A DNA stretch of 64,000 nucleotides, taken from contig JAGXGC010000007.1 in assembly GCA_024636935.1 (NCBI GenBank), positions 45,794-109,793 of the forward strand, in the 5' to 3' direction. A program made the translations under genes and the position numbers. This DNA is from Sideroxydans sp. (GTDB taxonomy: Bacteria > Pseudomonadota > Gammaproteobacteria > Burkholderiales > Gallionellaceae). The stretch's first letter is position 1, and every line of letters begins with the position of its first letter. Shown here piece by piece: positions 1 through 64,000 of this stretch. The notes below the pieces were generated by a model. The model made no database searches. It was given only the letters and a program-made list of their open reading frames with translations, and had not been told where the DNA came from.

Positions 1-255
1 ATATCCGCGCACCACTTTGGTTTTCGGCACCGACAGCATCGCGGTGGTGAGCGGGTAGGTCACTTGATCTTCCACCACCTGTGGTGCCTGTCCGGGGAAG
101 CCGGTGAACACGATGACTTGCACGTCGGACAGGTCGGGGATGGCATCCAGCGGTGTGGATTTCATCGCCTGCCAGCCAGCGAACGAGATGAGCAGCGTCG
201 CAATCAGCACCATGAAACGGTTCTTGATCGAGAGGTCGATCAGGGTGCGGATCAT
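1..255 (-). CDS. cusA: Cu(I)/Ag(I) efflux RND pump CusA, N-terminal fragment
   Basis: This is the first 85 codons of an inner-membrane RND heavy-metal efflux transporter; the rest lies left of the window. Translated on the minus strand it begins [17 protein letters not shown], the typical first transmembrane helix, followed by the [16 protein letters not shown] segment found in CusA/CzcA proteins. The ATG overlaps the stop of the upstream cusB gene by four bases (ATGA), so the two are translationally coupled. The ORF track misses it because it runs off the edge. The family is certain. The metal (Cu/Ag rather than Co/Zn/Cd) is inferred from the CusB and CusF-like neighbours. Confidence 0.9.
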
Positions 256-1802
256 TGCTGCGCTCCCGTGCCTTGCGGCGACATGTCACTGGTCGGTTGT
301 TGCATGGTTTCCAGCATCTTGGCAGTGGCTTCCTTCAGTTTCGATTCGGAGTCGATCAGGAACTGGCTCGATGTCACCACCTGTTCGCCTTCTTCAACGC
401 CACTGACGATCTGCGTCTGACTGTTGGCCGCCACACCCAGTGTGACGGTACGCGGCTCAAAGCGCCCCGGTGCGCGTTGTACGAACACCTGAGTCTGCGT
501 TCCGCTGCGCACGATGGCTTCGCTCGGTACTGTCAGCGCATCGACCTTGCGTCCAGCCTGCACTTCCACTTGGCCGAACATGTCGGGTTTAAGCAGCAGT
601 CCCGGATTGGCGAATTCCAGCCGCGCCTTGACCGTGCGCGTCTTGGCATCGAGGTAAGGATAGATGCGTGTAAGTTTGCCGCTGAAGGTGCGGCCGGGAA
701 TGCCGGCGACTTGCAGGTTGGCGCGGTCGCCTTCACGCACCCAAGGCATGTCATCTTCGTATAGGTCGACCATCACCCATACCCGTGACAGGTCGGCGAT
801 CATGTAAAGCTCGGTCGACGGCATGATGCGTTCACCCTCGCGCGCGCCGATGTTCATCACGATGCCGCCCTGCGGCGCATGGATGTGCACCGCTTTGAAT
901 ATCTCGCGCGTTTCCTTCAGTTGCGCGATCTGGTGTTCTGGAATGTCGAACAGGCGCAGCCGCTGTTCCGACGCAGAGAGCATGCGTTGTGCACCTTCAC
1001 GCACATCGGCGAACGTGCTGTCCTTGAGCTTCTCTGCATTGTTCAACGCGAGCAGATACTCCTCCTCACTGGCCACCAGTTGCGGCGAGTAGATGGCGAG
1101 CAGCATGTCGCCTTTCTTCACTGCATCGCCGGTATTATTGACGAACAGCTTCTCCACCCAGCCGTCGTATTTCGGATGCAGGCGCAGTAGTCGCTCCTCG
1201 TCCATCGTGACGCGACCACTGGTGCGGATACTGCGCGATAGCGTGGTGCGCTGCACCGTCTGCGTGCGCACGCCGATGTCCTGCACGATGACCGGATCGA
1301 TGCGGACCGTGCCGGGTAACGACGCTGTATTTTCTTCGGCATAAACCGGGATGTAGTCCATGCCCATCTCATCCTGCGCTGGCACCGGGGAGGTGATCGC
1401 CGGATTCATCGGGTTGCGATAGAACAGGACCTTGCGTTCCTTCGGTGTGTCATCCTCGGCGTACACTGGGATGTAGTCCATACCCATCTCGTCCTGTGCC
1501 GGCACTGGCGAAGTGATCGCGGGGTTCATCGGATTGCGATAGAACAGTGCCTTGCGTTCCTTGGGCTCCTGACCTTCGGCATACACCGGGATGTAGTCCA
1601 TACCCATCTCATCCTGCGCCGGCACCGGCGAAGTGATGGCAGGGTTCATCGGGTTGCGGTAGAACAGGGGTTTGCTTTCGGTCGCAGTGTTTGCTGCTTC
1701 GCTGTTCTGCTGCGTTGTGCCGGTAGCCAGCCAGTAACCGCCGCCCGCGCCAATCAGCAGCGCGCTGCCGATGGCAATGGTGAGTATCGTCTTATTGTTC
1801 AT
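252..1802 (-). CDS. cusB: Efflux RND periplasmic adaptor CusB with three heavy-metal-binding segments
   Basis: This is the membrane-fusion protein linking the CusA pump to the CusC outer-membrane channel. An N-terminal signal/anchor (about residues 5-27) is followed by three near-identical segments at 46-75, 86-115 and 126-155, each containing [20 protein letters not shown] and ending MDYIPVY. This is the Met-rich heavy-metal-binding segment that CusB homologues usually carry once. The barrel-sandwich, lipoyl and beta-barrel domains follow (for example [19 protein letters not shown]). The gene overlaps cusC by 11 bp and cusA by 4 bp. The triplication, with a 40-residue period, is the unusual feature. 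Function is assigned by family; copper/silver specificity is inferred. Confidence 0.93.
1338..1667 (-). repeat. Three in-frame 120-bp repeats encoding metal-binding segments in cusB
   Basis: Within cusB a 120-bp unit (40 codons) is repeated three times in tandem. Each copy encodes the [14 protein letters not shown]...[11 protein letters not shown] segment and a short acidic/charged linker ([20 protein letters not shown]). The copies differ by synonymous changes, so the duplication is not brand new or is held by selection at the protein level. Confidence 0.9.
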
Positions 1803-3102
1803 GCGTGTTCTCCTTGGGGGCGGGTAGCGGCGCGCCTACCGCCGCTTGCAGGTTCGCCAATGCCTGCCAGCCGTTGCTGATGGTCTTCCAGTATTGGGTT
1901 TCGTAGTTGTAGAGCATGACCTGCGCGCGTACCAGATTCAGAAAATCAACCTTGTTCACCTGATACGCGGCGCGCATGGCGGATACGGTCTGTTGTGACT
2001 GCGGGATGAGGCCACCTTTGAATAGAGCAGCCTGTTCGCGGGCAGATTGGTATTCCGCCAGCGCCTGTTCTATCTGTGCTGTGACCTGCAAGATGCTGTC
2101 CTGTAATTCGTAATCCTGCTGTTGCCACTCGGCCTGCCGTTGGGCAACTGCCTGTCCCTGTCGGCTACCGGCGAACAGCGGCAGGCTGATGCCGAGCGTG
2201 ACGCTAGCCAGATCGGCGCGGGCGCTGCCGTTCGGGTTGTTGCCGCTACGGAATCCGTAAGCCAAGCCCAACTTTAAATCGGGGTAATAGTCTTTCTCTG
2301 CCAGTTGGGTGCGCGCTTGTGCAGCCTCCAGCAAATTGCGCCGGGTGGCGAGCAGCGGGCGCGTTGCTTGTGCCAGTTCGATCAATTGGCTGTCGCCGGC
2401 TACCGCTGGCAGGTCTTCGGATGCCTGTGCTGGCAGGATGATCTCGGTGAAGGCTTTGCGCCCCAGCAGTGCGTTCATGCGCGCCGCCATGTTGCGTCGC
2501 GATGCGCGCAGGCTGAGTTCCGTCTCCAGTAATTTGGATAGTTCCACCTGTGCCAGCAATACATCGGACTGCATGCCGAGTCCGGTGCTGTAACGGGTCT
2601 CAGCGATAGTGTTCAGCTGGCGCAGCCAGGCTTGATTGTGCAGCACGATGTCCAGTGCGCGGTCGAGATAGAACAGGTTCCACCAAGTGCTGCGCACGTT
2701 GCGTTCCAGCAGCTGGCTTTGTTCGAGCACATCTTGTCCGGCTGCCTGTGCTTCGCTGTCGGCGGCCTGTTCGCGCAGCCCCAACTTTCCGGGGAAGGGA
2801 AGTGTCAGGCCGATGCCGATCTGCTTTTGCGTCATCGCTTCTTGTGACACGGAGAACGTATCGGTCGGGAAGCTGAGCGCGTTCAGCGATAGCGTCGGGT
2901 CGGGTAGGGTCGATACTTGTTCGGGTACGGCTGCCAACGCCTCGGCGCGCGACTGTCTTGCCGCCAGTCCGGGATTGTTAGCCAGCGCGAGCGTCACAGC
3001 CTGTTCCAGTTGCAACGGGCTGTCCGTTTCCGCCTGCGCCGTCTGCGTCAGCAAAGACGCCAGCAGCAATGCAGAAATGAAATTCTTGATCGGATTCATC
3101 AT
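1792..3102 (-). CDS. cusC: TolC-family outer-membrane channel of the metal efflux system
   Basis: This is an outer-membrane efflux channel of the TolC/CusC family that forms the exit duct for the CusBA pump. A signal peptide (MMNPIKNFISALLLASLLTQ..AQA) leads into two repeats of long helices with the usual LEQAVTLALANNPGL start and LPFPGKLGLREQAADSEA and LFAGSRQGQAVAQRQAE segments. At 436 residues it has normal length for the family. It overlaps cusB by 11 bp and follows the CusF-like gene by 64 bp. The symbol is given by position in the operon; czcC-type naming would fit equally well. Confidence 0.88.
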   Translation of the reverse strand: MMNPIKNFISALLLASLLTQTAQAETDSPLQLEQAVTLALANNPGLAARQSRAEALAAVPEQVSTLPDPTLSLNALSFPTDTFSVSQEAMTQKQIGIGLTLPFPGKLGLREQAADSEAQAAGQDVLEQSQLLERNVRSTWWNLFYLDRALDIVLHNQAWLRQLNTIAETRYSTGLGMQSDVLLAQVELSKLLETELSLRASRRNMAARMNALLGRKAFTEIILPAQASEDLPAVAGDSQLIELAQATRPLLATRRNLLEAAQARTQLAEKDYYPDLKLGLAYGFRSGNNPNGSARADLASVTLGISLPLFAGSRQGQAVAQRQAEWQQQDYELQDSILQVTAQIEQALAEYQSAREQAALFKGGLIPQSQQTVSAMRAAYQVNKVDFLNLVRAQVMLYNYETQYWKTISNGWQALANLQAAVGAPLPAPKENTHEQ

Positions 3103-3166
3103 TCAGTTGTCTCCAGTCGGGGCGGCAGTCGCCTGATTCGGCGACTGCCGCACATCCGAGCCGCGA

Positions 3167-3538
3167 TTATTTCTGCGGCGTAATGTGAGTGACGAAATAC
3201 ATGCGAGGTCCTTCATTGACCACTTCGAACTTCACTTTCTGGCCGGGCTTGATACCTTTCAGGATCGCGGCATCTTTGACCTTGAAGTCCATGGTCATGC
3301 CGGGCCAGCCGAGCGATTCGATCGGGCCGTGGGTCATGTTGACCTTGTTGTGCTGTAGATCGACCTTGTTCACCACACCTTGTCCCATATGGGATTGGGC
3401 AGCGGCATGCATGTCAGCTTGATGCATACCGGATTGCGACATGTCTGATTGAGACATATGTTGTGAGTGATCCGCTGCCAGCGCGGCAGTGGAGGTGGCG
3501 AGCAAAAAGACAGAAAGGCTGATGGTTGTGATTTTCAT
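3167..3538 (-). CDS. cusF: CusF-like periplasmic copper-binding protein
   Basis: This is a small periplasmic metallochaperone expected to hand Cu(I)/Ag(I) to the CusCBA complex. A signal peptide (about residues 1-21, ending ALA-ADH) is followed by a Met/His-rich linker (SQHMSQSDMSQSGMHQADMH) and a C-terminal OB-fold domain with the CusF-type segment HGPIESLGWPGMTMDFKV. That segment contains the Trp and Met residues used to bind Cu(I) in this family. It is encoded just upstream of cusC on the same strand. The Met/His-rich extension may add metal-buffering capacity, which is an inference. Confidence 0.88.
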   Translation of the reverse strand: MKITTISLSVFLLATSTAALAADHSQHMSQSDMSQSGMHQADMHAAAQSHMGQGVVNKVDLQHNKVNMTHGPIESLGWPGMTMDFKVKDAAILKGIKPGQKVKFEVVNEGPRMYFVTHITPQK

Positions 3539-3680
3539 GTTGATCTCCTAAAGATGTAATGGAACTGGTGGTGCTGGGGTGATAGCTGACGCTAAATACG
3601 CAACGCACAGGCGAACACCGCCACTGGGCAGTGCAGGACAAAAATCAGTTTATGAAAAAGACAGACGGACTCGTCCCGCG

Positions 3681-4064
3681 TTAAGCGGTAACAAGAGGTG
3701 GCGGATCTAGCGGAGCGGAAAGATGGGAGACGAAAGTCTCTGGGATGAAGCTCACTGCTTGCGAACCGGTTTCAGCCAATTGCATGTTGACAGCCGGGAC
3801 ATCGAGGAATGCGGTGCATGCTAGGTGGCAGATGCTGCATGAGGAACCCATGGAGGAATCATCATTGGATGCCTGCATATCGTCATGATTCATCATGTGA
3901 TGCTCGCCCATATCGCCATGCGACATATCCATCATCATAGCGCTGTCGTGACACTCACCCTGCTGCAATTGCATGCCGAGCGAAGCCGCCAATGCGCTGC
4001 CGCTGGAAAGCGGGAGCCACAACAGCATGATCACAGCAATGATTTTTCGGGTCAGCTTCGACAT
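3681..4064 (-). CDS. Small secreted Met/His-rich protein of the copper locus (DUF2946-like)
   Basis: This is a small exported protein whose exact role is unknown. From the ATG at 4064 (MSKLTRKIIAVIMLLWLPLS) it has a signal peptide, a Met/His/Asp-rich middle (SHGDMGEHHMMNHDDMQ) and a CSICHLAC cysteine/histidine motif, like small proteins found beside copper resistance genes. The ORF track starts 12 codons earlier. The internal start is preferred because the signal peptide then begins directly. It is the first gene of the minus-strand metal operon, 142 bp upstream of cusF. A periplasmic metal-binding role is inferred from composition and context. Confidence 0.6.
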   Translation of the reverse strand: MSKLTRKIIAVIMLLWLPLSSGSALAASLGMQLQQGECHDSAMMMDMSHGDMGEHHMMNHDDMQASNDDSSMGSSCSICHLACTAFLDVPAVNMQLAETGSQAVSFIPETFVSHLSAPLDPPPLVTA

Positions 4065-4126
4065 GGGATGCAGTGTGGTTAAACTTGAGGGATTAGTCAA
4101 TGGGGCGACAGATTGGTTCCGATAAG

Positions 4127-4179
4127 GTGAACTTATATATAACCGTTGTCCAGTAGGTGGTGAAGGGGGTAAAGTTCAC
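4127..4179. promoter_or_regulatory. Spaced inverted repeat between the copper operon and fadE
   Basis: The 112-bp gap between the divergent metal operon and fadE holds an 8-bp perfect inverted repeat, GTGAACTT (4127-4134) and AAGTTCAC (4172-4179), separated by 37 bp. An AT-rich TATATAT stretch sits in between. The arms could be operator half-sites for one of the two divergent promoters. No known operator consensus is recognised. Confidence 0.3.
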
Positions 4180-4212
4180 TTAACCACGCATAACAATAAA
4201 TGAGGTTAGAAA

Positions 4213-6645
4213 ATGGCGATAACGATCACGGTGGTAGTGCTTACTGTCTTCCTTTTACTTGCTTTCTTCCGATCTTCGATTTGGGGTTGGTTGTTAGCTT
4301 TTCTGGTTCTGGTGCCGGTGATCGCGATCGAAAGCCGCATCTCTGATGGTGCCTTGAAAAACATCTATCTGGCGCTGGCAATCTTCGTGCTGGTGTTCGG
4401 TGTGCCTTATCTGCGCCGCCTGTTGATCAGTAACTTCGTCCTTAAAATCTTCCGCAAGATATTGCCGCCGGTCTCGCAGACCGAGCAGGAGGCGCTGGAC
4501 GCCGGTACGGTGTGGTGGGACGGTGAATTGTTCAGCGGTCGCCCGCGTTGGAGCAAGTTGCTGGCAATGCCCAAGACGGGGCTGAGTGAGCGCGAGCAGG
4601 CTTTCGTGGATAACGAAGTGGAAACACTTTGCGGCATGTTGGACGATTGGGACATCACCCACACACGGCAGGATCTGCCGCCCGAAGTGTGGCAGTACAT
4701 CAAGGACCATGGTTTCTTCGGCATGATCATCCCGAAGGAATATGGCGGACTGGAATTCTCGGCACAAGCTCACTCGGCTGTGGTGACCAAGGTTTCTTCA
4801 AGAAGCGGAACGGCGGGTGTGACAGTGATGGTGCCGAACTCGCTTGGGCCGGCAGAACTGTTGTTGAAGTACGGCACACAAGAACAGAAGGATAAATATC
4901 TGAACCGCTTGGCGAAGGGTTTGGAAGTGCCGTGTTTCGCCCTGACTGGACCGTTCGCCGGTTCAGACGCGGGTGCGATCCCAGACAACGGTATCGTGTG
5001 TCATGGGGAGTTCAATGGTCAGCAGGTGCTGGGCATCCGCCTCAACTGGGAGAAACGTTACATTACGCTGGCACCGGTAGCGACTTTGCTGGGTCTGGCA
5101 TTCAAGCTGTACGACCCTGAACATCTGCTGGGTGCAGAAAAATCGATGGGCATCACCTTGGCATTGATTCCTACGGACTTGCCAGGTGTGCAGATCGGTC
5201 GCCGTCACTTCCCGCTCAACTCGGCTTTTCTCAATGGTCCGACGGTGGGCAAAGATGTGTTCATCCCGATGGAGTTCATCATCGGTGGCATGCCGCGCAT
5301 CGGCCAAGGTTGGCGCATGCTGATGGATTGTCTGTCGGTGGGTCGTTCTATCTCGCTACCGGCTAGTGCCGTGGGGGGCGCCAAACTTGCGGCGCGCACT
5401 AGCGGCGCTTATGGTCGCGTGCGCAAGCAGTTCCACATGCCGGTCGGCAAGTTCGAAGGTGTTGAAGAGGCGCTGGCGCGCATCGGTGGGCACACTTATG
5501 TGATGGACGCGACGCGACGCATGACCGCGCTGGCGGTCGATCTGCACGAGAAGCCGGCGGTGGTATCGGCTATCGCCAAGTATCACTGCACAGAACGTGG
5601 TCGGATGGTGATCAATGATGCGATGGACGTTCACGGAGGCAAAGGAATCTGCATGGGACCGGACAACTATCTGGCGCGTATGTATCAGCAGACCCCGATC
5701 GGCATCACGGTGGAAGGTGCGAACATCCTCACGCGCAGCCTGATGATCTTTGGCCAGGGCGCGGTCCGTTCCCATCCCTACGTTCTGAAGGAGATGCAGG
5801 CGGCGCACAACCAGAATGCGGAACGCGCCTCGCTGGATTTCGACAAGGCGTTCTTCGCGCACATCAGCTTTAGTCTGAGCAATGCGGTGCGTTCGGTGCT
5901 GTATGGTTTGTCGGGCGGGCGACTGATCTACGTGCCGACCGGTGCACCGACACATCGTTACTATCAACTGTTGACACGTTATGCGGCATCGTTCGCCTTC
6001 GCGGCAGATATCGCCATGTTGGTGCTGGGCGGTGGATTAAAGCGCAAAGAAAAACTCTCTGCGCGTCTGGGAGATGTGTTGAGCAACCTTTACCTGTGCT
6101 CGGCAGTGTTGAAGAAGTTCGAGGACGATGGCCGGCCCAAAGCCGATGAGCCGCTACTGCACTGGGCGATGGAAGATGGTTTGTATCGCATCCAGACTGC
6201 ATTCGATGGGGTGATGCAGAACTTCCCGAATCGTTTCTTCGCGCTGTTGTTGCGTTTGGTGGTATTCCCGCTGGGGCAGTGTCGTAACCCCCCTTCCGAT
6301 GACAGAGGCCATCAAGTGGCGGCACTGATGTTGAAGCCGGGTGATGTGCGTGACCGACTCACCGCCGGTATGTACATCAAGCGAGACGAGCAGGATGCGG
6401 TCGGTGCCCTTGAAGCGGCATTGGCCAGCACGCTGGCCTGTGAACCGATACAGGCGAGGTTGGAAAAAGAAGCCAAGGCCGGCAAGCTGAAAGCGATGGA
6501 TGAGATGTCGCGCATCGCCGAAGCACGGGAAGCAGGATTCATCAATCCGGAAGAGGCGATACAACTGGAGCGTGATTACATGTTACGGCGCAAGGTCATC
6601 ATGGTGGATGATTTTGATGCCAAGCAACTGCAGGCGAACGGATGA
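4213..6645 (+). CDS. fadE: Acyl-CoA dehydrogenase FadE
   Basis: This FAD enzyme carries out the first step of fatty-acid beta-oxidation, oxidising acyl-CoA to trans-2-enoyl-CoA. The 810-residue protein is of the long membrane-associated FadE type. Two or three N-terminal hydrophobic helices (about residues 1-70) are followed by an acyl-CoA dehydrogenase core (DLPPEVWQYIKDHGFFGMI, PKEYGGLEFSAQAHSAVV, FALTGPFAGSDAG, DVHGGKGICMGPDNY) and the C-terminal FadE extension (about 560-810). The next gene starts inside its stop (ATGA overlap). It is the first gene of a fad operon running to about 12.2 kb. Confidence 0.93.
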   Translation: MAITITVVVLTVFLLLAFFRSSIWGWLLAFLVLVPVIAIESRISDGALKNIYLALAIFVLVFGVPYLRRLLISNFVLKIFRKILPPVSQTEQEALDAGTVWWDGELFSGRPRWSKLLAMPKTGLSEREQAFVDNEVETLCGMLDDWDITHTRQDLPPEVWQYIKDHGFFGMIIPKEYGGLEFSAQAHSAVVTKVSSRSGTAGVTVMVPNSLGPAELLLKYGTQEQKDKYLNRLAKGLEVPCFALTGPFAGSDAGAIPDNGIVCHGEFNGQQVLGIRLNWEKRYITLAPVATLLGLAFKLYDPEHLLGAEKSMGITLALIPTDLPGVQIGRRHFPLNSAFLNGPTVGKDVFIPMEFIIGGMPRIGQGWRMLMDCLSVGRSISLPASAVGGAKLAARTSGAYGRVRKQFHMPVGKFEGVEEALARIGGHTYVMDATRRMTALAVDLHEKPAVVSAIAKYHCTERGRMVINDAMDVHGGKGICMGPDNYLARMYQQTPIGITVEGANILTRSLMIFGQGAVRSHPYVLKEMQAAHNQNAERASLDFDKAFFAHISFSLSNAVRSVLYGLSGGRLIYVPTGAPTHRYYQLLTRYAASFAFAADIAMLVLGGGLKRKEKLSARLGDVLSNLYLCSAVLKKFEDDGRPKADEPLLHWAMEDGLYRIQTAFDGVMQNFPNRFFALLLRLVVFPLGQCRNPPSDDRGHQVAALMLKPGDVRDRLTAGMYIKRDEQDAVGALEAALASTLACEPIQARLEKEAKAGKLKAMDEMSRIAEAREAGFINPEEAIQLERDYMLRRKVIMVDDFDAKQLQANG

Positions 6646-7472
6646 GTAGCCTGCGCGACAAGGTGGTCTTCATCACCGGTTCCAGTCGTGGGATCGGACG
6701 GGAGATCGCCCTGCGTTGCGCACGCGAAGGTGCCAAACTGATCATCACCGGCAAGACGGTGGATCCGCATCCAAAATTGCCGGGCACTATCCACAGCGTG
6801 GCGGAGGAAGTGGTTGCCGCGGGAGGGCAGGCGCTGGCTGTGCAACTTGATGTGCGCGATGAACAGGCTATTCACGATGCAGTAGAAAAGGCAGCCGCCC
6901 ATTTCGGCGGCATCGATGTGCTGGTCAATAACGCGAGTGCGATCAGTCTGACTAGTACGCTAAATACACCCGCTAAGCGATTGGATCTGATGTGGGACGT
7001 GAACATGCGTGCCACCTTTCTCACTTCCCAGGCCTGCATTCCTTATCTCAAGCAAGCGGTCAATCCGCATATTCTTTCTATGTCGCCGCCATTGAACATG
7101 GGGCCGGATAATTTTGCGCCGCATGTGGCATACACCATCTCGAAATACGGCATGAGCATGGTGACCATGGGGTTGGCGCGTGAGTTCGAGGGATCCTGTA
7201 TCGCATGTAACTGTCTGTGGCCGCGTACCACCATCGCCACTGCAGCCATCGAATACAACTTTCCGGAAGAGATACTGCGTGCATCGCGCAAACCGGCCAT
7301 CGTGGCCGATGCCGCGTTTGCCATCCTGACGCGGACCAGTGATACCTGTAACGGTAACTTCTTCATCGACGAGGAGGTGCTGCGCGAATCAGGAGTGAGT
7401 GACTTTGAGCAGTATGCAGTCAGTCCGGGGGGGCGGTTGTTCGACGATCTGTTCTTGCAGGCAAAACCTTAA
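6642..7472 (+). CDS. SDR-family oxidoreductase (HSDL2-like)
   Basis: This is an NAD(P)-dependent short-chain dehydrogenase. The cofactor motif TGSSRGIGREIA sits at residues 11-22, NNASA follows, and the catalytic YTISK (YxxxK) lies in the second half, so both key motifs are intact. The sequence resembles the hydroxysteroid-dehydrogenase-like protein 2 group often linked to lipid metabolism. It overlaps fadE by 4 bp and precedes the acyl-CoA ligase by 12 bp, which places it in the fatty-acid operon. Its substrate is unknown; a hydroxyacyl or fatty alcohol/aldehyde compound is an inference from context. Confidence 0.85.
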   Translation: MSSLRDKVVFITGSSRGIGREIALRCAREGAKLIITGKTVDPHPKLPGTIHSVAEEVVAAGGQALAVQLDVRDEQAIHDAVEKAAAHFGGIDVLVNNASAISLTSTLNTPAKRLDLMWDVNMRATFLTSQACIPYLKQAVNPHILSMSPPLNMGPDNFAPHVAYTISKYGMSMVTMGLAREFEGSCIACNCLWPRTTIATAAIEYNFPEEILRASRKPAIVADAAFAILTRTSDTCNGNFFIDEEVLRESGVSDFEQYAVSPGGRLFDDLFLQAKP

Positions 7473-7484
7473 AGGGAGAGAGAC

Positions 7485-9290
7485 ATGGCGACAGCAGACA
7501 ACGTTGATGTGATCACACCGGAACAGGCGGGCACCTTGCATGGGCTTTTTCTTGAACGTGCCAAACGCTCGCAGGACAAGGAAGCTTACCGATATTTCGA
7601 TGCGAATCTTGATGCATGGGTGAGCCTGAGCTGGCGCCAGATGCTTGCTGAAGTGGCTCGCTGGCAAGCTGCGTTGGCGAAGGAAGGTTTGCAGAAGGGT
7701 GACCGCGTCGCGCTGATGTTGCGTAACTGTCCGCAATGGGTGATGTTCGATCAGGCCGCGATGTCGTTGGGGCTGGTCACTGTGCCGCTCTATACCGTGG
7801 ATCGCGCTGAGAACATCGCCTATATCGTGAACGATGCGCAGGCCAAGGTGTTGCTGTTCGAGACAGCCGAGCAATGGCAGGAATTGAACGCCGTGAAATC
7901 GCTGATGCCCAGCGTGCAGCGTTTCATCTCGCTGGACGAAGTGGCTGCCAACGAACCACGTCTGCTTTGTGCGGCGCACGCCTTGCCGTCTGCCGCTGAA
8001 CTGCAGCCGTCGGTGTCGTGTGACATTGCCGAGCTGGCCAGCATCATCTACACCTCCGGCACTACCGGCAAGCCCAAAGGCGTGATGCTGAGTCATCGCA
8101 ATATGTTGAGTAATACCCACTCCGCACTGGGCACCTTCGTGCTCTACGATGACGATCTGCTGCTGTCCTTCCTGCCTCTGTCGCATACCTTCGAACGGAC
8201 TTGTGGCTACTACCTGCAAGTGATGACTGGTGCGACTGTGGCCTATGCACGATCTATCCCGCAGCTGTCTGAAGACCTGTTGAGCATAAGGCCCACCATC
8301 CTTATCTCAGTGCCACGCATCTACGAACGTATCTACTCGGCTATCAGCGCAAAGCTGGAAGAAGGGCCTGCATTGCGCAAGAAGTTGTTTCAGCTGGCAG
8401 TCAAGGTGGGATGGGCGCGCTTTGAGCATGAGCAGGGGCGTGGTGGATGGAAATTTTCGATGTTGCTGTGGCCCATCTTGAACAAGCTGGTGGCAGGCAA
8501 GATACTGGCGCGACTGGGGGGGCGGTTGCGCACCGCAGTCACCGGTGGCGCCGCGTTGGATGCCGACATCTCGCGCATGTTCGTCGGCCTTGGCCTGCCG
8601 GTGGTGCAAGGGTATGGCCTGACAGAGACCAGTCCCATCGTCACCGGCAACCATCTGGACAACAATTTCCCCGATAGTGTGGGGCAACCGATACGCGGCG
8701 TGCAGATTAAACTCGGGGTACAGAATGCGCTACTGGTGAAGGGGCCGAACGTGATGATGGGCTACTGGAACAATCCGGAAGCGACCAAGGCCATCCTCGA
8801 CGAGGAGGGATGGCTCAACACCGGCGACATCGCACGTATCAGTGAGACTGGCCATGTGTACATCACAGGCCGCCTGAAAGAGATCATCGTGATGGGTAAC
8901 GGTGAAAAGATCCCGCCCGCCGATATGGAGGCCGCCATCCTGCACGATCCGCTGATCGATCAGGTGATGATCTTGGGGGAAGGCAAACCCTATCTGGTCG
9001 CGTTGGCAGTACTCAATCCCATCGTGTGGCCGGAGATCGCCGCCAAGGTCGGTGTGCGGCCTGATATGCCGGAATCGCTCACAGACAGCAACGTGGAAGC
9101 CAAGGTACTACGCCGTATCACACGCAACATTCGCACCTTCCCGGGTTATGCCAAGGTCAATCGTGTGCTGTTGCTGACCGAACCGTGGAGCATAGACAAC
9201 GGCCTGCTGACCCCCAAGCTCAGCTTGAAACGAGACAAGGTGGTAGCGAAGTTCTCGCGTGAGATCGAAGCACTTTATGAAGGACACTGA
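7485..9290 (+). CDS. fadD: Long-chain acyl-CoA synthetase (AMP-binding)
   Basis: This enzyme activates free fatty acids to acyl-CoA with ATP, giving AMP and pyrophosphate. The 601-residue protein carries the AMP-binding signature IYTSGTTGKPKGVMLSH (about residue 188), YGLTETSP, the GWLNTGDIA motif and the ligase loop GRLKEIIVMGNGEKIPP. It resembles the FadD15/long-chain ligase group rather than E. coli FadD, so the symbol is functional rather than strictly orthologous. A ribosome-binding site (AAAGGGAGAGA) lies just before the ATG. It is in operon with fadE, the SDR and the thioesterase. Confidence 0.9.
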   Translation: MATADNVDVITPEQAGTLHGLFLERAKRSQDKEAYRYFDANLDAWVSLSWRQMLAEVARWQAALAKEGLQKGDRVALMLRNCPQWVMFDQAAMSLGLVTVPLYTVDRAENIAYIVNDAQAKVLLFETAEQWQELNAVKSLMPSVQRFISLDEVAANEPRLLCAAHALPSAAELQPSVSCDIAELASIIYTSGTTGKPKGVMLSHRNMLSNTHSALGTFVLYDDDLLLSFLPLSHTFERTCGYYLQVMTGATVAYARSIPQLSEDLLSIRPTILISVPRIYERIYSAISAKLEEGPALRKKLFQLAVKVGWARFEHEQGRGGWKFSMLLWPILNKLVAGKILARLGGRLRTAVTGGAALDADISRMFVGLGLPVVQGYGLTETSPIVTGNHLDNNFPDSVGQPIRGVQIKLGVQNALLVKGPNVMMGYWNNPEATKAILDEEGWLNTGDIARISETGHVYITGRLKEIIVMGNGEKIPPADMEAAILHDPLIDQVMILGEGKPYLVALAVLNPIVWPEIAAKVGVRPDMPESLTDSNVEAKVLRRITRNIRTFPGYAKVNRVLLLTEPWSIDNGLLTPKLSLKRDKVVAKFSREIEALYEGH

Positions 9291-9292
9291 AT

Positions 9293-9694
9293 ATGAATTC
9301 GCCTGTTACATCTTTACCTAATCGGGAGCCGACACTGCGTGTAGCGGCGATGCCATCCGATGCTAACTACACTGGCGATATCTTTGGCGGCTGGCTGATG
9401 GGGCAGGTGGATATAGCGGGTAGCATCCCCGCCGTGCAGCGGGCGAAAGGGCGTGTGGCGACCGTAGCCGTGAATTCTTTTGTGTTCAAGCAGCCGATTT
9501 TCATCGGCGACATCGTGAGTTTTTATACGCGCATCGTTAAAACCGGCAACACGTCCATCACGGTGGATGTGGAAGTGTACGTACAGCGTGATCCGGCCAA
9601 TCCCAGCTGCCATCAGGTGACTGAAGCACAACTGACCTATGTCGCGGTAGGCGAGGATCGCAAGCCACGCCCGTTGCCGACTATCAATAACTAG
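9293..9694 (+). CDS. Hotdog-fold acyl-CoA thioesterase (YciA-like)
   Basis: This enzyme hydrolyses acyl-CoA thioesters to free acid and CoA. The 133-residue single hotdog domain has the family pattern DANYTGDIFGGWLMGQVDIAG, which includes the catalytic Asp of YciA/BACH-type thioesterases, and the VNSFVFKQPIFIGDIVSFY strand. The gene starts only 2 bp after the ligase and precedes the FadB-type gene by 9 bp. Such an enzyme inside a beta-oxidation operon probably prevents CoA depletion or releases stalled acyl-CoAs, which is an inference. Confidence 0.88.
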   Translation: MNSPVTSLPNREPTLRVAAMPSDANYTGDIFGGWLMGQVDIAGSIPAVQRAKGRVATVAVNSFVFKQPIFIGDIVSFYTRIVKTGNTSITVDVEVYVQRDPANPSCHQVTEAQLTYVAVGEDRKPRPLPTINN

Positions 9695-9703
9695 GAGCGA
9701 AAG

Positions 9704-12196
9704 ATGAGCGGATTGCGCATAAGGAAAGTGGCGGTACTGGGAGCGGGCGTCATGGGCGCGCAGATCGCTGCGCACATGGTCAATGCCAACGTCGAAACAT
9801 TGCTGTTCGAACTGCCTGCGAAGGAGGGCGATCCGAACGGCAATGTGAACAAGGCGCTGGCGGGGCTGAAGAAACTCGAACCCGCACCTATTTCATCACC
9901 TGCCCGCATCAGTTTTATCGAGCCTGCGAATTACGAGCAGCATCTGGACAAATTGCGTGAGTGTGACCTCATCATCGAGGCTATCGCCGAACGCATCGAT
10001 TGGAAGTCTGACCTATACCGCAAGGTGGCACCGTTCGTGAATGCGAACGCCATCTTCGCCACCAATACCTCCGGCCTGTCCATCAACACACTTGCCGAGG
10101 CGTTTCCCGAGAATCTGCGCCACCGCTTCTGTGGCATCCACTTTTTCAACCCGCCGCGCTACATGCATCTGGTCGAGCTGATCCCATGCAAGGGCACCGA
10201 TCTGCTCTTGCTGGATGACCTGGAGAAGTTCCTCGTCTCCACTTTGGGTAAGGGCGTGGTGCGTGCCAAAGACACGCCTAATTTTGTCGCCAACCGCATT
10301 GGCGTGTTCTCCATGCTTGCCACCAGGCACCATGCGGCGGCATTCAACCTCGGCTTCGATATGGTGGATGCGCTCACCGGGCGCTACCTTGGTCGTCCCA
10401 AGAGCGCCACCTTCCGTACGCTGGACGTGGTTGGACTGGACGTGTTCGCACATGTGGTCAATACGATGCGCGAGAACCTCACCGAAGATCCGTGGCACCA
10501 GCACTTCGAGCTGCCGGATTGGTTCCAATATCTAGTCGATCAAGGCTCGCTCGGACAGAAGAGTAAGCGCGGCATCTATCAGAAGATCGGTAAAGAGATA
10601 CATGTGCTGGATCTGCACACGCGCGAATACAAACTGTCCGATGCAAAAGTGGACGACGGCGTGAAATCCATTCTGCGCGAACGCGACTGGGCCAAGAAAC
10701 TGGCCGGCCTGCGCAACAGCCAGCATCCGCAGGCGCAGTTCCTGTGGTCTACCTTCCGCGATGTGTTCCACTACTGCGCGCTGAATCTTGAATCCATCGC
10801 CAACAACGCGCGCGATCTGGACTTTGCAGTGCGCTGGGGCTTTGGTTGGGATAGCGGGCCGTTCGAGATATGGCAGGCAGCGGGCTGGCAGCAAGTGGCA
10901 GGCTGGATCGCAGAAGACATCATCGCAGGCAAAGCCATGGCCGATAGTCCTCTTCCCGCCTGGGTCGTCGAATCGGGATGTGAGGGTGTGCACACCGCAC
11001 AGGGCTCTTACGCCCCAGCCACGCGTGAAATGCAACCGCGACCACAGATTTCCGTCTATCTGCGCCAAGCCTATCCAGACCACCTGCTGGGCGAAGTGCG
11101 TCACTACGGCGAGACCGTATTCGAAACCGACGAAGTGCGCATGTGGCACACCGGCGACGACATCGCCATCCTCAGTTTCAAGACCAAGATGCATACTGTC
11201 AGCAACGAAGTGTTGGACGGCATCCTGCGTGCAGTGGATGAAGCCGAGCAACATTTCTCAGCGCTCATCCTGTGGCAGACCGAAGCGCCATTCTCTGCCG
11301 GTGCCAACCTGCTGCAACTGATGCAAGGCGTGCAAGACACGCCCGACACCGGCATGTTCGGCAAGCTCAAGGGGGTGGTGAATCGCGTTAAATACACTGC
11401 GGCTGGCGGCGGTGGCGTGGGCGACATTCTCAATGCCGCCACCGGCAACGTGCCTAAGGTGGAAGAAGTCGTCGCCAAATTCCAGCAGACCTCGATGCGC
11501 CTCAAATACGCGCAAGTCCCCACCATTGCCGCAGTGGATGGTTTGGCGCTCGGTGGTGGTTGTGAATTCTCCATCCATTGTTCGCGCATCGTCGCCACGC
11601 TGGAAAGTTATATCGGCTTGGTCGAGGTCGGGGTCGGCTTGCTGCCCGCCGGTGGCGGCTGCAAGGAGATGGTGCAACGTGCTGCAGCCGAAGCGCAACG
11701 TTTCGCCAACGACAACCGCGTGGACATCTTCCCCTTTGTGCGCCGCTACTTCCAGATGATCGCCATGGGCGAAGTCGCCAAGAGCGCTGAGCTGGCAAGA
11801 GAGATGGGCTATCTGCGCCCCAGCGACCGCATTGTGATGAACAAATTTGAACTTTTGCACATCGCCAAACAAGAAGCCAAAGCACTCAACGCCACCGCCT
11901 ATCGTCCTCCGCTGCACCAGCGCCGGATCGCTGTCGCGGGGCGTACCGGCATCGCCACACTGAAAGCTGCCATGGTCAACATGCTGGAAGGACACTTCAT
12001 CTCCGAACACGATTACGACATCGGATGTCGCGTCGCTGACACCTTGTGTGGCGGTGATGTGGAAGCGGGTTCACTGGTGGACGAGGCCTGGCTGCTCGAC
12101 CTCGAGCGCAAACACTTCATGGAACTGCTCGCTACTGAGAAGACGCAGGCGCGCATCGAGCACATGTTGAAGAGCGGCAAGCCGTTGAGGAACTGA
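9704..12196 (+). CDS. fadB: 3-hydroxyacyl-CoA dehydrogenase / enoyl-CoA hydratase fusion
   Basis: This bifunctional enzyme carries out the second and third steps of beta-oxidation. The dehydrogenase is N-terminal (GAGVMGAQIAAHMV at residues 11-24; HFFNPPRYMHLVEL; NFVANRIG). The hydratase/isomerase domain is C-terminal (FSAGANLLQL, ALGGGCEFSIHCSRI, VEVGVGLLPAGGGCKEM). This order is the reverse of E. coli FadB and matches FadN-type proteins. The gene follows the thioesterase by 9 bp and ends the operon; a 147-bp gap precedes the carbonic anhydrase. The thiolase partner fadA lies about 1.1 kb downstream, separated by a terminator. Confidence 0.92.
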   Translation: MSGLRIRKVAVLGAGVMGAQIAAHMVNANVETLLFELPAKEGDPNGNVNKALAGLKKLEPAPISSPARISFIEPANYEQHLDKLRECDLIIEAIAERIDWKSDLYRKVAPFVNANAIFATNTSGLSINTLAEAFPENLRHRFCGIHFFNPPRYMHLVELIPCKGTDLLLLDDLEKFLVSTLGKGVVRAKDTPNFVANRIGVFSMLATRHHAAAFNLGFDMVDALTGRYLGRPKSATFRTLDVVGLDVFAHVVNTMRENLTEDPWHQHFELPDWFQYLVDQGSLGQKSKRGIYQKIGKEIHVLDLHTREYKLSDAKVDDGVKSILRERDWAKKLAGLRNSQHPQAQFLWSTFRDVFHYCALNLESIANNARDLDFAVRWGFGWDSGPFEIWQAAGWQQVAGWIAEDIIAGKAMADSPLPAWVVESGCEGVHTAQGSYAPATREMQPRPQISVYLRQAYPDHLLGEVRHYGETVFETDEVRMWHTGDDIAILSFKTKMHTVSNEVLDGILRAVDEAEQHFSALILWQTEAPFSAGANLLQLMQGVQDTPDTGMFGKLKGVVNRVKYTAAGGGGVGDILNAATGNVPKVEEVVAKFQQTSMRLKYAQVPTIAAVDGLALGGGCEFSIHCSRIVATLESYIGLVEVGVGLLPAGGGCKEMVQRAAAEAQRFANDNRVDIFPFVRRYFQMIAMGEVAKSAELAREMGYLRPSDRIVMNKFELLHIAKQEAKALNATAYRPPLHQRRIAVAGRTGIATLKAAMVNMLEGHFISEHDYDIGCRVADTLCGGDVEAGSLVDEAWLLDLERKHFMELLATEKTQARIEHMLKSGKPLRN

Positions 12197-12343
12197 GCTT
12201 ATATTGTCGGCAATATTAGTCACTTCTAAAGCACCCCATCTTGTGCCGGATTGATTGTAGAATCCTGCGCCGGAATCGCACTGTTCGTACTAAATATAAA
12301 AATAAGCTGTACATTTCCAACGAACATTAAGGGTGAGACGCAA

Positions 12344-13171
12344 ATGACAAGACTCAGGGAGAGTTATGTAGGTTTGGTAGTGGCATTGGGCCTGGCTTCG
12401 GGCAGCGCCTTCGCAAGTGAGCACGGCAGCGAACACGGTCATGACGCACATGGCGCTATGGCTAAGGCAGAACTCTGCACCGGTTTCGGCCCGCAGACTC
12501 CGCGCGATATCGATAGCAAGAAGGGCGCCAATAAGGTGGCGTTCAAGATGGCACCTGCTGCGTCCGAGATGCATCTTTGCAACATCCACTTCCACGAGAA
12601 CGCTGAACACAAGGCCAAGGATTTCTCTATCTTCGCTGGTGAAGGCCACGAAGGTTACGGCAGCGGTTATCAGTGCAACATCAGCAAGAAGTTGAGCAAG
12701 GCTGAAATGGCTTGGCACGGTGATGGCGTTTGTAAGAGCTCTCACGGTGACCTGGTCCCCGGGGACACGATCGAAGTGCACTATGTTCACACAACGTGTG
12801 ACGTGCCCGGCGGTAAAGGCTTGGGTTCTTGCGTTTCCGCCAAGTGCGCGAACCCGGAGCTGCGTGTAGAGACTCAGGTTTACACGCTGGTTGCTGAAGG
12901 CGGCCTAGATTTCAATCAGATCCAATCTGCTGCTGCACTGCCAGCCGATACCGGTAAGCCGGTCGAGTTCATGGGTTCTACTACAGGCCCCAAGTACAAC
13001 GAAAGCGCTTGTTCCGAGTATCAGGTGACTTGGAGCGTGCGCCCGCAGTGCGCCAAGGTGAACATCAAGACCGTTGGCGAATGGTGCAAAGGCAACAAAT
13101 ATGAAGAGGACCACGCGCACGGTGTGCGTCAGCTGGTCAAGTCTCCAACACTGTTGTCCGAGATCAAGTAA
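12344..13171 (+). CDS. Secreted delta-class carbonic anhydrase
   Basis: This is a probable periplasmic zinc enzyme interconverting CO2 and bicarbonate. From the ATG at 12344 (GGGTGAG Shine-Dalgarno upstream) it has a signal peptide ending SAFA-SEHG, a His-rich start (EHGSEHGHDAHG), and the conserved MHLCNIHFHENAEHK and EVHYVHTTCDVPGG segments, with many cysteines suited to disulfides. These match the delta-type CA family first known from diatoms and present in some proteobacteria. The ORF track begins 31 codons too early. It is monocistronic and followed by a strong terminator. Its place between fadB and fadA is unusual. The family call is by recognition, and activity is inferred. Confidence 0.78.
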   Translation: MTRLRESYVGLVVALGLASGSAFASEHGSEHGHDAHGAMAKAELCTGFGPQTPRDIDSKKGANKVAFKMAPAASEMHLCNIHFHENAEHKAKDFSIFAGEGHEGYGSGYQCNISKKLSKAEMAWHGDGVCKSSHGDLVPGDTIEVHYVHTTCDVPGGKGLGSCVSAKCANPELRVETQVYTLVAEGGLDFNQIQSAAALPADTGKPVEFMGSTTGPKYNESACSEYQVTWSVRPQCAKVNIKTVGEWCKGNKYEEDHAHGVRQLVKSPTLLSEIK

Positions 13172-13210
13172 TACCTGAATCAGCGGTGCGGCAACGTACC
13201 GTGGTTAAAA

Positions 13211-13245
13211 CAAACGCCCCCTCCTGTGAGGGGGCGTTTGTTTTT
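13211..13245 (+). terminator. Rho-independent terminator after the carbonic anhydrase gene
   Basis: A perfect 13-bp stem (CAAACGCCCCCTC / GAGGGGGCGTTTG) with a 4-nt CTGT loop is followed directly by TTTTT. It lies 39 bp after the carbonic anhydrase stop and insulates fadA from it. Confidence 0.95.
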
Positions 13246-13329
13246 CTGCGCTTTGATTTACCCTGATGGTCGGCTGTCGTATGATGCATCAGACCCCCTG
13301 CATACCAACTTCATCCGAAGGAGCGAGCC

Positions 13330-14529
13330 ATGAGTAAGCAAGTTCAAGAAGCCTATATCGTTGCCGCCACGCGTACGGCGGTTGGTAAAGCGCCGCGCGG
13401 TATGTTCCGCAACACACGCCCCGATGATCTACTGGCGCATGTGCTGAAGAGCGCTTTGGCGCAGGCACCATCTCTTGACCCAGCCAGCATCGGAGATGTG
13501 ATCGTGGGCTGTGCGATGCCGGAGGCGGAGCAGGGTATGAACGTGGCGCGCATTGCCTTGCTGCTGGCTGGCATTCCGAACACGGTGCCGGGCATGACTA
13601 TCAATCGCTTCTGTTCTTCTGGTGTGCAGGCAGTGGCGATGGCGGCGGATCGCATCCGACTGGGTGAGGCCGATGTGATGCTGGCGGCAGGTGTGGAAAG
13701 CATGAGCATGGTGCCGATGATGGGTAACAAGGTGGCATTCAACCCGGCCATCTTCGAGCAGGACGAGCGCTATGGTATCGCCTACGGCATGGGGCTGACG
13801 GCGGAGAAGGTGGCCGAGCGCTGGAAGGTGCCACGCGAGGCGCAGGATGCTTTCGCTTTGCAAAGCCATCAGCGTGCAATGGCTGCGATCAAGAGCGGTG
13901 AATTCAACGATGAGATCACTCCTTTTGAATTGAGCGAGCATGTGCCGGATATGAACAGCCGCGACGTGAATGTGAAGACGCGCATAGTGTCTCAGGATGA
14001 AGGCCCGCGCGGTGATACGTCGCTGGAAGCATTGGGAAAACTGAGGACTGTGTTCGCGCAGAAGGGGTCGGTCACTGCGGGTAACAGTTCGCAAATGTCC
14101 GATGGGGCAGGTGCAGTGCTGCTGTGTTCGGAAGCAGCACTGAAGCGTTATAACCTGACGCCCATCGGAAAATTCATCGGTTTCAGCGTCGCCGGTGTGC
14201 CGCCCGAGATCATGGGTATCGGCCCGAAAGAAGCGATTCCCCGAGTGCTGAAACAAGTCGGGCTTTCGCTTGATGATATGAGTTGGATCGAGCTGAATGA
14301 AGCCTTCGCCGCACAATCGCTGGCAGTGATCGGCGATGTAGGTTTGAATCCCGAGATCGTTAATCCTTTGGGTGGTGCCATCGCCCTCGGCCATCCGCTG
14401 GGCGCGACCGGGGCGATCCGTACAGCGACGCTGCTGCATGGTCTGCGTCGCCGCAAGCAGAAGTACGGCATGGTGACGATGTGTATCGGCACGGGCATGG
14501 GGGCCGCTGGCGTGTTTGAGGCACTATGA
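13330..14529 (+). CDS. fadA: Acetyl-CoA acyltransferase (3-ketoacyl-CoA thiolase)
   Basis: This thiolase cleaves 3-ketoacyl-CoA with CoA in the last step of beta-oxidation. The 399-residue protein has the nucleophile cysteine in NRFCSSGVQAVAMAA (about residue 93), the GHPLGATGA motif and the C-terminal CIGTGMGAAGVFE with the second active-site cysteine. A good Shine-Dalgarno (GAAGGAGCGA) precedes the ATG. It is transcribed separately from the fadB-type gene because of the terminator at 13211-13245, which suggests its own promoter in the 85-bp gap. Confidence 0.93.
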   Translation: MSKQVQEAYIVAATRTAVGKAPRGMFRNTRPDDLLAHVLKSALAQAPSLDPASIGDVIVGCAMPEAEQGMNVARIALLLAGIPNTVPGMTINRFCSSGVQAVAMAADRIRLGEADVMLAAGVESMSMVPMMGNKVAFNPAIFEQDERYGIAYGMGLTAEKVAERWKVPREAQDAFALQSHQRAMAAIKSGEFNDEITPFELSEHVPDMNSRDVNVKTRIVSQDEGPRGDTSLEALGKLRTVFAQKGSVTAGNSSQMSDGAGAVLLCSEAALKRYNLTPIGKFIGFSVAGVPPEIMGIGPKEAIPRVLKQVGLSLDDMSWIELNEAFAAQSLAVIGDVGLNPEIVNPLGGAIALGHPLGATGAIRTATLLHGLRRRKQKYGMVTMCIGTGMGAAGVFEAL

Positions 14530-14557
14530 TTCAGCTCGATAGATCGAAAGGATGTAG

Positions 14558-15121
14558 ATGAAAAAGTTTCTGATGGCTGTGATGCTGAGTGCGATGAGTA
14601 TGTCCGTTATGGCGCTGGATGTCGCAGGTGTGAAGATAAGTGATACGGTGCAAGTTGGTACGCAGACGCTGGTGTTGAACGGTGCGGGTGTCCGTGCTAA
14701 ATGGTTCTTCAAGGTCTATGTTGGCGCACTATATTTGGGGCAAAAGCAAACGTCTGCAGATATGATCATTGCGGAGGAGCGTTCGCATCGCATCGCGCTT
14801 TACATGCTGCGTGACCTGAGCAACAAAAAATTATACGGGGCATTCAACGAGGCCATTCAGGCGAATCACAATGGTGCGGAGCTAAAGGCGTTGGGTGGAC
14901 AACTCAAGCAGATGGCGTCGATCTTCGACGCCATTGGAGAGGCAAAGCAGGGAGATGTGATCACGCTCGATTATCTTCCGGCCACCGGCACTCAGATCAG
15001 TATCAATGGCAAGGTTCACGGCGATATCGCAGGTGCGGCATTCAATCGTGCATTACTGAAGATATGGCTGGGCAGCAAGCCTGCGCAGGATGATCTGAAG
15101 AAGGCGATGCTGGGTGGTTGA
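14558..15121 (+). CDS. Exported chalcone-isomerase-like protein
   Basis: This is a secreted protein of the chalcone isomerase-like family found in many proteobacteria. It starts with a signal peptide (MKKFLMAVMLSAMSMSVMA-LD) and contains the typical SDTVQVGTQTLVLNGAGVR and FFKVYVGALYLGQK segments, then KQGDVITLDYLPATGTQISINGK. No catalytic role is established for bacterial members. Some bind fatty acids in plants, which would suit the fatty-acid neighbourhood, but that link is an inference. The gene is 28 bp after fadA and overlaps the next gene by 8 bp. Confidence 0.8.
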   Translation: MKKFLMAVMLSAMSMSVMALDVAGVKISDTVQVGTQTLVLNGAGVRAKWFFKVYVGALYLGQKQTSADMIIAEERSHRIALYMLRDLSNKKLYGAFNEAIQANHNGAELKALGGQLKQMASIFDAIGEAKQGDVITLDYLPATGTQISINGKVHGDIAGAAFNRALLKIWLGSKPAQDDLKKAMLGG

Positions 15122-16355
15122 GGTGGCACAGTCGAACGAGGCTAGAGATCATTTCGATGTTGATCAAGATTTCATCGCCCACCTGAATGGTGAATGTCTG
15201 CCCTGGGCTGGGATGGACGGCGCAGCGCTGCGGCGGGAACTGGAGGCACAGGGAGAAGACTGGTATGCGCTGGTAAGCGAGCGTTGTCCGCACCTGTTTG
15301 CCGAGGCGCCAGTGTTCATCAGCGATCTGCAGTTGCAGCAAATGCAGCAAGTTATCTCTGCTGCTGAACTGGCATTGGGCGCATCGGATAGCGATGCACC
15401 GCTTGGTGTTTTCTATGGCTATGACTTTCATCTGAATGAGCAGGGCGCACACCTGATCGAGATCAACACCAATGCCGGAGGCGCATTCCTAAATGCAGTG
15501 CTCATTGGCAGCCAGCGTGATATGAATCTGTACGGTGATGCAGTGAGCGAGGCGAATCTGGAGCAGGTTTTTCTCGATATGTTTCTTGACGAATGGAAAC
15601 GGGTGCGCGGTGAAGCAGCATTGCAGACCATTGCAATCGTGGATGAACAGCCTGCAGCGCAATATCTCTATCCTGAATTCCTGCTGGCGCAGAAGATGTT
15701 TGAACGTGCCGGTTTCGTTGCTTGCATCGCCGATCCGGCGCAACTGGAAGCACGCGATGATGGCCTGTATCACGCGGGTAAACGCATCGACCTTATTTAC
15801 AACCGGCTCACCGATTTTGATCTGTCTGATCATGCGCACTTGCGCAGCGCATCCGAGCAAGGGCAGGTGGTATTGACCCCTGGGCCCACACATCATGCGA
15901 AATATGCGGACAAGCGCAAGCTGGTAAGTTTGACTGATGCTGAAGGGTTGCGGGCAGCGGGGATGAGGAAGGATGTCGTTGAGGTGTTGCAGCGGGGTAT
16001 TCCGAAAACCGAGATGGTTCGTGCAGAAGATGCGGATCGTTGGTGGTCGGTACGCAAGGAATGGTTCTTCAAGCCGGTGAGTGGCTATGGCAGCAAAGGT
16101 GCTTATCGCGGAGACAAGATGACCAAGCGCGTGTTCGAGGAGGTGATGCAAGCGCAGTACATCGCGCAGCGGTTGGCAATGCCGGGCGAACGCAAAGTGT
16201 GTTTGGGTGATGCATCTCAGATGTTGAAATTTGACGTGCGTTGCTATGTCTATGCCGGACGTATCCAGATGATCGCTGCGCGACTATACCAGGGGCAGAC
16301 CACCAATTTCCGTACCGCGGGCGGCGGTTTTGCGCTGGTTCGTGTTGTGTCCTGA
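15114..16355 (+). CDS. Conserved protein with ATP-grasp-like features
   Basis: The function of this 413-residue protein is not known. It has an N-terminal part containing HLIEINTNAGGAFLN (a glutathione-synthetase-like ligand loop) and a C-terminal part with EWFFKPVSGYGSKGAYRG and FDVRCYVYAGRIQMIAARLYQG. These resemble the glycine-rich lid and metal-binding strands of ATP-grasp ligases. The GTG start overlaps the chalcone-isomerase-like gene by 8 bp. No substrate can be named. An ATP-dependent peptide or amide ligase is a reasonable guess. Confidence 0.55.
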   Translation: MVEVAQSNEARDHFDVDQDFIAHLNGECLPWAGMDGAALRRELEAQGEDWYALVSERCPHLFAEAPVFISDLQLQQMQQVISAAELALGASDSDAPLGVFYGYDFHLNEQGAHLIEINTNAGGAFLNAVLIGSQRDMNLYGDAVSEANLEQVFLDMFLDEWKRVRGEAALQTIAIVDEQPAAQYLYPEFLLAQKMFERAGFVACIADPAQLEARDDGLYHAGKRIDLIYNRLTDFDLSDHAHLRSASEQGQVVLTPGPTHHAKYADKRKLVSLTDAEGLRAAGMRKDVVEVLQRGIPKTEMVRAEDADRWWSVRKEWFFKPVSGYGSKGAYRGDKMTKRVFEEVMQAQYIAQRLAMPGERKVCLGDASQMLKFDVRCYVYAGRIQMIAARLYQGQTTNFRTAGGGFALVRVVS

Positions 16356-16370
16356 TGCATTCTGGAAATG

Positions 16371-16405
16371 TATATAGGCCGATATATAGGCCATTTGGCA
16401 TATTG
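16371..16405 (+). promoter_or_regulatory. Dyad-like intergenic motif, site A (two ATATAGGCC boxes + GGCATATTG)
   Basis: Two tandem ATATAGGCC boxes are followed by ATTT and GGCATATTG, ending 68 bp upstream of the CZB gene start. The last box and GGCATATTG form an imperfect palindrome with a 4-nt centre. The same arrangement occurs at 41561, 51704 and 63762 (reverse), always in the same orientation relative to the downstream gene. Confidence 0.6.
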
Positions 16406-16473
16406 TTTCTCAGTTCGCCCGCGGCGCAGAATGACTTGGAAATTCGGGTCTTTATGCAGGAGGGTAAGTCATC

Positions 16474-16884
16474 ATGAAACTGATCGACGATCTGGTGCGG
16501 CCTAAGTCCGTTCCGCTAGTGCGATTCAACGGCATCCGCGCCATACAAGAGCATATCAATCAACGCTCTCAGGTTGAAGCCTATGTTCAAGGCTACTCGT
16601 CTATCAAACCGGAGTTGACGGAGGGATGTTGCAAAGGATGCACGCTTGGAGAGTGGCTGCATGGTGAGGGCGCAAGGTATTTCTCGGATGTGATTCTGCT
16701 GAATGAACTGCAAGAGAGTTGTTATGAGTTTCACGAAGCAGCCTCCCAAGCTGTGTTGCTGGTCGATCTTGGCAAGCGTGAAGCTGCCATAACTATAGTA
16801 CGTGGCAGTCGCTTGTTCAAGGATGCCTCGGATCGTTATCAATCCAATCTTGCCAAGCTGCATCTGGCATTCGAGATGTACTAA
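16474..16884 (+). CDS. Stand-alone CZB (chemoreceptor zinc-binding) domain protein
   Basis: This is a 136-residue soluble protein consisting of one CZB-type four-helix domain, which in other proteins senses zinc or hypochlorite at the end of chemoreceptors and diguanylate cyclases. The core motif GCTLGEWLHGEG is clear (Cys56). His27 and His87 are plausible ligands. Where the family usually has HxxxH, this protein reads CYEFH (Cys83-His87), so one histidine ligand may be replaced by cysteine. It converges on the chemoreceptor gene at 17044-19134, which lacks a CZB domain, so the two may act together. Motif site A lies upstream. Confidence 0.75.
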   Translation: MKLIDDLVRPKSVPLVRFNGIRAIQEHINQRSQVEAYVQGYSSIKPELTEGCCKGCTLGEWLHGEGARYFSDVILLNELQESCYEFHEAASQAVLLVDLGKREAAITIVRGSRLFKDASDRYQSNLAKLHLAFEMY

Positions 16885-17043
16885 GCAATCATCCCAGCCT
16901 TATTGGATCGCCCTTGCGGACATCCTGATGTTAAGTCCGTCTGACGCTGCTTTCGTTTCCAGCTGTGTGGAAAATTCATCGCATCCGGCAGGGCATTAGC
17001 CACGCATGGGGAGGCGGTGAGCCTCGCCATGCAACATCACGCT

Positions 17044-19134
17044 CTAATCCCCTGCGTTGTCCGACATCCCGCACTTGGTCAGCGGATAGCCTGCCTTGCG
17101 CAATTCGACTGCCGATTTGGCCAGATCTTCAGCGGAGGCCTTTGCTTCTGCCGAGGAACTGGTGTTGTGCTCCACCAGTGCCGTGATGCGCTCCAGACTT
17201 TCGGCCACCTGCTTACCTGCCGCGGTCTGGTCGCTGGAAGCCTTGGCGATATGGTCGACGCGCGAGGCGACATTGACCGAGGCACTCATGATCTCCTTCA
17301 GGCCATCTCCGTTCTTGCGGATCAGGTCTATGCTCTGCGCCACTTTGCTGACGGAACGTTCCATGGAAGTCACTGCAGTGTCGGAGATGGAAGTGATCTC
17401 GCCGATGTTGCGGGTGATGTCGGTGGTGCTGTTGGCGGTGCGTTCTGCCAACTTGCGCACCTCGTCAGCGACTACGGCGAAACCACGTCCCTGTTCGCCT
17501 GCACGTGCCGCTTCGATGGCTGCGTTCAGTGCCAATAGGTTGGTCTGGTCGGCGATCTCCTTGATGGTGTCGGCGATGATGCCGATGCGCTGGATGGCCT
17601 GACCCAGATCAGAGATGGTCTTGCTGGAGGATTGAACCGTGCTGGCGACCTCGCCGGTTGCTTCGATGCTCAGCTCCATGTTGCGATTGTTCTCTTCCAC
17701 AATGCGCTGCATGGCTGTGGCATCCTTCAGGGAATCGTTCGCCATGTGAGAGACTTCCTCGACCGATTGGCTGAATTGCTCCATGGTGCGTGATATCTGC
17801 TGGATGTTGTCACGTTCGTTCATGGCATTGTCAGCCACGGTGCTCACTCGTTGATCCATGTCGGCGATGCGGCCTTGTATCTTCTTCACCGGAGTGACGA
17901 TCTCGTCCACAGTGGTGCGTAGATAGGTTTGCATTGTCTGAATCTCACACAGCAATTGCCCCATTTCATCACGCGTGGAGATGTCGAGCTGTCCATCTAG
18001 GTTGCCTTCCATGATATTGCGGAACTCGCTGCGCACTGCTGCAGCCGGTGTGCGCACATATCGTTTTACGCAAAAGCCGATGAAGAAGTAGAGAAATACA
18101 TGCAGCGCGACCTGTCCAAGTAGAGTCTGCATCTCCATATGGTTGATGCGTGCGTAGTCAGGGGAGAGGTCGATCATCACATCCGATGCCCCGAGTATCG
18201 TTCCCTCTGCAGTCTGATGACAGCCGGTACAATCGGTGCCGTGAAAATCCTTGCTGGCAGCATACGGGGTGATCACGCGCAGGAAGGGCTTTCCTTTATC
18301 GTCCTTGCCGTAATTGATGCTGGCCTTCTTGCTTTCAATCACCTGTCGTTGGGCATCATCTTTGATATGTTCTTCTGGTAGACCTGCACCGTAGAGATCG
18401 ACAACTGCCTGAGTGCGAACCATTTGTACCGATTTGATATTGATGCCTGTACTGATCTTGTGAAGGAGCAGTTTGCGATTCTCTTCTTCGCTGATCTGTC
18501 CGGTCACCATCAACAGATTGGCCCCATCGATGATCTCGTTCGCGACTTGCGCCCCTTTTTCTTCAGCCAGAATCCTGGATTCTTCGCGCAGGTTGGAGGA
18601 GACGAATATCTGCGCACCAGCCAGCACGACCACTAGTGACATCTGGATCAGAAACTGTAGTTTGGAGGTGAGAGACCAGTTCTTGAATTTGTAACGCTCG
18701 TAAGCCGAGACGATCTCTTGTTTGTTGTCGCGCAGCGTCGCATACAGTGCCTCGGAGGCAGCAACGTCACTTCTGGAAGGTGGGCGGCGAACCGAGACAT
18801 AGCCTGTAATGACACCATTCTCGATAATGGGGGCGACAGTGGCATGCACCCAGTAGTGGTCGCCATTCTTGCAGCGGTTCTTGACGAATCCGCGCCAAGG
18901 GTGCTCGCCCTTAAGTGTATCCCAAAGCCACTTGAAAGCCTGCGGCGGCATATCGGGATGGCGCACGATGTTATGGCTCTTGCCGATCAGATCTTCTCTT
19001 GAATAGCCGGAGATGTGCACGAAGGCGTCGTTCACATAGGTGATGATGCCCTTGGTGTCTGTCTTGGAAATGAGAACTGTTCCTGCTGGGAATGGTTCTT
19101 CTTTTTGCGAGACGTACGAATTCTTATTTTGCAT
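17044..19134 (-). CDS. Methyl-accepting chemotaxis protein with PAS and periplasmic CxxCH domain
   Basis: This is a 696-residue chemoreceptor. The N-terminal cytoplasmic PAS domain (about 15-120; [28 protein letters not shown]) is of the Aer type, which often binds FAD. A first membrane helix lies at about 160-178. The periplasmic domain (about 180-335) contains DCTGCH at 301-306, a c-type haem attachment motif, in a fold resembling DUF3365/Tll0287 sensors. A second helix (about 340-357) leads to a HAMP-like region and the signalling tip ([20 protein letters not shown]). It probably senses redox state or a gas or ligand at haem, signalling to CheA/CheW, which are not in the window. Haem attachment is inferred from the motif. 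Confidence 0.9.
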
Positions 19135-19223
19135 GCTGTATCTCCCCCCTGAAGTCTAGCGTTGTAGAGCCACTATCGGCCAGAATCCCCTAAAGTTTAG
19201 GGATATTCAGGTGTGGCAGCTTC

Positions 19224-20216
19224 TCAACCCAGCAAATGTGTCACATGCGAACGTTCTTCCATCAGCTCTTTATGGCTGTCCATCATGTGTTTACGCCCCA
19301 GTTCTGTGATGGGCAAGCCTTGCACGATCTCGTAGTGGCCATTGCGACAAGTGACCGGAAAACCGTACATAACGCCCTCGGGAATGCCGTAACTGCCATC
19401 AGATGGCACGCTCATGGTAACCCAGTCGTTGTGGTGCGAGCGCAGCAGCCAGTCGTGCATATGGCTGATGGCTGCGTTCGCTGCACTGGCTGCACTGGAT
19501 AGGCCGCGAGCCTCGATTACGGCAGCGCCCCGTTTCTGCACCGTTGGTATGAAATCGCTTTCGATCCAGTCTTCCCAGTTGTTCTGTTTTAGCACCTCGA
19601 CTACATTGCGGCCGCGAATTTCCGCATGTGACAGATCGGGGTATTGCGTGCCGGAGTGATTGCCCCATACCACCATCTTCTTAATGTCTTGTATGGGCTG
19701 AAATAGTTTCAGCGACACTTGGGTGATGGCGCGGTTGTGATCGAGACGCATCATGGCGGTGAAGTTTCGCGGATCAAGGTCGGGTGCGTTCTTCATGGCG
19801 ATCAGTGCATTGGTGTTGGCTGGGTTACCAACTACCAGCACCTTCACATGCCGCGCGGCGACCTCATTCAGAATGCGTCCCTGTTCGGTGAAGATGGCGC
19901 CGTTGGCTTCCAGTAGGTCTTTGCGCTCCATGCCTTTACTGCGCGGACGGGCGCCGACCATCAGTACCACTTCGGTGTCGCGAAAAGCTACGCGTGCATC
20001 GTCGGTGGTGATGATTTGTTGCAGCATGGGGAAAGCACAGTCTTCCAGCTCCATCGCCACACCGCGCAGCGCCTGTTGCGCAGGCGTGATATCCAGCAAT
20101 TGCAGGATGACGGGTTGCTCCCGTCCCAGCATGTCGCCGTTCGCGATGCGGAACAGCATGTTGTAACCGATCTGACCTGCAGCTCCAGTGATGGTGATAC
20201 GGACGGGCGCTTTCAT
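19224..20216 (-). CDS. mdh: Malate dehydrogenase
   Basis: This enzyme oxidises malate to oxaloacetate with NAD in the TCA cycle. The 330-residue protein is of the cytosolic-type MDH group: it has [10 protein letters not shown] near the N-terminus, [18 protein letters not shown], the NPANTNA loop, MMRLDHNRA and the active-site histidine in [13 protein letters not shown]. It is divergent from the sdh-gltA-suc operon across a 316-bp gap, so the TCA genes may be co-regulated from that region. Confidence 0.96.
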
Positions 20217-20532
20217 GGTTGCCTCCTGCGGGGTGGGTGTGGCGGCATTTTGCCAGTGTTGCGGGTTCAGCGGAAGAAACCTTTAGAGCGTGTCAGCGAA
20301 ATTAGGGAAGTAGTGTGCCAATCGCTAAATTTTTTATATTGATTATTGGGAGGGGGCAGTGAGGCCGTGCTTCGCGCTCAAAGTAAAGGAATAGCAAGGT
20401 TGAATGAGTATTATTTTTAGGTGTGATCCACGACACGTGCGCATGCGGAATCGAGGAATTATTTGCAGTGATACTAAAGCGGACACATCGGGTGTAAGAT
20501 TGCCTCAGTCGATTTTGGTAGTGGAAAAGGAT
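20217..20532. other. Divergent intergenic region mdh / sdhC
   Basis: This 316-bp gap holds no convincing gene. It is AT-rich around 20320-20345 and 20400-20420 and must contain the promoters for mdh (leftwards) and the sdh operon (rightwards). The ORF at 20404 is an upstream extension of sdhC without family support. No clear -35/-10 pair or operator is recognised by eye. Confidence 0.5.
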
Positions 20533-20907
20533 ATGAACAAGACACGCCCCAAACATCTTGCACTTCACAAAATCAAGTTGCCGTTACCCGGCTACATCTC
20601 CATATTGCACCGTATCTCCGGTGTCATTCTGTTTCTGGCCTTGCCGCTGTTGCTTGCTTTTCTCGATCAGAGTTTGCGCTCCATCGAGACTTTTACCAAT
20701 CTTACAGAGCATCTGAACCATCCGGTCACCAAGCTGTTGCTGCTTGGATTGCTGTGGGCCTTTTTGCACCATTTCTTTGCGGGGCTGCGCTATCTGGCGA
20801 TTGATCTGCATCTGGTGCATGGCTTGTCCGGCGCGCGCGCCAGTAGTCGTTGGGTTTTGGTGGTGAGTCTGGCATTGACCCTCGTTTTAGGAGCGAAGCT
20901 ATGGTGA
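20533..20907 (+). CDS. sdhC: Succinate dehydrogenase cytochrome b556 subunit
   Basis: This is a membrane anchor subunit of complex II; with SdhD it binds haem b and ubiquinone. From the ATG at 20533 it reads MNKTRPKHLALHKIKLPLPG, followed by SILHRISGVILF (the HRxSG quinone-site motif) and three membrane helices, with LHHFFAGLRYLAIDLH providing the haem-ligand region. The ORF track starts 43 codons earlier, but homologues begin at this methionine. It overlaps sdhD by 7 bp and is the first gene of the sdhCDAB-sdhE-gltA-sucAB operon. Confidence 0.93.
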   Translation: MNKTRPKHLALHKIKLPLPGYISILHRISGVILFLALPLLLAFLDQSLRSIETFTNLTEHLNHPVTKLLLLGLLWAFLHHFFAGLRYLAIDLHLVHGLSGARASSRWVLVVSLALTLVLGAKLW

Positions 20908-21248
20908 ATCGTATTGTGACCGGCGCGCATTACGGTCTGCGCGACTGGCTGGTACAGCGTGTTACAGCCGGTGTGATGGTGCTCTACGTATTGGGACTGG
21001 CAGGATGGGCGCTGTGGCAACCGGCATTCGGCTATGACATCTGGACCGAATTATTTTCCGGTGATTTGATGCGCTCGTTCTCTTTGCTGTTTCTGCTCAG
21101 TCTGTTCTATCACGCTTGGATCGGCGTGCGCGACATCGTGATGGATTACGTTAAGCTGGCCAGCATCCGCTTGCTAATCCATGTATTGGTCATACTGGCT
21201 TTGATCATGTATGTGATCTGGGCTGTACAAATTCTCTGGGGTCTTTGA
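20901..21248 (+). CDS. sdhD: Succinate dehydrogenase membrane anchor subunit
   Basis: This is the second membrane anchor of complex II. From the ATG at 20901, preceded by TTTAGGAGCGAAGCT, it reads [20 protein letters not shown], with three hydrophobic helices and the [16 protein letters not shown] motif containing the haem/quinone-site histidine and Asp-Tyr pair. The upstream extension in the ORF track lies inside sdhC and is not used. It overlaps sdhC by 7 bp and ends one base before sdhA. Confidence 0.93.
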
Positions 21249-21249
21249 G

Positions 21250-23013
21250 ATGGCAATAACTAAAAGAACATTCGATGTGGTTGTGGTGGGTGCAGGCGGC
21301 GCAGGTATGCGTGCAGCACTGACGCTTTCGCAGGCCGGCCTCAAAGTGGCGGTGCTGTCTAAAGTGTTTCCCACGCGCTCGCATACTGTCGCGGCCCAAG
21401 GCGGTATCGCCGCTTCGCTGGGTAATGTGAACGAGGATAACTGGCACTGGCATATGTATGACACCGTGAAAGGTTCGGACTACCTCGGAGATCAGGATGC
21501 CATCGAATACATGTGCCGCGCCGCGCCGGAGGTGGTCTACGAACTGGAGCACTTCGGCATGCCATTCGACCGCCTCGATAGTGGCAAGATCTACCAGCGA
21601 CCGTTCGGTGGGCACATGCAGGATTATGGCAAGAATCCGGTGCCGCGCGCTTGTGCGGCTGCTGACCGTACCGGCCATGCATTGCTGCACACGTTGTATC
21701 AGCAGAACGTCAAAGCCAACACCAACTTCTTTGTCGAATGGATGGCGCTAGACCTGATTCGTGATCAGGACGGCGACGTGCTGGGCGTGGTGGCGATGGA
21801 GATCGAGACCTCCGAAGTGATGATTTTGCAAGCGCGTGCCACACTGTTCGCCACTGGTGGTGCGGGACGTATCTTCTCTGCCAGCACCAATGCCTATATC
21901 AACACCGGTGACGGTCTAGGTATCGCAGCCCGCGCAGGTATCCCGCTGGAGGACATGGAGTTCTTCCAGTTCCATCCGACCGGTGTACACGGTGCAGGGG
22001 TGTTGATCACCGAAGGCGTGCGTGGTGAGGGTGGTTATCTGGTGAATAAGGATGGCGAGCGATTCATGCCGCGCTATGCGCCGACCGCGAAAGATCTGGC
22101 CAGCCGCGATGTAGTGTCGCGCGCGATGGCGACCGAGATCAAGGAAGGGCGCGGCTGCGGCCCTCATGGTGATCACGTGCTGCTCAAGCTAGACCATTTG
22201 GGCGACGAAGTGATTCGTCATCGTCTGCCGGGCATCCGCGACATCGCACTCAAGTTCGCCCATGTCGATCCCTCCAAAGCACCTATTCCCGTAGTGCCAA
22301 CCGCCCACTACATGATGGGCGGCATCCCTACCAACTATCACGGACAGGTGGTGGCTCCGCAAGGCACTGGCCCGGATGTGGTGGTGCAGGGCTTTTATGC
22401 GGTGGGCGAATGTGCATGTGTGTCGGTGCACGGTGCCAATCGTCTTGGATGTAATTCGCTGCTCGATCTGATTGTGTTCGGGCGTGCCGCTGCACGCCAG
22501 GTGATAGAAGACCTGAAGGCCAATCCGAACCATAAACCACTGCCCGCTGATGCGGCAGACCGTCCTCTGTCTCGACTGGCACGCCTAGAAGAACAGAAGA
22601 ACGGTGAAAGTGTTGCCGAAGTCGGTGATGCGATGCGCAAAGTGATGCAAGCACATTGCGGCGTATTTCGTTTCCCAGATCTGTTGACGGAGGGGGTGAC
22701 CAAGATACGCGAGGTGGCAGAGCGTGTAAAAAGCACCGAGATAAAGGACAAGAGCAAGGTGTTCAATACAGCAAGGATCGAGGCGCTGGAGTTGGATAAT
22801 CTGATTGAAGTGGCGCAGGCAACCATGACCGCTGCAGAGGCGCGCAAGGAAAGTCGAGGGGCGCATGCACGCGAAGATTTCCCCGAGCGTGACGACAAGA
22901 ACTGGCTCAAACATTCACTGTATTTCAGCGAGGACCGGCGTCTCGATTACAAACCGGTACGTCTGAAGCCGCTTACCGTGGAAACATTCCCGCTCAAGGC
23001 GCGGGTTTACTAG
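21250..23013 (+). CDS. sdhA: Succinate dehydrogenase flavoprotein subunit
   Basis: This catalytic subunit of complex II oxidises succinate to fumarate with covalently bound FAD. The 587-residue protein starts with the FAD-binding [19 protein letters not shown] and has the covalent-FAD histidine in [13 protein letters not shown]. The active-site region [22 protein letters not shown] and the [20 protein letters not shown] segment are intact, as is the C-terminal part. It lies between sdhD and sdhB in the usual order. The flavinylation factor SdhE is encoded two genes downstream. Confidence 0.97.
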
Positions 23014-23022
23014 GAGACGGCG

Positions 23023-23718
23023 ATGAAGTTCAGAATCTATCGCTACAACCCGGAAGCGGATAGCGCACCTTACATGCAGGATTACGATTTGGACTTGCAG
23101 GCGGGAGATGCCATGCTGTTGGATGCACTGATGCAGTTGCGTCAGCAGGATGACAGTCTGGGTTTTCGCAAGTCTTGCCGCGAAGGCGTGTGCGGTTCCG
23201 ACGCGATGAATATCAATGGTCGCAACGGTTTGGCCTGTATCACGCCGCTGTCATCGCTTAAACAGCCGATCGAGATTCGTCCTTTGCCCGGTCTGCCGGT
23301 GATACGCGATCTGATCGTGGATATGACGCAGTTCTTCAAACAGTACCATTCAATCAAACCGTATCTGGTGAACAACGATCCGCCGCCCGAGACCGAGCGT
23401 TTGCAATCGCCCAAAGATAGAGCCGAACTGGATGGACTGTACGAATGCATCCTGTGTGCATGTTGCACGACAGCTTGTCCCTCGTTCTGGTGGAATCCGG
23501 ATAAATTCGTTGGCCCGTCGGGTCTGTTGCAGGCTTACCGTTTTCTTGCGGATACGCGTGATCAAGATACTGCCGCGAGACTAGATAATCTGGAAGACCC
23601 GTATCGCTTGTTCCGTTGTCATACCATCATGAACTGTGTCGACGTCTGTCCCAAAGAATTGAACCCGACGGAAGCGATCGGCAAGATCAAGGACATGATG
23701 GTAAAGAGGATGGTATAA
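23023..23718 (+). CDS. sdhB: Succinate dehydrogenase iron-sulfur subunit
   Basis: This is the electron-transfer subunit of complex II. The 231-residue protein holds the [2Fe-2S] ligands in SCREGVCGSDAMNINGRNG, the [4Fe-4S] ligands in CILCACCTTACPSFWW and the [3Fe-4S] ligands in CHTIMNCVDVCPKELNP. All three cluster motifs are complete. It follows sdhA by 9 bp and is followed by sdhE after 13 bp. Confidence 0.97.
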   Translation: MKFRIYRYNPEADSAPYMQDYDLDLQAGDAMLLDALMQLRQQDDSLGFRKSCREGVCGSDAMNINGRNGLACITPLSSLKQPIEIRPLPGLPVIRDLIVDMTQFFKQYHSIKPYLVNNDPPPETERLQSPKDRAELDGLYECILCACCTTACPSFWWNPDKFVGPSGLLQAYRFLADTRDQDTAARLDNLEDPYRLFRCHTIMNCVDVCPKELNPTEAIGKIKDMMVKRMV

Positions 23719-23731
23719 GGATGCGATTCTG

Positions 23732-23980
23732 ATGTTGTCTGTCGATCCGGTTTTTCTGGAGCGGGTGCGTTGGCGTTGCCGGCGTGGCATGCTTGAAATG
23801 GATATCCTGTTGGGGCGTTTCGTCGAGCAGCGATATGCGCAATTGGACGCGCAACAGCGGGAAGCTTTTGATGAATTGTTGGACCTGCCGGACACCGATC
23901 TATGGGATTTGGTGCGCGGTGATAAAGAGCCGGAACAGGCGCAACAGCGCGAAGTGCTGGAATGGTTAAAACAGGTTTGA
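23732..23980 (+). CDS. sdhE: FAD assembly factor SdhE
   Basis: This small soluble protein promotes covalent attachment of FAD to SdhA. The 82 residues include the signature [20 protein letters not shown], with the conserved RGMxExD stretch that contacts SdhA, and the typical DTDLWDLV near the middle. It sits between sdhB and gltA, as in many betaproteobacteria. Confidence 0.93.
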
Positions 23981-23991
23981 AAGGGGAAGAG

Positions 23992-25284
23992 ATGAATATG
24001 GAAACCGGTCGTATCGCAACATTGACACTTGATGATGGACGCACACTGGAACTGCCTATCCTGAAAGGTACTTTGGGACCGGATGTGCTTGATATCCGTA
24101 ATCTGGGAAAAGTTGGTTTGTTCACCTACGATCCGGCATTCTTTTCCACTTCCAGTTGTATTTCCGAGATCACTTTTATCGATGGCGATGTGGGCTTGCT
24201 GTATTACCGCGGCTATCCTATCGAGCAACTGGCAGAGAACTCCGATTTTCTTGAGGTCTGCCATCTACTGTTGAATGGTGAATTGCCCAATGCGGAACAG
24301 AAGGCTGGGTTCATCCGCAATATCACCCGCCATACCATGGTGCATGATCAATTGGCGCGTTTCCTCAACGGCTTCCGTCGCGACGCTCACCCGATGGCAG
24401 TGATGGTGGGTGTGGTTGGTGCGTTGTCAGCGTTCTACCACGATTCACTAGATATCAATAATCCACAACATCGCGAGATATCAGCACATCGTCTATTGGC
24501 CAAGGTGCCAACCATTGCGGCAATGGCGTACAAATACAATGTAGGCGAACCGTTCATCTATCCGAAGAATAAGTTCTCTTATGTGGAGAACTTTCTGTAC
24601 ATGATGTTCGCTACGCCTGCGGAGGAATACGAGCCGAATCCGATCTTGGTGCGCGCACTGGAACGCATTCTGATCCTACATGCGGATCATGAGCAGAATG
24701 CTTCCACTTCCACTGTTCGTTTGGCCGGTTCCAGTGGCGCCAATCCATTTGCCTGTATCGCTTCAGGCATCGCGGCGTTGTGGGGCCCCGCACACGGCGG
24801 AGCAAATGAGGCTGCACTGAAGATGCTGGAAGAGATCGGCGATGTGTCACGCGTTGCTGAATATGTGCAGGGCGTAAAAGACAAGAAATATCGTCTGATG
24901 GGATTTGGTCATCGGGTATACAAAAACATGGATCCGCGTGCAGCCGTGATGCGCCAGACTTGCTACGAAGTACTGAATGAGCTCAAGCTGGAGGACAACA
25001 AGTTGTTCGAGTTGGCGATGGAGCTGGAGAAGACAGCGCTGAACGATCCTTACTTCATTGAGCGCAAGCTGTATCCGAATGTGGACTTCTATTCCGGCAT
25101 TGTTTTAAGTGCAATCGGCATCCCGACCAATATGTTCACAGTGATCTTCGCCGTGGCACGCACCATAGGTTGGGTGTCACAGTGGAATGAGATGGTGGCT
25201 GACGATGAACAGAAGATCGGGCGTCCGCGCCAGTTATACCGAGGCGCAGAGCGTCGTGATTTCGTACCAGTGGATAAGCGCTGA
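23992..25284 (+). CDS. gltA: Citrate synthase
   Basis: This enzyme condenses acetyl-CoA and oxaloacetate to citrate at the entry to the TCA cycle. It is a type II, hexameric-type bacterial citrate synthase of 430 residues. The start chosen is the ATG at 23992, after AAGGGGAAGA. The 23962 start of the ORF track would overlap sdhE and lacks family support. The catalytic residues lie in [26 protein letters not shown] (His), [14 protein letters not shown] (His) and NVDFYSGI (Asp). Confidence 0.96.
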
Positions 25285-25296
25285 TCGGACATACTT

Positions 25297-28170
25297 ATGA
25301 CCGCCCCCGAAAGCAGTTACCTGCAAGCCATGCAAGACAGTTCACCGTTGTTTGGCGGGAACAACGTCTTTATTGAGGGATTGTACGAAGACTACTTGCG
25401 CAATCCCAGCAGTGTGCCGCCGGAATGGCGCGAATATTTCGTCAAGCTGCAGTCGACTGGGACGCAAGCCGATATAGCCCATTCACCGATCCGTCAAGGA
25501 TTGGCACTCAACGCCGCTGCCACTTCCCAGCCTTCCGTTTCGCAAACGGATGAGATGCGCAAGCAAGCATCGGTGTTGCAACTGATCAACGCCCATCGTT
25601 TCCTCGGTGTGCGCGCTGCCGATCTTGATCCACTCGCGCGTCATGTGAAGCCCGAAGTGGCCGAGCTGAATCCCGCCTACTACAACCTCTCAGAGTCGGA
25701 CATGAACACCTTGTTCAATACGGGCTCGTTGGTGGGCGGTGCGCGCATGACATTGCGCGACATCCTGCAACGACTACGCAGGATCTACTGCGGAAGCGTC
25801 GGTGCGGAATACATGTATATCAATAATGTGACGCAGAAACGCTGGATTCAGTCGCGATTGGAGGGTGAGCAGGGGCTGCCGAATTATCCTGCCGAGACTC
25901 GCCGAGCCATCCTCTCGCATCTCACTGCTGCAGAAGGGCTGGAGCGTTATCTGCATACCAAATATGTCGGTCAGAAGCGATTCTCACTGGAAGGTGGTGA
26001 GACGCTGATACCGTTGCTGCATCATCTGTTGCAGCGCGCGGGTAAGCAAGGGGTTAAAGAGTCCGTCATCGGTATGGCGCACCGTGGTCGCTTGAATGTG
26101 CTGGTGAATACCTTGGGTAAACAACCCAAGAATCTATTCGCAGAGTTCGAGGGCATCCATCATGAGCACTTGAGTTCCGGCGACGTCAAATATCACCAAG
26201 GATTCTCGTCTGACATCGACACACCGGGCGGCCCCATGCATCTCACGCTCGCATTCAATCCCTCTCATCTTGAGATCGTGAATCCAGTGGTTGAGGGTTC
26301 GGTGCGTGCACGCCAGCATCGCCGCAAGGACCTCAAAGGAAAAGAAGTGCTGCCGATCTTGCTGCACGGCGATGCCGCTTTTGCCGGGCAAGGCGTGAAT
26401 CAGGAAACGTTCAACCTGTCACAGACGCGAGGTTACAAGACTGGCGGCACCGTCCACGTTGTCATCAATAACCAGATTGGATTTACCACCTCAATGGCTC
26501 AGGACGCACGTTCCTCGCAGTATTGCACCGACGTGGCAAAGATGGTTGAAGCACCCGTATTTCACGTCAATGGCAATGATCCTGAAGCTGTGCTGATGGT
26601 CACAGAACTGGCCTTCGACTTCCGTCAGCAGTTCAGCAAAGACGTGGTGATCGACATGGTTTGTTTCCGCAAATTGGGACACAACGAACAGGATGAGCCG
26701 CTGGTCACCCAACCTTTCATGTATGGCTACATCAACAAGCACCCCGGCATGCGAGCGCTTTATGGGCAGAAGCTGGTGGAGGCCGGTGTGATCGAGGCTG
26801 GCGAGCCGGAGGCGATGATTGCCGAGTATCGCGCTGCGCTGGATGAAGGGCGTAGCCCGATCGCCAAGGTGATACCGGACTACCATTTCGAATACGGCGT
26901 GAGCTGGGCCAAGTACCGTGGTGATGTGCCTTGGAATATTCCGCTCGACACCGGTGTCTCGCTGGAGCGTTTGCAACAACTTGCCGAGCGACTGACGGAT
27001 GTGCCTGAGGGATTCACCTTGCATTCGCGCGTGCAGAAGATCGTGACCGACCGCGTTGCCATGGGCAAGGGCGAACTGCCACTTGACTGGGGTATGGCTG
27101 AGAACTTGGCTTATGCCACTTTGCTTACCGAAGGTTATGCAGTGCGTCTGTCTGGTGAAGATTGCGAACGCGGCACTTTCTTCCATCGTCACGCCGTGTG
27201 GCACGACCAGAATCGTACGCAATGGGATAAAGGGTATTTCACGCCGCTGCAGAAGCTTGCCCCCGACCAGTCTGATTTCGTGGTCATCAATTCCATCCTG
27301 TCTGAAGCTGCCGTGCTGGGCTATGAATATGGTTTTGCCACGGCAGAGCCTGAGACTTTGACGATATGGGAAGCGCAGTTCGGTGACTTCGCCAATGGCG
27401 CTCAGGTCGTCATCGATCAGTTCATCACTTCCGGCGAAGCGAAGTGGGGCAGGATGAACGGGCTCACCATGCTGTTGCCGCATGGTTACGAAGGCCAAGG
27501 GCCAGAGCACTCTTCCGCCCGCATCGAGCGCTATCTGCAACTGTGCGCGGACTACAACATACAAGTGTGTATCCCCTCCAACTCTGCGCAGATATTCCAT
27601 CTTTTGCGCCGTCAAATGGTGCGACCAACACGCAAACCGTTGATCGTGTTTACGCCCAAGAGTCTGTTGCGCAGCAAGGATGCTTCTTCACTGTTGGAAG
27701 ATTTGACGCACGGCGGCTTCCTGTCTGTGATCCCGGAAGTCGATACCTTGGATGCCAGCAAAGTGCGTCGCATCATCGCCTGTAGCGGCAAGGTATATTA
27801 CGACTTGATCAAGGGGCGAACCGAGCGCGGCCTCTCCGACATGGCGATCATCCGTATTGAGCAGCTCTATCCTTTTCCGCATGACGAATTCGCTGCGCAG
27901 GTCGCCGCTTACCCGAACGCAACCGAAGTCGTCTGGTGCCAGGAAGAGCCGGGCAATCAGGGCGCTTGGCACCGCATTCAGCATTACCTGCTGCGGCAGA
28001 TGCGCAAAGGCATGCGTCTCGATTACGCATTGAGGCCTTCGTCGGCATCGCCGGCAGCAGGCTATCTCGCCATTCATAACGAGCAACAGAAAGCCGTGGT
28101 CGAGGCCGCTTTCCGCCCCGATCTGGACGTCAAGAACAGACCAGGAGTACATCACTATGAGCATCATTGA
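25297..28170 (+). CDS. sucA: 2-oxoglutarate dehydrogenase E1 component
   Basis: This thiamine-diphosphate enzyme decarboxylates 2-oxoglutarate and passes the succinyl group to the lipoyl arm of SucB. The 957-residue protein begins with the N-terminal segment that binds E2 ([27 protein letters not shown]). It has the ThDP region [17 protein letters not shown], the active-site stretch [15 protein letters not shown] and [21 protein letters not shown]. It is followed by sucB with a 14-bp overlap. The long minus-strand ORF inside it is a codon shadow. Confidence 0.96.
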
Positions 28171-29353
28171 AGTCAAAGTCCCGCAATTATCCGAGTCCGT
28201 CTCCGAAGCGACACTGCTGACCTGGAACAAGAAGGTCGGCGAGCAGGTCAGCGAAGGCGAGAACCTGATCGACATCGAGACCGATAAGGTAGTGCTGGAA
28301 CTGCCTGCGATCAAGAGCGGTGTGCTAAGCCGTATCTTGAAAGAGAGTGGTTCGCAAGTGGTGAGCGGCGAGGTCATCGCGCAGATCGATTCTGCCGCTA
28401 CAGCTAAACCCTCTGCAGCCGAGACTGCCGAGCCGGTTGAAGCTGAGGCACCTAGCGCCAAAGCAGCAGTGCCTGCCGCTGTATCACCTTCCGCCCGCAA
28501 GTTGGCTCATGAACATGATGTGGATGCCGCCAACCTGACAGGCAGCGGCAAAAATGGTTTGGTCACCAAGGAAGATGTATTGAGCGCAGTGCAGGCTAAG
28601 CCTGCTGCGGCAGCTGCAGCAGTGCCAGTATCGGCAACTGTTTCCAGCATGGAACGAACCGAGCAGCGCGTACCGATGACACGCATCCGCCAGCGTATCG
28701 CTGAACGTCTGCTGCAATCACAGGCAAACGCCGCCATCCTCACCACCTTCAATGAAGTGAATATGCAGCCGGTGATGGAATTGCGCAGCCGTTACAAGGA
28801 TGCGTTCGAGAAGAAGCATGGTGTGAAGCTCGGCTTCTCCTCCTTCTTCGTCAAAGCGGCTGTGCATGCGCTGAAGAAGTTTCCCGTCGTCAATGCATCG
28901 GTCGACGGTACCGATGTGCTGTACCACAACTATTTCGATATCGGTGTCGCCATCGGCAGCGAGCGCGGCTTGGTAGTGCCCATCATTCGTGATGCAGACC
29001 GCATATCGTTCGCGGATATCGAGCGCCGCATTGCCGACTTCGCCGCACGGGCCAAGGACGGCAAGATCGGTATGGAAGAGTTATCAGGCGGCACCTTTTC
29101 CATCACCAACGGCGGCGTGTTCGGCTCCATGTTATCCACCCCCATCATCAACCCGCCGCAAAGCGCCATCCTCGGTATCCACGCAACCAAGGAAAGGCCT
29201 GTTGCGGAGAACGGCCAGGTCGTCATCCGTCCGATGAACTACCTTGCGGTGTCATACGACCATCGCATCATCGACGGTCGCGAAGCTGTGCAGTTCCTAG
29301 TGGCGATCAAGGAATATCTTGAGATGCCAGGCCTCGTGTTGCTGGATCTGTGA
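28157..29353 (+). CDS. sucB: 2-oxoglutarate dehydrogenase E2, dihydrolipoyl succinyltransferase
   Basis: This enzyme transfers the succinyl group to CoA. The lipoyl domain (residues 1-78) carries the lipoylated lysine in [15 protein letters not shown]. An Ala/Pro-rich linker is followed by the E1/E3-binding domain ([25 protein letters not shown]) and the catalytic domain with [16 protein letters not shown]. It starts within the end of sucA, and its stop overlaps the ATG of the next gene (TGATG). The E3 gene lpd does not follow in this window, so E3 must be encoded elsewhere. Confidence 0.96.
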
Positions 29354-30348
29354 TGGCTACGTTCCGCGCATTTCGTATCTTTGACGAGAACGGCAAGTCT
29401 CAGGGCCGGCTGGTCGATCTGAGTCTGGATGATCTCGATGCGGGCGAGGTCGTCATTCGCGTCCATCACTCCGGTTTGAATTACAAGGATGCTCTGGCTG
29501 CGACCGGAGCGGGCAAAGTAATACGCCGATTTCCTTGCGTGGGTGGCGTGGACGCGGCGGGAATCGTTGAGAGTTCGGCTGATTCACGATTCAAGCCCGG
29601 CGATTCGGTACTGGTCACTGGCTACGACATGGGCGTTGCGCATGATGGCGGTTTTGCCGAATACGCGCGGGTGCCTGCTGACTGGCTGGTGCCATTGCCG
29701 GTCGGGCTGACGTTGTTCGAAGCGATGGCACTGGGCACCGCAGGATTCACGGCAGCTTTGGCGATACACCGACTCGAACAGAATGAGATGACACCGGACA
29801 AAGGCAAGGTGCTTGTAACTGGCGCGACCGGTGGTGTGGGGAGTCTAGCGGTACAGATGCTGGCACAACTGGGTTATCACGTGGTGGCGTTGACTAGTAA
29901 GGAAAGCGAGCAGGATTTCCTTAAGGGGCTTGGCGCAAGTGAAGTATTGCTGCGTGGCAGTATCGATATGCAAAGCACCCGTCCCTTGGAAAAGGGCTTG
30001 TGGGCTGCGGCACTGGATGCGGTGGGTGGCGATACCTTGGCTTGGCTGACGCGCACCATGCAGCAAGAAGGTGCTATCGCAAGTTTCGGCAATGCGGGAG
30101 GGGCAGCGCTGAATACCACGGTGTTTCCTTTCATCCTGCGTGGTGTGAAGCTGCTTGGCGTGGATTCGGCTGCGACCGTGATGCCGCTCCGCAAGCACTT
30201 GTGGGGCAGGCTTGCATCTGAATTGCGACCGAATGGGCTGGATAAGATCGCTCACACCATTTCGTTGGATGAGTTGCCGCAAGCATGCGAGCAGTTGATA
30301 GCAGGCAAGGCGCATGGGCGGGCTGTGGTCGATTGCGCTGCGAAATGA
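29353..30348 (+). CDS. acuI: AcuI/YhdH-type zinc-free quinone oxidoreductase (acrylyl-CoA reductase-like)
   Basis: This NADPH-dependent medium-chain reductase belongs to the YhdH/AcuI group, some members of which reduce acrylyl-CoA to propionyl-CoA. It has 331 residues from the ATG at 29353; the ORF track begins one GTG codon earlier. It shows the HHSGLNYKDALAATG start, VGGVDAAGIVESS, the Rossmann motif VTGATGGVGSLAVQML and the C-terminal AHGRAVVD. Its ATG overlaps the sucB stop, so it is translated as part of the TCA operon, where lpd might be expected. The exact substrate is uncertain. Confidence 0.85.
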   Translation: MATFRAFRIFDENGKSQGRLVDLSLDDLDAGEVVIRVHHSGLNYKDALAATGAGKVIRRFPCVGGVDAAGIVESSADSRFKPGDSVLVTGYDMGVAHDGGFAEYARVPADWLVPLPVGLTLFEAMALGTAGFTAALAIHRLEQNEMTPDKGKVLVTGATGGVGSLAVQMLAQLGYHVVALTSKESEQDFLKGLGASEVLLRGSIDMQSTRPLEKGLWAAALDAVGGDTLAWLTRTMQQEGAIASFGNAGGAALNTTVFPFILRGVKLLGVDSAATVMPLRKHLWGRLASELRPNGLDKIAHTISLDELPQACEQLIAGKAHGRAVVDCAAK

Positions 30349-30360
30349 GAATTGCTCGGT

Positions 30361-30372
30361 TATAATCCGCGC
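30361..30372 (+). promoter_or_regulatory. Promoter of tRNA-Leu (-10 box and GC-rich discriminator)
   Basis: A consensus TATAAT (30361-30366) is followed by a GC-rich discriminator (CCGCGCCCC), the pattern of growth-rate-controlled stable-RNA promoters. It lies 31 bp upstream of the mature tRNA. No good -35 hexamer is seen at 17 bp. TTGCGC at 30333 is too far away. Confidence 0.55.
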
Positions 30373-30375
30373 CCC

Positions 30376-30395
30376 TCGAAGTCGTCTGACTTCGA
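30376..30395 (+). other. Leader hairpin just upstream of tRNA-Leu
   Basis: TCGAAGTC and GACTTCGA form a perfect 8-bp stem with a GTCT loop, ending two bases before the tRNA 5' end. It would lie in the precursor leader and could affect RNase P processing or be a remnant of a processed tRNA-like element. This is an inference from structure alone. Confidence 0.4.
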
Positions 30396-30397
30396 AT

Positions 30398-30482
30398 GCG
30401 AAAGTGGCGGAATTGGTAGACGCACTGGATTTAGGTTCCAGCGCCGCAAGGCGTGAGAGTTCGAGTCTCTCCTTTCGCACCA
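30398..30482 (+). tRNA. leuW: tRNA-Leu, anticodon UAG
   Basis: This 85-nt class II tRNA reads CUN leucine codons. The acceptor stem is GCGAAAG/CTTTCGC with discriminator A and an encoded CCA end (30480-30482). The anticodon arm reads CTGGA-TTTAGGT-TCCAG (anticodon TAG), followed by a long variable arm and the T-loop TTCGAGT. It marks the left edge of the accessory region and is a plausible integration site, though no duplicated tRNA end was found downstream. Confidence 0.96.
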
Positions 30483-30861
30483 AGTACTTACGTTACTTCT
30501 GCGTACCGGCAAATCCCTGAAATTACCTATGAATTTTGGCAAAATTTGCCGGAATTTGCCGGAACATTTCTTTGTGGATTTCGCAAAGAAAGTTTAGTTT
30601 CTTGCTTTGAATCCGACTTACTTCTGTCAACCGTGCTATGCCGACGATGTTTTGGATGCTCATCAGCTGAATAGGCATTCAAATTAGGAGCATGCAGGTG
30701 GATGGTCCTCTCCCATAAGGGACGCCCAACAATTCCGATCATGGTTGCTTGACCGACAGGTCGTCTCTGGGCTCTTTATCGGTGCCATAGCGGACACTCA
30801 GGAAAGAGGTGTGCTATTTCTGTGCCAGAAGACGACACCTTGCCAAACAATAGTTCGACTA
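30483..30861. other. Intergenic region after tRNA-Leu with three ATTTGCCGG boxes
   Basis: No gene is supported in these 379 bp. AATTTGCCGG occurs twice in direct tandem (30543-30562) and once inverted as ACCGGCAAAT (30505-30514), all within 80 bp of the tRNA 3' end. An AGCGGACACT box, seen elsewhere in the window, lies at 30789-30798. The boxes could be recombinase-binding arms of a lost integrative element, but no integrase gene is present. Confidence 0.4.
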
Positions 30862-31359
30862 CTATTCGTAGAGTTGTATTATGAGTATTGCTAAATCGTA
30901 CCTATTAAAAGGAAATCTCCGCTTCCATCCAATAAATCGGATTGCGCTGACATCCCAGTTTTCTTTCCCGCCACCAAGAATAGCCATGATTGGTTCGGCA
31001 ATCCCAGAAGATGGAGTGCGAGCTATTCTGGTCAGAGTCCTTTTGTCCACAGGACTTAATGTTGTACTCCCTCGCGGGTGAGTATGCCAATCACCTAAGT
31101 ACGTCTCACGACCGTTGGTAATAAGATGATGTGCGGACAGCTCTGCCTGTTGGTACTCGGCATCAGGAACAAACCCATATCGACGGTGGATTGCTTTTGG
31201 GCCTGGTCCAATAATCGCAGTAACGACAACATCTCTATTATCTGCTACGTAACCAAGTAGCATGCCTCCAGTTTCCAAGGGAAAACTTAGTTCGCCAAGA
31301 GCGCACATCTGTATGTATGTGGGCTTTGGTATCCAAAACCGCTCATCCATGAGCGTCAC
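30862..31359 (-). CDS. JAB/MPN-domain metalloprotease (deubiquitinase-like)
   Basis: This is a predicted zinc-dependent peptidase or isopeptidase of the prokaryotic JAB family, which removes ubiquitin-like modifiers or trims conjugates. The 165-residue protein shows a full JAMM set: a glutamate in PLETGGMLLGY (about residue 31), the metal-binding HTHP (about residue 97) and the SxxD of TLSPVDKRTL. The gene overlaps the end of the E2-E1 fusion gene by 17 bp, so the two are co-translated. The pairing mirrors Cap2/Cap3 of CBASS and Bil-type operons, but no cyclase is present. MDERF, three codons in, is an alternative start. Confidence 0.88.
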   Translation of the reverse strand: MTLMDERFWIPKPTYIQMCALGELSFPLETGGMLLGYVADNRDVVVTAIIGPGPKAIHRRYGFVPDAEYQQAELSAHHLITNGRETYLGDWHTHPRGSTTLSPVDKRTLTRIARTPSSGIAEPIMAILGGGKENWDVSAIRFIGWKRRFPFNRYDLAILIIQLYE

Positions 31360-33058
31360 ATGCGATATTTACATCGAGCGGAAACGTTTCCCAATGAGGT
31401 GCGATTGGGCGTCCGTCACGCCACAGATTAACTATTCCTACGTCCCAATCAAAATCTGGGTATCCATTTTCATCTCCCAAGTTAAGGGTCGCGACGGCTA
31501 GGCGCACGGCTTCTAGTGCAACAACATCCATATCGAAGCCCGTCCCTGTAAAGGTTGGGCTGAAACAACCAACTGGATGGATGTTGGCGCCTTCTTCGAA
31601 GGCAGGGGTCGGGTAAACCCCTTCGGATTGATTATGCCTAAAGCACTTCCAGCAACCAGTCGTCTTGCCTCGAATCGCGCGACCAACGATGCCTCCCCGA
31701 CTGCCTGGTGTTCCAAATGCCCAATGATAAGGGATGCCTTGTTCCCAGGCTAAATCTGAAAGAAAATGCTGTACGGTAAATTCAACTGTGCAGTCAATAA
31801 TGATATCTACCTTGTCCAATGCCTGCGCCATTTGGCTCTCATGCAAAGTCAAGAATTCAGGAGTTGGAGTTCCTCCAACCTTTAGCGCGAATGGCTTCGT
31901 TTCAACGAAAGGATAATTCTGCTCAATGAATATTGAAAGGGCGTGCGATTTAGGAAGGCCAGTAGCTGATGACCCAAGCATCCAACGTGGACTGTTACCC
32001 GTCTGTACTAAATCGTGGTCGACGAGGCTAAGTCTTCCAACACCGGCTCTGGCAAGCTGCCATGCAACTGTCGAGCCTAACGCACCGAGTCCGAAAATGG
32101 CCGCCTTTTTTTGGGATAAACCTTTCAGGCGAGGCACACGGGCCTGAGCGTCATCCTGGCCGCCACGATCTGGTCTTGCAAGATAACAACGAATTTGACT
32201 GCCTGATGGTAGGCGTCGTTGACTACGTTGTGTGACGCTACGTTCTCGGAAACGAACAACAAAGATCCAGATATCGTGCAATTCTTTATATCGAGCTTCG
32301 TCTTGAAAGACAATGCCAATGATGTCGGGACCGCCATTGAAATCTGGTTGTTCAAGTTTGGGCCACACTGAAATCGCTTCAGCAAGTATATCTAGCGGCT
32401 TGTTAGTTTTTGGTCGGCACGACAGCCGAACCCAACGAGCCTTGAATCTACTTGGGTACCTTTTCTTGATAGCGCCATCTGCTTCTCCAAGCAAACTGCC
32501 ATTTACGCCATGAACCTCAAGTACAGCACCACGAAACTGCACATCGCTCGAACTCGGCTCTACACCAATTAGCAACTGCCCACGGTTGTTATCTAAAGGT
32601 AGGTTCCACCCCGAAGTTAAAACGAGGGAGCCAGTCTGAAAACTGCTTTCCAGATAGCCGGTGACAGGAGCACCCTCATGAGCTTCTATAACAGCAGGCT
32701 CACCCTCATTGGCTCTTAGTACTTCTGGTAGACGCTCAACGAGATACTGGGCAACAGAATCCCGCGAGGCGTCCCACTCTGAATCTATATGGGCGACAAA
32801 GCAAAGGAGCTTTGAATATGGATCCTGATGACGCGCCAAGTTAAGCGTTGGCGCAAATACCTGAAATGCGAAATATGGATAATTTGACGGAAAGACTACC
32901 GTTAGACGATGGTTTACTTCCGAGATGGGATATGTAACGTGCAGAGCGAGCTGACCAGCAGCTCGTCTTCCCGTATCTTCCTCGAATGAAAGCCCGGCAT
33001 CTTTTAATGCTTGGAGTTCAAATTCGAGACGCTCCGGATACTTTTCATACCAAAGCAA
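31343..33058 (-). CDS. E2-E1 fusion: UBC-like domain plus ThiF-type adenylyltransferase
   Basis: This is a predicted modifier-activating and conjugating enzyme. The N-terminal part (about 1-115) matches an E2/UBC-like fold: FPSNYPYFAF, a histidine and LLCF (candidate catalytic Cys86), then W95. A middle region (about 130-300) has no family I recognise. The C-terminal ThiF/E1 domain has IFGLGALGSTVAWQLARAG (ATP loop 323-329), LVDHDLVQTGNSPRW and VDIIIDCTVEF, then GCWKCF and PVGCFSPTFTG cysteines that may bind zinc or form the thioester. The start is TTG, directly after the stop of the Pro-rich ORF, with a strong AGGGAGG 8 bp upstream. It is followed by the JAB gene. The organisation resembles CBASS Cap2, but without its partners. 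Confidence 0.85.
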   Translation of the reverse strand: MLWYEKYPERLEFELQALKDAGLSFEEDTGRRAAGQLALHVTYPISEVNHRLTVVFPSNYPYFAFQVFAPTLNLARHQDPYSKLLCFVAHIDSEWDASRDSVAQYLVERLPEVLRANEGEPAVIEAHEGAPVTGYLESSFQTGSLVLTSGWNLPLDNNRGQLLIGVEPSSSDVQFRGAVLEVHGVNGSLLGEADGAIKKRYPSRFKARWVRLSCRPKTNKPLDILAEAISVWPKLEQPDFNGGPDIIGIVFQDEARYKELHDIWIFVVRFRERSVTQRSQRRLPSGSQIRCYLARPDRGGQDDAQARVPRLKGLSQKKAAIFGLGALGSTVAWQLARAGVGRLSLVDHDLVQTGNSPRWMLGSSATGLPKSHALSIFIEQNYPFVETKPFALKVGGTPTPEFLTLHESQMAQALDKVDIIIDCTVEFTVQHFLSDLAWEQGIPYHWAFGTPGSRGGIVGRAIRGKTTGCWKCFRHNQSEGVYPTPAFEEGANIHPVGCFSPTFTGTGFDMDVVALEAVRLAVATLNLGDENGYPDFDWDVGIVNLWRDGRPIAPHWETFPLDVNIACDAHG

Positions 33059-33214
33059 CTAACCAACCTCCCTATCCTTTGGGGGGCGAGGTGGTGGTGT
33101 TGGTCCCGGTGGAACGTTGGTAGGTGGACCGGGTGGAACTTTTGGGTGTTCGGGGTGCTCAGGATGTTCAGGGTGCGAAGGACGATGTGCAGGATTTTTT
33201 GTTGAATCTGGCAT
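33059..33214 (-). CDS. Proline/histidine-rich 51-residue peptide ending in glycine
   Basis: This small ORF is not in the ORF track. It begins MPDSTKNPAHRPSHPE, contains three HPE repeats, then a Pro-rich stretch (VPPGPPTNVPPGPTPPP) and ends KDREVG. About 40% of residues are proline. A good Shine-Dalgarno (GTGAGGTG) precedes its ATG, and its stop abuts the TTG start of the E2-E1 gene, whose own Shine-Dalgarno lies inside this ORF, so it is the first gene of the E2-E1/JAB operon. A C-terminal glycine is what an E1 would need to adenylate, so it could be an unstructured modifier, a substrate or a leader. Function is unknown. Confidence 0.6.
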   Translation of the reverse strand: MPDSTKNPAHRPSHPEHPEHPEHPKVPPGPPTNVPPGPTPPPRPPKDREVG

Positions 33215-33445
33215 GTGACACCTCACTTAGAATGGCAAGAAGACCTTACCCAATGCCAAGTGTATACCGAATTTATTGAAGAGGGATGTAGACAGAACTG
33301 TTTCCTAAGTACGTGAAATATTTTCAACATCACCATCGCAACGCACCGTAATGAAAAGTTGCCCGTGCAAGACAGGCCATCAATCCAATCTATTTCGAGC
33401 CCTACTGGAACTGAAGGGGCTGCTTTGCAGCAGATTTGTGCTGAC

Positions 33446-33480
33446 ATCAAAGTCCGCTACCGGCCATAGCGGACTTTGAT
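33446..33480. promoter_or_regulatory. 14-bp perfect inverted repeat between the divergent operons
   Basis: ATCAAAGTCCGCTA and TAGCGGACTTTGAT form a perfect 14-bp inverted repeat with a 7-nt CCGGCCA centre, in the 439-bp gap between the E2-E1/JAB operon and the AAA/subtilase operon. No T-run follows, so an operator or structured site is more likely than a terminator. The rest of the gap (33215-33653) shows no gene. Confidence 0.55.
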
Positions 33481-33653
33481 GGTTGGCTGAAGACTGTCGG
33501 TTGAGAGTGTATGCAAGTCTGCTTCTGGTGTATCCACTATGGATGCTATTACTTTGCTAATAAGTCTTCCTCTATTAGAGGGTAAAATATAACCCGTAGG
33601 CAAAATACGTAATATTCGGATTTGAACCGTAACAAAGGCATACCGCGCATAAA

Positions 33654-34646
33654 ATGAATGCAGACCTGACAAAAAGACTATTTAAAGCAATAGCCCTTGG
33701 CTCAGAAAAAGATTTAGATAGCCTTTGCAGAAAAATAATTTCAGCCGAAGATAGTAAAGGCCATGCTTTGCTTGCTAGCCAGCTGGAGGGCATTTTGAAA
33801 ACAAAAAAAACCACTCCTAGTGAAGTGCCCAAAACGGATAGTGAACGGGTGCTGCAAAGTTTACCTTTAAGCCGTCGCCACCAAGATCCTCTCGTGGTTA
33901 AAATGGATCGCACCTTATTGCGACATTTCATGGTTCTTCCAGAATCTGTTGAGACGAGGTTTAGTCGAATTGAACAGGAATACGCAGCAAGAGAGCGTCT
34001 TGCATCTTTCGGCCTGCGAAATAAGAAAAAAATTCTACTTTATGGGCATCCTGGTTGTGGAAAAACTTTAGGGGCTGAAAGGCTAGCGTGGACGACTGGC
34101 TTGCCTCTCGTGAAAGTAAGATTCGATGCTTTAATTTCATCTTACTTTGGCGAGTCTGGAGTAAATTTACGAGCCGTATTTGAATCGGCAAAGGCTAGGC
34201 CATGTTTGCTGTTCCTTGATGAGTGTGACTTCATAGCGAAATCCAGGAGCAATCAAAATGATGTTGGTGAAGTTCCTCGTCTTGTTAATACGCTATTGCA
34301 ACTCTTGGAAGACTTCGATGCGCCAGGGCTTCTGGTAGCGGCAACAAATCTGGATAAGCAATTAGATAAGGCGTTGTTTCGACGTTTTGATGATGTCTTT
34401 GAGGTGTTGCCTCCAGGGGCAGAGGAAATTGAGAGGCTACTCAAGATGACACTATCCTCAATTGACAATGCTTCAAATATTCATTGGGACGAACTGGTTC
34501 GTAAGCTCGTCGGTATGTCTGCCGCCGACGTTGTTAAGGTTGCTCAAGACGCTGCAAAAAATACAGTTTTGAGTGGCAAGGGAGAGGTGCGACATGAAGA
34601 CTTGGAATTTGCTATTTCTGAGATATATAAGAGAGACCAAAGCTAA
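33654..34646 (+). CDS. AAA-family ATPase paired with a subtilase
   Basis: This is a 330-residue AAA ATPase of the FtsH/spastin-like class. A helical N-terminal region (about 1-110) is followed by Walker A GHPGCGKT (131-138), SSYFGESGVNLRAVFESA (pore-loop region), Walker B LLFLDECDF (185-193) and the arginine-rich RRFDDVFEVLPPGAEE. It probably forms a ring that remodels or delivers proteins. The subtilisin-like protease starts 51 bp downstream, so the pair likely forms an ATP-driven proteolytic or regulated-protease module. Base composition is lower in GC than the flanking core genes, suggesting transfer. The partner relationship is inferred from adjacency. Confidence 0.88.
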   Translation: MNADLTKRLFKAIALGSEKDLDSLCRKIISAEDSKGHALLASQLEGILKTKKTTPSEVPKTDSERVLQSLPLSRRHQDPLVVKMDRTLLRHFMVLPESVETRFSRIEQEYAARERLASFGLRNKKKILLYGHPGCGKTLGAERLAWTTGLPLVKVRFDALISSYFGESGVNLRAVFESAKARPCLLFLDECDFIAKSRSNQNDVGEVPRLVNTLLQLLEDFDAPGLLVAATNLDKQLDKALFRRFDDVFEVLPPGAEEIERLLKMTLSSIDNASNIHWDELVRKLVGMSAADVVKVAQDAAKNTVLSGKGEVRHEDLEFAISEIYKRDQS

Positions 34647-34697
34647 TTTTTCAGTACCCATAGTAATAGTTACCACAATTAAAGAAGAGTTGGAAAA

Positions 34698-37301
34698 ATG
34701 GCCCAAACTCCCTCAGGCACAAATACTTTTCCACACCTTTCTTTACCCTTAGTTGTCCGCGATCGAGCTTGGCTCAGTGGAGGGGGAAGAACCCCAGATC
34801 AGGAACAACACAACAAAGACAATCGCAGAGAGCATAGTGTCCGATTAAAGGGGCAAGCCGATGCAGCTATCGCTACGTGGGCCAGACAACGTTTGGAACG
34901 CGAACAGGCCGAACTACCTCCTATTCCTGCGAACATCCCTCTATTTATCAAGGTAGATCCAGACTCCGACCTGGAATTTCTTCGCCATTTTTTTAAGCTT
35001 GAAATCGTGTCCGAGCAGGATGATGGATTCGTTGTGGTTGCAAGTGAAGAAATCGACATGGCGACTTTTCTCGACATGGTGGGTGGTTTTGCAGAAGATC
35101 GAAGAGGGGCCACTACTACTGCCAAGATTTATGATGTTTTCGGCCCGGACAATCCTCAGCTGCGCATTGATCGTTTGTTATCAGACACCTTGAGAGAGAA
35201 ATGGCACGGGATTACCGACGCGGAAATTTACACTGTTGACGTCGGTATCGAATGCTTGGGAAGTACCTATGTTCCGCTCCCACCGGAGCAAAGAGAAAAT
35301 GAAGATGATGCTAATTTTGATGATCGTATAACTGCGTGGCGCGCGTTGGCACATCAGGCTCAGGCGGCTTGGGATGATTTGATGGAAGAGCGCGAAGGTG
35401 AGCTCATCAGCTTTGTCCACGGATATAGGGGCGAAATACTGGACATTCTGCATGATGCTCATTTAGGAGTGGCGACCCTTCCCGATAGTTTCACAGTTCG
35501 AATCCGAATGTCAGGGCTCGGCTTACGTGATTTAGTATTCAACTATCCATACCTCTTTGAAGTTAATGAACCCGATGAGGTCGGAGGGATCGTTGCGCGC
35601 CCCGAAGAACAGGATCAGCTACAGCATCAACTGGAGGTTCAACAACCAGACCTTGGCTCTCCTGCCGTATGCGTAATCGATAGTGGCATTCAAGAACAAC
35701 ATCCGTTACTCGCTGCAACAATTGATGCGCCATCTTCAATGTGTTTTATCCCTGGAGTCAATCCATCCGACGTGGCTGACTATGTACCATCAGGAGGGCA
35801 TGGAACAAGAGTTGCAGGAGCAGTACTCTATCCACGTGGGGCACCGCTAAATGGAACATTCACATCCCCATGTTGGATTCAGAATGCTCGTGTGCTGGAT
35901 AATAATAATCTTTTGATCACTACGCTTTATCCACCATTGTATCTTCGAGCAATCGTGTCTAAATATGCTGGAGAGCATGGAACAAAATTGTTCAACCATT
36001 CCATTGCGGCATATCGGCCATGTCGTCTTCGCCAGATGTCTGCATGGGCCGCGTCTATAGATTGGCTTTCGTGGGAATATGACATCTTATTTTTTCAGAG
36101 CGCGGGAAATTTGCCGGATCAGTCGAGGGCAACACCTTTTCGCTTGGGTATCCTTGATCATCTGCTGGCAGGACATGACTATCCCGAGTATCTTGTGCGC
36201 GACTCATCTCGAATTCCCAGCCCTTCCGAGAGTTTGCAGGCTCTAACAATTGGATCAATCAACCATCAAGGTTTTACATCGGGAAATTTGAGTTCTTTCG
36301 GTGGTACAGACGAAGCATCGTCTTTCTCTACAACGGGGCTTGGAGTTTGGGGATCGATCAAACCGGATGTCGTCGAGTATGGTGGTGGCAAGGTGCGGGA
36401 CACTTCTATACCACCCAGTCTTACGACCCCATCCCAGGTTTGCACTGACCTAGTAAGGTCAACCATGTACGGTGGGCCTTTGAGTGCGAAGGACGAAGTT
36501 GGCACATCATTCGCCGCTCCAAAGGTAGCTTCTATTGCAGTAGCCGTTCAACGACTTTTACCGAATGAGCCATCGCTCTTATATCGGGGCATGATAGTGA
36601 ATTCTGCTAGATGGCCTGAATGGGCCGAAAGCGCACCGAACAAGCTGAATGTATTAAGGCAAATAGGCTTTGGAATCCCAGATATTGACCGCGCCACGAG
36701 CAATACTCCGTTTAGAGTGACTCTCATTACGAATGGGGAGAATCATATTAAGGCGAGAGAAGCACAGATATACCAAATTCCGGTTCCACATGAACTTAGA
36801 CAACCGGGAGATGATTTTCAAATTCGAATCGATGTCACACTTTCCTATGTAGCAAAGCCACGAAGAACTCGGCGCAATGTTCGTCAATATCTTTCGACTT
36901 GGGCCGATTGGAAAAGCAGTAAGCTCGGGGAGTCTGTTGAGTCATTTCAGGGGCGAGTGCTGAAAGATGGCGTTTCAACTAATGCCATAGGCGAAAGCGT
37001 CATTCCTTGGACAATCAGAGAAAATGACGGTTGGGGAGAAATCGAGGGCGTAAAAAGAAGTACGGGTACAGTCCAAAAGGATTGGGTTGTGATCAGCTCA
37101 CATAGTCTTCCAGTAGATTTTTGTATTGCAGTTGTGGGACATGCTGGTTGGGATAAAGACCCGGAGGCTTATGCAAAATATGCCCTCGTGGTCACGTTCG
37201 AGGCTATTAATCAAGACTTGGAGATATATGAGAGGATAGCGGCTTCGGTGAATACATTGGTGCCGATTCAGGAGATAGAATCAGAAGTTCAAAATGGATA
37301 A
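34698..37301 (+). CDS. Large S8 family subtilisin-like serine protease
   Basis: This 867-residue protein has no signal peptide, so it is expected to be cytoplasmic. The catalytic triad is visible as Asp328 (CVIDSGIQ), His368 (GGHGTRVAGAV) and Ser604 (GTSFAAPKVA). A roughly 320-residue N-terminal region and a roughly 200-residue C-terminal region are unassigned. An AGAAGAG sequence precedes the ATG. It follows the AAA ATPase on the same strand, a pairing seen in accessory regions of other bacteria and likely used in defence or stress, which is an inference. It is divergent from the E2-E1/JAB operon. Confidence 0.88.
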   Translation: MAQTPSGTNTFPHLSLPLVVRDRAWLSGGGRTPDQEQHNKDNRREHSVRLKGQADAAIATWARQRLEREQAELPPIPANIPLFIKVDPDSDLEFLRHFFKLEIVSEQDDGFVVVASEEIDMATFLDMVGGFAEDRRGATTTAKIYDVFGPDNPQLRIDRLLSDTLREKWHGITDAEIYTVDVGIECLGSTYVPLPPEQRENEDDANFDDRITAWRALAHQAQAAWDDLMEEREGELISFVHGYRGEILDILHDAHLGVATLPDSFTVRIRMSGLGLRDLVFNYPYLFEVNEPDEVGGIVARPEEQDQLQHQLEVQQPDLGSPAVCVIDSGIQEQHPLLAATIDAPSSMCFIPGVNPSDVADYVPSGGHGTRVAGAVLYPRGAPLNGTFTSPCWIQNARVLDNNNLLITTLYPPLYLRAIVSKYAGEHGTKLFNHSIAAYRPCRLRQMSAWAASIDWLSWEYDILFFQSAGNLPDQSRATPFRLGILDHLLAGHDYPEYLVRDSSRIPSPSESLQALTIGSINHQGFTSGNLSSFGGTDEASSFSTTGLGVWGSIKPDVVEYGGGKVRDTSIPPSLTTPSQVCTDLVRSTMYGGPLSAKDEVGTSFAAPKVASIAVAVQRLLPNEPSLLYRGMIVNSARWPEWAESAPNKLNVLRQIGFGIPDIDRATSNTPFRVTLITNGENHIKAREAQIYQIPVPHELRQPGDDFQIRIDVTLSYVAKPRRTRRNVRQYLSTWADWKSSKLGESVESFQGRVLKDGVSTNAIGESVIPWTIRENDGWGEIEGVKRSTGTVQKDWVVISSHSLPVDFCIAVVGHAGWDKDPEAYAKYALVVTFEAINQDLEIYERIAASVNTLVPIQEIESEVQNG

Positions 37302-37675
37302 GTGCACCTTGTTTTGACGCGTGAGAATATCTTGAGGATGCATAATCAGTTTTTCAATGTTTGGTATGTAGCATCGCTTCGGGTTGAAAACGATTGTGTT
37401 AATGGTTAGTAAGCAGACGTCCCGGCAGCCAAACTCCGACAGTCATTTCAGCAAATCATCACAGTCCGCTATGGCCGAGAAGTAGATGGCATGGCTGGCA
37501 AACTTTTATTATGTAATCGAATTTCCGTGACTAGATAGCATTCCGCTCCTGAAATTTCTCACGCGCTTTTACTTATATTTACTTCCATTTACCGCACTGT
37601 TTTTTTAAACAATATCTTGGCGATTTGATGAAAAAATACTTGTGTTTTAAGAGGGTGTTGAATTAGAGTTGTTGC
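37302..37675 (+). other. Intergenic region after the subtilase gene
   Basis: No gene is supported here. The stretch is AT-rich towards 37560-37660 and includes AGTCCGCT at 37463-37470, the reverse complement of the AGCGGACT box seen elsewhere. It marks the change from the defence-like pair to the mobile-element remnant. Confidence 0.4.
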
Positions 37676-38152
37676 ATGAATTTTTTGCAAAAAGCCTTGG
37701 ATGTAAAAATCTTTGATGCACTGCCAGGTGAGTGCTGGCGGCGCATTCGCATTGAAGCATTACCTTTATTGGGATTCATGCCCTTTGTAGTACTGCTGGT
37801 CGCAAATGCCCTGTTCATAAAATTTTCTCTGATCGATGCAACTTGGCAGTTAGTGCTCGATCAGGCTCTGGACTTTGCTCTATGCCTTGGGCTTTTTTCG
37901 ACTGGTGCGGCTTGCTACAAGAAATTCAAGACCGCCATGATATCGGCTGCCCTGAGATGGATCGGTTCTGGCCGAGTCGGGTATCGATATATCTCGACAA
38001 TCCATGCCATGATGAAATTTTTGAATGTACTGCTTCAGCGCATGGAGATTCAATCTATCCAGGCTGCCGTTCGAGTTAGAGTCGCGCTAGGCATCGTTCA
38101 CCCCTCCTTGTTTGCCCGTTTAATCCCCACTCCTATCTTTCGTCGCGCTTAA
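37676..38152 (+). CDS. Hypothetical membrane protein
   Basis: I do not recognise this 158-residue protein. It has two hydrophobic segments (LPLLGFMPFVVLLVANALFI at about 29-48 and DFALCLGLFSTGAACY at about 66-81) and a basic C-terminal half. The start codon has only a weak ribosome-binding site. It lies between the AAA/subtilase pair and the HTH gene of a mobile-element remnant. It may be a mobile-element accessory protein. Confidence 0.45.
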   Translation: MNFLQKALDVKIFDALPGECWRRIRIEALPLLGFMPFVVLLVANALFIKFSLIDATWQLVLDQALDFALCLGLFSTGAACYKKFKTAMISAALRWIGSGRVGYRYISTIHAMMKFLNVLLQRMEIQSIQAAVRVRVALGIVHPSLFARLIPTPIFRRA

Positions 38153-38228
38153 AGCGTGACGATTATCAGCCCCGTCCGCTTGCGCCGTACTTCCTTTGGG
38201 TTGTTTCATTTCCTATGGAATACGCAAA

Positions 38229-38498
38229 ATGGATATCACACTTTTTTTGACCATCCCTGAAGCAGCACACTTGCTGCGCATTGCTCCACAAACGATTCGT
38301 AATCACATTTTTAAAGGAATATTTCCGATACCGACGACACTTCTATGCGGCAGGCGGTTACTTCGCCGTGCAGATGTTGAGGCATACGTTAGGGGAGAGA
38401 CTATTCCAGCACACCCGCAGAGTAGTCCCCCCTCATCTGTAAGCAAGCGCGGTCGCCCGCGTAAACGGGCTCCAGAATCGCATGGGAGTGCATCATGA
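38229..38498 (+). CDS. Excisionase/AlpA-like helix-turn-helix protein with AT-hook-like tail
   Basis: This is a small DNA-binding protein. From the ATG at 38229 the N-terminal part (TIPEAAHLLRIAPQTIRNHIFKG...RLLRRADVEAYVRG) is a MerR-type/excisionase helix-turn-helix. The C-terminal tail SKRGRPRKRAPESH resembles an AT-hook. The ORF track begins 11 codons earlier. It overlaps the following gene by four bases (ATGA). It probably regulates or excises an integrated element, although no integrase is present. Confidence 0.75.
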   Translation: MDITLFLTIPEAAHLLRIAPQTIRNHIFKGIFPIPTTLLCGRRLLRRADVEAYVRGETIPAHPQSSPPSSVSKRGRPRKRAPESHGSAS

Positions 38499-39358
38499 GA
38501 GAAAGCTCCCTTGTTCCGACGAACTTGCTGAATTGGCCTCGCGTTGCGCGCAGATTGCCCGAAGAGAAATTGTTGATTCTTGCCCTTTGGTCTGCACCCT
38601 GGATGAGTTGTGCAGGGTATGGCGAACTACCGCTTTGCCCTTTTGCGGCATCTATCGGTATATCGCCAGAGTCAACTGAAACTGGCATAAGTAATCTTGA
38701 GCAAGCTGGCTTGGTATTTTTTGATGCGCACACGGTTGAACTGGCACTTGATGGCTGGTTCAGATTCCACCGCTTCAAAACACCTCAGTCAAAAAAGATC
38801 CTTGAACGAGAGATTGAGAAAATCCACTCAAGCATCATAAAAAGAATAGTTTCAGAAAAATCATCCGGTTGCTTCTCAACAACAACGCCATCTGCAATTT
38901 CAAATTCAATCACTACCACAGAAATAAAACCAAAGAAGTCAGCTAAGCCGATGCGGCAGCAAGTTGAAGGGGAGATTGAATTATTTTTTCCGTCTGTAAT
39001 TTCTCAAAGCGAGCGGGAGTCCATTAATGCAGTCTTGGTTGGTAGCGGGGCCGATCCGGTCCAATGGCAAGCAATACTGGATGAGCTAGTAGGTGCAATG
39101 GTTCATCGACAAATCAGCAATCCGGTTGGCTATCTGAGGGGGGTAGCAGAACGGGCGGCGAATGGGACATTTATTCCTGAGCGAGGAATCGCAGTGGCCA
39201 AGGAACGGATGAAAGTGGCTGAGGTGATCAATGATGATGCACTTTTCGAAGAGCGGTTTTTCGGAAAATTATTGCCTCTCGATATCGTATTGGAGCGGCT
39301 TCCAGCAGCGACTAGTGCATTTATGAGCAACAGGCTCGGAGGGGTAAGTCAGAAATGA
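38495..39358 (+). CDS. Hypothetical protein, possible element replication/regulation protein
   Basis: The function of this 287-residue protein is not recognised. The N-terminal 100 residues look like a winged-helix segment (LLILALWSAPWM..., SIGISPESTETGISNLEQAGLVFF). A Ser/Thr-rich linker and a C-terminal helical part (ISNPVGYLRGVAERAANGTF) resemble replication-initiation-associated proteins of integrative elements. It is translationally coupled to the HTH gene and precedes the relaxase gene. Assignment to the mobile element rests on position. Confidence 0.55.
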   Translation: MRESSLVPTNLLNWPRVARRLPEEKLLILALWSAPWMSCAGYGELPLCPFAASIGISPESTETGISNLEQAGLVFFDAHTVELALDGWFRFHRFKTPQSKKILEREIEKIHSSIIKRIVSEKSSGCFSTTTPSAISNSITTTEIKPKKSAKPMRQQVEGEIELFFPSVISQSERESINAVLVGSGADPVQWQAILDELVGAMVHRQISNPVGYLRGVAERAANGTFIPERGIAVAKERMKVAEVINDDALFEERFFGKLLPLDIVLERLPAATSAFMSNRLGGVSQK

Positions 39359-39459
39359 CATCCAGCCATGCACAAAATTTCGTGCTCCAGACTGCGCTAC
39401 GGTAACTGCTCTTCCCATGCTTGCTTGATCCATCAAATCAAAAGAAATGAGGCACATCA

Positions 39460-40515
39460 ATGATAAACATCATAAAAGTTTTCCTTCGAAAATTCGGTTT
39501 TCTTTTAGAAGCATCTAGCAGATGTGACATGACGGAACAGTTCGATATTAGTAGAGTTCCGCGCTATCCGCCGATTGAAATCGGTATTCCAGCGAGCCCG
39601 CCCCATGCCTTGCTAGAAAATATCCAAGATCTTGTCGATGCGCTGCGGCGCTGTGTTGCGAATCAAGAATTGTTTGATGCGCACTACTATCCCGTGGTGT
39701 TCCGTATGGCAAATATGGTTCATCTATTGCCGGCCTCTCAATCTCATCATCACCGTAGGATTGGAGGGTTGCTGAGGCATTCACTTGAAGTCGGGTTATA
39801 CGCGATTCAGGCGGCTCAAGAAAAAATCCAGCCAGATGTGAGTAATTCTCATGATGGGGTATGCGGCGATCCGCGCTGGAAGTTTGCCGTTTTCCTTGCA
39901 GGGATCGGGCACGATCTGGGGAAGATTTATACTGACGTATCCGTTTTCGACCGTTCGGAAGAATTGAAGTGGTGTCCTGTTTCCAGCAGCCTGTATGAAT
40001 GGGCGAACCGTAATGGCATCGATCATTATCTATTTCGCTGGCAGGAGAATCGCGGCAAAAACCATCTTTCTGTCTCAGGAACTCTGATGCAAGGAGTAAT
40101 CCATAAGGATTCCTGGAATTGGCTATGTGAAGAAGGTATGGATGAGGTGTGCTGGATATACGAGTCTCTCAATGCCAATCCAGGCACATCGAATGAAATT
40201 CACCAGTTTGTTGTCGCAGCAGACCAAATGAGTGTGCGAAACGACCTGAAGTTATTCGGGCAGCGCGATACGGAATCAAAAAATTCTTCAGCAGTGCTCC
40301 AGCACGCCGGTAGCACAACTGAAAAACAGCCGACTTTCAGAGCAAGCCGACCAATAGTTCTGCAGTGCAACTCTGGCACAACTCAAGTTCAGGAAAAACG
40401 CAAAGCTGCATATGAAGGCGTTCTGCAGCACTACGCTAGCGCACGTGGAACAACCAGACATGGCGGGCATGAAACGGGTTCGTTGCAAGTGAATGTGCCT
40501 GAATCCAAATTGTGA
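39460..40515 (+). CDS. MobH-type (TraI_2) relaxase, short
   Basis: This is the N-terminal domain of a MobH-family conjugative relaxase, which would nick DNA at oriT. Diagnostic segments are RYPPIEIGIPASPPHALL, MVHLLPASQSHHHRRIGGLLRHSLEVG (metal-binding histidines) and FLAGIGHDLGKIYTD (HD motif), then WANRNGIDHYLFRWQENRGKNH. The last 90 residues look unrelated and the usual C-terminal winged-helix domain is missing, so the 351-residue protein is probably truncated. It marks the region as a remnant of an SXT/PFGI-like integrative conjugative element. Confidence 0.78.
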   Translation: MINIIKVFLRKFGFLLEASSRCDMTEQFDISRVPRYPPIEIGIPASPPHALLENIQDLVDALRRCVANQELFDAHYYPVVFRMANMVHLLPASQSHHHRRIGGLLRHSLEVGLYAIQAAQEKIQPDVSNSHDGVCGDPRWKFAVFLAGIGHDLGKIYTDVSVFDRSEELKWCPVSSSLYEWANRNGIDHYLFRWQENRGKNHLSVSGTLMQGVIHKDSWNWLCEEGMDEVCWIYESLNANPGTSNEIHQFVVAADQMSVRNDLKLFGQRDTESKNSSAVLQHAGSTTEKQPTFRASRPIVLQCNSGTTQVQEKRKAAYEGVLQHYASARGTTRHGGHETGSLQVNVPESKL

Positions 40516-40571
40516 GCGCAAATGAATAGTGAATCTTGCATATCGAATTTGCAGAAACGTGGATCGCTACC

Positions 40572-40595
40572 GTGCGGTTTCTTCTATTTCCGCAC
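40572..40595. other. Candidate oriT hairpin between relaxase and mobI
   Basis: The 145-bp gap between the MobH and MobI genes contains GTGCGG and CCGCAC, a 6-bp inverted repeat with a 12-nt pyrimidine-rich loop (TTTCTTCTATTT). In SXT-type elements oriT lies beside mobI, so this is the place to look. The structure is short and the call is tentative. Confidence 0.3.
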
Positions 40596-40660
40596 AGAGG
40601 TAAAGCTGAGCGAAAACACCACATCGAAAATTCAATGCTAATTCTAAACATGGAGGAGCA

Positions 40661-41104
40661 ATGATTAATCCAGTCCAGAAGACACCGCGCGTTCAGTCGG
40701 CCGTGGATGAACTATATTTCAGGATGGCTGAGCTTCAGTATTTTGCTGAGGAGGCCTGTAAACAACACTTTGAATTTGTCATGGCTGAAAATATGCGAAG
40801 GACATGGGCAGAAAGGAGCATCTTGTATGCACGCCCCAGAGCGCGTGACAATACGCTTGTCATCAGCTGGTTCGAGGTGCGCTGGTATGGGGCGAATGCG
40901 TCAAAAACTCGCCGCATGGAGAAGAAGGCCATCATCAAACCCAAAAACAAGCATGGCTACAATATGGGAACCTTGCTGAAGCGAGCGCAGTATTGGGAGG
41001 TTGATATGGTCCGTAGCGTTGAAGAGGCGCTCATCCCCATACGCCGAGAAGCTTCATTCATCGCCAAGGCGATTGGGCAGTTACATTACGCATTGAACAT
41101 GTGA
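40661..41104 (+). CDS. MobI-like conjugative mobilisation protein
   Basis: This 147-residue protein resembles MobI of SXT/IncC-type elements, an auxiliary factor acting with the relaxase at oriT. Typical features are the N-terminal helix (ELYFRMAELQYFAEEAC), the central ISWFEVRWYG strand and the basic KKAIIKPKNKHGYNMGTLLKRAQYWE segment, then EEALIPIRREASFIAKA. A strong ribosome-binding site (GGAGGAGCA) precedes the ATG. It supports the identification of the neighbouring truncated MobH gene as an element remnant. The family call is by pattern recognition. Confidence 0.62.
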   Translation: MINPVQKTPRVQSAVDELYFRMAELQYFAEEACKQHFEFVMAENMRRTWAERSILYARPRARDNTLVISWFEVRWYGANASKTRRMEKKAIIKPKNKHGYNMGTLLKRAQYWEVDMVRSVEEALIPIRREASFIAKAIGQLHYALNM

Positions 41105-41188
41105 GTGGGGTAACCCAGTCAGTGTACATGTGGCTGATCGGCTGCATGCACACTGAACTTCAATCATTTTTATAGTTGGGGGGGGAAC

Positions 41189-41485
41189 ATGAAATATCGG
41201 GATGGAAATCTCTTCCTGGACGAGAAAGAGGTTGAGCTGTTATCCCTGACCTTTTTGAGTGATGTGGAAGCTTCATATCCGGCATCAGAATTCATTCATG
41301 GCTTGAGCGAGGTGCAAGCAGGGGCAAAAACGCATATTCAAGAGATTGCACACCAACAAACGCCCGAACGGCGTCGGTCGCTACAGATTGATATTCTTAA
41401 ACAGCTGATCAGTACCTGCGAAGAGTTCAAGGATCGTGGATACGCCGCAGCTCAGGCTACGGGTTGTTCTATTCAGCTGCACTAA
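41189..41485 (+). CDS. Hypothetical protein
   Basis: I do not recognise this 98-residue soluble protein. It starts MKYRDGNLFLDEKEVELLSL and is mostly helical and acidic. A G-rich ribosome-binding site (GGGGGGGGAACATG) precedes it. It is the last gene before the restriction-modification operon and probably belongs to the same mobile-element remnant as the MobI gene. Confidence 0.5.
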   Translation: MKYRDGNLFLDEKEVELLSLTFLSDVEASYPASEFIHGLSEVQAGAKTHIQEIAHQQTPERRRSLQIDILKQLISTCEEFKDRGYAAAQATGCSIQLH

Positions 41486-41560
41486 TCCGGCCCCTGAAGT
41501 GGTCTGAGCATTGCCAGTTTGGGAGGCAACAATCCTGTTGGTCGAAAAGCTGCGCGGCCC

Positions 41561-41590
41561 CATATGGATATAGGCCAATCGGCATATATG
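41561..41590 (+). promoter_or_regulatory. Dyad-like intergenic motif, site B, upstream of hsdM
   Basis: ATATAGGCC-AATC-GGCATAT lies 65 bp upstream of hsdM in the same orientation as sites A, C and D. Only one ATATAGGCC box is present here. CATATGG precedes it, and the 3' end reads GGCATATATG rather than GGCATATTG. Confidence 0.55.
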
Positions 41591-41654
41591 TCTTGAGGCC
41601 CCTTCGTGCTAGCATCCGGCGATAAAACAACACGCTACATAACAGGGTCGCCGC

Positions 41655-43277
41655 ATGCATTGGATCGCACCAACCGAACGAGATACCGTCACCGACACCA
41701 TTGAAAAGCGCTTGTGGGATGCAGCCGACCAGTTCCGTGCCAATTCCGGGCTGACTGCAGCGCAATATTCCGCCCCGGTGCTGGGCCTCATCTTCCTGCT
41801 GTTTGCCGAATCGCGCTTTACCAAGCGCCGCAAGGACCTCGAATCTGCCGGCGTATCCTCGCGCCGCTCGACCAGCCGTGTGGACGATCCTGCCGCTTAC
41901 CATGCCGAGGGCGTGATGTACCTGCCCGAAGCCGCACGGTTCGCACATCTGCTCAACCTGCCGGAAGGGGCCAACATCGGCCAGGCCATCAACGAGGCCA
42001 TGGATGCCATCGAGAAGCACAACCCGCAACTGGCGGGCGTGTTGCCGCGCACCTTTCAAATCTTCACCAGTACCTTGCTCAAAGAGCTGCTGAAAAAGAT
42101 CTCCGAGATCCCCGTGAGCACCGGCTATGACGCCTTCGGCCGCATCTACGAATACTTCCTCGGTGAATTCGCCCGCACAGAAGGTCAAAAGGGCGGCGAG
42201 TTCTACACCCCCAGCTCCATCGTGCGCCTGCTGGTGGAAGTGATACAGCCATTCCACGGACGCATCCTCGATCCCGCTTGCGGCTCCGGCGGCATGTTCG
42301 TCAGCAGCGCGCGCTTTGTGTCAGAGCACAAGAAGAATGCCGCCGACGAACTATTCATCCACGGCGTGGAAAAGACCGACGACACCGGACGCCTGGCGCG
42401 CATGAACCTCGCCATCCACGGCCTGGAAGGCGACATCCGCCACGGTGGACACATCAACAGCTACTACGACGACCCGCACGAAGCCGTCGGCAAGTTCGAT
42501 TTTGTCCTCGCCAATCCGCCGTTCAACGTCAACGCCGTGGACAAGGACAGGCTGGCCTCGGACGTTGGCACAGGCCGCCGTTTCCCCTTTGGTGTGCCGC
42601 GCACCGACAACGCCAACATGCTGTGGATACAACTGTTCTATTCCAGCCTGAATGCCCAAGGCCGCGCCGGATTCGTCATGGCGAATTCCGCCAGCGATGC
42701 GCGTGCCTCTGAGCAGGAGATCCGCAAACAATTGATTGAAGCCCGCGCCGTGGACGTGATGGTCGCCGTCGGCCCCAACATGTTCTACACCGTCACGTTG
42801 CCTTGCACGCTGTGGTTCCTGGATAAGGGTAAGCAGGGCACGTCACGCGCCGACACCATTCTTTTCATTGATGCCCGCCACATCTACCGCCAGATCGATC
42901 GCGCCCATCGCGATTGGGCGGATGCGCAGATTGGTTTCATCGCCAATGTCGTGCGCCTGTATCGCGGCGAAGCGCCGGACTACACCTTGGGCGGCGAGGA
43001 AGCCAAGGTCAAGCTGGTGGAAGTGTTTGGCAAGAAGCCAAGCTATGCCGACATTCTCGGCCTGTGCAAAGCCGCCACCCTCGCCGAAATCGAAGCGCAA
43101 GGCTGGAGCCTCAATCCCGGACGGTACGTCGGCGTGGCGGCGGGTGAAGAAGTCAGTGATGAAGATTTCAAGGAAAAACTGGAAGCGCTGAACGAGGAAC
43201 TGGAAGTGCTGAATGCACAAGCGCGCGAACTGGAGCAAACCATCGCGCAGAATGTCGCTGAGATTCTGGAGGCATGA
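41655..43277 (+). CDS. hsdM: Type I restriction-modification system, DNA methyltransferase subunit
   Basis: This N6-adenine methyltransferase subunit of a type I system modifies the host recognition site. The 540-residue protein has the N-terminal HsdM domain ([22 protein letters not shown]), the AdoMet motif [10 protein letters not shown] and the catalytic NPPFN. It ends with a coiled-coil stretch ([22 protein letters not shown]) that contacts HsdS. The hsdS ATG overlaps its stop by four bases. Motif site B sits upstream. GC content is higher than in the preceding mobile-element genes. Confidence 0.96.
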
Positions 43278-44521
43278 TGCAAGCTGCATTCGAGGAGGTT
43301 CCAATTGAGGCACTTTGTACTAGAGTAACAAGCGGTTCGACTCCTTTACGCAGCCGCTCGGATTACTACGAGAATGGGTCAATTGACTGGTTCAAAACGG
43401 GTGAATTGAATGATTGGTTTGTTGAGTCATCGAACGAAAAAGTAACCCCGTTGGCGCTTCAGGAAACGTCGCTGAAAATTTTCCCTGCTGATACTGTGCT
43501 CATGGCTATGTACGGTGACGGTAAGACTATCACGACGCTAAGCATGCTTCGCAAGCCTGCAACAACAAATCAGGCTTGTGCCGCCATGTTGGTTGACCGG
43601 CAGAAGTGCGATCCAACCTATTTCTTCTATGCTCTCAAGTCGAGGCGATACAAGCTTGTCGGTCTTGCCTTAGGTGGTGCTCAGAGAAATCTGAGCGCAA
43701 AAATCATCAAGGATTTTTGCTTGCCGGTTTTCCCATTGCTTACCCAGCACCGCATCGCAGGCATCCTCTCGGCCTACGACGATTTGATCGAAAACAACCA
43801 GCGGCGCATCCGCATACTGGAAGACATGGCGCGCAGCCTCTACCGTGAGTGGTTCGTCCACTTCCGCTACCCCGGCCATGAATCTGTCCCACACACCGAT
43901 TCATCACTCGGCCCGATTCCGCAGGGGTGGGAAGTGAAAAAGCTTGGCGACATCGCTGTCGTGAATCGCGCCCAGATCAATGCAAAGAACGCCCCCGACG
44001 AATTGCACTACATTGACATCGCATCCGTCAGCCCCGGCCAGATTGATTATGCTACGACCTACGCTTTTGCCGATGCCCCCGGTCGTGCGCGCCGCGTTGT
44101 GCAGCACGGCGATGTGCTCTGGTCATGTGTGCGTCCAAACCGTCGTTCCCATGCACTGGTCATGCACCCTGAAACAAACACCATTGCTTCAACCGGATTT
44201 GCCGTGCTAACGGCTAAGGCCGTGCCATACACGTTCCTTTACTGCGCCACGACCACAGACGATTTCGTTAATTACCTGGCCAACAACGCCAGCGGTGCGG
44301 CTTATCCTGCTGTGACAGCCACGACTTTCGAGAAAGCGGAAATACTCGTTCCATCATCTGCGCTTTTGGGAAGATTTGGTGAGGCCACCATTGCGCTGAT
44401 GGAACAGGCGCACACACTCCAACGCCAAACCGCCAACCTCCGCCGCACACGTGATTTGTTGTTGCCGCGCTTGCTGTCTGGTAACTTAATTCCTGCTTGT
44501 ACTGAAGGGGCATCTTCATGA
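43274..44521 (+). CDS. hsdS: Type I restriction-modification system, specificity subunit
   Basis: This subunit selects the DNA target and holds the HsdM/HsdR complex. The 415-residue protein has two target-recognition domains, each followed by a conserved helical spacer ([35 protein letters not shown] after the first, and [27 protein letters not shown] after the second). The recognition sequence cannot be read from the protein. It overlaps hsdM and the next gene by four bases each. Confidence 0.94.
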
Positions 44522-45453
44522 ACACTGAACTTCGCTCACCAATCAGCAGATTCATCAAAGTGGAAGTGCAGATAGACGGCAATAAAGTGCAGTCTGCGGG
44601 TGGAGGTGATTATCCGAGGTTGATTGTTCCGCTTCATGTGACTGTGAGGGGAATTGAGCAGAAACATCGGAATGAAATCTTTTCGGCACAGTTTGGTGCA
44701 ATCCAAAGCGAACTTTTATTCAACGGGCAAAAAATTAGTGATGCGCTTCCGCGTCAATTAAATCGTCTAGCATATGAGTTCGATCAGGATGAATATGTGT
44801 ACCTTGAATTCCCGCTTGATGCGCGTCGTCTTGAATGGATTGAAAGGCAACGCCAAGGGAGTTTACATGGCACGGTACGTGTATCAATATTTTCATCGGT
44901 GCTAGGGCAGGTGCACGGAAGGGATGATCAATACAAGCCTCCATTTGCTTTTCGAGATGCGGTTTGCAACCAAGGGGATGTTCCATTTACCGTCCCAGAT
45001 ACGCAATGGCGTGAGCAAGTATTGCCAGGGTTGGGGTATGGCAAGATATTTGCGATTGAACTACCTGCAATTCCTATCGAGTCATTCCAAGGATTAGATC
45101 ATTCGTTCAAAGCAATGTCTCAGGCACAGAAGTTTTTTCAGATGGGCCACTATGATGAGGCAGTGGGAAAATGCCGAATTGCTCTTGAGAAATTCTTCGA
45201 GGTTATTGAAGTTGATAACGGCGATGGCACAAAGAAAAAAATTCCAATACTTAAACAATCTTGGGAGACGCGACTTGGGCAGGCAACATACAACTGGCTG
45301 AACGGGTCGTTTGTGGCAATCAAGACAGCATCAAATTCACCTCACCATAGTCCTAACGAACACTTTGACCGCTTAGGCGCACAGATGCTCATCATGGTCA
45401 CCACGGCACTAATCAGTTATGCGGCGAATGCTGCTGATGTGATTGAGCCATAG
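44518..45453 (+). CDS. Unknown protein embedded in the type I RM operon
   Basis: I do not recognise this 311-residue protein. The N-terminal half looks beta-rich (KVEVQIDGNKVQSAGGGDYPRLIVPLHVTV). The C-terminal third is helical with AQKFFQMGHYDEAVGKCRIALEKFFEVIE and a PHHSPNEHFDR segment, reminiscent of HEPN/abortive-infection-type helical domains, but this is only a resemblance. Its ATG overlaps the hsdS stop (ATGA), so it is translated with the RM genes and may be an auxiliary defence factor. Confidence 0.6.
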   Translation: MNTELRSPISRFIKVEVQIDGNKVQSAGGGDYPRLIVPLHVTVRGIEQKHRNEIFSAQFGAIQSELLFNGQKISDALPRQLNRLAYEFDQDEYVYLEFPLDARRLEWIERQRQGSLHGTVRVSIFSSVLGQVHGRDDQYKPPFAFRDAVCNQGDVPFTVPDTQWREQVLPGLGYGKIFAIELPAIPIESFQGLDHSFKAMSQAQKFFQMGHYDEAVGKCRIALEKFFEVIEVDNGDGTKKKIPILKQSWETRLGQATYNWLNGSFVAIKTASNSPHHSPNEHFDRLGAQMLIMVTTALISYAANAADVIEP

Positions 45454-45531
45454 TCATGCCTACCTTGCGCTTCCATTTTCCACCTAGAAAAAGTAGTATC
45501 CATTTCTAGGAAAATAGACCACAAGAAAATT

Positions 45532-46140
45532 GTGCAAGCTCTTAATAAAAAAGCGATTTCAAGAATATATGGACGTGGCAGGGGTTGGGCGTTCTCATCG
45601 AATGATTTTGTCGAGGATTTCAGCCGCAGTCAGATTGATAATGCACTGTCTGAGCTGTGTCTCGAAGGCAAGATTCGTCGCGTCTGCCGGGGCATTTACG
45701 ACTACCCGAAATTCAGTGAGTTGTTGCAGCAGGACTTGAGCCCAGATTTTGACCAGGTGGCGCAAGCGTTCGCACGCAAGTTCAACTGGCGCATTCAGCC
45801 ATCAGGTGATGCGGCGCTGAATCTACTTGGGCTTTCGACACAGGTTCCCGGTCGGCTGGTGTATCTCTCCGACGGGCCGAACCGTCAGTACGACATCGGA
45901 AACCACACGCTGGAGTTCAAGAAATCGGCACTGAAAGATGTGGGCTTCAAGCACCGCGAGAGCGGGCTGCTCGTTCAGGCGTTGAAGGCGCTGGGGCAGG
46001 AGCGGGTGGATGAGGCGGTGATCGCTACGCTGCGCAAACAACTGGACGAGACGGCGTGCAAGCGGGTGCTAAAAGATACCGTGACGGCGACCGGCTGGGT
46101 GTATGAGACGATAAAGCGGGTTTGCGGGGGGCGTGGCTGA
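45532..46140 (+). CDS. DUF6088 / AbiEi-like antitoxin-type regulator
   Basis: This 202-residue protein resembles the DUF6088 family, related to type IV antitoxin AbiEi. An N-terminal winged helix (FSRSQIDNALSELCLEGKIRRVCRGIYDYP) is followed by the conserved GDAALNLLGLSTQVPGRLVYLSDGPNR and HTLEFKKSALKD. The GTG start was chosen by the ORF track and fits homologues, which begin near QALNKKAISRIYGRGRGW. No AbiEii-type nucleotidyltransferase toxin follows; instead a DUF3800 gene overlaps its stop. That makes it an orphan or a differently partnered antitoxin. Confidence 0.75.
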   Translation: MQALNKKAISRIYGRGRGWAFSSNDFVEDFSRSQIDNALSELCLEGKIRRVCRGIYDYPKFSELLQQDLSPDFDQVAQAFARKFNWRIQPSGDAALNLLGLSTQVPGRLVYLSDGPNRQYDIGNHTLEFKKSALKDVGFKHRESGLLVQALKALGQERVDEAVIATLRKQLDETACKRVLKDTVTATGWVYETIKRVCGGRG

Positions 46141-46886
46141 TGGAATCAAAATCTGAGTTCAGCGATTACATCGTGTATGTGGATGAAAGCGGCGATCACA
46201 GCCTGACTTCTATTGATGCAGGCTACCCGGTTTTCGTATTGTCGTTCTGCGTATTTCGCAAGAATGACTATGCCGAGCGAGTGACACCTGCGGTGCGCAA
46301 ACATAAGTTCGAGGTGTTCGGTCACGATATGGTGGTGTTACACGAACAAGAAATACGCAAGAAATCTGGGGCATTCGCACGTTTGGGCAAGGAAGCGCGT
46401 GAACAATTTATGGAGTCGCTGACCAGCATCATTGCAGCGGCAGACTTTACACTGATTGCAGTTGTAATAGATAAGCGTCGCTTGGCAAGCAAATATGTAA
46501 ATCCTGCGCATCCTTACCACTTGGCGATGGCGTTTGGTCTGGAGCGGATTTATCGTTTGTTACACGAACATGAGCAGGACAATCGCACCACACACATAGT
46601 TTGCGAGGCGCGTGGATCGAAAGAAGATGCTGAACTGGAGCTGGAGTTTCGCCGCATTCGTGATGGTGCAAATTATCTCAACAAGCGGCTACCGTTTGAG
46701 TTGGTGATCGCGGACAAGAAAACCAATTCGGAGGGAATGCAGTTGGCGGATTTGACCGCGCGCCCTATCGGTCTTTCGGTGTTGCGGCCTGAGCAGCCGA
46801 ACCGCGCAATGGCAATATTGGAAAGTAAGTTTTACCTGAATGGCACAGGGAATAAAAACGGTTTCGGGCTTAAAGTGTTCCCTTAA
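46140..46886 (+). CDS. DUF3800 domain protein
   Basis: This protein is of the DUF3800 family, which has an RNase H-like core with a DESGD motif and is common in defence and mobile regions; its biochemical role is not settled. Here YVDESGDHSL lies near the N-terminus, followed by GHDMVVLHEQEIRKK, a central IVCEARGSKEDAELE and the C-terminal GMQLADLTARPIG. The start at 46140 gives the TGATG overlap with the DUF6088 gene. The ORF track begins 6 codons earlier. It lies inside a type I RM operon. Confidence 0.82.
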   Translation: MESKSEFSDYIVYVDESGDHSLTSIDAGYPVFVLSFCVFRKNDYAERVTPAVRKHKFEVFGHDMVVLHEQEIRKKSGAFARLGKEAREQFMESLTSIIAAADFTLIAVVIDKRRLASKYVNPAHPYHLAMAFGLERIYRLLHEHEQDNRTTHIVCEARGSKEDAELELEFRRIRDGANYLNKRLPFELVIADKKTNSEGMQLADLTARPIGLSVLRPEQPNRAMAILESKFYLNGTGNKNGFGLKVFP

Positions 46887-47007
46887 AAAGCAGAAGGGCA
46901 CCGAAGTAGTCCTCGATGCCCAACGCCGACCGGGTAGTCCCAATCCATTTGGGAGCAGTATATGAGCAAAATAATGAAATCTCAACCCCTACGTAAGGTT
47001 GGAATGA

Positions 47008-50000
47008 ATGAGTCCCAGTCCATATAACGAGGATAGCCTGGTCGAACAACCTGCAATCCAGCTCTTTGCCGAGCTGGGCTGGGAGACATTGTCAGCGTCT
47101 GAAGAGGTGATGGGGGCGAATGGCACGTTGGGCCGCGAGACGAAATCCGAGGTGGTGCTGGCTGCGCGCTTGCGTAGTGTGCTGGCGCGGCTGAATCCAT
47201 CACTGCCGCCAGAAGCAATTTCCGCAGCCGTGGATGAGCTGTCGCGCGACCGTTCCGCGATGTTGCCAGCAGCCGCGAACCGATATCTTTGGGCGTTGAT
47301 GCGCGACGGCGTGAAGGTGTCGGTGCCCGATCTGGCAAGAGGTGGCCAGAAAGACGAGCGGGTACGGGTGGTGGACTGGGATAACCCAGCAGCCAACGAT
47401 TTCCTGCTGGTGAGCCAGATGACCATCGTCGGCCAGCTCTATACCTGCCGCCCGGATTTGATTGGTTTTGTGAATGGCCTGCCGTGGGTGGTGATCGAGC
47501 TGAAGAAGCCGGGCGTGCCGGCCAAACAGGCGTTCGATGGCAACCTGACGAGTTACAAGCATGCACAGAACGGCGTTCCCGCGCTGTTCTGGTCGAATGC
47601 CGTGCTGATTGCTTCAAATGGCACGGATAGCCGCGTCGGCTCGCTGACTGCCGACTGGGAGCGGTTCTTCGAGTGGAAGCGCATCGAGAGCGAGGACGAG
47701 CCGCGCCGCGTGTCGCTGGATGTGATGTTGCGCGGACTGTGCGAGCCGTCGCGTCTGCTTGATCTGACTGAAAACTACACGCTGTTTTCCGAGCACAAGA
47801 GCGGGCTGACCAAGATCATCGGGCAGAACCATCAGTTCATCGGCGTGAACAATGCCATCCGCGCCATGCTGAAGGCGCGCGAGGAAGGCCACGGGCGCGG
47901 CGGCGTGTTCTGGCAGACGCAGGGTTCCGGCAAGAGTTTTTCCATGGTGTTCTTCGCGCAGAAAGTGCTGCGCAAGATCCCGGGCAACTGGACATTCGTG
48001 GTTGTCACCGACCGGGTGGAGCTGGACGAGCAGATTGCCAAGACCTTTGCGGCTTGTGGGGCGGTAAGCGATGCGACGGCTTGCCATGCGCAGAGCGGGG
48101 CGCAGTTACGCGAGCTGCTTTCCGGCAATAACCGCTATGTATTCACCTTGATCCACAAGTTTCAATCTGCCGAGGTGCTGTGCGACCGGCGCGATGTAAT
48201 CGTGCTGACCGACGAGGCACACCGCAGCCAGTACGACACGTTGGCGTTGAACATGCGCGCGGCACTGCCGAATGCCATGTTCGTTGCCTTCACCGGCACG
48301 CCGCTCATCGCGGGTGAAGAGCGCACGCGCGAGGTGTTCGGCGATTACGTTTCCATCTACGATTTCCAGCAGTCCGTCGAGGATGGCGCGACCGTGCCGC
48401 TGTTCTATGAGAACCGCACACCAGAGCTTCATCTCGACAATCCCGACCTGAACGACGACATCTATGACCTGATCGAGAACGCCGACCTATCGGATGACGC
48501 CGAGAAGAAGCTGGAGCGCGAGCTGGGGCGGCAGTATCACCTCATCACCCGCGATGATCGGCTGGATACCGTGGCGCAGGACATTGTGAGACATTTCCTA
48601 GGGCGGGGATTCCAGGGCAAGGCGATGGTGGTTTCCATCGACAAGGCTACCGCGCTGCGTATGTACGACAAGGTGCAGAAGTATTGGAAGATCGAGCTGG
48701 AGAATCAGCAAAAAGAGATCGAGAAGTGGAATGATCTTCCGGGATACGTGGGGACGCTTGATCCTCAAGACAGTCCGGAAATGATGCACGAAGAGGAATT
48801 GGAAGCGCGTCTGGACTACCTTGCGGAAACCGATATGGCCGTGGTGGTCTCTGCGGGTCAAAACGAGATCGAGCAGATGGCGAAACTGGGCATCGACATC
48901 GTGCCGCACCGCAAGCGCATGCTCGATGAAAAGCTGGACGAGAAGTTCAAAGACCCCAATGACCCATTGCGCCTCGTGTTTGTGTGTGCGATGTGGCTGA
49001 CTGGCTTTGATGCACCAAGCTGCTCTACGGTGTATCTGGACAAGCCAATGCGGAACCATACCCTGATGCAGACCATCGCCCGTGCCAACCGCGTGTATGC
49101 CGGCAAGCAGAGCGGCTTGATCGTGGACTACGCCAATGTGTTCGCTTCGCTGGAGAAGGCACTGGCGATCTATGGACAAGGGGGCGGCGGTGAAATGCCG
49201 GTGCGTGATAAGAAGGCGCTTGCGGACGAGCTGCGCTATGCCGTGAATGACGCGAACATGTTCTGCCTGGAGCTCGGCATCTCCTTGGCCGAGATTGAGA
49301 ACATGCAAATGGCCAACTTTGCACAGGCGGGGGCGATCCAGACGGCAGCCGACCGACTGATGGCCCCGGAGTCGATCAAACGTGACTTCCTGGCGCTGGA
49401 AGCATTGGTGAATAGTTTGTATCGTGCGGTGAAGCCCGATCCGGTTGCGATAGAGTTTTCACAGCGTTGCGGTTGTCTTGCCGCGATATCCGAATGCATC
49501 CGTACCGTGACCGACCCGCCGGATATTTCCCATATCCTGCAGGGGATTCAGGATTTGCTTGATGACTCTATCGCGGCAGAGCCATTCAAAATTCGGCAAA
49601 AGACATCGGCCTATGGCCAGATCGATCTTTCCAAAATCAACTTTGAAGCGCTACGCAAGCGTTTCGAGAAAAAGAAGCCCAGCAATACAGACATCGAGCG
49701 GTTGAAGGCTGCCGTGCGTGCGCAGCTTGAGCGCATGGTGCGACTCAATCCTACCCGAGCAGACTATCTGGCGAAGTTCCAGGAGCTCATCGAGGGCTAT
49801 AACTCGGGGAGCCGCAATATCGAGGAGATACTCAAGGAACTGTTGGCGCTGTCGCAGGTGCTGACGGATGAACAGACACGGCATGTGCGCGAGCACCTGT
49901 CCGAAGAAGAGTTGACCATCTTCGACATCCTGACTCGCCCAGCGCCGGATCTCACCACCGAAGAGCGGGATGAGGTGAAGAAGATCGCTCATCATTTGCT

Positions 50001-50205
50001 GGAGAAATTGAACAAGCTGCTGGTGCTTGGCTGGCGGCAGAAGATTTCCACCCGCGCCCGCGTGAAGATCGAGATCGAAAATGCTCTGGACGAAGCCTTA
50101 CCCCGCGCGTATTCCAAGGAACTGTACGAAGCCAAGTGCTCGGCTGTGTTTGAGCATGTGTATCAGAGTTATCAAGGGGAAGGGCGGAGCGTTTACGCTG
50201 CTTGA
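47008..50205 (+). CDS. hsdR: Type I restriction-modification system, restriction subunit
   Basis: This is the endonuclease and translocase subunit that cleaves unmodified DNA. The 1065-residue protein has the PD-(D/E)xK nuclease region near residue 150 (RPDLIGFVNGLPWVVIELKKPG), the motor with Walker A GGVFWQTQGSGKSFS, the DEAH box (VLTDEAHRSQYDTLAL), FTGTPL and the helicase motif VI TIARANRVYAGKQSG, then a helical C-terminal domain. It is intact and separated from hsdMS by three accessory genes. The 121-bp gap before it suggests its own translation start and possibly its own promoter. Confidence 0.96.
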   Translation: MSPSPYNEDSLVEQPAIQLFAELGWETLSASEEVMGANGTLGRETKSEVVLAARLRSVLARLNPSLPPEAISAAVDELSRDRSAMLPAAANRYLWALMRDGVKVSVPDLARGGQKDERVRVVDWDNPAANDFLLVSQMTIVGQLYTCRPDLIGFVNGLPWVVIELKKPGVPAKQAFDGNLTSYKHAQNGVPALFWSNAVLIASNGTDSRVGSLTADWERFFEWKRIESEDEPRRVSLDVMLRGLCEPSRLLDLTENYTLFSEHKSGLTKIIGQNHQFIGVNNAIRAMLKAREEGHGRGGVFWQTQGSGKSFSMVFFAQKVLRKIPGNWTFVVVTDRVELDEQIAKTFAACGAVSDATACHAQSGAQLRELLSGNNRYVFTLIHKFQSAEVLCDRRDVIVLTDEAHRSQYDTLALNMRAALPNAMFVAFTGTPLIAGEERTREVFGDYVSIYDFQQSVEDGATVPLFYENRTPELHLDNPDLNDDIYDLIENADLSDDAEKKLERELGRQYHLITRDDRLDTVAQDIVRHFLGRGFQGKAMVVSIDKATALRMYDKVQKYWKIELENQQKEIEKWNDLPGYVGTLDPQDSPEMMHEEELEARLDYLAETDMAVVVSAGQNEIEQMAKLGIDIVPHRKRMLDEKLDEKFKDPNDPLRLVFVCAMWLTGFDAPSCSTVYLDKPMRNHTLMQTIARANRVYAGKQSGLIVDYANVFASLEKALAIYGQGGGGEMPVRDKKALADELRYAVNDANMFCLELGISLAEIENMQMANFAQAGAIQTAADRLMAPESIKRDFLALEALVNSLYRAVKPDPVAIEFSQRCGCLAAISECIRTVTDPPDISHILQGIQDLLDDSIAAEPFKIRQKTSAYGQIDLSKINFEALRKRFEKKKPSNTDIERLKAAVRAQLERMVRLNPTRADYLAKFQELIEGYNSGSRNIEEILKELLALSQVLTDEQTRHVREHLSEEELTIFDILTRPAPDLTTEERDEVKKIAHHLLEKLNKLLVLGWRQKISTRARVKIEIENALDEALPRAYSKELYEAKCSAVFEHVYQSYQGEGRSVYAA

Positions 50206-50370
50206 TCAGATTGCGCTGCCGACGTTATTTTGCGCAACCGTGGGATATCTGGGGCACCTGCAATTGCAAATTTATTTGGCAGGTAGCTTGCAAACTGGTT
50301 TATTGCCGGATTTAATTGGTGCTGATTCGATCTCTGTCCATTTCGTAGTACAACAACATAGGAGAAACGC

Positions 50371-50655
50371 ATGAACCGTAAGGAACTGATTGACGCACTT
50401 TCCGCAAAGACCGGTAGCAGCAAGGCTGACGCAGATCGTAACATCGCAGCACTGATCGAAACCATCACCAGCACCCTGAAGAAGGGCGACAACGTTGCAT
50501 TGGTTGGCTTCGGCACGTTCGAAGTTCGCAAGCGCGCAGCACGTACCGGCCGCAATCCAGCCACCGGTGCAGAGCTGAAGATCAAGGCTTCCAAGGCTCC
50601 GGCGTTCAAGGCTGGCGCAACATTGAAGGCTGCTGTGAACGGCGGAAAGAAGTAG
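50371..50655 (+). CDS. hupB: DNA-binding protein HU
   Basis: This is a nucleoid-associated HU-family protein that bends DNA non-specifically. The 94 residues read MNRKELIDALSAKTGSSKAD and contain the VGFGTFEVRKRAARTGRNPATG arm. A strong ribosome-binding site (AGGAGAAACGC) precedes the ATG. It follows hsdR by 165 bp and precedes the IHF-beta-like gene by 64 bp. The gap between HU and the next gene holds a weak GCCGC/GCGGC hairpin followed by TTTT (50677-50706), possibly a terminator. Confidence 0.95.
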   Translation: MNRKELIDALSAKTGSSKADADRNIAALIETITSTLKKGDNVALVGFGTFEVRKRAARTGRNPATGAELKIKASKAPAFKAGATLKAAVNGGKK

Positions 50656-50719
50656 GCATACTGATCCTTTATGAGGGCCGCTCCATCAGTGAGGCTGGCG
50701 GCTTTTCAAGTTGAATCCA

Positions 50720-51013
50720 ATGACACGCTCTGAACTTATAAAAAAACTGGCTGATCGTTTTCCGAAATTCACCATCAAAGATTCAGAACTGGCAGTCACC
50801 ATTATCTTGGATGCCATGGCTGACACCATGTCCAGGGGAGGGCGGACTGAGATCCGCGGTTTCGGCAGTTTCGGCCTTAATTATCGCCCTCCGCGGATGG
50901 GACGCAATCCCAAGAATGGGGTCTCAGTTCCCGTTCCCGGAAAATATGTCCCGCGCTTCAAGGCCGGTCTAGAACTGCGCGCACGCGTCGATAATGGTAG
51001 CCCGCATCCTTGA
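50720..51013 (+). CDS. ihfB: Integration host factor beta-like protein
   Basis: This is a member of the HU/IHF family that bends DNA. From the ATG at 50720 it reads MTRSELIKKLADRFPKFTIKD and has the arm RTEIRGFGSFGLNYRPPRMGRNPKNG with the IHF-beta-type PGKYVPRFKAGLELRARVD tail. IHF-beta genes usually lie next to rpsA, so this copy beside HU, outside that context, may be a second paralogue. It could serve the neighbouring mobile region, which is an inference. The ORF track starts at a TTG three codons earlier. Confidence 0.85.
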   Translation: MTRSELIKKLADRFPKFTIKDSELAVTIILDAMADTMSRGGRTEIRGFGSFGLNYRPPRMGRNPKNGVSVPVPGKYVPRFKAGLELRARVDNGSPHP

Positions 51014-51098
51014 GGTTCTACTAGCGTGATTCACGGATAAACATTGCTTTCGTTATCAACCAAGTCCTCTAACGTAAATCGAACTTCAAGGGATAGCC

Positions 51099-51614
51099 AT
51101 GTCGTCTAAGAATGAAAACCTGAAAGTCATCATCGACCAACTATTGTCCGCCCAAGAGACTGCAGAGATGCTTTTCGAGAAACTGCAACGCATGGAAAGC
51201 CATACGCCCCATCTCTGCGCTGTTACAGCGGCAAGCATTTCAGATGGCCAACTCCTGACCGGTCGTGTTCTCTCAAATCTGTCCGTAGCACATCGCGAGA
51301 TTGAATCCCGACTCCCAGATTATGTTTTCGATTCAGGTGTTCATTGGGCAGCAGGCAAGCTCAGTCTGTCAGTGGCCGATATGTTCCCCACGCACTTGGA
51401 TATGATGCTTTCCCACCATGACGAGGGAATCAGGCAAGTGGCAGTACGTTGCGGCGATCTGAGTGAAGAACAGTTGCAGAAGACGCTTCAGGACCCGGAA
51501 AGCGGGGTCAGGCATGCTGCGGAGACACGCAAGCGGGACGGGAACAAGCCCTCGATACACAGGGACCTGCCTGTTGTGACCCTCAAATCTGTTGCAAGAA
51601 TGGGTTATCAGTGA
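51099..51614 (+). CDS. Hypothetical protein with a HEAT-like C-terminal repeat
   Basis: I do not recognise this 171-residue soluble protein. The N-terminal helix (ENLKVIIDQLLSAQETAEMLFEKLQRM) and the section MLSHHDEGIRQVAVRCGDLSEEQLQKTLQDPESGVRHAAETR suggest a leucine-rich-variant or HEAT-like repeat, a protein-binding scaffold. An AAGGGATAGCC ribosome-binding site precedes the ATG. It is 85 bp after the IHF-like gene and may be transcribed with it. Confidence 0.5.
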   Translation: MSSKNENLKVIIDQLLSAQETAEMLFEKLQRMESHTPHLCAVTAASISDGQLLTGRVLSNLSVAHREIESRLPDYVFDSGVHWAAGKLSLSVADMFPTHLDMMLSHHDEGIRQVAVRCGDLSEEQLQKTLQDPESGVRHAAETRKRDGNKPSIHRDLPVVTLKSVARMGYQ

Positions 51615-51703
51615 CGCATCAAAGCAGTTCGGATTTCTGCGTGAAGCGGACACTGACCGCTCCGCGATTTACGAACTTTCGCCTCAGACCAGATGCAGAA
51701 GTT

Positions 51704-51740
51704 CGATATATCGGCTGTATATAGATATTTCGGCATATTG
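51704..51740 (+). promoter_or_regulatory. Dyad-like intergenic motif, site C, upstream of the GGDEF-EAL gene
   Basis: ATATATCGGC, TATATAGATA and TTTC-GGCATATTG are arranged as in site A, ending 208 bp upstream of the GGDEF-EAL start codon and in the same orientation. An AGCGGACACT box lies about 55 bp further upstream (51645-51654). The remainder of the 51615-51947 gap shows no gene. Confidence 0.55.
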
Positions 51741-51947
51741 ACCTCGCTGCAAGGGCGGGGTAGGTTTCGGCAGTCAACAACCCGAATGGTCGCTTTATAT
51801 GAACATCTACCCAATGGGGATTCGAGGCTCTGATTGTTCGTTCTGAAATGAGTAGTTCGCGGCTGGTAGAGAATAAATCGCAAGTATTTAGTCGGCCAAA
51901 TTAAACCGCTGAACCCAGCTTGGCAGCGGATAAATGAAAAGATCAAC

Positions 51948-53552
51948 ATGCCTATAAAGTCATATCACTTTTTTCTACGTGTGCTGAATCGGATCATTCG
52001 CGGGCTGCTTAACCTGTCAAATTTGCAAGTAGGCGCGCTGTTGGTAACAACAGCAGTGCTTGTTTCGATGGTGCTCGTTTCAATCATAGACTTGTTATGG
52101 GACGGCCGGTTCAATGCCGAACTGCAATTCGCTGGGATCGTTGTTCCATTGATCGACGGAGTTCTAATCGTTGGATTGCTGTTGGCGTTGCTCGGCGAGT
52201 TGCGTGACGAGATGAACAAACTATTGGTTGCGCAGGAAACCATCAGCAATCTGGCGTCCTACGACCCGCTTACCGGACTGCCTAATCGTCGACTTCTTGT
52301 AGATCGTATTCACCAGGCATTCGCCTTCAGCGCGCGTAGCGGTCTGGAAGGTGCGCTACTGTTCATTGATTTGGATAATTTCAAGGACATCAACGACACC
52401 CTTGGGCATGACATCGGTGATCAACTGCTGCAACAGACCGCGAAACGCCTGAAATCATGCATGCGCGAGGGCGATACTGTGGCGCGCATAGGGGGTGATG
52501 AGTTCGTCGTGATTTTGGAGAGCTTGAGCAAGCAACCTATCGAAGCCGCAAAAAAAGTGAAGACTTTCGGTGAAAGGATCCTCGCCACGCTCAACCAGCC
52601 GTATCAGCTTGGCCCGCACGAGTATCAAAGCTCATCCAGTATCGGCGCTACGCTTTTCAGCAATCACCTGCAGTCGGGTGAGGAGCTGCTGAAACAAGCA
52701 GATATCGCCATGTATCAAGCCAAGAAATCAGGCCGCAATATGCTGAAATTCTTTAACCCGGAGATGCAGGACATTATCAATACCCGCTCAATTCTGATTG
52801 GCGAACTGCGCCATGCCCTTGAAAACAACCAATTCAAATTGTTCTATCAGATTCAGACTGACAGCTCACATAAACCATTCGGGGCAGAAGCGCTGATCAG
52901 ATGGGAGCATCCCGAGCATGGCTTGGTGCCACCTGACCAATTTATACCGCTGGCTGAAGAAACCGGACTTATCCTGCCTATCGGCCAATGGGTGCTGGAA
53001 ACTGCTTGCGCCCAACTCGAAACGTGGAAGCAAAGCGAACTTACTCACGAACTCATTCTTTCAGTAAATGTCAGTGCCAGGCAATTCCACCAGACAGATT
53101 TTGTCGCACAAGTGCAAGCTGCCGTTAGCCATCACGCCATCAACCCGGCTCTGCTCAAGCTGGAGCTTACTGAAAGCATGTTGCTGGAGGAAATAGAAGA
53201 AACCATCGCTCGGATGAGCGCTTTGAGAAAAATTGGAGTTCAAATTTCATTGGACGACTTTGGCACCGGCTATTCATCACTGCAATACCTCAAACGGCTG
53301 CCGCTCAACCAGCTAAAGATCGATCAATCGTTCGTGCGCGACGTTGCCATTGACGAAAACGATAAGGCGATTGTGGGGACCATCATTGCCATGGCGCACG
53401 GCCTGAACTTGGATGTCATTGCAGAGGGCGTAGAAACGGAAGAGCAACGACAACTTCTCTTCATGAATGGCTGCAAGCACTACCAAGGGTATTTATTTGG
53501 CAAACCAGTGCCGATAGAACAGTTTGAGATCTTGTTGCAGCACCCGAAGTGA
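51948..53552 (+). CDS. Membrane-bound GGDEF-EAL c-di-GMP protein
   Basis: This is a bifunctional-type cyclic-di-GMP signalling protein. Two membrane helices (VGALLVTTAVLVSMVLVSIIDLLW and VVPLIDGVLIVGLLLALLGEL) are followed by a GGDEF domain with an intact GGDEF site (182-186) and DPLTGLPNRRLL. The EAL domain has EAL at 314-316, LILSVNVSARQ and LSLDDFGTGYSSL-like ISLDDFGTGYSSL, so both synthesis and hydrolysis motifs are present. There is no separate sensor domain beyond the membrane part. It may control motility or attachment. Motif site C upstream hints at shared control with the CZB gene. Confidence 0.93.
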   Translation: MPIKSYHFFLRVLNRIIRGLLNLSNLQVGALLVTTAVLVSMVLVSIIDLLWDGRFNAELQFAGIVVPLIDGVLIVGLLLALLGELRDEMNKLLVAQETISNLASYDPLTGLPNRRLLVDRIHQAFAFSARSGLEGALLFIDLDNFKDINDTLGHDIGDQLLQQTAKRLKSCMREGDTVARIGGDEFVVILESLSKQPIEAAKKVKTFGERILATLNQPYQLGPHEYQSSSSIGATLFSNHLQSGEELLKQADIAMYQAKKSGRNMLKFFNPEMQDIINTRSILIGELRHALENNQFKLFYQIQTDSSHKPFGAEALIRWEHPEHGLVPPDQFIPLAEETGLILPIGQWVLETACAQLETWKQSELTHELILSVNVSARQFHQTDFVAQVQAAVSHHAINPALLKLELTESMLLEEIEETIARMSALRKIGVQISLDDFGTGYSSLQYLKRLPLNQLKIDQSFVRDVAIDENDKAIVGTIIAMAHGLNLDVIAEGVETEEQRQLLFMNGCKHYQGYLFGKPVPIEQFEILLQHPK

Positions 53553-53606
53553 ATGAGCCCCCTCAAGTCCTTCAAGATGTCGGCTGCGATGCGATATGGA
53601 GCTGCA

Positions 53607-53705
53607 TCACATAGTGTAGAGCAACGACCGGTTTGTATTGCCGACGACGGTCCGGCTGAGTACACCGGAAGCGATCAGGGTATTCATCAATCTTGTGCGT
53701 TTCAT
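53607..53705 (-). CDS. Tiny ORF, possible 5' remnant of a longer gene
   Basis: The 32-codon ORF (MKRTRLMNTLIASGVLSRT...) has a clear AAAGGAGTACGAG ribosome-binding site. Its first 17 residues look like the start of a signal peptide that then stops making sense, ending at TGA. It follows another tiny ORF on the same strand. It is probably the truncated start of an exported protein gene; a real small protein cannot be excluded. Confidence 0.3.
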   Translation of the reverse strand: MKRTRLMNTLIASGVLSRTVVGNTNRSLLYTM

Positions 53706-53721
53706 CTCGTACTCCTTTTTA

Positions 53722-53832
53722 TCAAGCCAGCAAGCAGCAGGCCGCGATGCTGGGTGCGGTCAACACCATCGCCCCCAGCATCATCTTTTCGTGCACGCAC
53801 ATACCGGGCGTGGCCTCGTAACTGCAATTCAT
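53722..53832 (-). CDS. Small ORF downstream of the DUF4242 gene
   Basis: A 36-codon ORF (MNCSYEATPGMCVHEKMMLG...CCLLA) follows AGGAGG at about 14 bp. It has a cysteine-rich N-terminus and a hydrophobic C-terminus that could be one membrane segment. It is shorter than the ORF-track version (126 residues), whose upstream part looks non-coding. No family is recognised. Confidence 0.3.
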   Translation of the reverse strand: MNCSYEATPGMCVHEKMMLGAMVLTAPSIAACCLLA

Positions 53833-53989
53833 CTTGAACCTTTCAACCTCCTGTATCGAATTGGGGAAGACGTTTGTGATGGTGACGTGCGTTGGTCGCA
53901 CGTGTGGCAGCTCAGGGAGCAGGTCAGGGCAATAACGACGGAAGGCCCCCGCCACAATCTGTAGTCGGTGCAGCAAGGGCGCGCGGGTG

Positions 53990-54295
53990 CTATACGGGGC
54001 TTCGACGGAAGAAGGTGTCGCCCGGCGTGGCCGTGGTGACTTCTGTGATCGAGTCGAATGGCAGGCCAACGCGCTCGTGTGCGCGCCGCACCGCCTCGGC
54101 ATCGGTCGCCATGGTCAGGCAAAAGGCGCGGCCATCCTCATAACTCACGTGCAGACGGATGGGCACTACGCACTCGTCGTAGCAGGCCTGTTCGTATAGC
54201 GCGTAGAACTTCTCGAAATCCTCCATCGAAAGTTGCTCGGGAAAGGTCTGGTGCGCGCGGTCGTGCGTGTCCAGAAAAAAACGCATCGGTTTCAT
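53990..54295 (-). CDS. DUF4242-family small protein
   Basis: This 101-residue single-domain protein resembles the DUF4242 family, some members of which are small nickel-binding proteins (SCO4226). The pattern is MRFFLDTHDRAHQTFPEQLS, then VVPIRLHVSYEDGRAFCLTMATDAEAVRRAHERVGLPFDSI. An AGGAGAG sequence precedes the ATG. It is divergent from the di-haem peroxidase gene across 193 bp. The function here is unknown; metal binding is inferred from the family. Confidence 0.72.
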   Translation of the reverse strand: MKPMRFFLDTHDRAHQTFPEQLSMEDFEKFYALYEQACYDECVVPIRLHVSYEDGRAFCLTMATDAEAVRRAHERVGLPFDSITEVTTATPGDTFFRRSPV

Positions 54296-54488
54296 GTTGC
54301 TCTCCTGTAGGTGTCGCTACGAAGGTGTAGCGGGGCGCAATGTATCGGGCGGATGCGCCGCGTTCTGTAGCAATAGTTACGCGGCGACACGGATTCTTTG
54401 TCCGGTGGTCTTGTGTAGCATTTGATACAGAGTGCGCGTTTGATTGCAGTTAGCCTCGGCCCGGATCTTTATGTGAAAGGAGCGCGAG

Positions 54489-55826
54489 ATGGGGCAGGCT
54501 GGATTGATCGGGTTCATGCAGGTCAGCATCGTCATGCTGGTGATCGGCTTTGCGGTGCTGTTGCTGATGGTGCAGTTCGAGCTGGGGCCGCTGGGCGGGA
54601 TGTCCACCGGAAAGAAATGGCTGCTGTCGCTGATACTGGGTTCCGGCATGGTGGCGTTCTCGATCAAGCTGTTTGTCATCGCCATGCTGGTGAATTTCCC
54701 CGAGCATACGATCAGGGCGCAACTGGCCGCGCAGTCGGTGCGGCCGGCAGTCTTGCGACAACCCGCGCAAGCAGCCCGCAGTGTTCAGCCGCCGAGCGTG
54801 CGCAAGGGCTACGTCTGGCGCGCCTTGCCCGATGTCGCACCTTCTCCGGCGTGGAACCCGACCACACCGGAAAAGGTCGTGCTGGGCGAACGTCTGTTCC
54901 ATGACAAGGCGCTGTCAATCGACCGCACAATCTCGTGCAGTTCCTGTCACGAGGTGCGGCGCGGCGCGGGCATGGATGGTCGTCGCGCCTCGCTGGGGGT
55001 GGGCGGGCAGCTCGGCGCACGCAACGCGCCGACGGTGTGGAATGCCGCTTTCCAGTCCGTGCTGTTCTGGGACGGTCGCGCCCCATCGCTGGAAGAGCAG
55101 GCGAAAGGTCCGCCGCTGAATCCGAAGGAGATGGGCATGCCGTCGCTGGAGGCCGTGGCGCAGCGCGTGCGCGAAGGCGATGGCTATCGGGAAATGTTCG
55201 ATGCGGCCTTCGGTGCCGCGCAGCCGATCACCATCGACCGCATCGTCGCCGCCATCGCCGCCTACGAGCGCACGCTGATCACGCCGGACGCGGCCTACGA
55301 CCGTTTCGTGCGTGGAGACGAGTCGGCATTGAGCGCGGCGCAACTGCGCGGGATGGAGTTGTTCCAGTCGGTTGGCTGCATCCAGTGCCACTCCGGTCCC
55401 AATTTCAGCGGGGCCAGCGTGTTCGATCCGTCGCCTTCGCCGCAACGCCTGTTTCCGGTGTTCGCCGCGCAGAAATATGTAGATCGTTACAGTCTGACCA
55501 GCGATGTCGGCGCCAATGTCCCCGGCAACAAACAGGGCGTCTGGCGCATTCCGTCGCTCAGGAACGTCGCGTTGACTGCGCCATATTTCCACAACGGCAG
55601 TGTTGACAGTCTGCGGGAGGCGGTGCGTATCATGGCGACCGTGCAGCGCGGCAGGGAGATCGGCAACGATGCTAACGGCAACAGACGCATCTTGTGGTCG
55701 AAGCAGGACAGGACGATCTCGCGCGTCGGCGCTGCTCCGTTGAGCGAGAGCGACGTGGACGACATTGTCGAGTTCCTGAAGTCCCTGAGCAGCGAATCGC
55801 TCGCATTGCGCAACAGGGGGTCGTGA
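54489..55826 (+). CDS. Membrane-anchored di-haem cytochrome c peroxidase (CCP/MauG family)
   Basis: This is a probable periplasmic peroxidase reducing H2O2 with electrons from cytochrome c. Two N-terminal hydrophobic helices (about 5-30 and 38-60) replace the usual signal peptide. The peroxidase domain has two haem motifs, CSSCH (150-154) and CIQCH (297-301), with FWDGRAPSLEEQA and SLRNVALTAPYFHNGS as in CCP/MauG proteins. The double-helix N-terminus is atypical and would anchor it in the inner membrane. It is the first gene of a plus-strand cluster with cupin, C_GCAxxG_C_C and Crp/Fnr genes. Confidence 0.9.
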   Translation: MGQAGLIGFMQVSIVMLVIGFAVLLLMVQFELGPLGGMSTGKKWLLSLILGSGMVAFSIKLFVIAMLVNFPEHTIRAQLAAQSVRPAVLRQPAQAARSVQPPSVRKGYVWRALPDVAPSPAWNPTTPEKVVLGERLFHDKALSIDRTISCSSCHEVRRGAGMDGRRASLGVGGQLGARNAPTVWNAAFQSVLFWDGRAPSLEEQAKGPPLNPKEMGMPSLEAVAQRVREGDGYREMFDAAFGAAQPITIDRIVAAIAAYERTLITPDAAYDRFVRGDESALSAAQLRGMELFQSVGCIQCHSGPNFSGASVFDPSPSPQRLFPVFAAQKYVDRYSLTSDVGANVPGNKQGVWRIPSLRNVALTAPYFHNGSVDSLREAVRIMATVQRGREIGNDANGNRRILWSKQDRTISRVGAAPLSESDVDDIVEFLKSLSSESLALRNRGS

Positions 55827-55857
55827 GTATCCGGTCGATTCATCCAGGGAGTAAGCA

Positions 55858-56172
55858 GTGGATGCATGCAAAGTCATATTTGACTCGTTAGAGTGGCAAG
55901 AGGCCATGCCCGGCGCTCGCTTCAAGGTATTCGGCGATGGCCGCAAGCAGATGCGCTTGCTCGAATTTACCTCCGCATTTGTTGAGCCGCACTGGTGCGA
56001 AAAGGGGCACGTTGGTTTTGTGCTGACAGGCGAACTGGAAATCGACTTCGACGGCCGAATCGTCAGGTACGGCGAAGGCGACGGGATATTCATTCCGATG
56101 GGGACATCCGCCAGACACAAGGCGCGTTCGCTTACGCCAAGTGTTCGTCTCTTTCTGGTGGAAGAAGCGTGA
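55858..56172 (+). CDS. Cupin-domain protein
   Basis: This 104-residue single cupin barrel has WCEKGHVGFVLTGELEIDFDG (motif 1, in which one of the usual histidines is present) and the second motif GDGIFIPMGTSARHKAR. It could bind a metal and a small ligand. The start is a GTG at 55858, giving MDACKVIFDSLEWQEA. It lies 31 bp after the peroxidase gene and 50 bp before the C_GCAxxG_C_C gene. The substrate is unknown. Confidence 0.75.
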   Translation: MDACKVIFDSLEWQEAMPGARFKVFGDGRKQMRLLEFTSAFVEPHWCEKGHVGFVLTGELEIDFDGRIVRYGEGDGIFIPMGTSARHKARSLTPSVRLFLVEEA

Positions 56173-56222
56173 ATAGTTCGGTACGACACTGTGCCGTAGC
56201 CAGGTTGAACAAGGAGCCATAG

Positions 56223-56681
56223 ATGGAATCGCAATTCGTTGCCGAGGTTCGCCAGTCTGCCGAGGAGTCCTTTGCCTCGGGCCTGTATTGCGCGGAGAGC
56301 GTTGTGCTCGCGCTGGCCAAGGCGCAGGGCGTCGAGTCCGACCTGTTACCCAGGGTCGCCACCGCATTTTGCAGCGGCATGGCGCGCACCTGCGGAACCT
56401 GCGGCGCGCTCACCGGTGCAGTCATGGGCGTCAGTCTCGCCCTTGGGCGTTCCGAATCCAGTCAGCCCGTGCAGCCGGCATACACGGCGACCGAACGCCT
56501 CATCCGGGAGTTCGAACAGGAGTTCGGTGCGCGCGACTGTCATGCGCTGCTGGGCTGCGATCTCGGTACCCCGGAAGGCCAGGCCGCATTTCGCGAAAAC
56601 CGGCTGGGCGAGCGCTGCGCCAGGTACACGGGCACGGCCGCAGAGATTGCGGCCCGCCTCATCGCCGAGTCAGGTCGCTAA
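56223..56681 (+). CDS. C_GCAxxG_C_C family protein
   Basis: This 152-residue protein belongs to the C_GCAxxG_C_C family of putative redox/metal-binding proteins. The cysteine pattern is visible: FCSGMARTCGTCGALTGAVMG, then CHALLGCDL and a late cysteine in GERCARYTG. An AAGGAGCCATAG ribosome-binding site precedes the ATG. Members often sit near redox enzymes. The biochemical role is not established. It is followed by a Crp/Fnr regulator. Confidence 0.82.
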   Translation: MESQFVAEVRQSAEESFASGLYCAESVVLALAKAQGVESDLLPRVATAFCSGMARTCGTCGALTGAVMGVSLALGRSESSQPVQPAYTATERLIREFEQEFGARDCHALLGCDLGTPEGQAAFRENRLGERCARYTGTAAEIAARLIAESGR

Positions 56682-56729
56682 GGAAATGGGCGAAGTGGCG
56701 CTTTCCGGTTTCATGTCAGGCGGCTGGCG

Positions 56730-57407
56730 ATGAGCGGCGCAAAGTCCATGAACGAACTGCGGACGCTGGGCGTCTTTCGCGAACTGTCCGCCACTGGTCA
56801 GCAGATGCTCGAATGCGGCATGCAGCTCAACCGCTTCGACGAGCTGAAGACCATCATCAACAAGGGCAACAGCGTGGCTGGTGCCTATGTCGTGGTGCGC
56901 GGCCGGCTGCGCGTCTACTCGATCTCACCGGGCGGCAACGAGGCCACGTTGTACTTCATCAATCCGGGCGAGGTCTGCATCCTCGCGCTGAACTGCATCT
57001 TCAACAACCTGCAATACCCGGCCTGGGTGCAGGCCGAGCCGGACACCTGCGTCGGCGTGATTCCATCGCTGACTTACCGCACGCTGTTCCAGACCGAACC
57101 CTCCATCCAGAACCTCACCGTGCATGCGCTCTCGGTGCTGGTATTCAGGCTGATGGAAGAGCTGGAAGAAGTGCATGCGCTCAACCTGAACGAGCGTCTG
57201 GCCAAGTTCATCCTGATGCGCTCGGAAGCCGACGGCCAGTTGCGCATGACGCAAAGCGAACTGGCCGCGCACCTTGGCACCACGCGCGAAGTGGTCGCCA
57301 AGCTGCTGCGCCGGATGGTGGCCGACAGGCTGATCCAGACCGGGCGCGGCACGATCCGGGTCGCACGGCGTGAGGTGTTGGCGCGCTTGCTGGATGCGGC
57401 GGGATGA
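56730..57407 (+). CDS. Crp/Fnr-family transcriptional regulator
   Basis: This 225-residue regulator has an N-terminal cyclic-nucleotide-type beta barrel (GNSVAGAYVVVRGRLRVYSISPGGNEATLYFINPGEVC) and a C-terminal winged helix (MTQSELAAHLGTTREVVAKLLRRMVADRLI). The cysteines (LECGM, EVCILALNCIF, DTCVG) are not arranged as in Fnr, so an iron-sulfur cluster is not predicted. It probably controls the adjacent peroxidase/cupin cluster, which is inferred from position. Confidence 0.88.
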   Translation: MSGAKSMNELRTLGVFRELSATGQQMLECGMQLNRFDELKTIINKGNSVAGAYVVVRGRLRVYSISPGGNEATLYFINPGEVCILALNCIFNNLQYPAWVQAEPDTCVGVIPSLTYRTLFQTEPSIQNLTVHALSVLVFRLMEELEEVHALNLNERLAKFILMRSEADGQLRMTQSELAAHLGTTREVVAKLLRRMVADRLIQTGRGTIRVARREVLARLLDAAG

Positions 57408-57484
57408 TCGGCTCTGCCGGGTCGTCATGCGTAAAGTTTCCGCATTCCGGCCGACCAACGCACACTATCCACAAGGAGACGACC

Positions 57485-57715
57485 ATGAATACGATACCCA
57501 AACTGATGTTGCTGCTGACCCTGCTGTGCCCGCTGTTCGCCCACGCCGTTGGCGAGCCTTACGCGCAAAACAAACTGGATGCGCTGAGCCAGACCAGCAA
57601 ACCGATGCTGGTGTTCACCATGCTGGGTTCTAGCATGGCGGTCAATCGGGAACGTGCCCAAAACGGTGTGCCCCTTACTTATACGGTTGGGGCGGAAATA
57701 AAGGAAAGAGCATGA
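57485..57715 (+). pseudogene. Truncated thioredoxin-like exported protein
   Basis: From the ATG at 57485, after AAGGAGACGACC, the product starts with a signal peptide (MNTIPKLMLLLTLLCPLFAHA) and continues GEPYAQNKLDALSQTSKPMLVF, the usual opening of a thioredoxin-fold protein. The expected WCxxC active site never appears. After VFT the sequence switches to unrelated residues (NRERAQNGVPLTYTVGAEI) and stops. It looks like the 5' end of a thioredoxin-family gene joined to foreign DNA, at the left edge of the cassette-like region. Confidence 0.6.
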
Positions 57716-58032
57716 AATACTTCTATGGTGCCTTATGCATTTTAGGTGCGTTGCTACCCTACGGGATGCTTGTTTCGTGGGTTATAGAGAACGGGATCAA
57801 CATCAGTCTCTTGATAGCAGAAGCCACGTCAACGCGCATAGGCGCATTTGCTTGGCTAGATGTGCTCGTTTCAGGGGTGGTTTTGATAGCGTTTATTCTG
57901 GCGGAAGGAACGTGAATAAGGATGAAAAAGCTTTGGTTGCCGATCTTGGGAACCTGCGCTATTGGAGTGTCATTTGGGTTGCCGCTCTTTTTGCTACAGC
58001 GGGAGCTGCACCTTGAGCGAAATAAGCCCTGA
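57712..58032 (+). pseudogene. DUF2834-type membrane protein interrupted by an in-frame TGA
   Basis: The first 67 codons (MKYFYGALCILGALLPYGML...VVLIAFILAEGT) match the start of a DUF2834 small membrane protein. A TGA at 57913-57915 interrupts it, and the same frame then continues IRMKKLWLPILGTCAIGVSFGLPLFLLQREL to a stop at 58030-58032, which is exactly how the family normally ends. A single nonsense change (for example CGA to TGA) explains this. Without readthrough the third membrane helix is lost. Confidence 0.7.
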
Positions 58033-58180
58033 CACGGCGCTCCATTCGCGCAAATGAACTTAGTCGCTTGGCGTTATCACATGGCAGTTGTGATCTGTTG
58101 CATAAATAAAAATTTCAATCGGTGTTGGCACGGTGTTTGGTAATTAAGTCGGGTTTATCATTAATTTTATGGAGCTAATA

Positions 58181-58666
58181 ATGACTATTAACGGCATTGG
58201 GAATAATTTTCGTTTTCCACAAAACACAGCGGCAAAAAACACACTTGTAGGCGGCAATGAATTGCCACCTACAACAAGCACTGTTAATGCTGCATCGCCT
58301 CAATTCAATTTCAAGATTACCGATATCTCGGCCAACACGCTTGCTAGTGTTGGCAACGAGTTATATTCGAAAGGTCAGATTAACGCTGAGACACATCTGA
58401 TGATGACGCTTCCCAGATTAGGGAGCGCAGCGATGCACCTAGGTGGACTTCCATCCGATACTCGCGTTTTAGGTGGACATATAGAAGACCCAACGAAAAA
58501 TATCGATATGCTTCAGTACGCTAAAGACAAACTCAACTACATTGAAATGGTGAATGAGAAATATCCTCTTCAAAAGGTCGACACCAAGCCTTGGGAGCAA
58601 TTTATTAGCACGCTAGAGCAACTTGATGGGAAAGAAATCTCGCATGGGATTGATTTAACGGCGTGA
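58181..58666 (+). CDS. Hypothetical cassette-type protein
   Basis: I do not recognise this 161-residue protein. From the ATG at 58181 (GGAG nine bases upstream) it begins MTINGIGNNFRFPQNTAAKN, has a low-complexity N-terminal part (PPTTSTVNAASPQFNFKITDISANTLASVG) and a helical C-terminal part. An attC-like site follows about 50 bp after its stop, so it is probably a gene cassette. The N-terminal style resembles the protein at 60.6 kb, suggesting a shared export or assembly signal, which is an inference. Confidence 0.5.
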   Translation: MTINGIGNNFRFPQNTAAKNTLVGGNELPPTTSTVNAASPQFNFKITDISANTLASVGNELYSKGQINAETHLMMTLPRLGSAAMHLGGLPSDTRVLGGHIEDPTKNIDMLQYAKDKLNYIEMVNEKYPLQKVDTKPWEQFISTLEQLDGKEISHGIDLTA

Positions 58667-58718
58667 CCCCTTGTCCGGTTCTTGCAAGACAATCCGCCAG
58701 TTTGACGAATGCTGTTTG

Positions 58719-58784
58719 TGTCCAACACCGCATTCGAGCGGGACGTGCCCAAGGCGGCGCGCCCCTCAATTTGAACGCTGGGCA
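58719..58784 (+). repeat. attC-like recombination site 1
   Basis: TGTCCAACACCGCATTCGAG at the left and CAATTTGAACGCTGGGCAC at the right bracket a GC-rich hairpin (CGGGACGTGCC / GGCGGCGCGCCCC). The left core GTCCAAC fits RYYYAAC exactly. The right core GCTGGGC differs from GTTRRRY at one base. The length (66 bp) and the ATTC-gAG / TTGAACG inner boxes are typical of integron attC sites. Confidence 0.7.
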
Positions 58785-58797
58785 CAGGGGAATAGTG

Positions 58798-59370
58798 ATG
58801 CTAAGAAAGGCTTTGTTATCGGTTGCGCTATTTTCTGTTGCGGCATTTGCAAATGCATCTGAATGTACTCTCAATCTCAACGCTCAAGCGCCGATTACAG
58901 TTGTCGGCTCATTCAGCAATATGCGATATACCGAGGAACATGCCTATGGTTACATTGTTAATTTGTGGCGTTCAGAAGATTGTCTTTTTGGTCTATTTCT
59001 TTCATCCTACGGCATCTCTGGAGATACCCCGACAGGCCTAATTGAAAACTTAAAGTACGATGAAAAGACTGGCGCTATTTCATTTAATGCTCGCCTCACT
59101 ATGGGTAAAGTCGCACCCGATCCAGTTAAAGAAGTATATGAGCCTGCAACGGATACGTACGGTTTCACTGGTGTTATGAAAAAGAAATCATTGCGTGGCG
59201 CTGTGTTGCACGAGTTAAGGAATTTCCCAGCCGCCAAACCGCTTACACCTGAAAACGTGGTTCTGAAGTTATCGCAAGAAGAATCAAGCGGACTACAGTA
59301 TTTGGAAACATACTCGCAGTGGGAGTTTGAAGCGAAAGAAATACTTAAGCGTAGGGGCCACAAATGGTAG
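58798..59370 (+). CDS. Exported hypothetical cassette protein
   Basis: This 190-residue secreted protein has no recognised family. From the ATG at 58798 it has a signal peptide (MLRKALLSVALFSVAAFANA-SE) and a mixed, mostly hydrophilic mature part. The ORF-track start at 58663 would run through attC site 1 and is rejected. The gene lies exactly between two attC-like sites (14 bp after site 1, 13 bp before site 2), the arrangement of a mobile gene cassette. Confidence 0.62.
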   Translation: MLRKALLSVALFSVAAFANASECTLNLNAQAPITVVGSFSNMRYTEEHAYGYIVNLWRSEDCLFGLFLSSYGISGDTPTGLIENLKYDEKTGAISFNARLTMGKVAPDPVKEVYEPATDTYGFTGVMKKKSLRGAVLHELRNFPAAKPLTPENVVLKLSQEESSGLQYLETYSQWEFEAKEILKRRGHKW

Positions 59371-59382
59371 CTTTCATATCCA

Positions 59383-59448
59383 TGCCAAACCCCGCATTCA
59401 AGAGGGACTCGTCCAGAGGCGGGCGAGTCCATTTTTCACGTTGGGCAA
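59383..59448 (+). repeat. attC-like recombination site 2
   Basis: TGCCAAACCCCGCATTCAAG and TTTTTCACGTTGGGCAAC bracket a hairpin with a perfect GGACTCG/CGAGTCC stem. The right core GTTGGGC fits GTTRRRY. The left core GCCAAAC has one mismatch to RYYYAAC. The length is 66 bp, the same as site 1. Confidence 0.72.
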
Positions 59449-59462
59449 CAAAAGGAGCGTAA

Positions 59463-59777
59463 ATGGTTTCAGCCGCGCAAACACCACAACCGCCGTACTT
59501 CGCCGTCATCTTTACATCCGTCCGCACCGACGGTGACAACGACTACGGTGAAACGGCGAGGCAAATGTTGGAGCTTGCCGCCGAACAACCGGGCTTTCTT
59601 GGCTTCGAGAGTGCAAGACAAGAAATCGGAATCTCCGTTTCATATTGGGCGAGCCAGGAAGCAATAACGGCCTGGAAGGAAAACATCATTCATCGCCACG
59701 CTCAGAGCCGGGCAAAGGACTGGTATCGGACATTTCGTGTCCGGGTCTGCCGTGTCGAGCGCGAGTATGGTTTCTGA
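59463..59777 (+). CDS. Antibiotic biosynthesis monooxygenase (ABM) domain protein
   Basis: This 104-residue ferredoxin-like ABM-domain protein is like many small proteins that act on quinones or haem or simply bind small ligands. Characteristic segments are YFAVIFTSVRTDGDNDYGE, ELAAEQPGFLGFESARQ and ISVSYWASQEAITAWKENIIHRHAQ. The AAAGGAGCGTAA just before the ATG lies directly after attC site 2, as in a cassette. The substrate is unknown. Confidence 0.82.
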   Translation: MVSAAQTPQPPYFAVIFTSVRTDGDNDYGETARQMLELAAEQPGFLGFESARQEIGISVSYWASQEAITAWKENIIHRHAQSRAKDWYRTFRVRVCRVEREYGF

Positions 59778-59828
59778 CAGTGGCGCGTCTCTCAAATTTA
59801 CGTCAGGCGTCAAATTTATGGAGTCCGA

Positions 59829-60569
59829 ATGAAACTCAGCGATAACACGGTTCTTGTAACCGGTGGCGGGTCGGGTATCGGTCTTGCGCTAGCAAGGGCA
59901 TTTGCCCTGCATGGCAGCGCAGTCATTGTGTGTGGACGTGATTCAAACAAGTTGATGGCGGCACAGAAAGAGAATCCCGCCATTGTTGCGTTTTCCTGCG
60001 ATATCGCAGACGACAAAGAGCAGCAACGGCTTGTCGAGCATATTACGCAGCAATACCCGAACCTGAATGTGCTGATAAACAACGCCGGGATTCAACACAA
60101 TTATGATTTCTCGGATTCCGATGACCATACGCGCCGTATCGATGAGGAGGTTTCCATAAACTTAGTGGCCCATCTGAAACTAATTGATCGGTTCTTACCG
60201 TTACTCACAAAACGACCCAGCGCGGCGATTGTGAACGTTACATCTGCCTTGGCCTTGGTTCCAAAGCAAAGTGCCCCCGTTTACTGCGCAACAAAGGCCG
60301 CTATGCACAATTTCACGAAGGCCTTGCGGTACCAGCTCGAAGATACATCGGTAAAGGTCTTCGAGATTATTCCCGCCTTGGTGGACACGGAAATGACCAA
60401 GGGCAGGGGTAAGGGTAAGGGCAAGATCACCCCCGAAGCATTGACGGCTGAGGCCTTACGAGGGATCGCATCTGATAGGTACGAAATACGGATTGGAAAA
60501 ACCAAGGTGCTGTTTGCGTTGAACAGATTCCTGCCGGCAGTAGCAGAAAGAATTATTCGGAATGGATAA
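59829..60569 (+). CDS. SDR-family oxidoreductase
   Basis: This short-chain dehydrogenase of the DltE-like group has the cofactor motif VTGGGSGIGLALARAF, NNAGIQH and the catalytic YCATK (YxxxK). It is a complete 246-residue protein. A weak ribosome-binding site (TATGGAGTCCGA) precedes the ATG. It lies 51 bp after the ABM gene without an intervening attC and overlaps the next ORF by 8 bp if the upstream start of that ORF is used. The substrate is unknown. Confidence 0.85.
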   Translation: MKLSDNTVLVTGGGSGIGLALARAFALHGSAVIVCGRDSNKLMAAQKENPAIVAFSCDIADDKEQQRLVEHITQQYPNLNVLINNAGIQHNYDFSDSDDHTRRIDEEVSINLVAHLKLIDRFLPLLTKRPSAAIVNVTSALALVPKQSAPVYCATKAAMHNFTKALRYQLEDTSVKVFEIIPALVDTEMTKGRGKGKGKITPEALTAEALRGIASDRYEIRIGKTKVLFALNRFLPAVAERIIRNG

Positions 60570-60612
60570 TATGCCCAATAACGCCATCAACTCGAACGAA
60601 TGGGGACATGCC

Positions 60613-61131
60613 ATGATTATTCAAGCCCCTTCATCAGCCAATTCCTCAGCTAGCGCAATTTCACAATCGCTAACGTCCCGGCAAACCTCATCCTCCCCGT
60701 CGGCAAATTCTGCCGACACCGTCACTATTTCACAGGCTGCGCGCCAAGCGCTTTCGTCCTCTGAGAGCAGCGGCCCCCATACTGCCGCATATCCGCTCGA
60801 ATACTATTCGGTACCGAAATGGCAAGCCGATCTAATGCCAGTGGTGCTGTCCGGAAGACTCGGCGGGGTAGAAGGTGTGTATGAGAGAGGCGGAAGCCTC
60901 GTAGGAGGAGAATATGACTCTGAACTCGCTGAGTACGGCAAACTTTTTGATAGCCATCTCAAGGCGATATTGCAGGACAAAAACATCGCCACAACGCCCG
61001 AATTTCATCAGGCAATGATCGTGGACAAAGAAAGTAGTGAGAATATCCGCCTCCTGATGAAAGAAAGCATTGCCGGTGACAATCGGATGACCGAGCTAAT
61101 GAAGGCACTGGGGATTTCTCTCTCCGACTGA
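60613..61131 (+). CDS. Hypothetical cassette-type protein
   Basis: I do not recognise this protein. From the ATG at 60613 it begins MIIQAPSSANSSASAISQSL and is Ser-rich for 60 residues, including SADTVTISQAARQALSS, a short pattern common to exported or flagellar-associated proteins of these bacteria. A helical part follows to residue 172. The ORF-track start at 60562 overlaps the SDR gene and is possible (189 residues). An attC-like site follows at 61197. Confidence 0.5.
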   Translation: MIIQAPSSANSSASAISQSLTSRQTSSSPSANSADTVTISQAARQALSSSESSGPHTAAYPLEYYSVPKWQADLMPVVLSGRLGGVEGVYERGGSLVGGEYDSELAEYGKLFDSHLKAILQDKNIATTPEFHQAMIVDKESSENIRLLMKESIAGDNRMTELMKALGISLSD

Positions 61132-61196
61132 TCTGGCCATATTTCTCACAAGGAATAAACGATCAAGCTATATGTCTTGTAAATCTGCGAGGCTCA

Positions 61197-61262
61197 CCCC
61201 CTCATTCCACCGGACCTGCGCGAAAAGCCGCGCAGGCCGGTGAATTCGAACGTTGAGGGGCT
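61197..61262 (+). repeat. attC-like recombination site 3 (degenerate)
   Basis: CCCCCTCATT on the left and ATTCGAACGTTGAGGGG on the right bracket an imperfect hairpin with a perfect CCTGCGCG/CGCGCAGG stem and a GAAAAG-type loop. The right side fits an attC R box (GTTGAGG, one mismatch), and the outer arms pair CCCCTCA with TTGAGGGG. A plain hairpin is possible, but there is no T-run. Confidence 0.55.
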
Positions 61263-61287
61263 TTAGCTCACCCGCTGCAACTTTCTT

Positions 61288-61701
61288 ATGTTGAGGACTA
61301 CGATGGATGATGATCAATTACTGCACTATTCGAATAAGCTCGCTTACGAGATAGATTCATGGGACTTGAAGGTTGCACTTGAGAATGGAGAAAACGTCAT
61401 CGTCATTGATGCGCGCTCGTCCCAGGCATTCACTGCCGGGCACATTCCCGGCGCAATATCTCTTCCCCACCGTACCATGAGCGAAACAACGACGGTTGCC
61501 TTGGACCGAAATGCTCTCGTAGTCACGTACTGTGATGGAATCGGCTGCAATGCTTCGACCAAGGGCGCATTGAACATGACAAAACTGGGTTTCCGTGTCA
61601 AAGAACTGATCGGAGGACTCGATTGGTGGAAACGCGATGGTCATCCCACAGAGAACAACGTTCCCGCCACTCAAAGCAGTACCGTCTGTGGCTGTAACTG
61701 A
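61288..61701 (+). CDS. Rhodanese-like domain protein
   Basis: This single-domain rhodanese (sulfurtransferase family) has 137 residues. It contains VIVIDARSSQAFTAGHIPGAISLPH and the active-site loop YCDGIGCNAST, in which the first Cys is the persulfide-forming position. The usual GGLxWW end is present as IGGLDWWKRDGHP. A second start at 61303 (MDDDQLLHY) is possible. It lies immediately after attC site 3. The end (VPATQSSTVCGCN) adds two cysteines. The physiological sulfur donor is unknown. Confidence 0.82.
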   Translation: MLRTTMDDDQLLHYSNKLAYEIDSWDLKVALENGENVIVIDARSSQAFTAGHIPGAISLPHRTMSETTTVALDRNALVVTYCDGIGCNASTKGALNMTKLGFRVKELIGGLDWWKRDGHPTENNVPATQSSTVCGCN

Positions 61702-62228
61702 TTCCGCTCCCAACACAACATTCCCGCAAACGCTGCGCGATATGAACCGCACTCAACCGCTGGCAATCATCGAGAGTCACTGCATCCAGGGCGGGAAAGT
61801 GGAGGCCGAGGTTCAAATTGTTGGAGAAGAATAGCCGGCGAAGGGCAGCTTGGAATATTGCATAGCGGACATAAGTTGCTATTCATACAAACGTCGGCCA
61901 TGGTTAAGGGTTGTCGGATGTCAGCCCCCACGCGCTGCACGAACGAATGCAGCTGCCCGTTCTGGGCTGACGTCGGACAACCGCTCCAAGGAGGAAACCG
62001 CGAGGGGTGCCGCCGCACTCAGACCAGCGCGCGGCTATGGGGATTTGATGGGGGGCGACCCGCCTGGTTACTATGGCTGATCGGCGAGCGTAATACTTCA
62101 ATCAAGTCGTCCATGGCCAAGGACGCGACAGTCATTCCTTGCTCACCATCTTAGTGGAGATTCAATCTCTCCTGCACCTCGGCAAACGGACTTGCTGTAA
62201 CTAAAATTGCCTAACCACGCTCGAATGA
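61702..62228. other. Non-coding stretch with a structured element
   Basis: No gene is supported; the overlapping ORFs lack family features and ribosome-binding sites. It contains AGCGGACATA (61864-61873) and the 17-bp inverted repeat at 61911-61980. It separates the rhodanese gene from a small downstream ORF. Confidence 0.5.
61911..61980. repeat. Imperfect 17-bp inverted repeat with inner hairpin
   Basis: TTGTCGGATGTCAGCCC (61911-61927) and GGGCTGACGTCGGACAA (61964-61980) match at 15 of 17 positions as an inverted repeat. Inside, GCTGCA (61934-61939) and TGCAGC (61948-61953) form a second stem. The 70-bp element could fold as a cruciform or be a small mobile palindromic element. No T-run follows. 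Confidence 0.55.
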
Positions 62229-62266
62229 CATTCCTGATAATTCTTATTATCAGGAATGACACTTTT
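62229..62266 (+). terminator. Perfect 13-bp hairpin followed by a T-run
   Basis: CATTCCTGATAAT and ATTATCAGGAATG form a perfect 13-bp stem with a TCTT loop, followed four bases later by TTTTT. The stem is AT-rich for a terminator, so a bidirectional terminator or a protein-binding palindrome are both possible. Confidence 0.5.
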
Positions 62267-62392
62267 TGCGGATAAAGCGGCAGGTAAAGAAAGCCTCCAC
62301 CCCAAACTGTGCAATACCCCTGCAAATACAGGCATCTGCAATGCAGTGTTCTGAAATACAATCTGCGCATCACTCAACACTGCGTGGCAACC

Positions 62393-62626
62393 ATGAAAGA
62401 AAAACAAGATGTATTGGATGGCTTGATGCGGCCAGAGCGACTAGCAAACGTCATTGGACAGTCCCCAAAGTACATCAGGGAGGATATTGCCGTCCTGTTG
62501 GAGGGGGAGCAGATTCCCGGGTCGTTTGGCGATTTGATTAAGCGCTCGGTCGAAATGACCACGGCCCACAAGGAATTCGAGGGGACGAACGTAGTGTCAA
62601 TATTTGGAAAAGGTGTTGTTCGCTAA
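62393..62626 (+). CDS. Small hypothetical protein
   Basis: I do not recognise this 77-residue ORF, starting MKEKQDVLDGLMRPERLANV. It contains VIGQSPKYIREDIAVLLEGE, which could be a short helix-turn-helix-like stretch. The ribosome-binding site is weak. It is separated from the upstream hairpin by 127 bp and may be a remnant. Confidence 0.4.
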   Translation: MKEKQDVLDGLMRPERLANVIGQSPKYIREDIAVLLEGEQIPGSFGDLIKRSVEMTTAHKEFEGTNVVSIFGKGVVR

Positions 62627-62834
62627 AGCACCGTGCCCCAGCGCCGTACTGCCTGTCTCTTCCTCGGCCAAAGGAAACATCGGTTATTTACTAAAATGAT
62701 TGTCCGCACAGGCTAAATGGATGTCCGCTTCACGCTCAACAGCGGCCGTTCAAAACTACGTGTTCGATGCTGATCGACCGTCTCTTGCTAACCCATAGCA
62801 GTCGTTGCTGAAAACAATTGTGATGCTGCCCCCT
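62627..62834. other. Non-coding stretch with GTCCGC boxes
   Basis: No gene is seen. ATGTCCGCTT (62721-62730) is the inverse of the AAGCGGACA box present elsewhere, and TGTCCGCACA occurs 20 bp before it. Confidence 0.35.
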
Positions 62835-62906
62835 TTAGCTGGCGACATCACGATTGGAAATGTAAGCAGCGCCAGCCATCAATGCATATTCAATTGTTGT
62901 TGTCAT
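62835..62906 (-). pseudogene. Truncated ORF downstream of the lipoprotein gene
   Basis: A 23-codon ORF begins MTTTIEYALMAGAAYISNR after an excellent GGAAGG ribosome-binding site and stops at TAA. The first 19 residues look like the start of longer proteins (an IEYALMAGAAY-type N-terminus seen in lipase- or calcium-binding-like proteins of related bacteria, from memory). It is probably the surviving 5' end of a deleted gene that was in operon with the lipoprotein gene 47 bp upstream. Confidence 0.4.
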
Positions 62907-62952
62907 GATGTATTCCTTCCGATTATTTGGGCATAACGACGGATTTGTTGAT

Positions 62953-63651
62953 TTACTGCTTGTCTGTTGCTGGTTTTATTGGAATCGGTGCTTTGAAACT
63001 TCGGTATTGCTGCGAATTGAAATCAGGGCAAGCCACCACCGAATCCGCAGTTCTCACCGGCTCCCTCAGGATGGTTTTGTATTCCGGCGTGCTGATGGGG
63101 CGGTTCTGCGCATCCACTTGACCTGCGGTATAAAAAGACCTCAACAAGCTTGAAGCAGGCCTGCCGACAATCACATTGGCCGATGTGTCAATAAGCACCT
63201 GCGGCAATTCGTCCAGGGTGATGCGCTTCCACTGCTTGTCCTCGTACTTGAACAAGACCTGCGGCGGATTGGGTCTGCCCCATTTATTGTAGGAGATGCA
63301 ACCCGCCGGGTAGGTGGCGAGATAGGGCACGCCGCTGACGACATCGAAACGGAAGTGGTTGAGGCTGTTCGGCTCTGGCACTGAATCGCGGAAGTCGTTT
63401 TTCCAGACGACGCTTTTGTTGTCCGGCAGGTTGAAGGTGACGGTTTCATTCAACGGCGTACGTTCAGAGCTGTCCAGATAGGCAAATCCACCAAGGTTGT
63501 AATTACGCTCTGACATAATCACCTTCCCGTCATGCAGCTTCACTTCTTCCTTCCACCGCATCGACGATGAACATGCGCTGATGGTGGAACCAAGCAGCAA
63601 GACCAATCCCAGCTTCGCTAGACGCTTCATAATTTCGTTTTGCTTGCTCAT
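62953..63651 (-). CDS. Hypothetical lipoprotein
   Basis: This is a 232-residue secreted lipoprotein of unknown function. From the ATG at 63651, preceded by GGAAGGACTTGGT, it has a signal peptide with a lipobox (LLLGSTISAC) and a mature part rich in mixed strands (KLHDGKVIMSERNYNLGGFAYLD). The start in the ORF track (63720) precedes the signal peptide and is rejected. Motif site D lies about 110 bp upstream in matching orientation. Confidence 0.7.
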   Translation of the reverse strand: MSKQNEIMKRLAKLGLVLLLGSTISACSSSMRWKEEVKLHDGKVIMSERNYNLGGFAYLDSSERTPLNETVTFNLPDNKSVVWKNDFRDSVPEPNSLNHFRFDVVSGVPYLATYPAGCISYNKWGRPNPPQVLFKYEDKQWKRITLDELPQVLIDTSANVIVGRPASSLLRSFYTAGQVDAQNRPISTPEYKTILREPVRTADSVVACPDFNSQQYRSFKAPIPIKPATDKQ

Positions 63652-63761
63652 ACCAAGTCCTTCCAAGTAGTCGTATCCGCAACGATGCTGTTGGGTTGAT
63701 CTGGGAGTTGGGGCTACCAAACTTGTTGATATCGAAACCTATCTCGCCATTGCAGTGGGGT

Positions 63762-63798
63762 CAATATGCCATTTGGCCTATATCCGGCCTATATATCC
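63762..63798 (-). promoter_or_regulatory. Dyad-like intergenic motif, site D, upstream of the lipoprotein gene
   Basis: Read on the minus strand: ATATATAGGCC, then GG-ATATAGGCC-AAAT-GGCATATTG, nearly identical to site A including both ATATAGGCC boxes. It points towards the lipoprotein gene, 111 bp from its ATG. Confidence 0.6.
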
Positions 63799-64000
63799 GA
63801 CCGTCCGCTCCCAAGAGGTTTTCAGACAGTCGATATTCATTTAGACATCCGTCCCCGGTTAACCCATATGAGACATTCGACTTTCCCGATAACGGACACT
63901 CAACGTAGTGTTAAGTGGCTGCGAGAGAGCTTATTTGAACAGTCCCACTTGAGCGTTGTGTTGGATCTGGCTAGGAAAAAATGCTTAATACAACTGACCA
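63799..64000. other. Right-end non-coding stretch
   Basis: No gene is supported. It contains AACGGACACT (63893-63902), a variant of the AGCGGACA box. It may hold the promoter of a gene beyond the window. Confidence 0.3.

Follow-up and report, generated by a model that had tools for sequence, protein, structure and literature searches.

The DNA analysed here, a 64,000-nt stretch of a Sideroxydans sp. contig (hereafter the window), raises the question of why one short sequence recurs ahead of four different genes. With up to three mismatches allowed, exactly four matches to ATATAGGCC-N4-GGCATATTG are found in the window, whereas shuffled sequences lead to an expectation of 0.04 and gave one match at most. 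The four copies reported by the first-pass annotation are all confirmed at their places (Table 1). The gene that it had seen downstream of each is also there, at a distance of 69 bp (CZB), 66 bp (hsdM), 208 bp (GGDEF-EAL) and about 110 bp to the ATG (lipoprotein); these distances, based on heuristic calls of the longest ORFs, may be off by tens of bases. The second, TATAGGCC-like box that it had noticed upstream of three sites is found at 12 bp in the first site, at 11 bp in the fourth, and in degenerate form in the third. The product of the CZB gene scores slightly under the curated Pfam cut-off (E=1e-5); its orthologues retain the site, and the predicted -10 is kept in those at L115-L118. 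For the lipoprotein-like product no Pfam family was found.

Table 1. Positions of sites, predicted promoter elements, target genes and other features in the window.
Feature	Position	Strand	Remarks
Predicted activator dyad before CZB gene	16384..16405	+	exact motif; -35 overlaps at 16403-16408
Extra TATAGGCC half-box, CZB promoter	16373..16380	+	same direction, 12 bp upstream of main box
Predicted -10 CAGAAT, CZB promoter	16427..16432	+	one base beyond the usual 42 nt; from sequence, conserved in orthologues
CZB (chemoreceptor zinc-binding) single-domain protein, target gene	16474..16884	+	Pfam CZB
tRNA-Leu	30398-30482		adjoins island
Island	~30400-51600
Predicted activator dyad before hsdM	41568..41589	+	2 mismatches; mobile-element backbone
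Predicted -10 TAGCAT, hsdM promoter	41610..41615	+	from sequence; homology with G006 element stops just past it
hsdM, target gene	41655..43277	+	Pfam N6_Mtase and HsdM_N; followed by hsdS, further on hsdR (47008-50205)
Predicted activator dyad before GGDEF-EAL gene	51719..51740	+	3 mismatches, left half degenerate; -35 TTGACC at 51738-51743
Predicted -10 TAGGTT, GGDEF-EAL promoter	51761..51766	+	17-nt spacer; position profile
GGDEF-EAL protein, target gene	51948..53552	+	Pfam
Di-haem cytochrome c peroxidase/MauG-like protein	54489-55826		near GGDEF-EAL gene
Crp/Fnr-type regulator gene	56730-57407
Lipoprotein-like gene, target	62953..63652	-	signal ending ...STISAC
Predicted -10 TAGGTT, lipoprotein promoter	63736..63741	-	17-nt spacer; position profile
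Predicted activator dyad before lipoprotein gene	63762..63783	-	exact motif; -35 TTGACC at 63759-63764

The motif is not confined to the window. The 2.70 Mb genome holds 12 matches (up to three mismatches) against one for a reversed-pattern control; two of the 12 (L010 and L011) look like chance, which leaves about ten real sites, and this one contig accounts for four. All 25 genomes of the genus that were searched carry the motif, in 2-21 copies (control 0-2), and 16 genomes from other families of the order are near control level. Distribution within the Gallionellaceae is patchy, with about 20 copies in some genomes and none in others. Orthologous promoters in different species hold the site while the flanking sequence diverges. 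Of the 58 collected sites that could be scored, 48 are directed towards the gene that follows (p=2e-7), in line with the orientation noted for the window, and several of the remaining ten precede a small RNA gene. The many copies could also mark small repeats dispersed as a family, or mobile sequence in decay, with no part in regulation, for which the first-pass annotation had named copies in all orientations and within decayed intergenic repeats as the telltale sign. A few perfect palindromes in gaps, which could be terminator stems (L074, L152), would fit such a family. This picture is not what is seen: the shared part comprises only about 22 bp and a distant -10, with no repeat body, the orientation is strongly biased (48:10), sites are conserved at orthologous promoters despite diverging flanks, and the fixed distance of the -10 already contradicts it. 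A repeat family is therefore very improbable. The palindromes themselves, ATATAGGCC-N4-GGCCTATAT, lie in intergenic gaps (L074:6711-6732 and L152:5711-5732) and may function either as terminators or as symmetric binding sites.

The architecture of the sites was derived from an alignment of 67 non-redundant sites, which remained after removal of near-duplicates and had been collected without use of the -10 region; loci found with a pattern containing TA at -10 were left out of the -10 statistic. Downstream of the motif there is one clearly conserved feature, TAnnnT, 42 nt from the motif start (36 of 67 sites at offset 42, eight more at 41 or 43, average of other offsets 0.56). From its letters and its position TAnnnT is the predicted -10 element. 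Counting back over a 17-nt spacer leads to motif positions 19-24 for the -35 hexamer; the sequence most often found there is TTGAC, and the right end of the motif overlaps this TTGAC-like -35. Symmetry is at its maximum at 10.5 in motif coordinates, i.e. at the centre of a 7-2-7 inverted repeat of heptamers, TAGGCCR-NN-YGGCATA, which ends one base before the -35. The constant 4-nt spacing between the halves claimed earlier holds, but these four positions are not free: they mostly read R-(TT or AA)-Y, and the dyad continues through them. Also, 21 of the 67 sites have a same-direction TATAGGCC box no more than 45 bp upstream, mostly 11-12 bp away; a control stretch taken downstream has none. Assuming a transcription start 7 nt past the -10, the centre of the dyad falls at about -43.5. 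With the dyad centre at 10.5, the -35 at 19-24, the -10 at 42-47 and the spacing fixed, the arrangement is that of a class II promoter, in which the centre of the dyad lies near -41.5 to -44.5. The data support a promoter core in which a predicted activator dyad is set against the -35 of sigma-70 promoters in the class II position. The original alternative of a transcription-factor site or a promoter element of a regulon with both core and accessory genes thus resolves into both, the putative activator dyad being joined to the promoter -35.

The sign of regulation is not readable from sequence alone, and a site overlapping the -35 in the manner of many operators might belong to a repressor blocking otherwise ordinary promoters. 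We regard this as improbable, for scores of promoters share one fixed spacing to -35 and -10, which class II contact requires and blocking does not. The -10 and -35 elements are mostly weak (TAGGTT, TACAAT, TATGTC), as expected of activated promoters, and the closest relatives of the candidate regulator described below activate from this very position.

An activator dyad in this position has known counterparts. At ogt of E. coli the 7-2-7 site of NarL is centred at -44.5 and abuts the -35, and at NarL class II promoters (ogt, yeaR-yoaG) an inverted repeat so placed suffices for activation (PMC7419079). The NarL heptamer is TACYYMT as opposed to TAGGCCR, and no nitrate link was seen here. In CrbR/ErdR of Pseudomonas and Vibrio an imperfect inverted repeat, the ACTU repeat at -52 to -36, stands immediately before the RpoD promoter and is needed for activation (PMC5715377). 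The ACTU letters, e.g. TACTACCATCGTCGAAT, are unlike TAGGCC, and the known targets of CrbR/ErdR, acetate-use genes, were not found among the targets here. Because the geometry of both NarL and CrbR/ErdR is like that of the dyad, GerE-domain regulators were sought.

This genome encodes five GerE-domain proteins, all of them response regulators, and AHL-type LuxR proteins were rejected as the binder on this ground. The motif segment ATATAGGCCATT fits what we take to be the consensus of GerE of Bacillus subtilis, RWWTRGGYNNYY, and we treat this as a lead only. GerE consists of nothing but a LuxR-type DNA-binding domain and is a sporulation regulator of Firmicutes, a setting unlike that of the present host. 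Occurrence profiles were compiled for four of the five GerE proteins (L172, L173, L174 and L176) and for the Crp-type L208. The best fit is L173, present in 17 of 18 site-rich as against 2 of 12 site-less genomes (p=2e-5, kinship ignored; the threshold between the two classes was chosen after looking, and all six thresholds tried were significant). Over 100 family genomes the mean number of sites is 6.35 with an L173 orthologue and 1.52 without (p=3e-9), and within genus g22 it is 5.42 versus 0.50 (p=3e-5), kinship being ignored in both comparisons. Two zero-site genomes (G061 and G091) are exceptions in that they possess the orthologue, and the site-rich, 91%-complete G118 seems to be without it. 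The best L173 match in zero-site G075 and G080 is 43-44% identical and has an internal stop in the reading frame. As for the other regulators, the Crp-type L208 of the Crp/Fnr family is missing from many site-rich genomes, the profiles of L172 and L174 do not fit the site distribution, and L176 shows a weaker association than L173 (17 of 18 site-rich, 6 of 12 site-less).

The L173 gene (L173:1033-1731; G000:C27:18389-19084), whose presence goes along with that of the sites, is located directly upstream of ftsK, and in the neighbourhoods compared it lies between bio genes and ftsK. Its product combines the domains Response_reg and GerE. The best NCBIfam model, RR_TF_ErdR, a further likeness to CrbR/ErdR, gives 127.4 bits against a cut-off of 390, i.e. 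L173 is a relative and not a member; the second, NarL, gives 121.8 bits against a cut-off of 250, below the level of a NarL orthologue. NarL is also the best PDB match. Orthologues show hardly any variation in the LAEGTVK stretch of the recognition helix. In some species a kinase gene adjoins L173; it encodes a hybrid kinase nearest to the NahK/ErcS family. No motif site was found at L173's own locus, and a Pfam scan of about 70 site-adjacent genes for autoregulation revealed no transcription regulator behind a site. The perfect palindromes at L074, L152 and L153 were considered as autoregulatory sites and dropped, as no regulator gene came with them; they may instead be stems of terminators.

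Taken together, the motif is probably the site of a dimeric NarL/FixJ-type activator, with the ErdR/NarL-like L173 as the most likely protein. A different activator, from another HTH family or L175, might instead use the same class II site, the ftsK-linked regulator merely having been lost in the same lineages; the profiled set consists of GerE proteins and one Crp-type regulator, L176 associates as well if more weakly, and G061, G091 and G118 depart from the L173 pattern. We consider such a substitute unlikely, since the 7-2-7 layout suggests a NarL-type protein, L173 fits best among the profiled GerE proteins of this genome, and its association holds inside one genus. With L173 as the activator, a presumed signal would lead to its phosphorylation, the kinase being perhaps the NahK/ErcS-type hybrid whose gene adjoins L173 in some species. 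Phosphorylated L173 would then bind, as a dimer, to the 7-2-7 repeat directly against the -35, in many cases alongside a third half-box roughly one helical turn upstream of the dyad, and would recruit RNA polymerase to a scattered regulon of c-di-GMP enzymes, chemoreceptors, secretion and adhesion proteins, mobile-element cargo and a conserved small RNA.

Genes next to the sites in different species include, on the signalling side, CZB, MCP-CZB, GGDEF-EAL, GGDEF-hemerythrin and HD_5 (HD-GYP-like) proteins and a class III nucleotide cyclase. Transport and surface functions comprise TpsB (ShlB), HlyD, an ABC exporter, secretins, ExbB-type channels and an FG-GAP/Ig protein; further site-adjacent genes encode a Tle1-like phospholipase, HsdM, a type ISP restriction enzyme and a TerB protein. 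Judging from the gene names, we infer a theme of signalling and surface life. For the L067/L086 product, a PilZ assignment made by eye alone was discarded, as Pfam gave nothing. Before a two-partner-secretion gene (L062:6769-6890, G000:C2) the site is followed by a -10, a short stretch with the terminator-like hairpin GCTGGCGATTATCGCCAGCTTCTTTTT, and then the gene; this stretch is possibly an attenuator or a second small RNA.

TraI_2 and MobI genes belong to the backbone on which the hsdM site sits. A relative, G006, shares both this backbone and the promoter, with a TerB gene behind the latter, and nucleotide homology between the window and the G006 element ends at window position 41616, right after the -10. 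The promoter is therefore taken to be part of the element, with different cargo behind it. The surrounding island carries genes for a ThiF/E2-type protein, an AAA ATPase, a subtilase, TraI_2, MobI and a complete type I restriction system, and the related element with other cargo is found in G006 at L090. No second copy of the tRNA-Leu 3' end was found as a repeat within the window.

In the gap between prmC and argH the site and its -10 are followed by a predicted RNA of about 85 nt (L066:6762-6850, G000:C27), composed of a stem, a near-invariant single strand, ACUCUCCUCC, and a terminator. The sequence ACUCUCCUCC is complementary to Shine-Dalgarno sequences. The RNA has 13 distinct copies in four genera (g1, g18, g22 and g26), each with a site ahead of it (beside L066 these are L031, L073, L076, L102, L122, L148, L304, L306, L315, L317, L318 and L319). 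Its predicted fold is much more stable than that of shuffled sequences (z=-5.1), and the pairs of the terminator stem are kept by a compensatory change at one position. Rfam gave no hit at gathering threshold. The best sub-threshold matches, sroB and mmgR, share with it (as ChiX/sroB and mmgR) a pyrimidine-rich anti-Shine-Dalgarno single strand ahead of the terminator, and differ from it in that the small RNA falls well short of their gathering thresholds (24.6 of 44 and 20.5 of 41 bits, respectively). The small RNA thus appears to be undescribed and to form a new family.

The -10 element, the 7-2-7 symmetry, the candidate regulator, the small RNA and the mobile-element backbone all go beyond the first-pass annotation. 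In the literature searched, neither a regulon nor a binding motif turned out to be defined for the iron-oxidising Gallionellaceae, despite the wealth of c-di-GMP and sensory genes in their genomes (PMC3770913). Our analysis yields a defined cis-element, a candidate regulator by name, a list of targets and a putative new small RNA family. It is plausible, and we would put it no higher, that these belong to an undescribed two-component regulon of the Gallionellaceae, in which an ErdR-like regulator whose gene neighbours ftsK turns on functions of sessile and surface life together with an anti-Shine-Dalgarno small RNA and mobile cargo. If so, the small RNA would retune the translation of many messages. 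Exchangeable mobile-element cargo, here a restriction system, sits behind the promoter of this candidate host regulon, and any cargo that the element puts after its own promoter copy would join the regulon.
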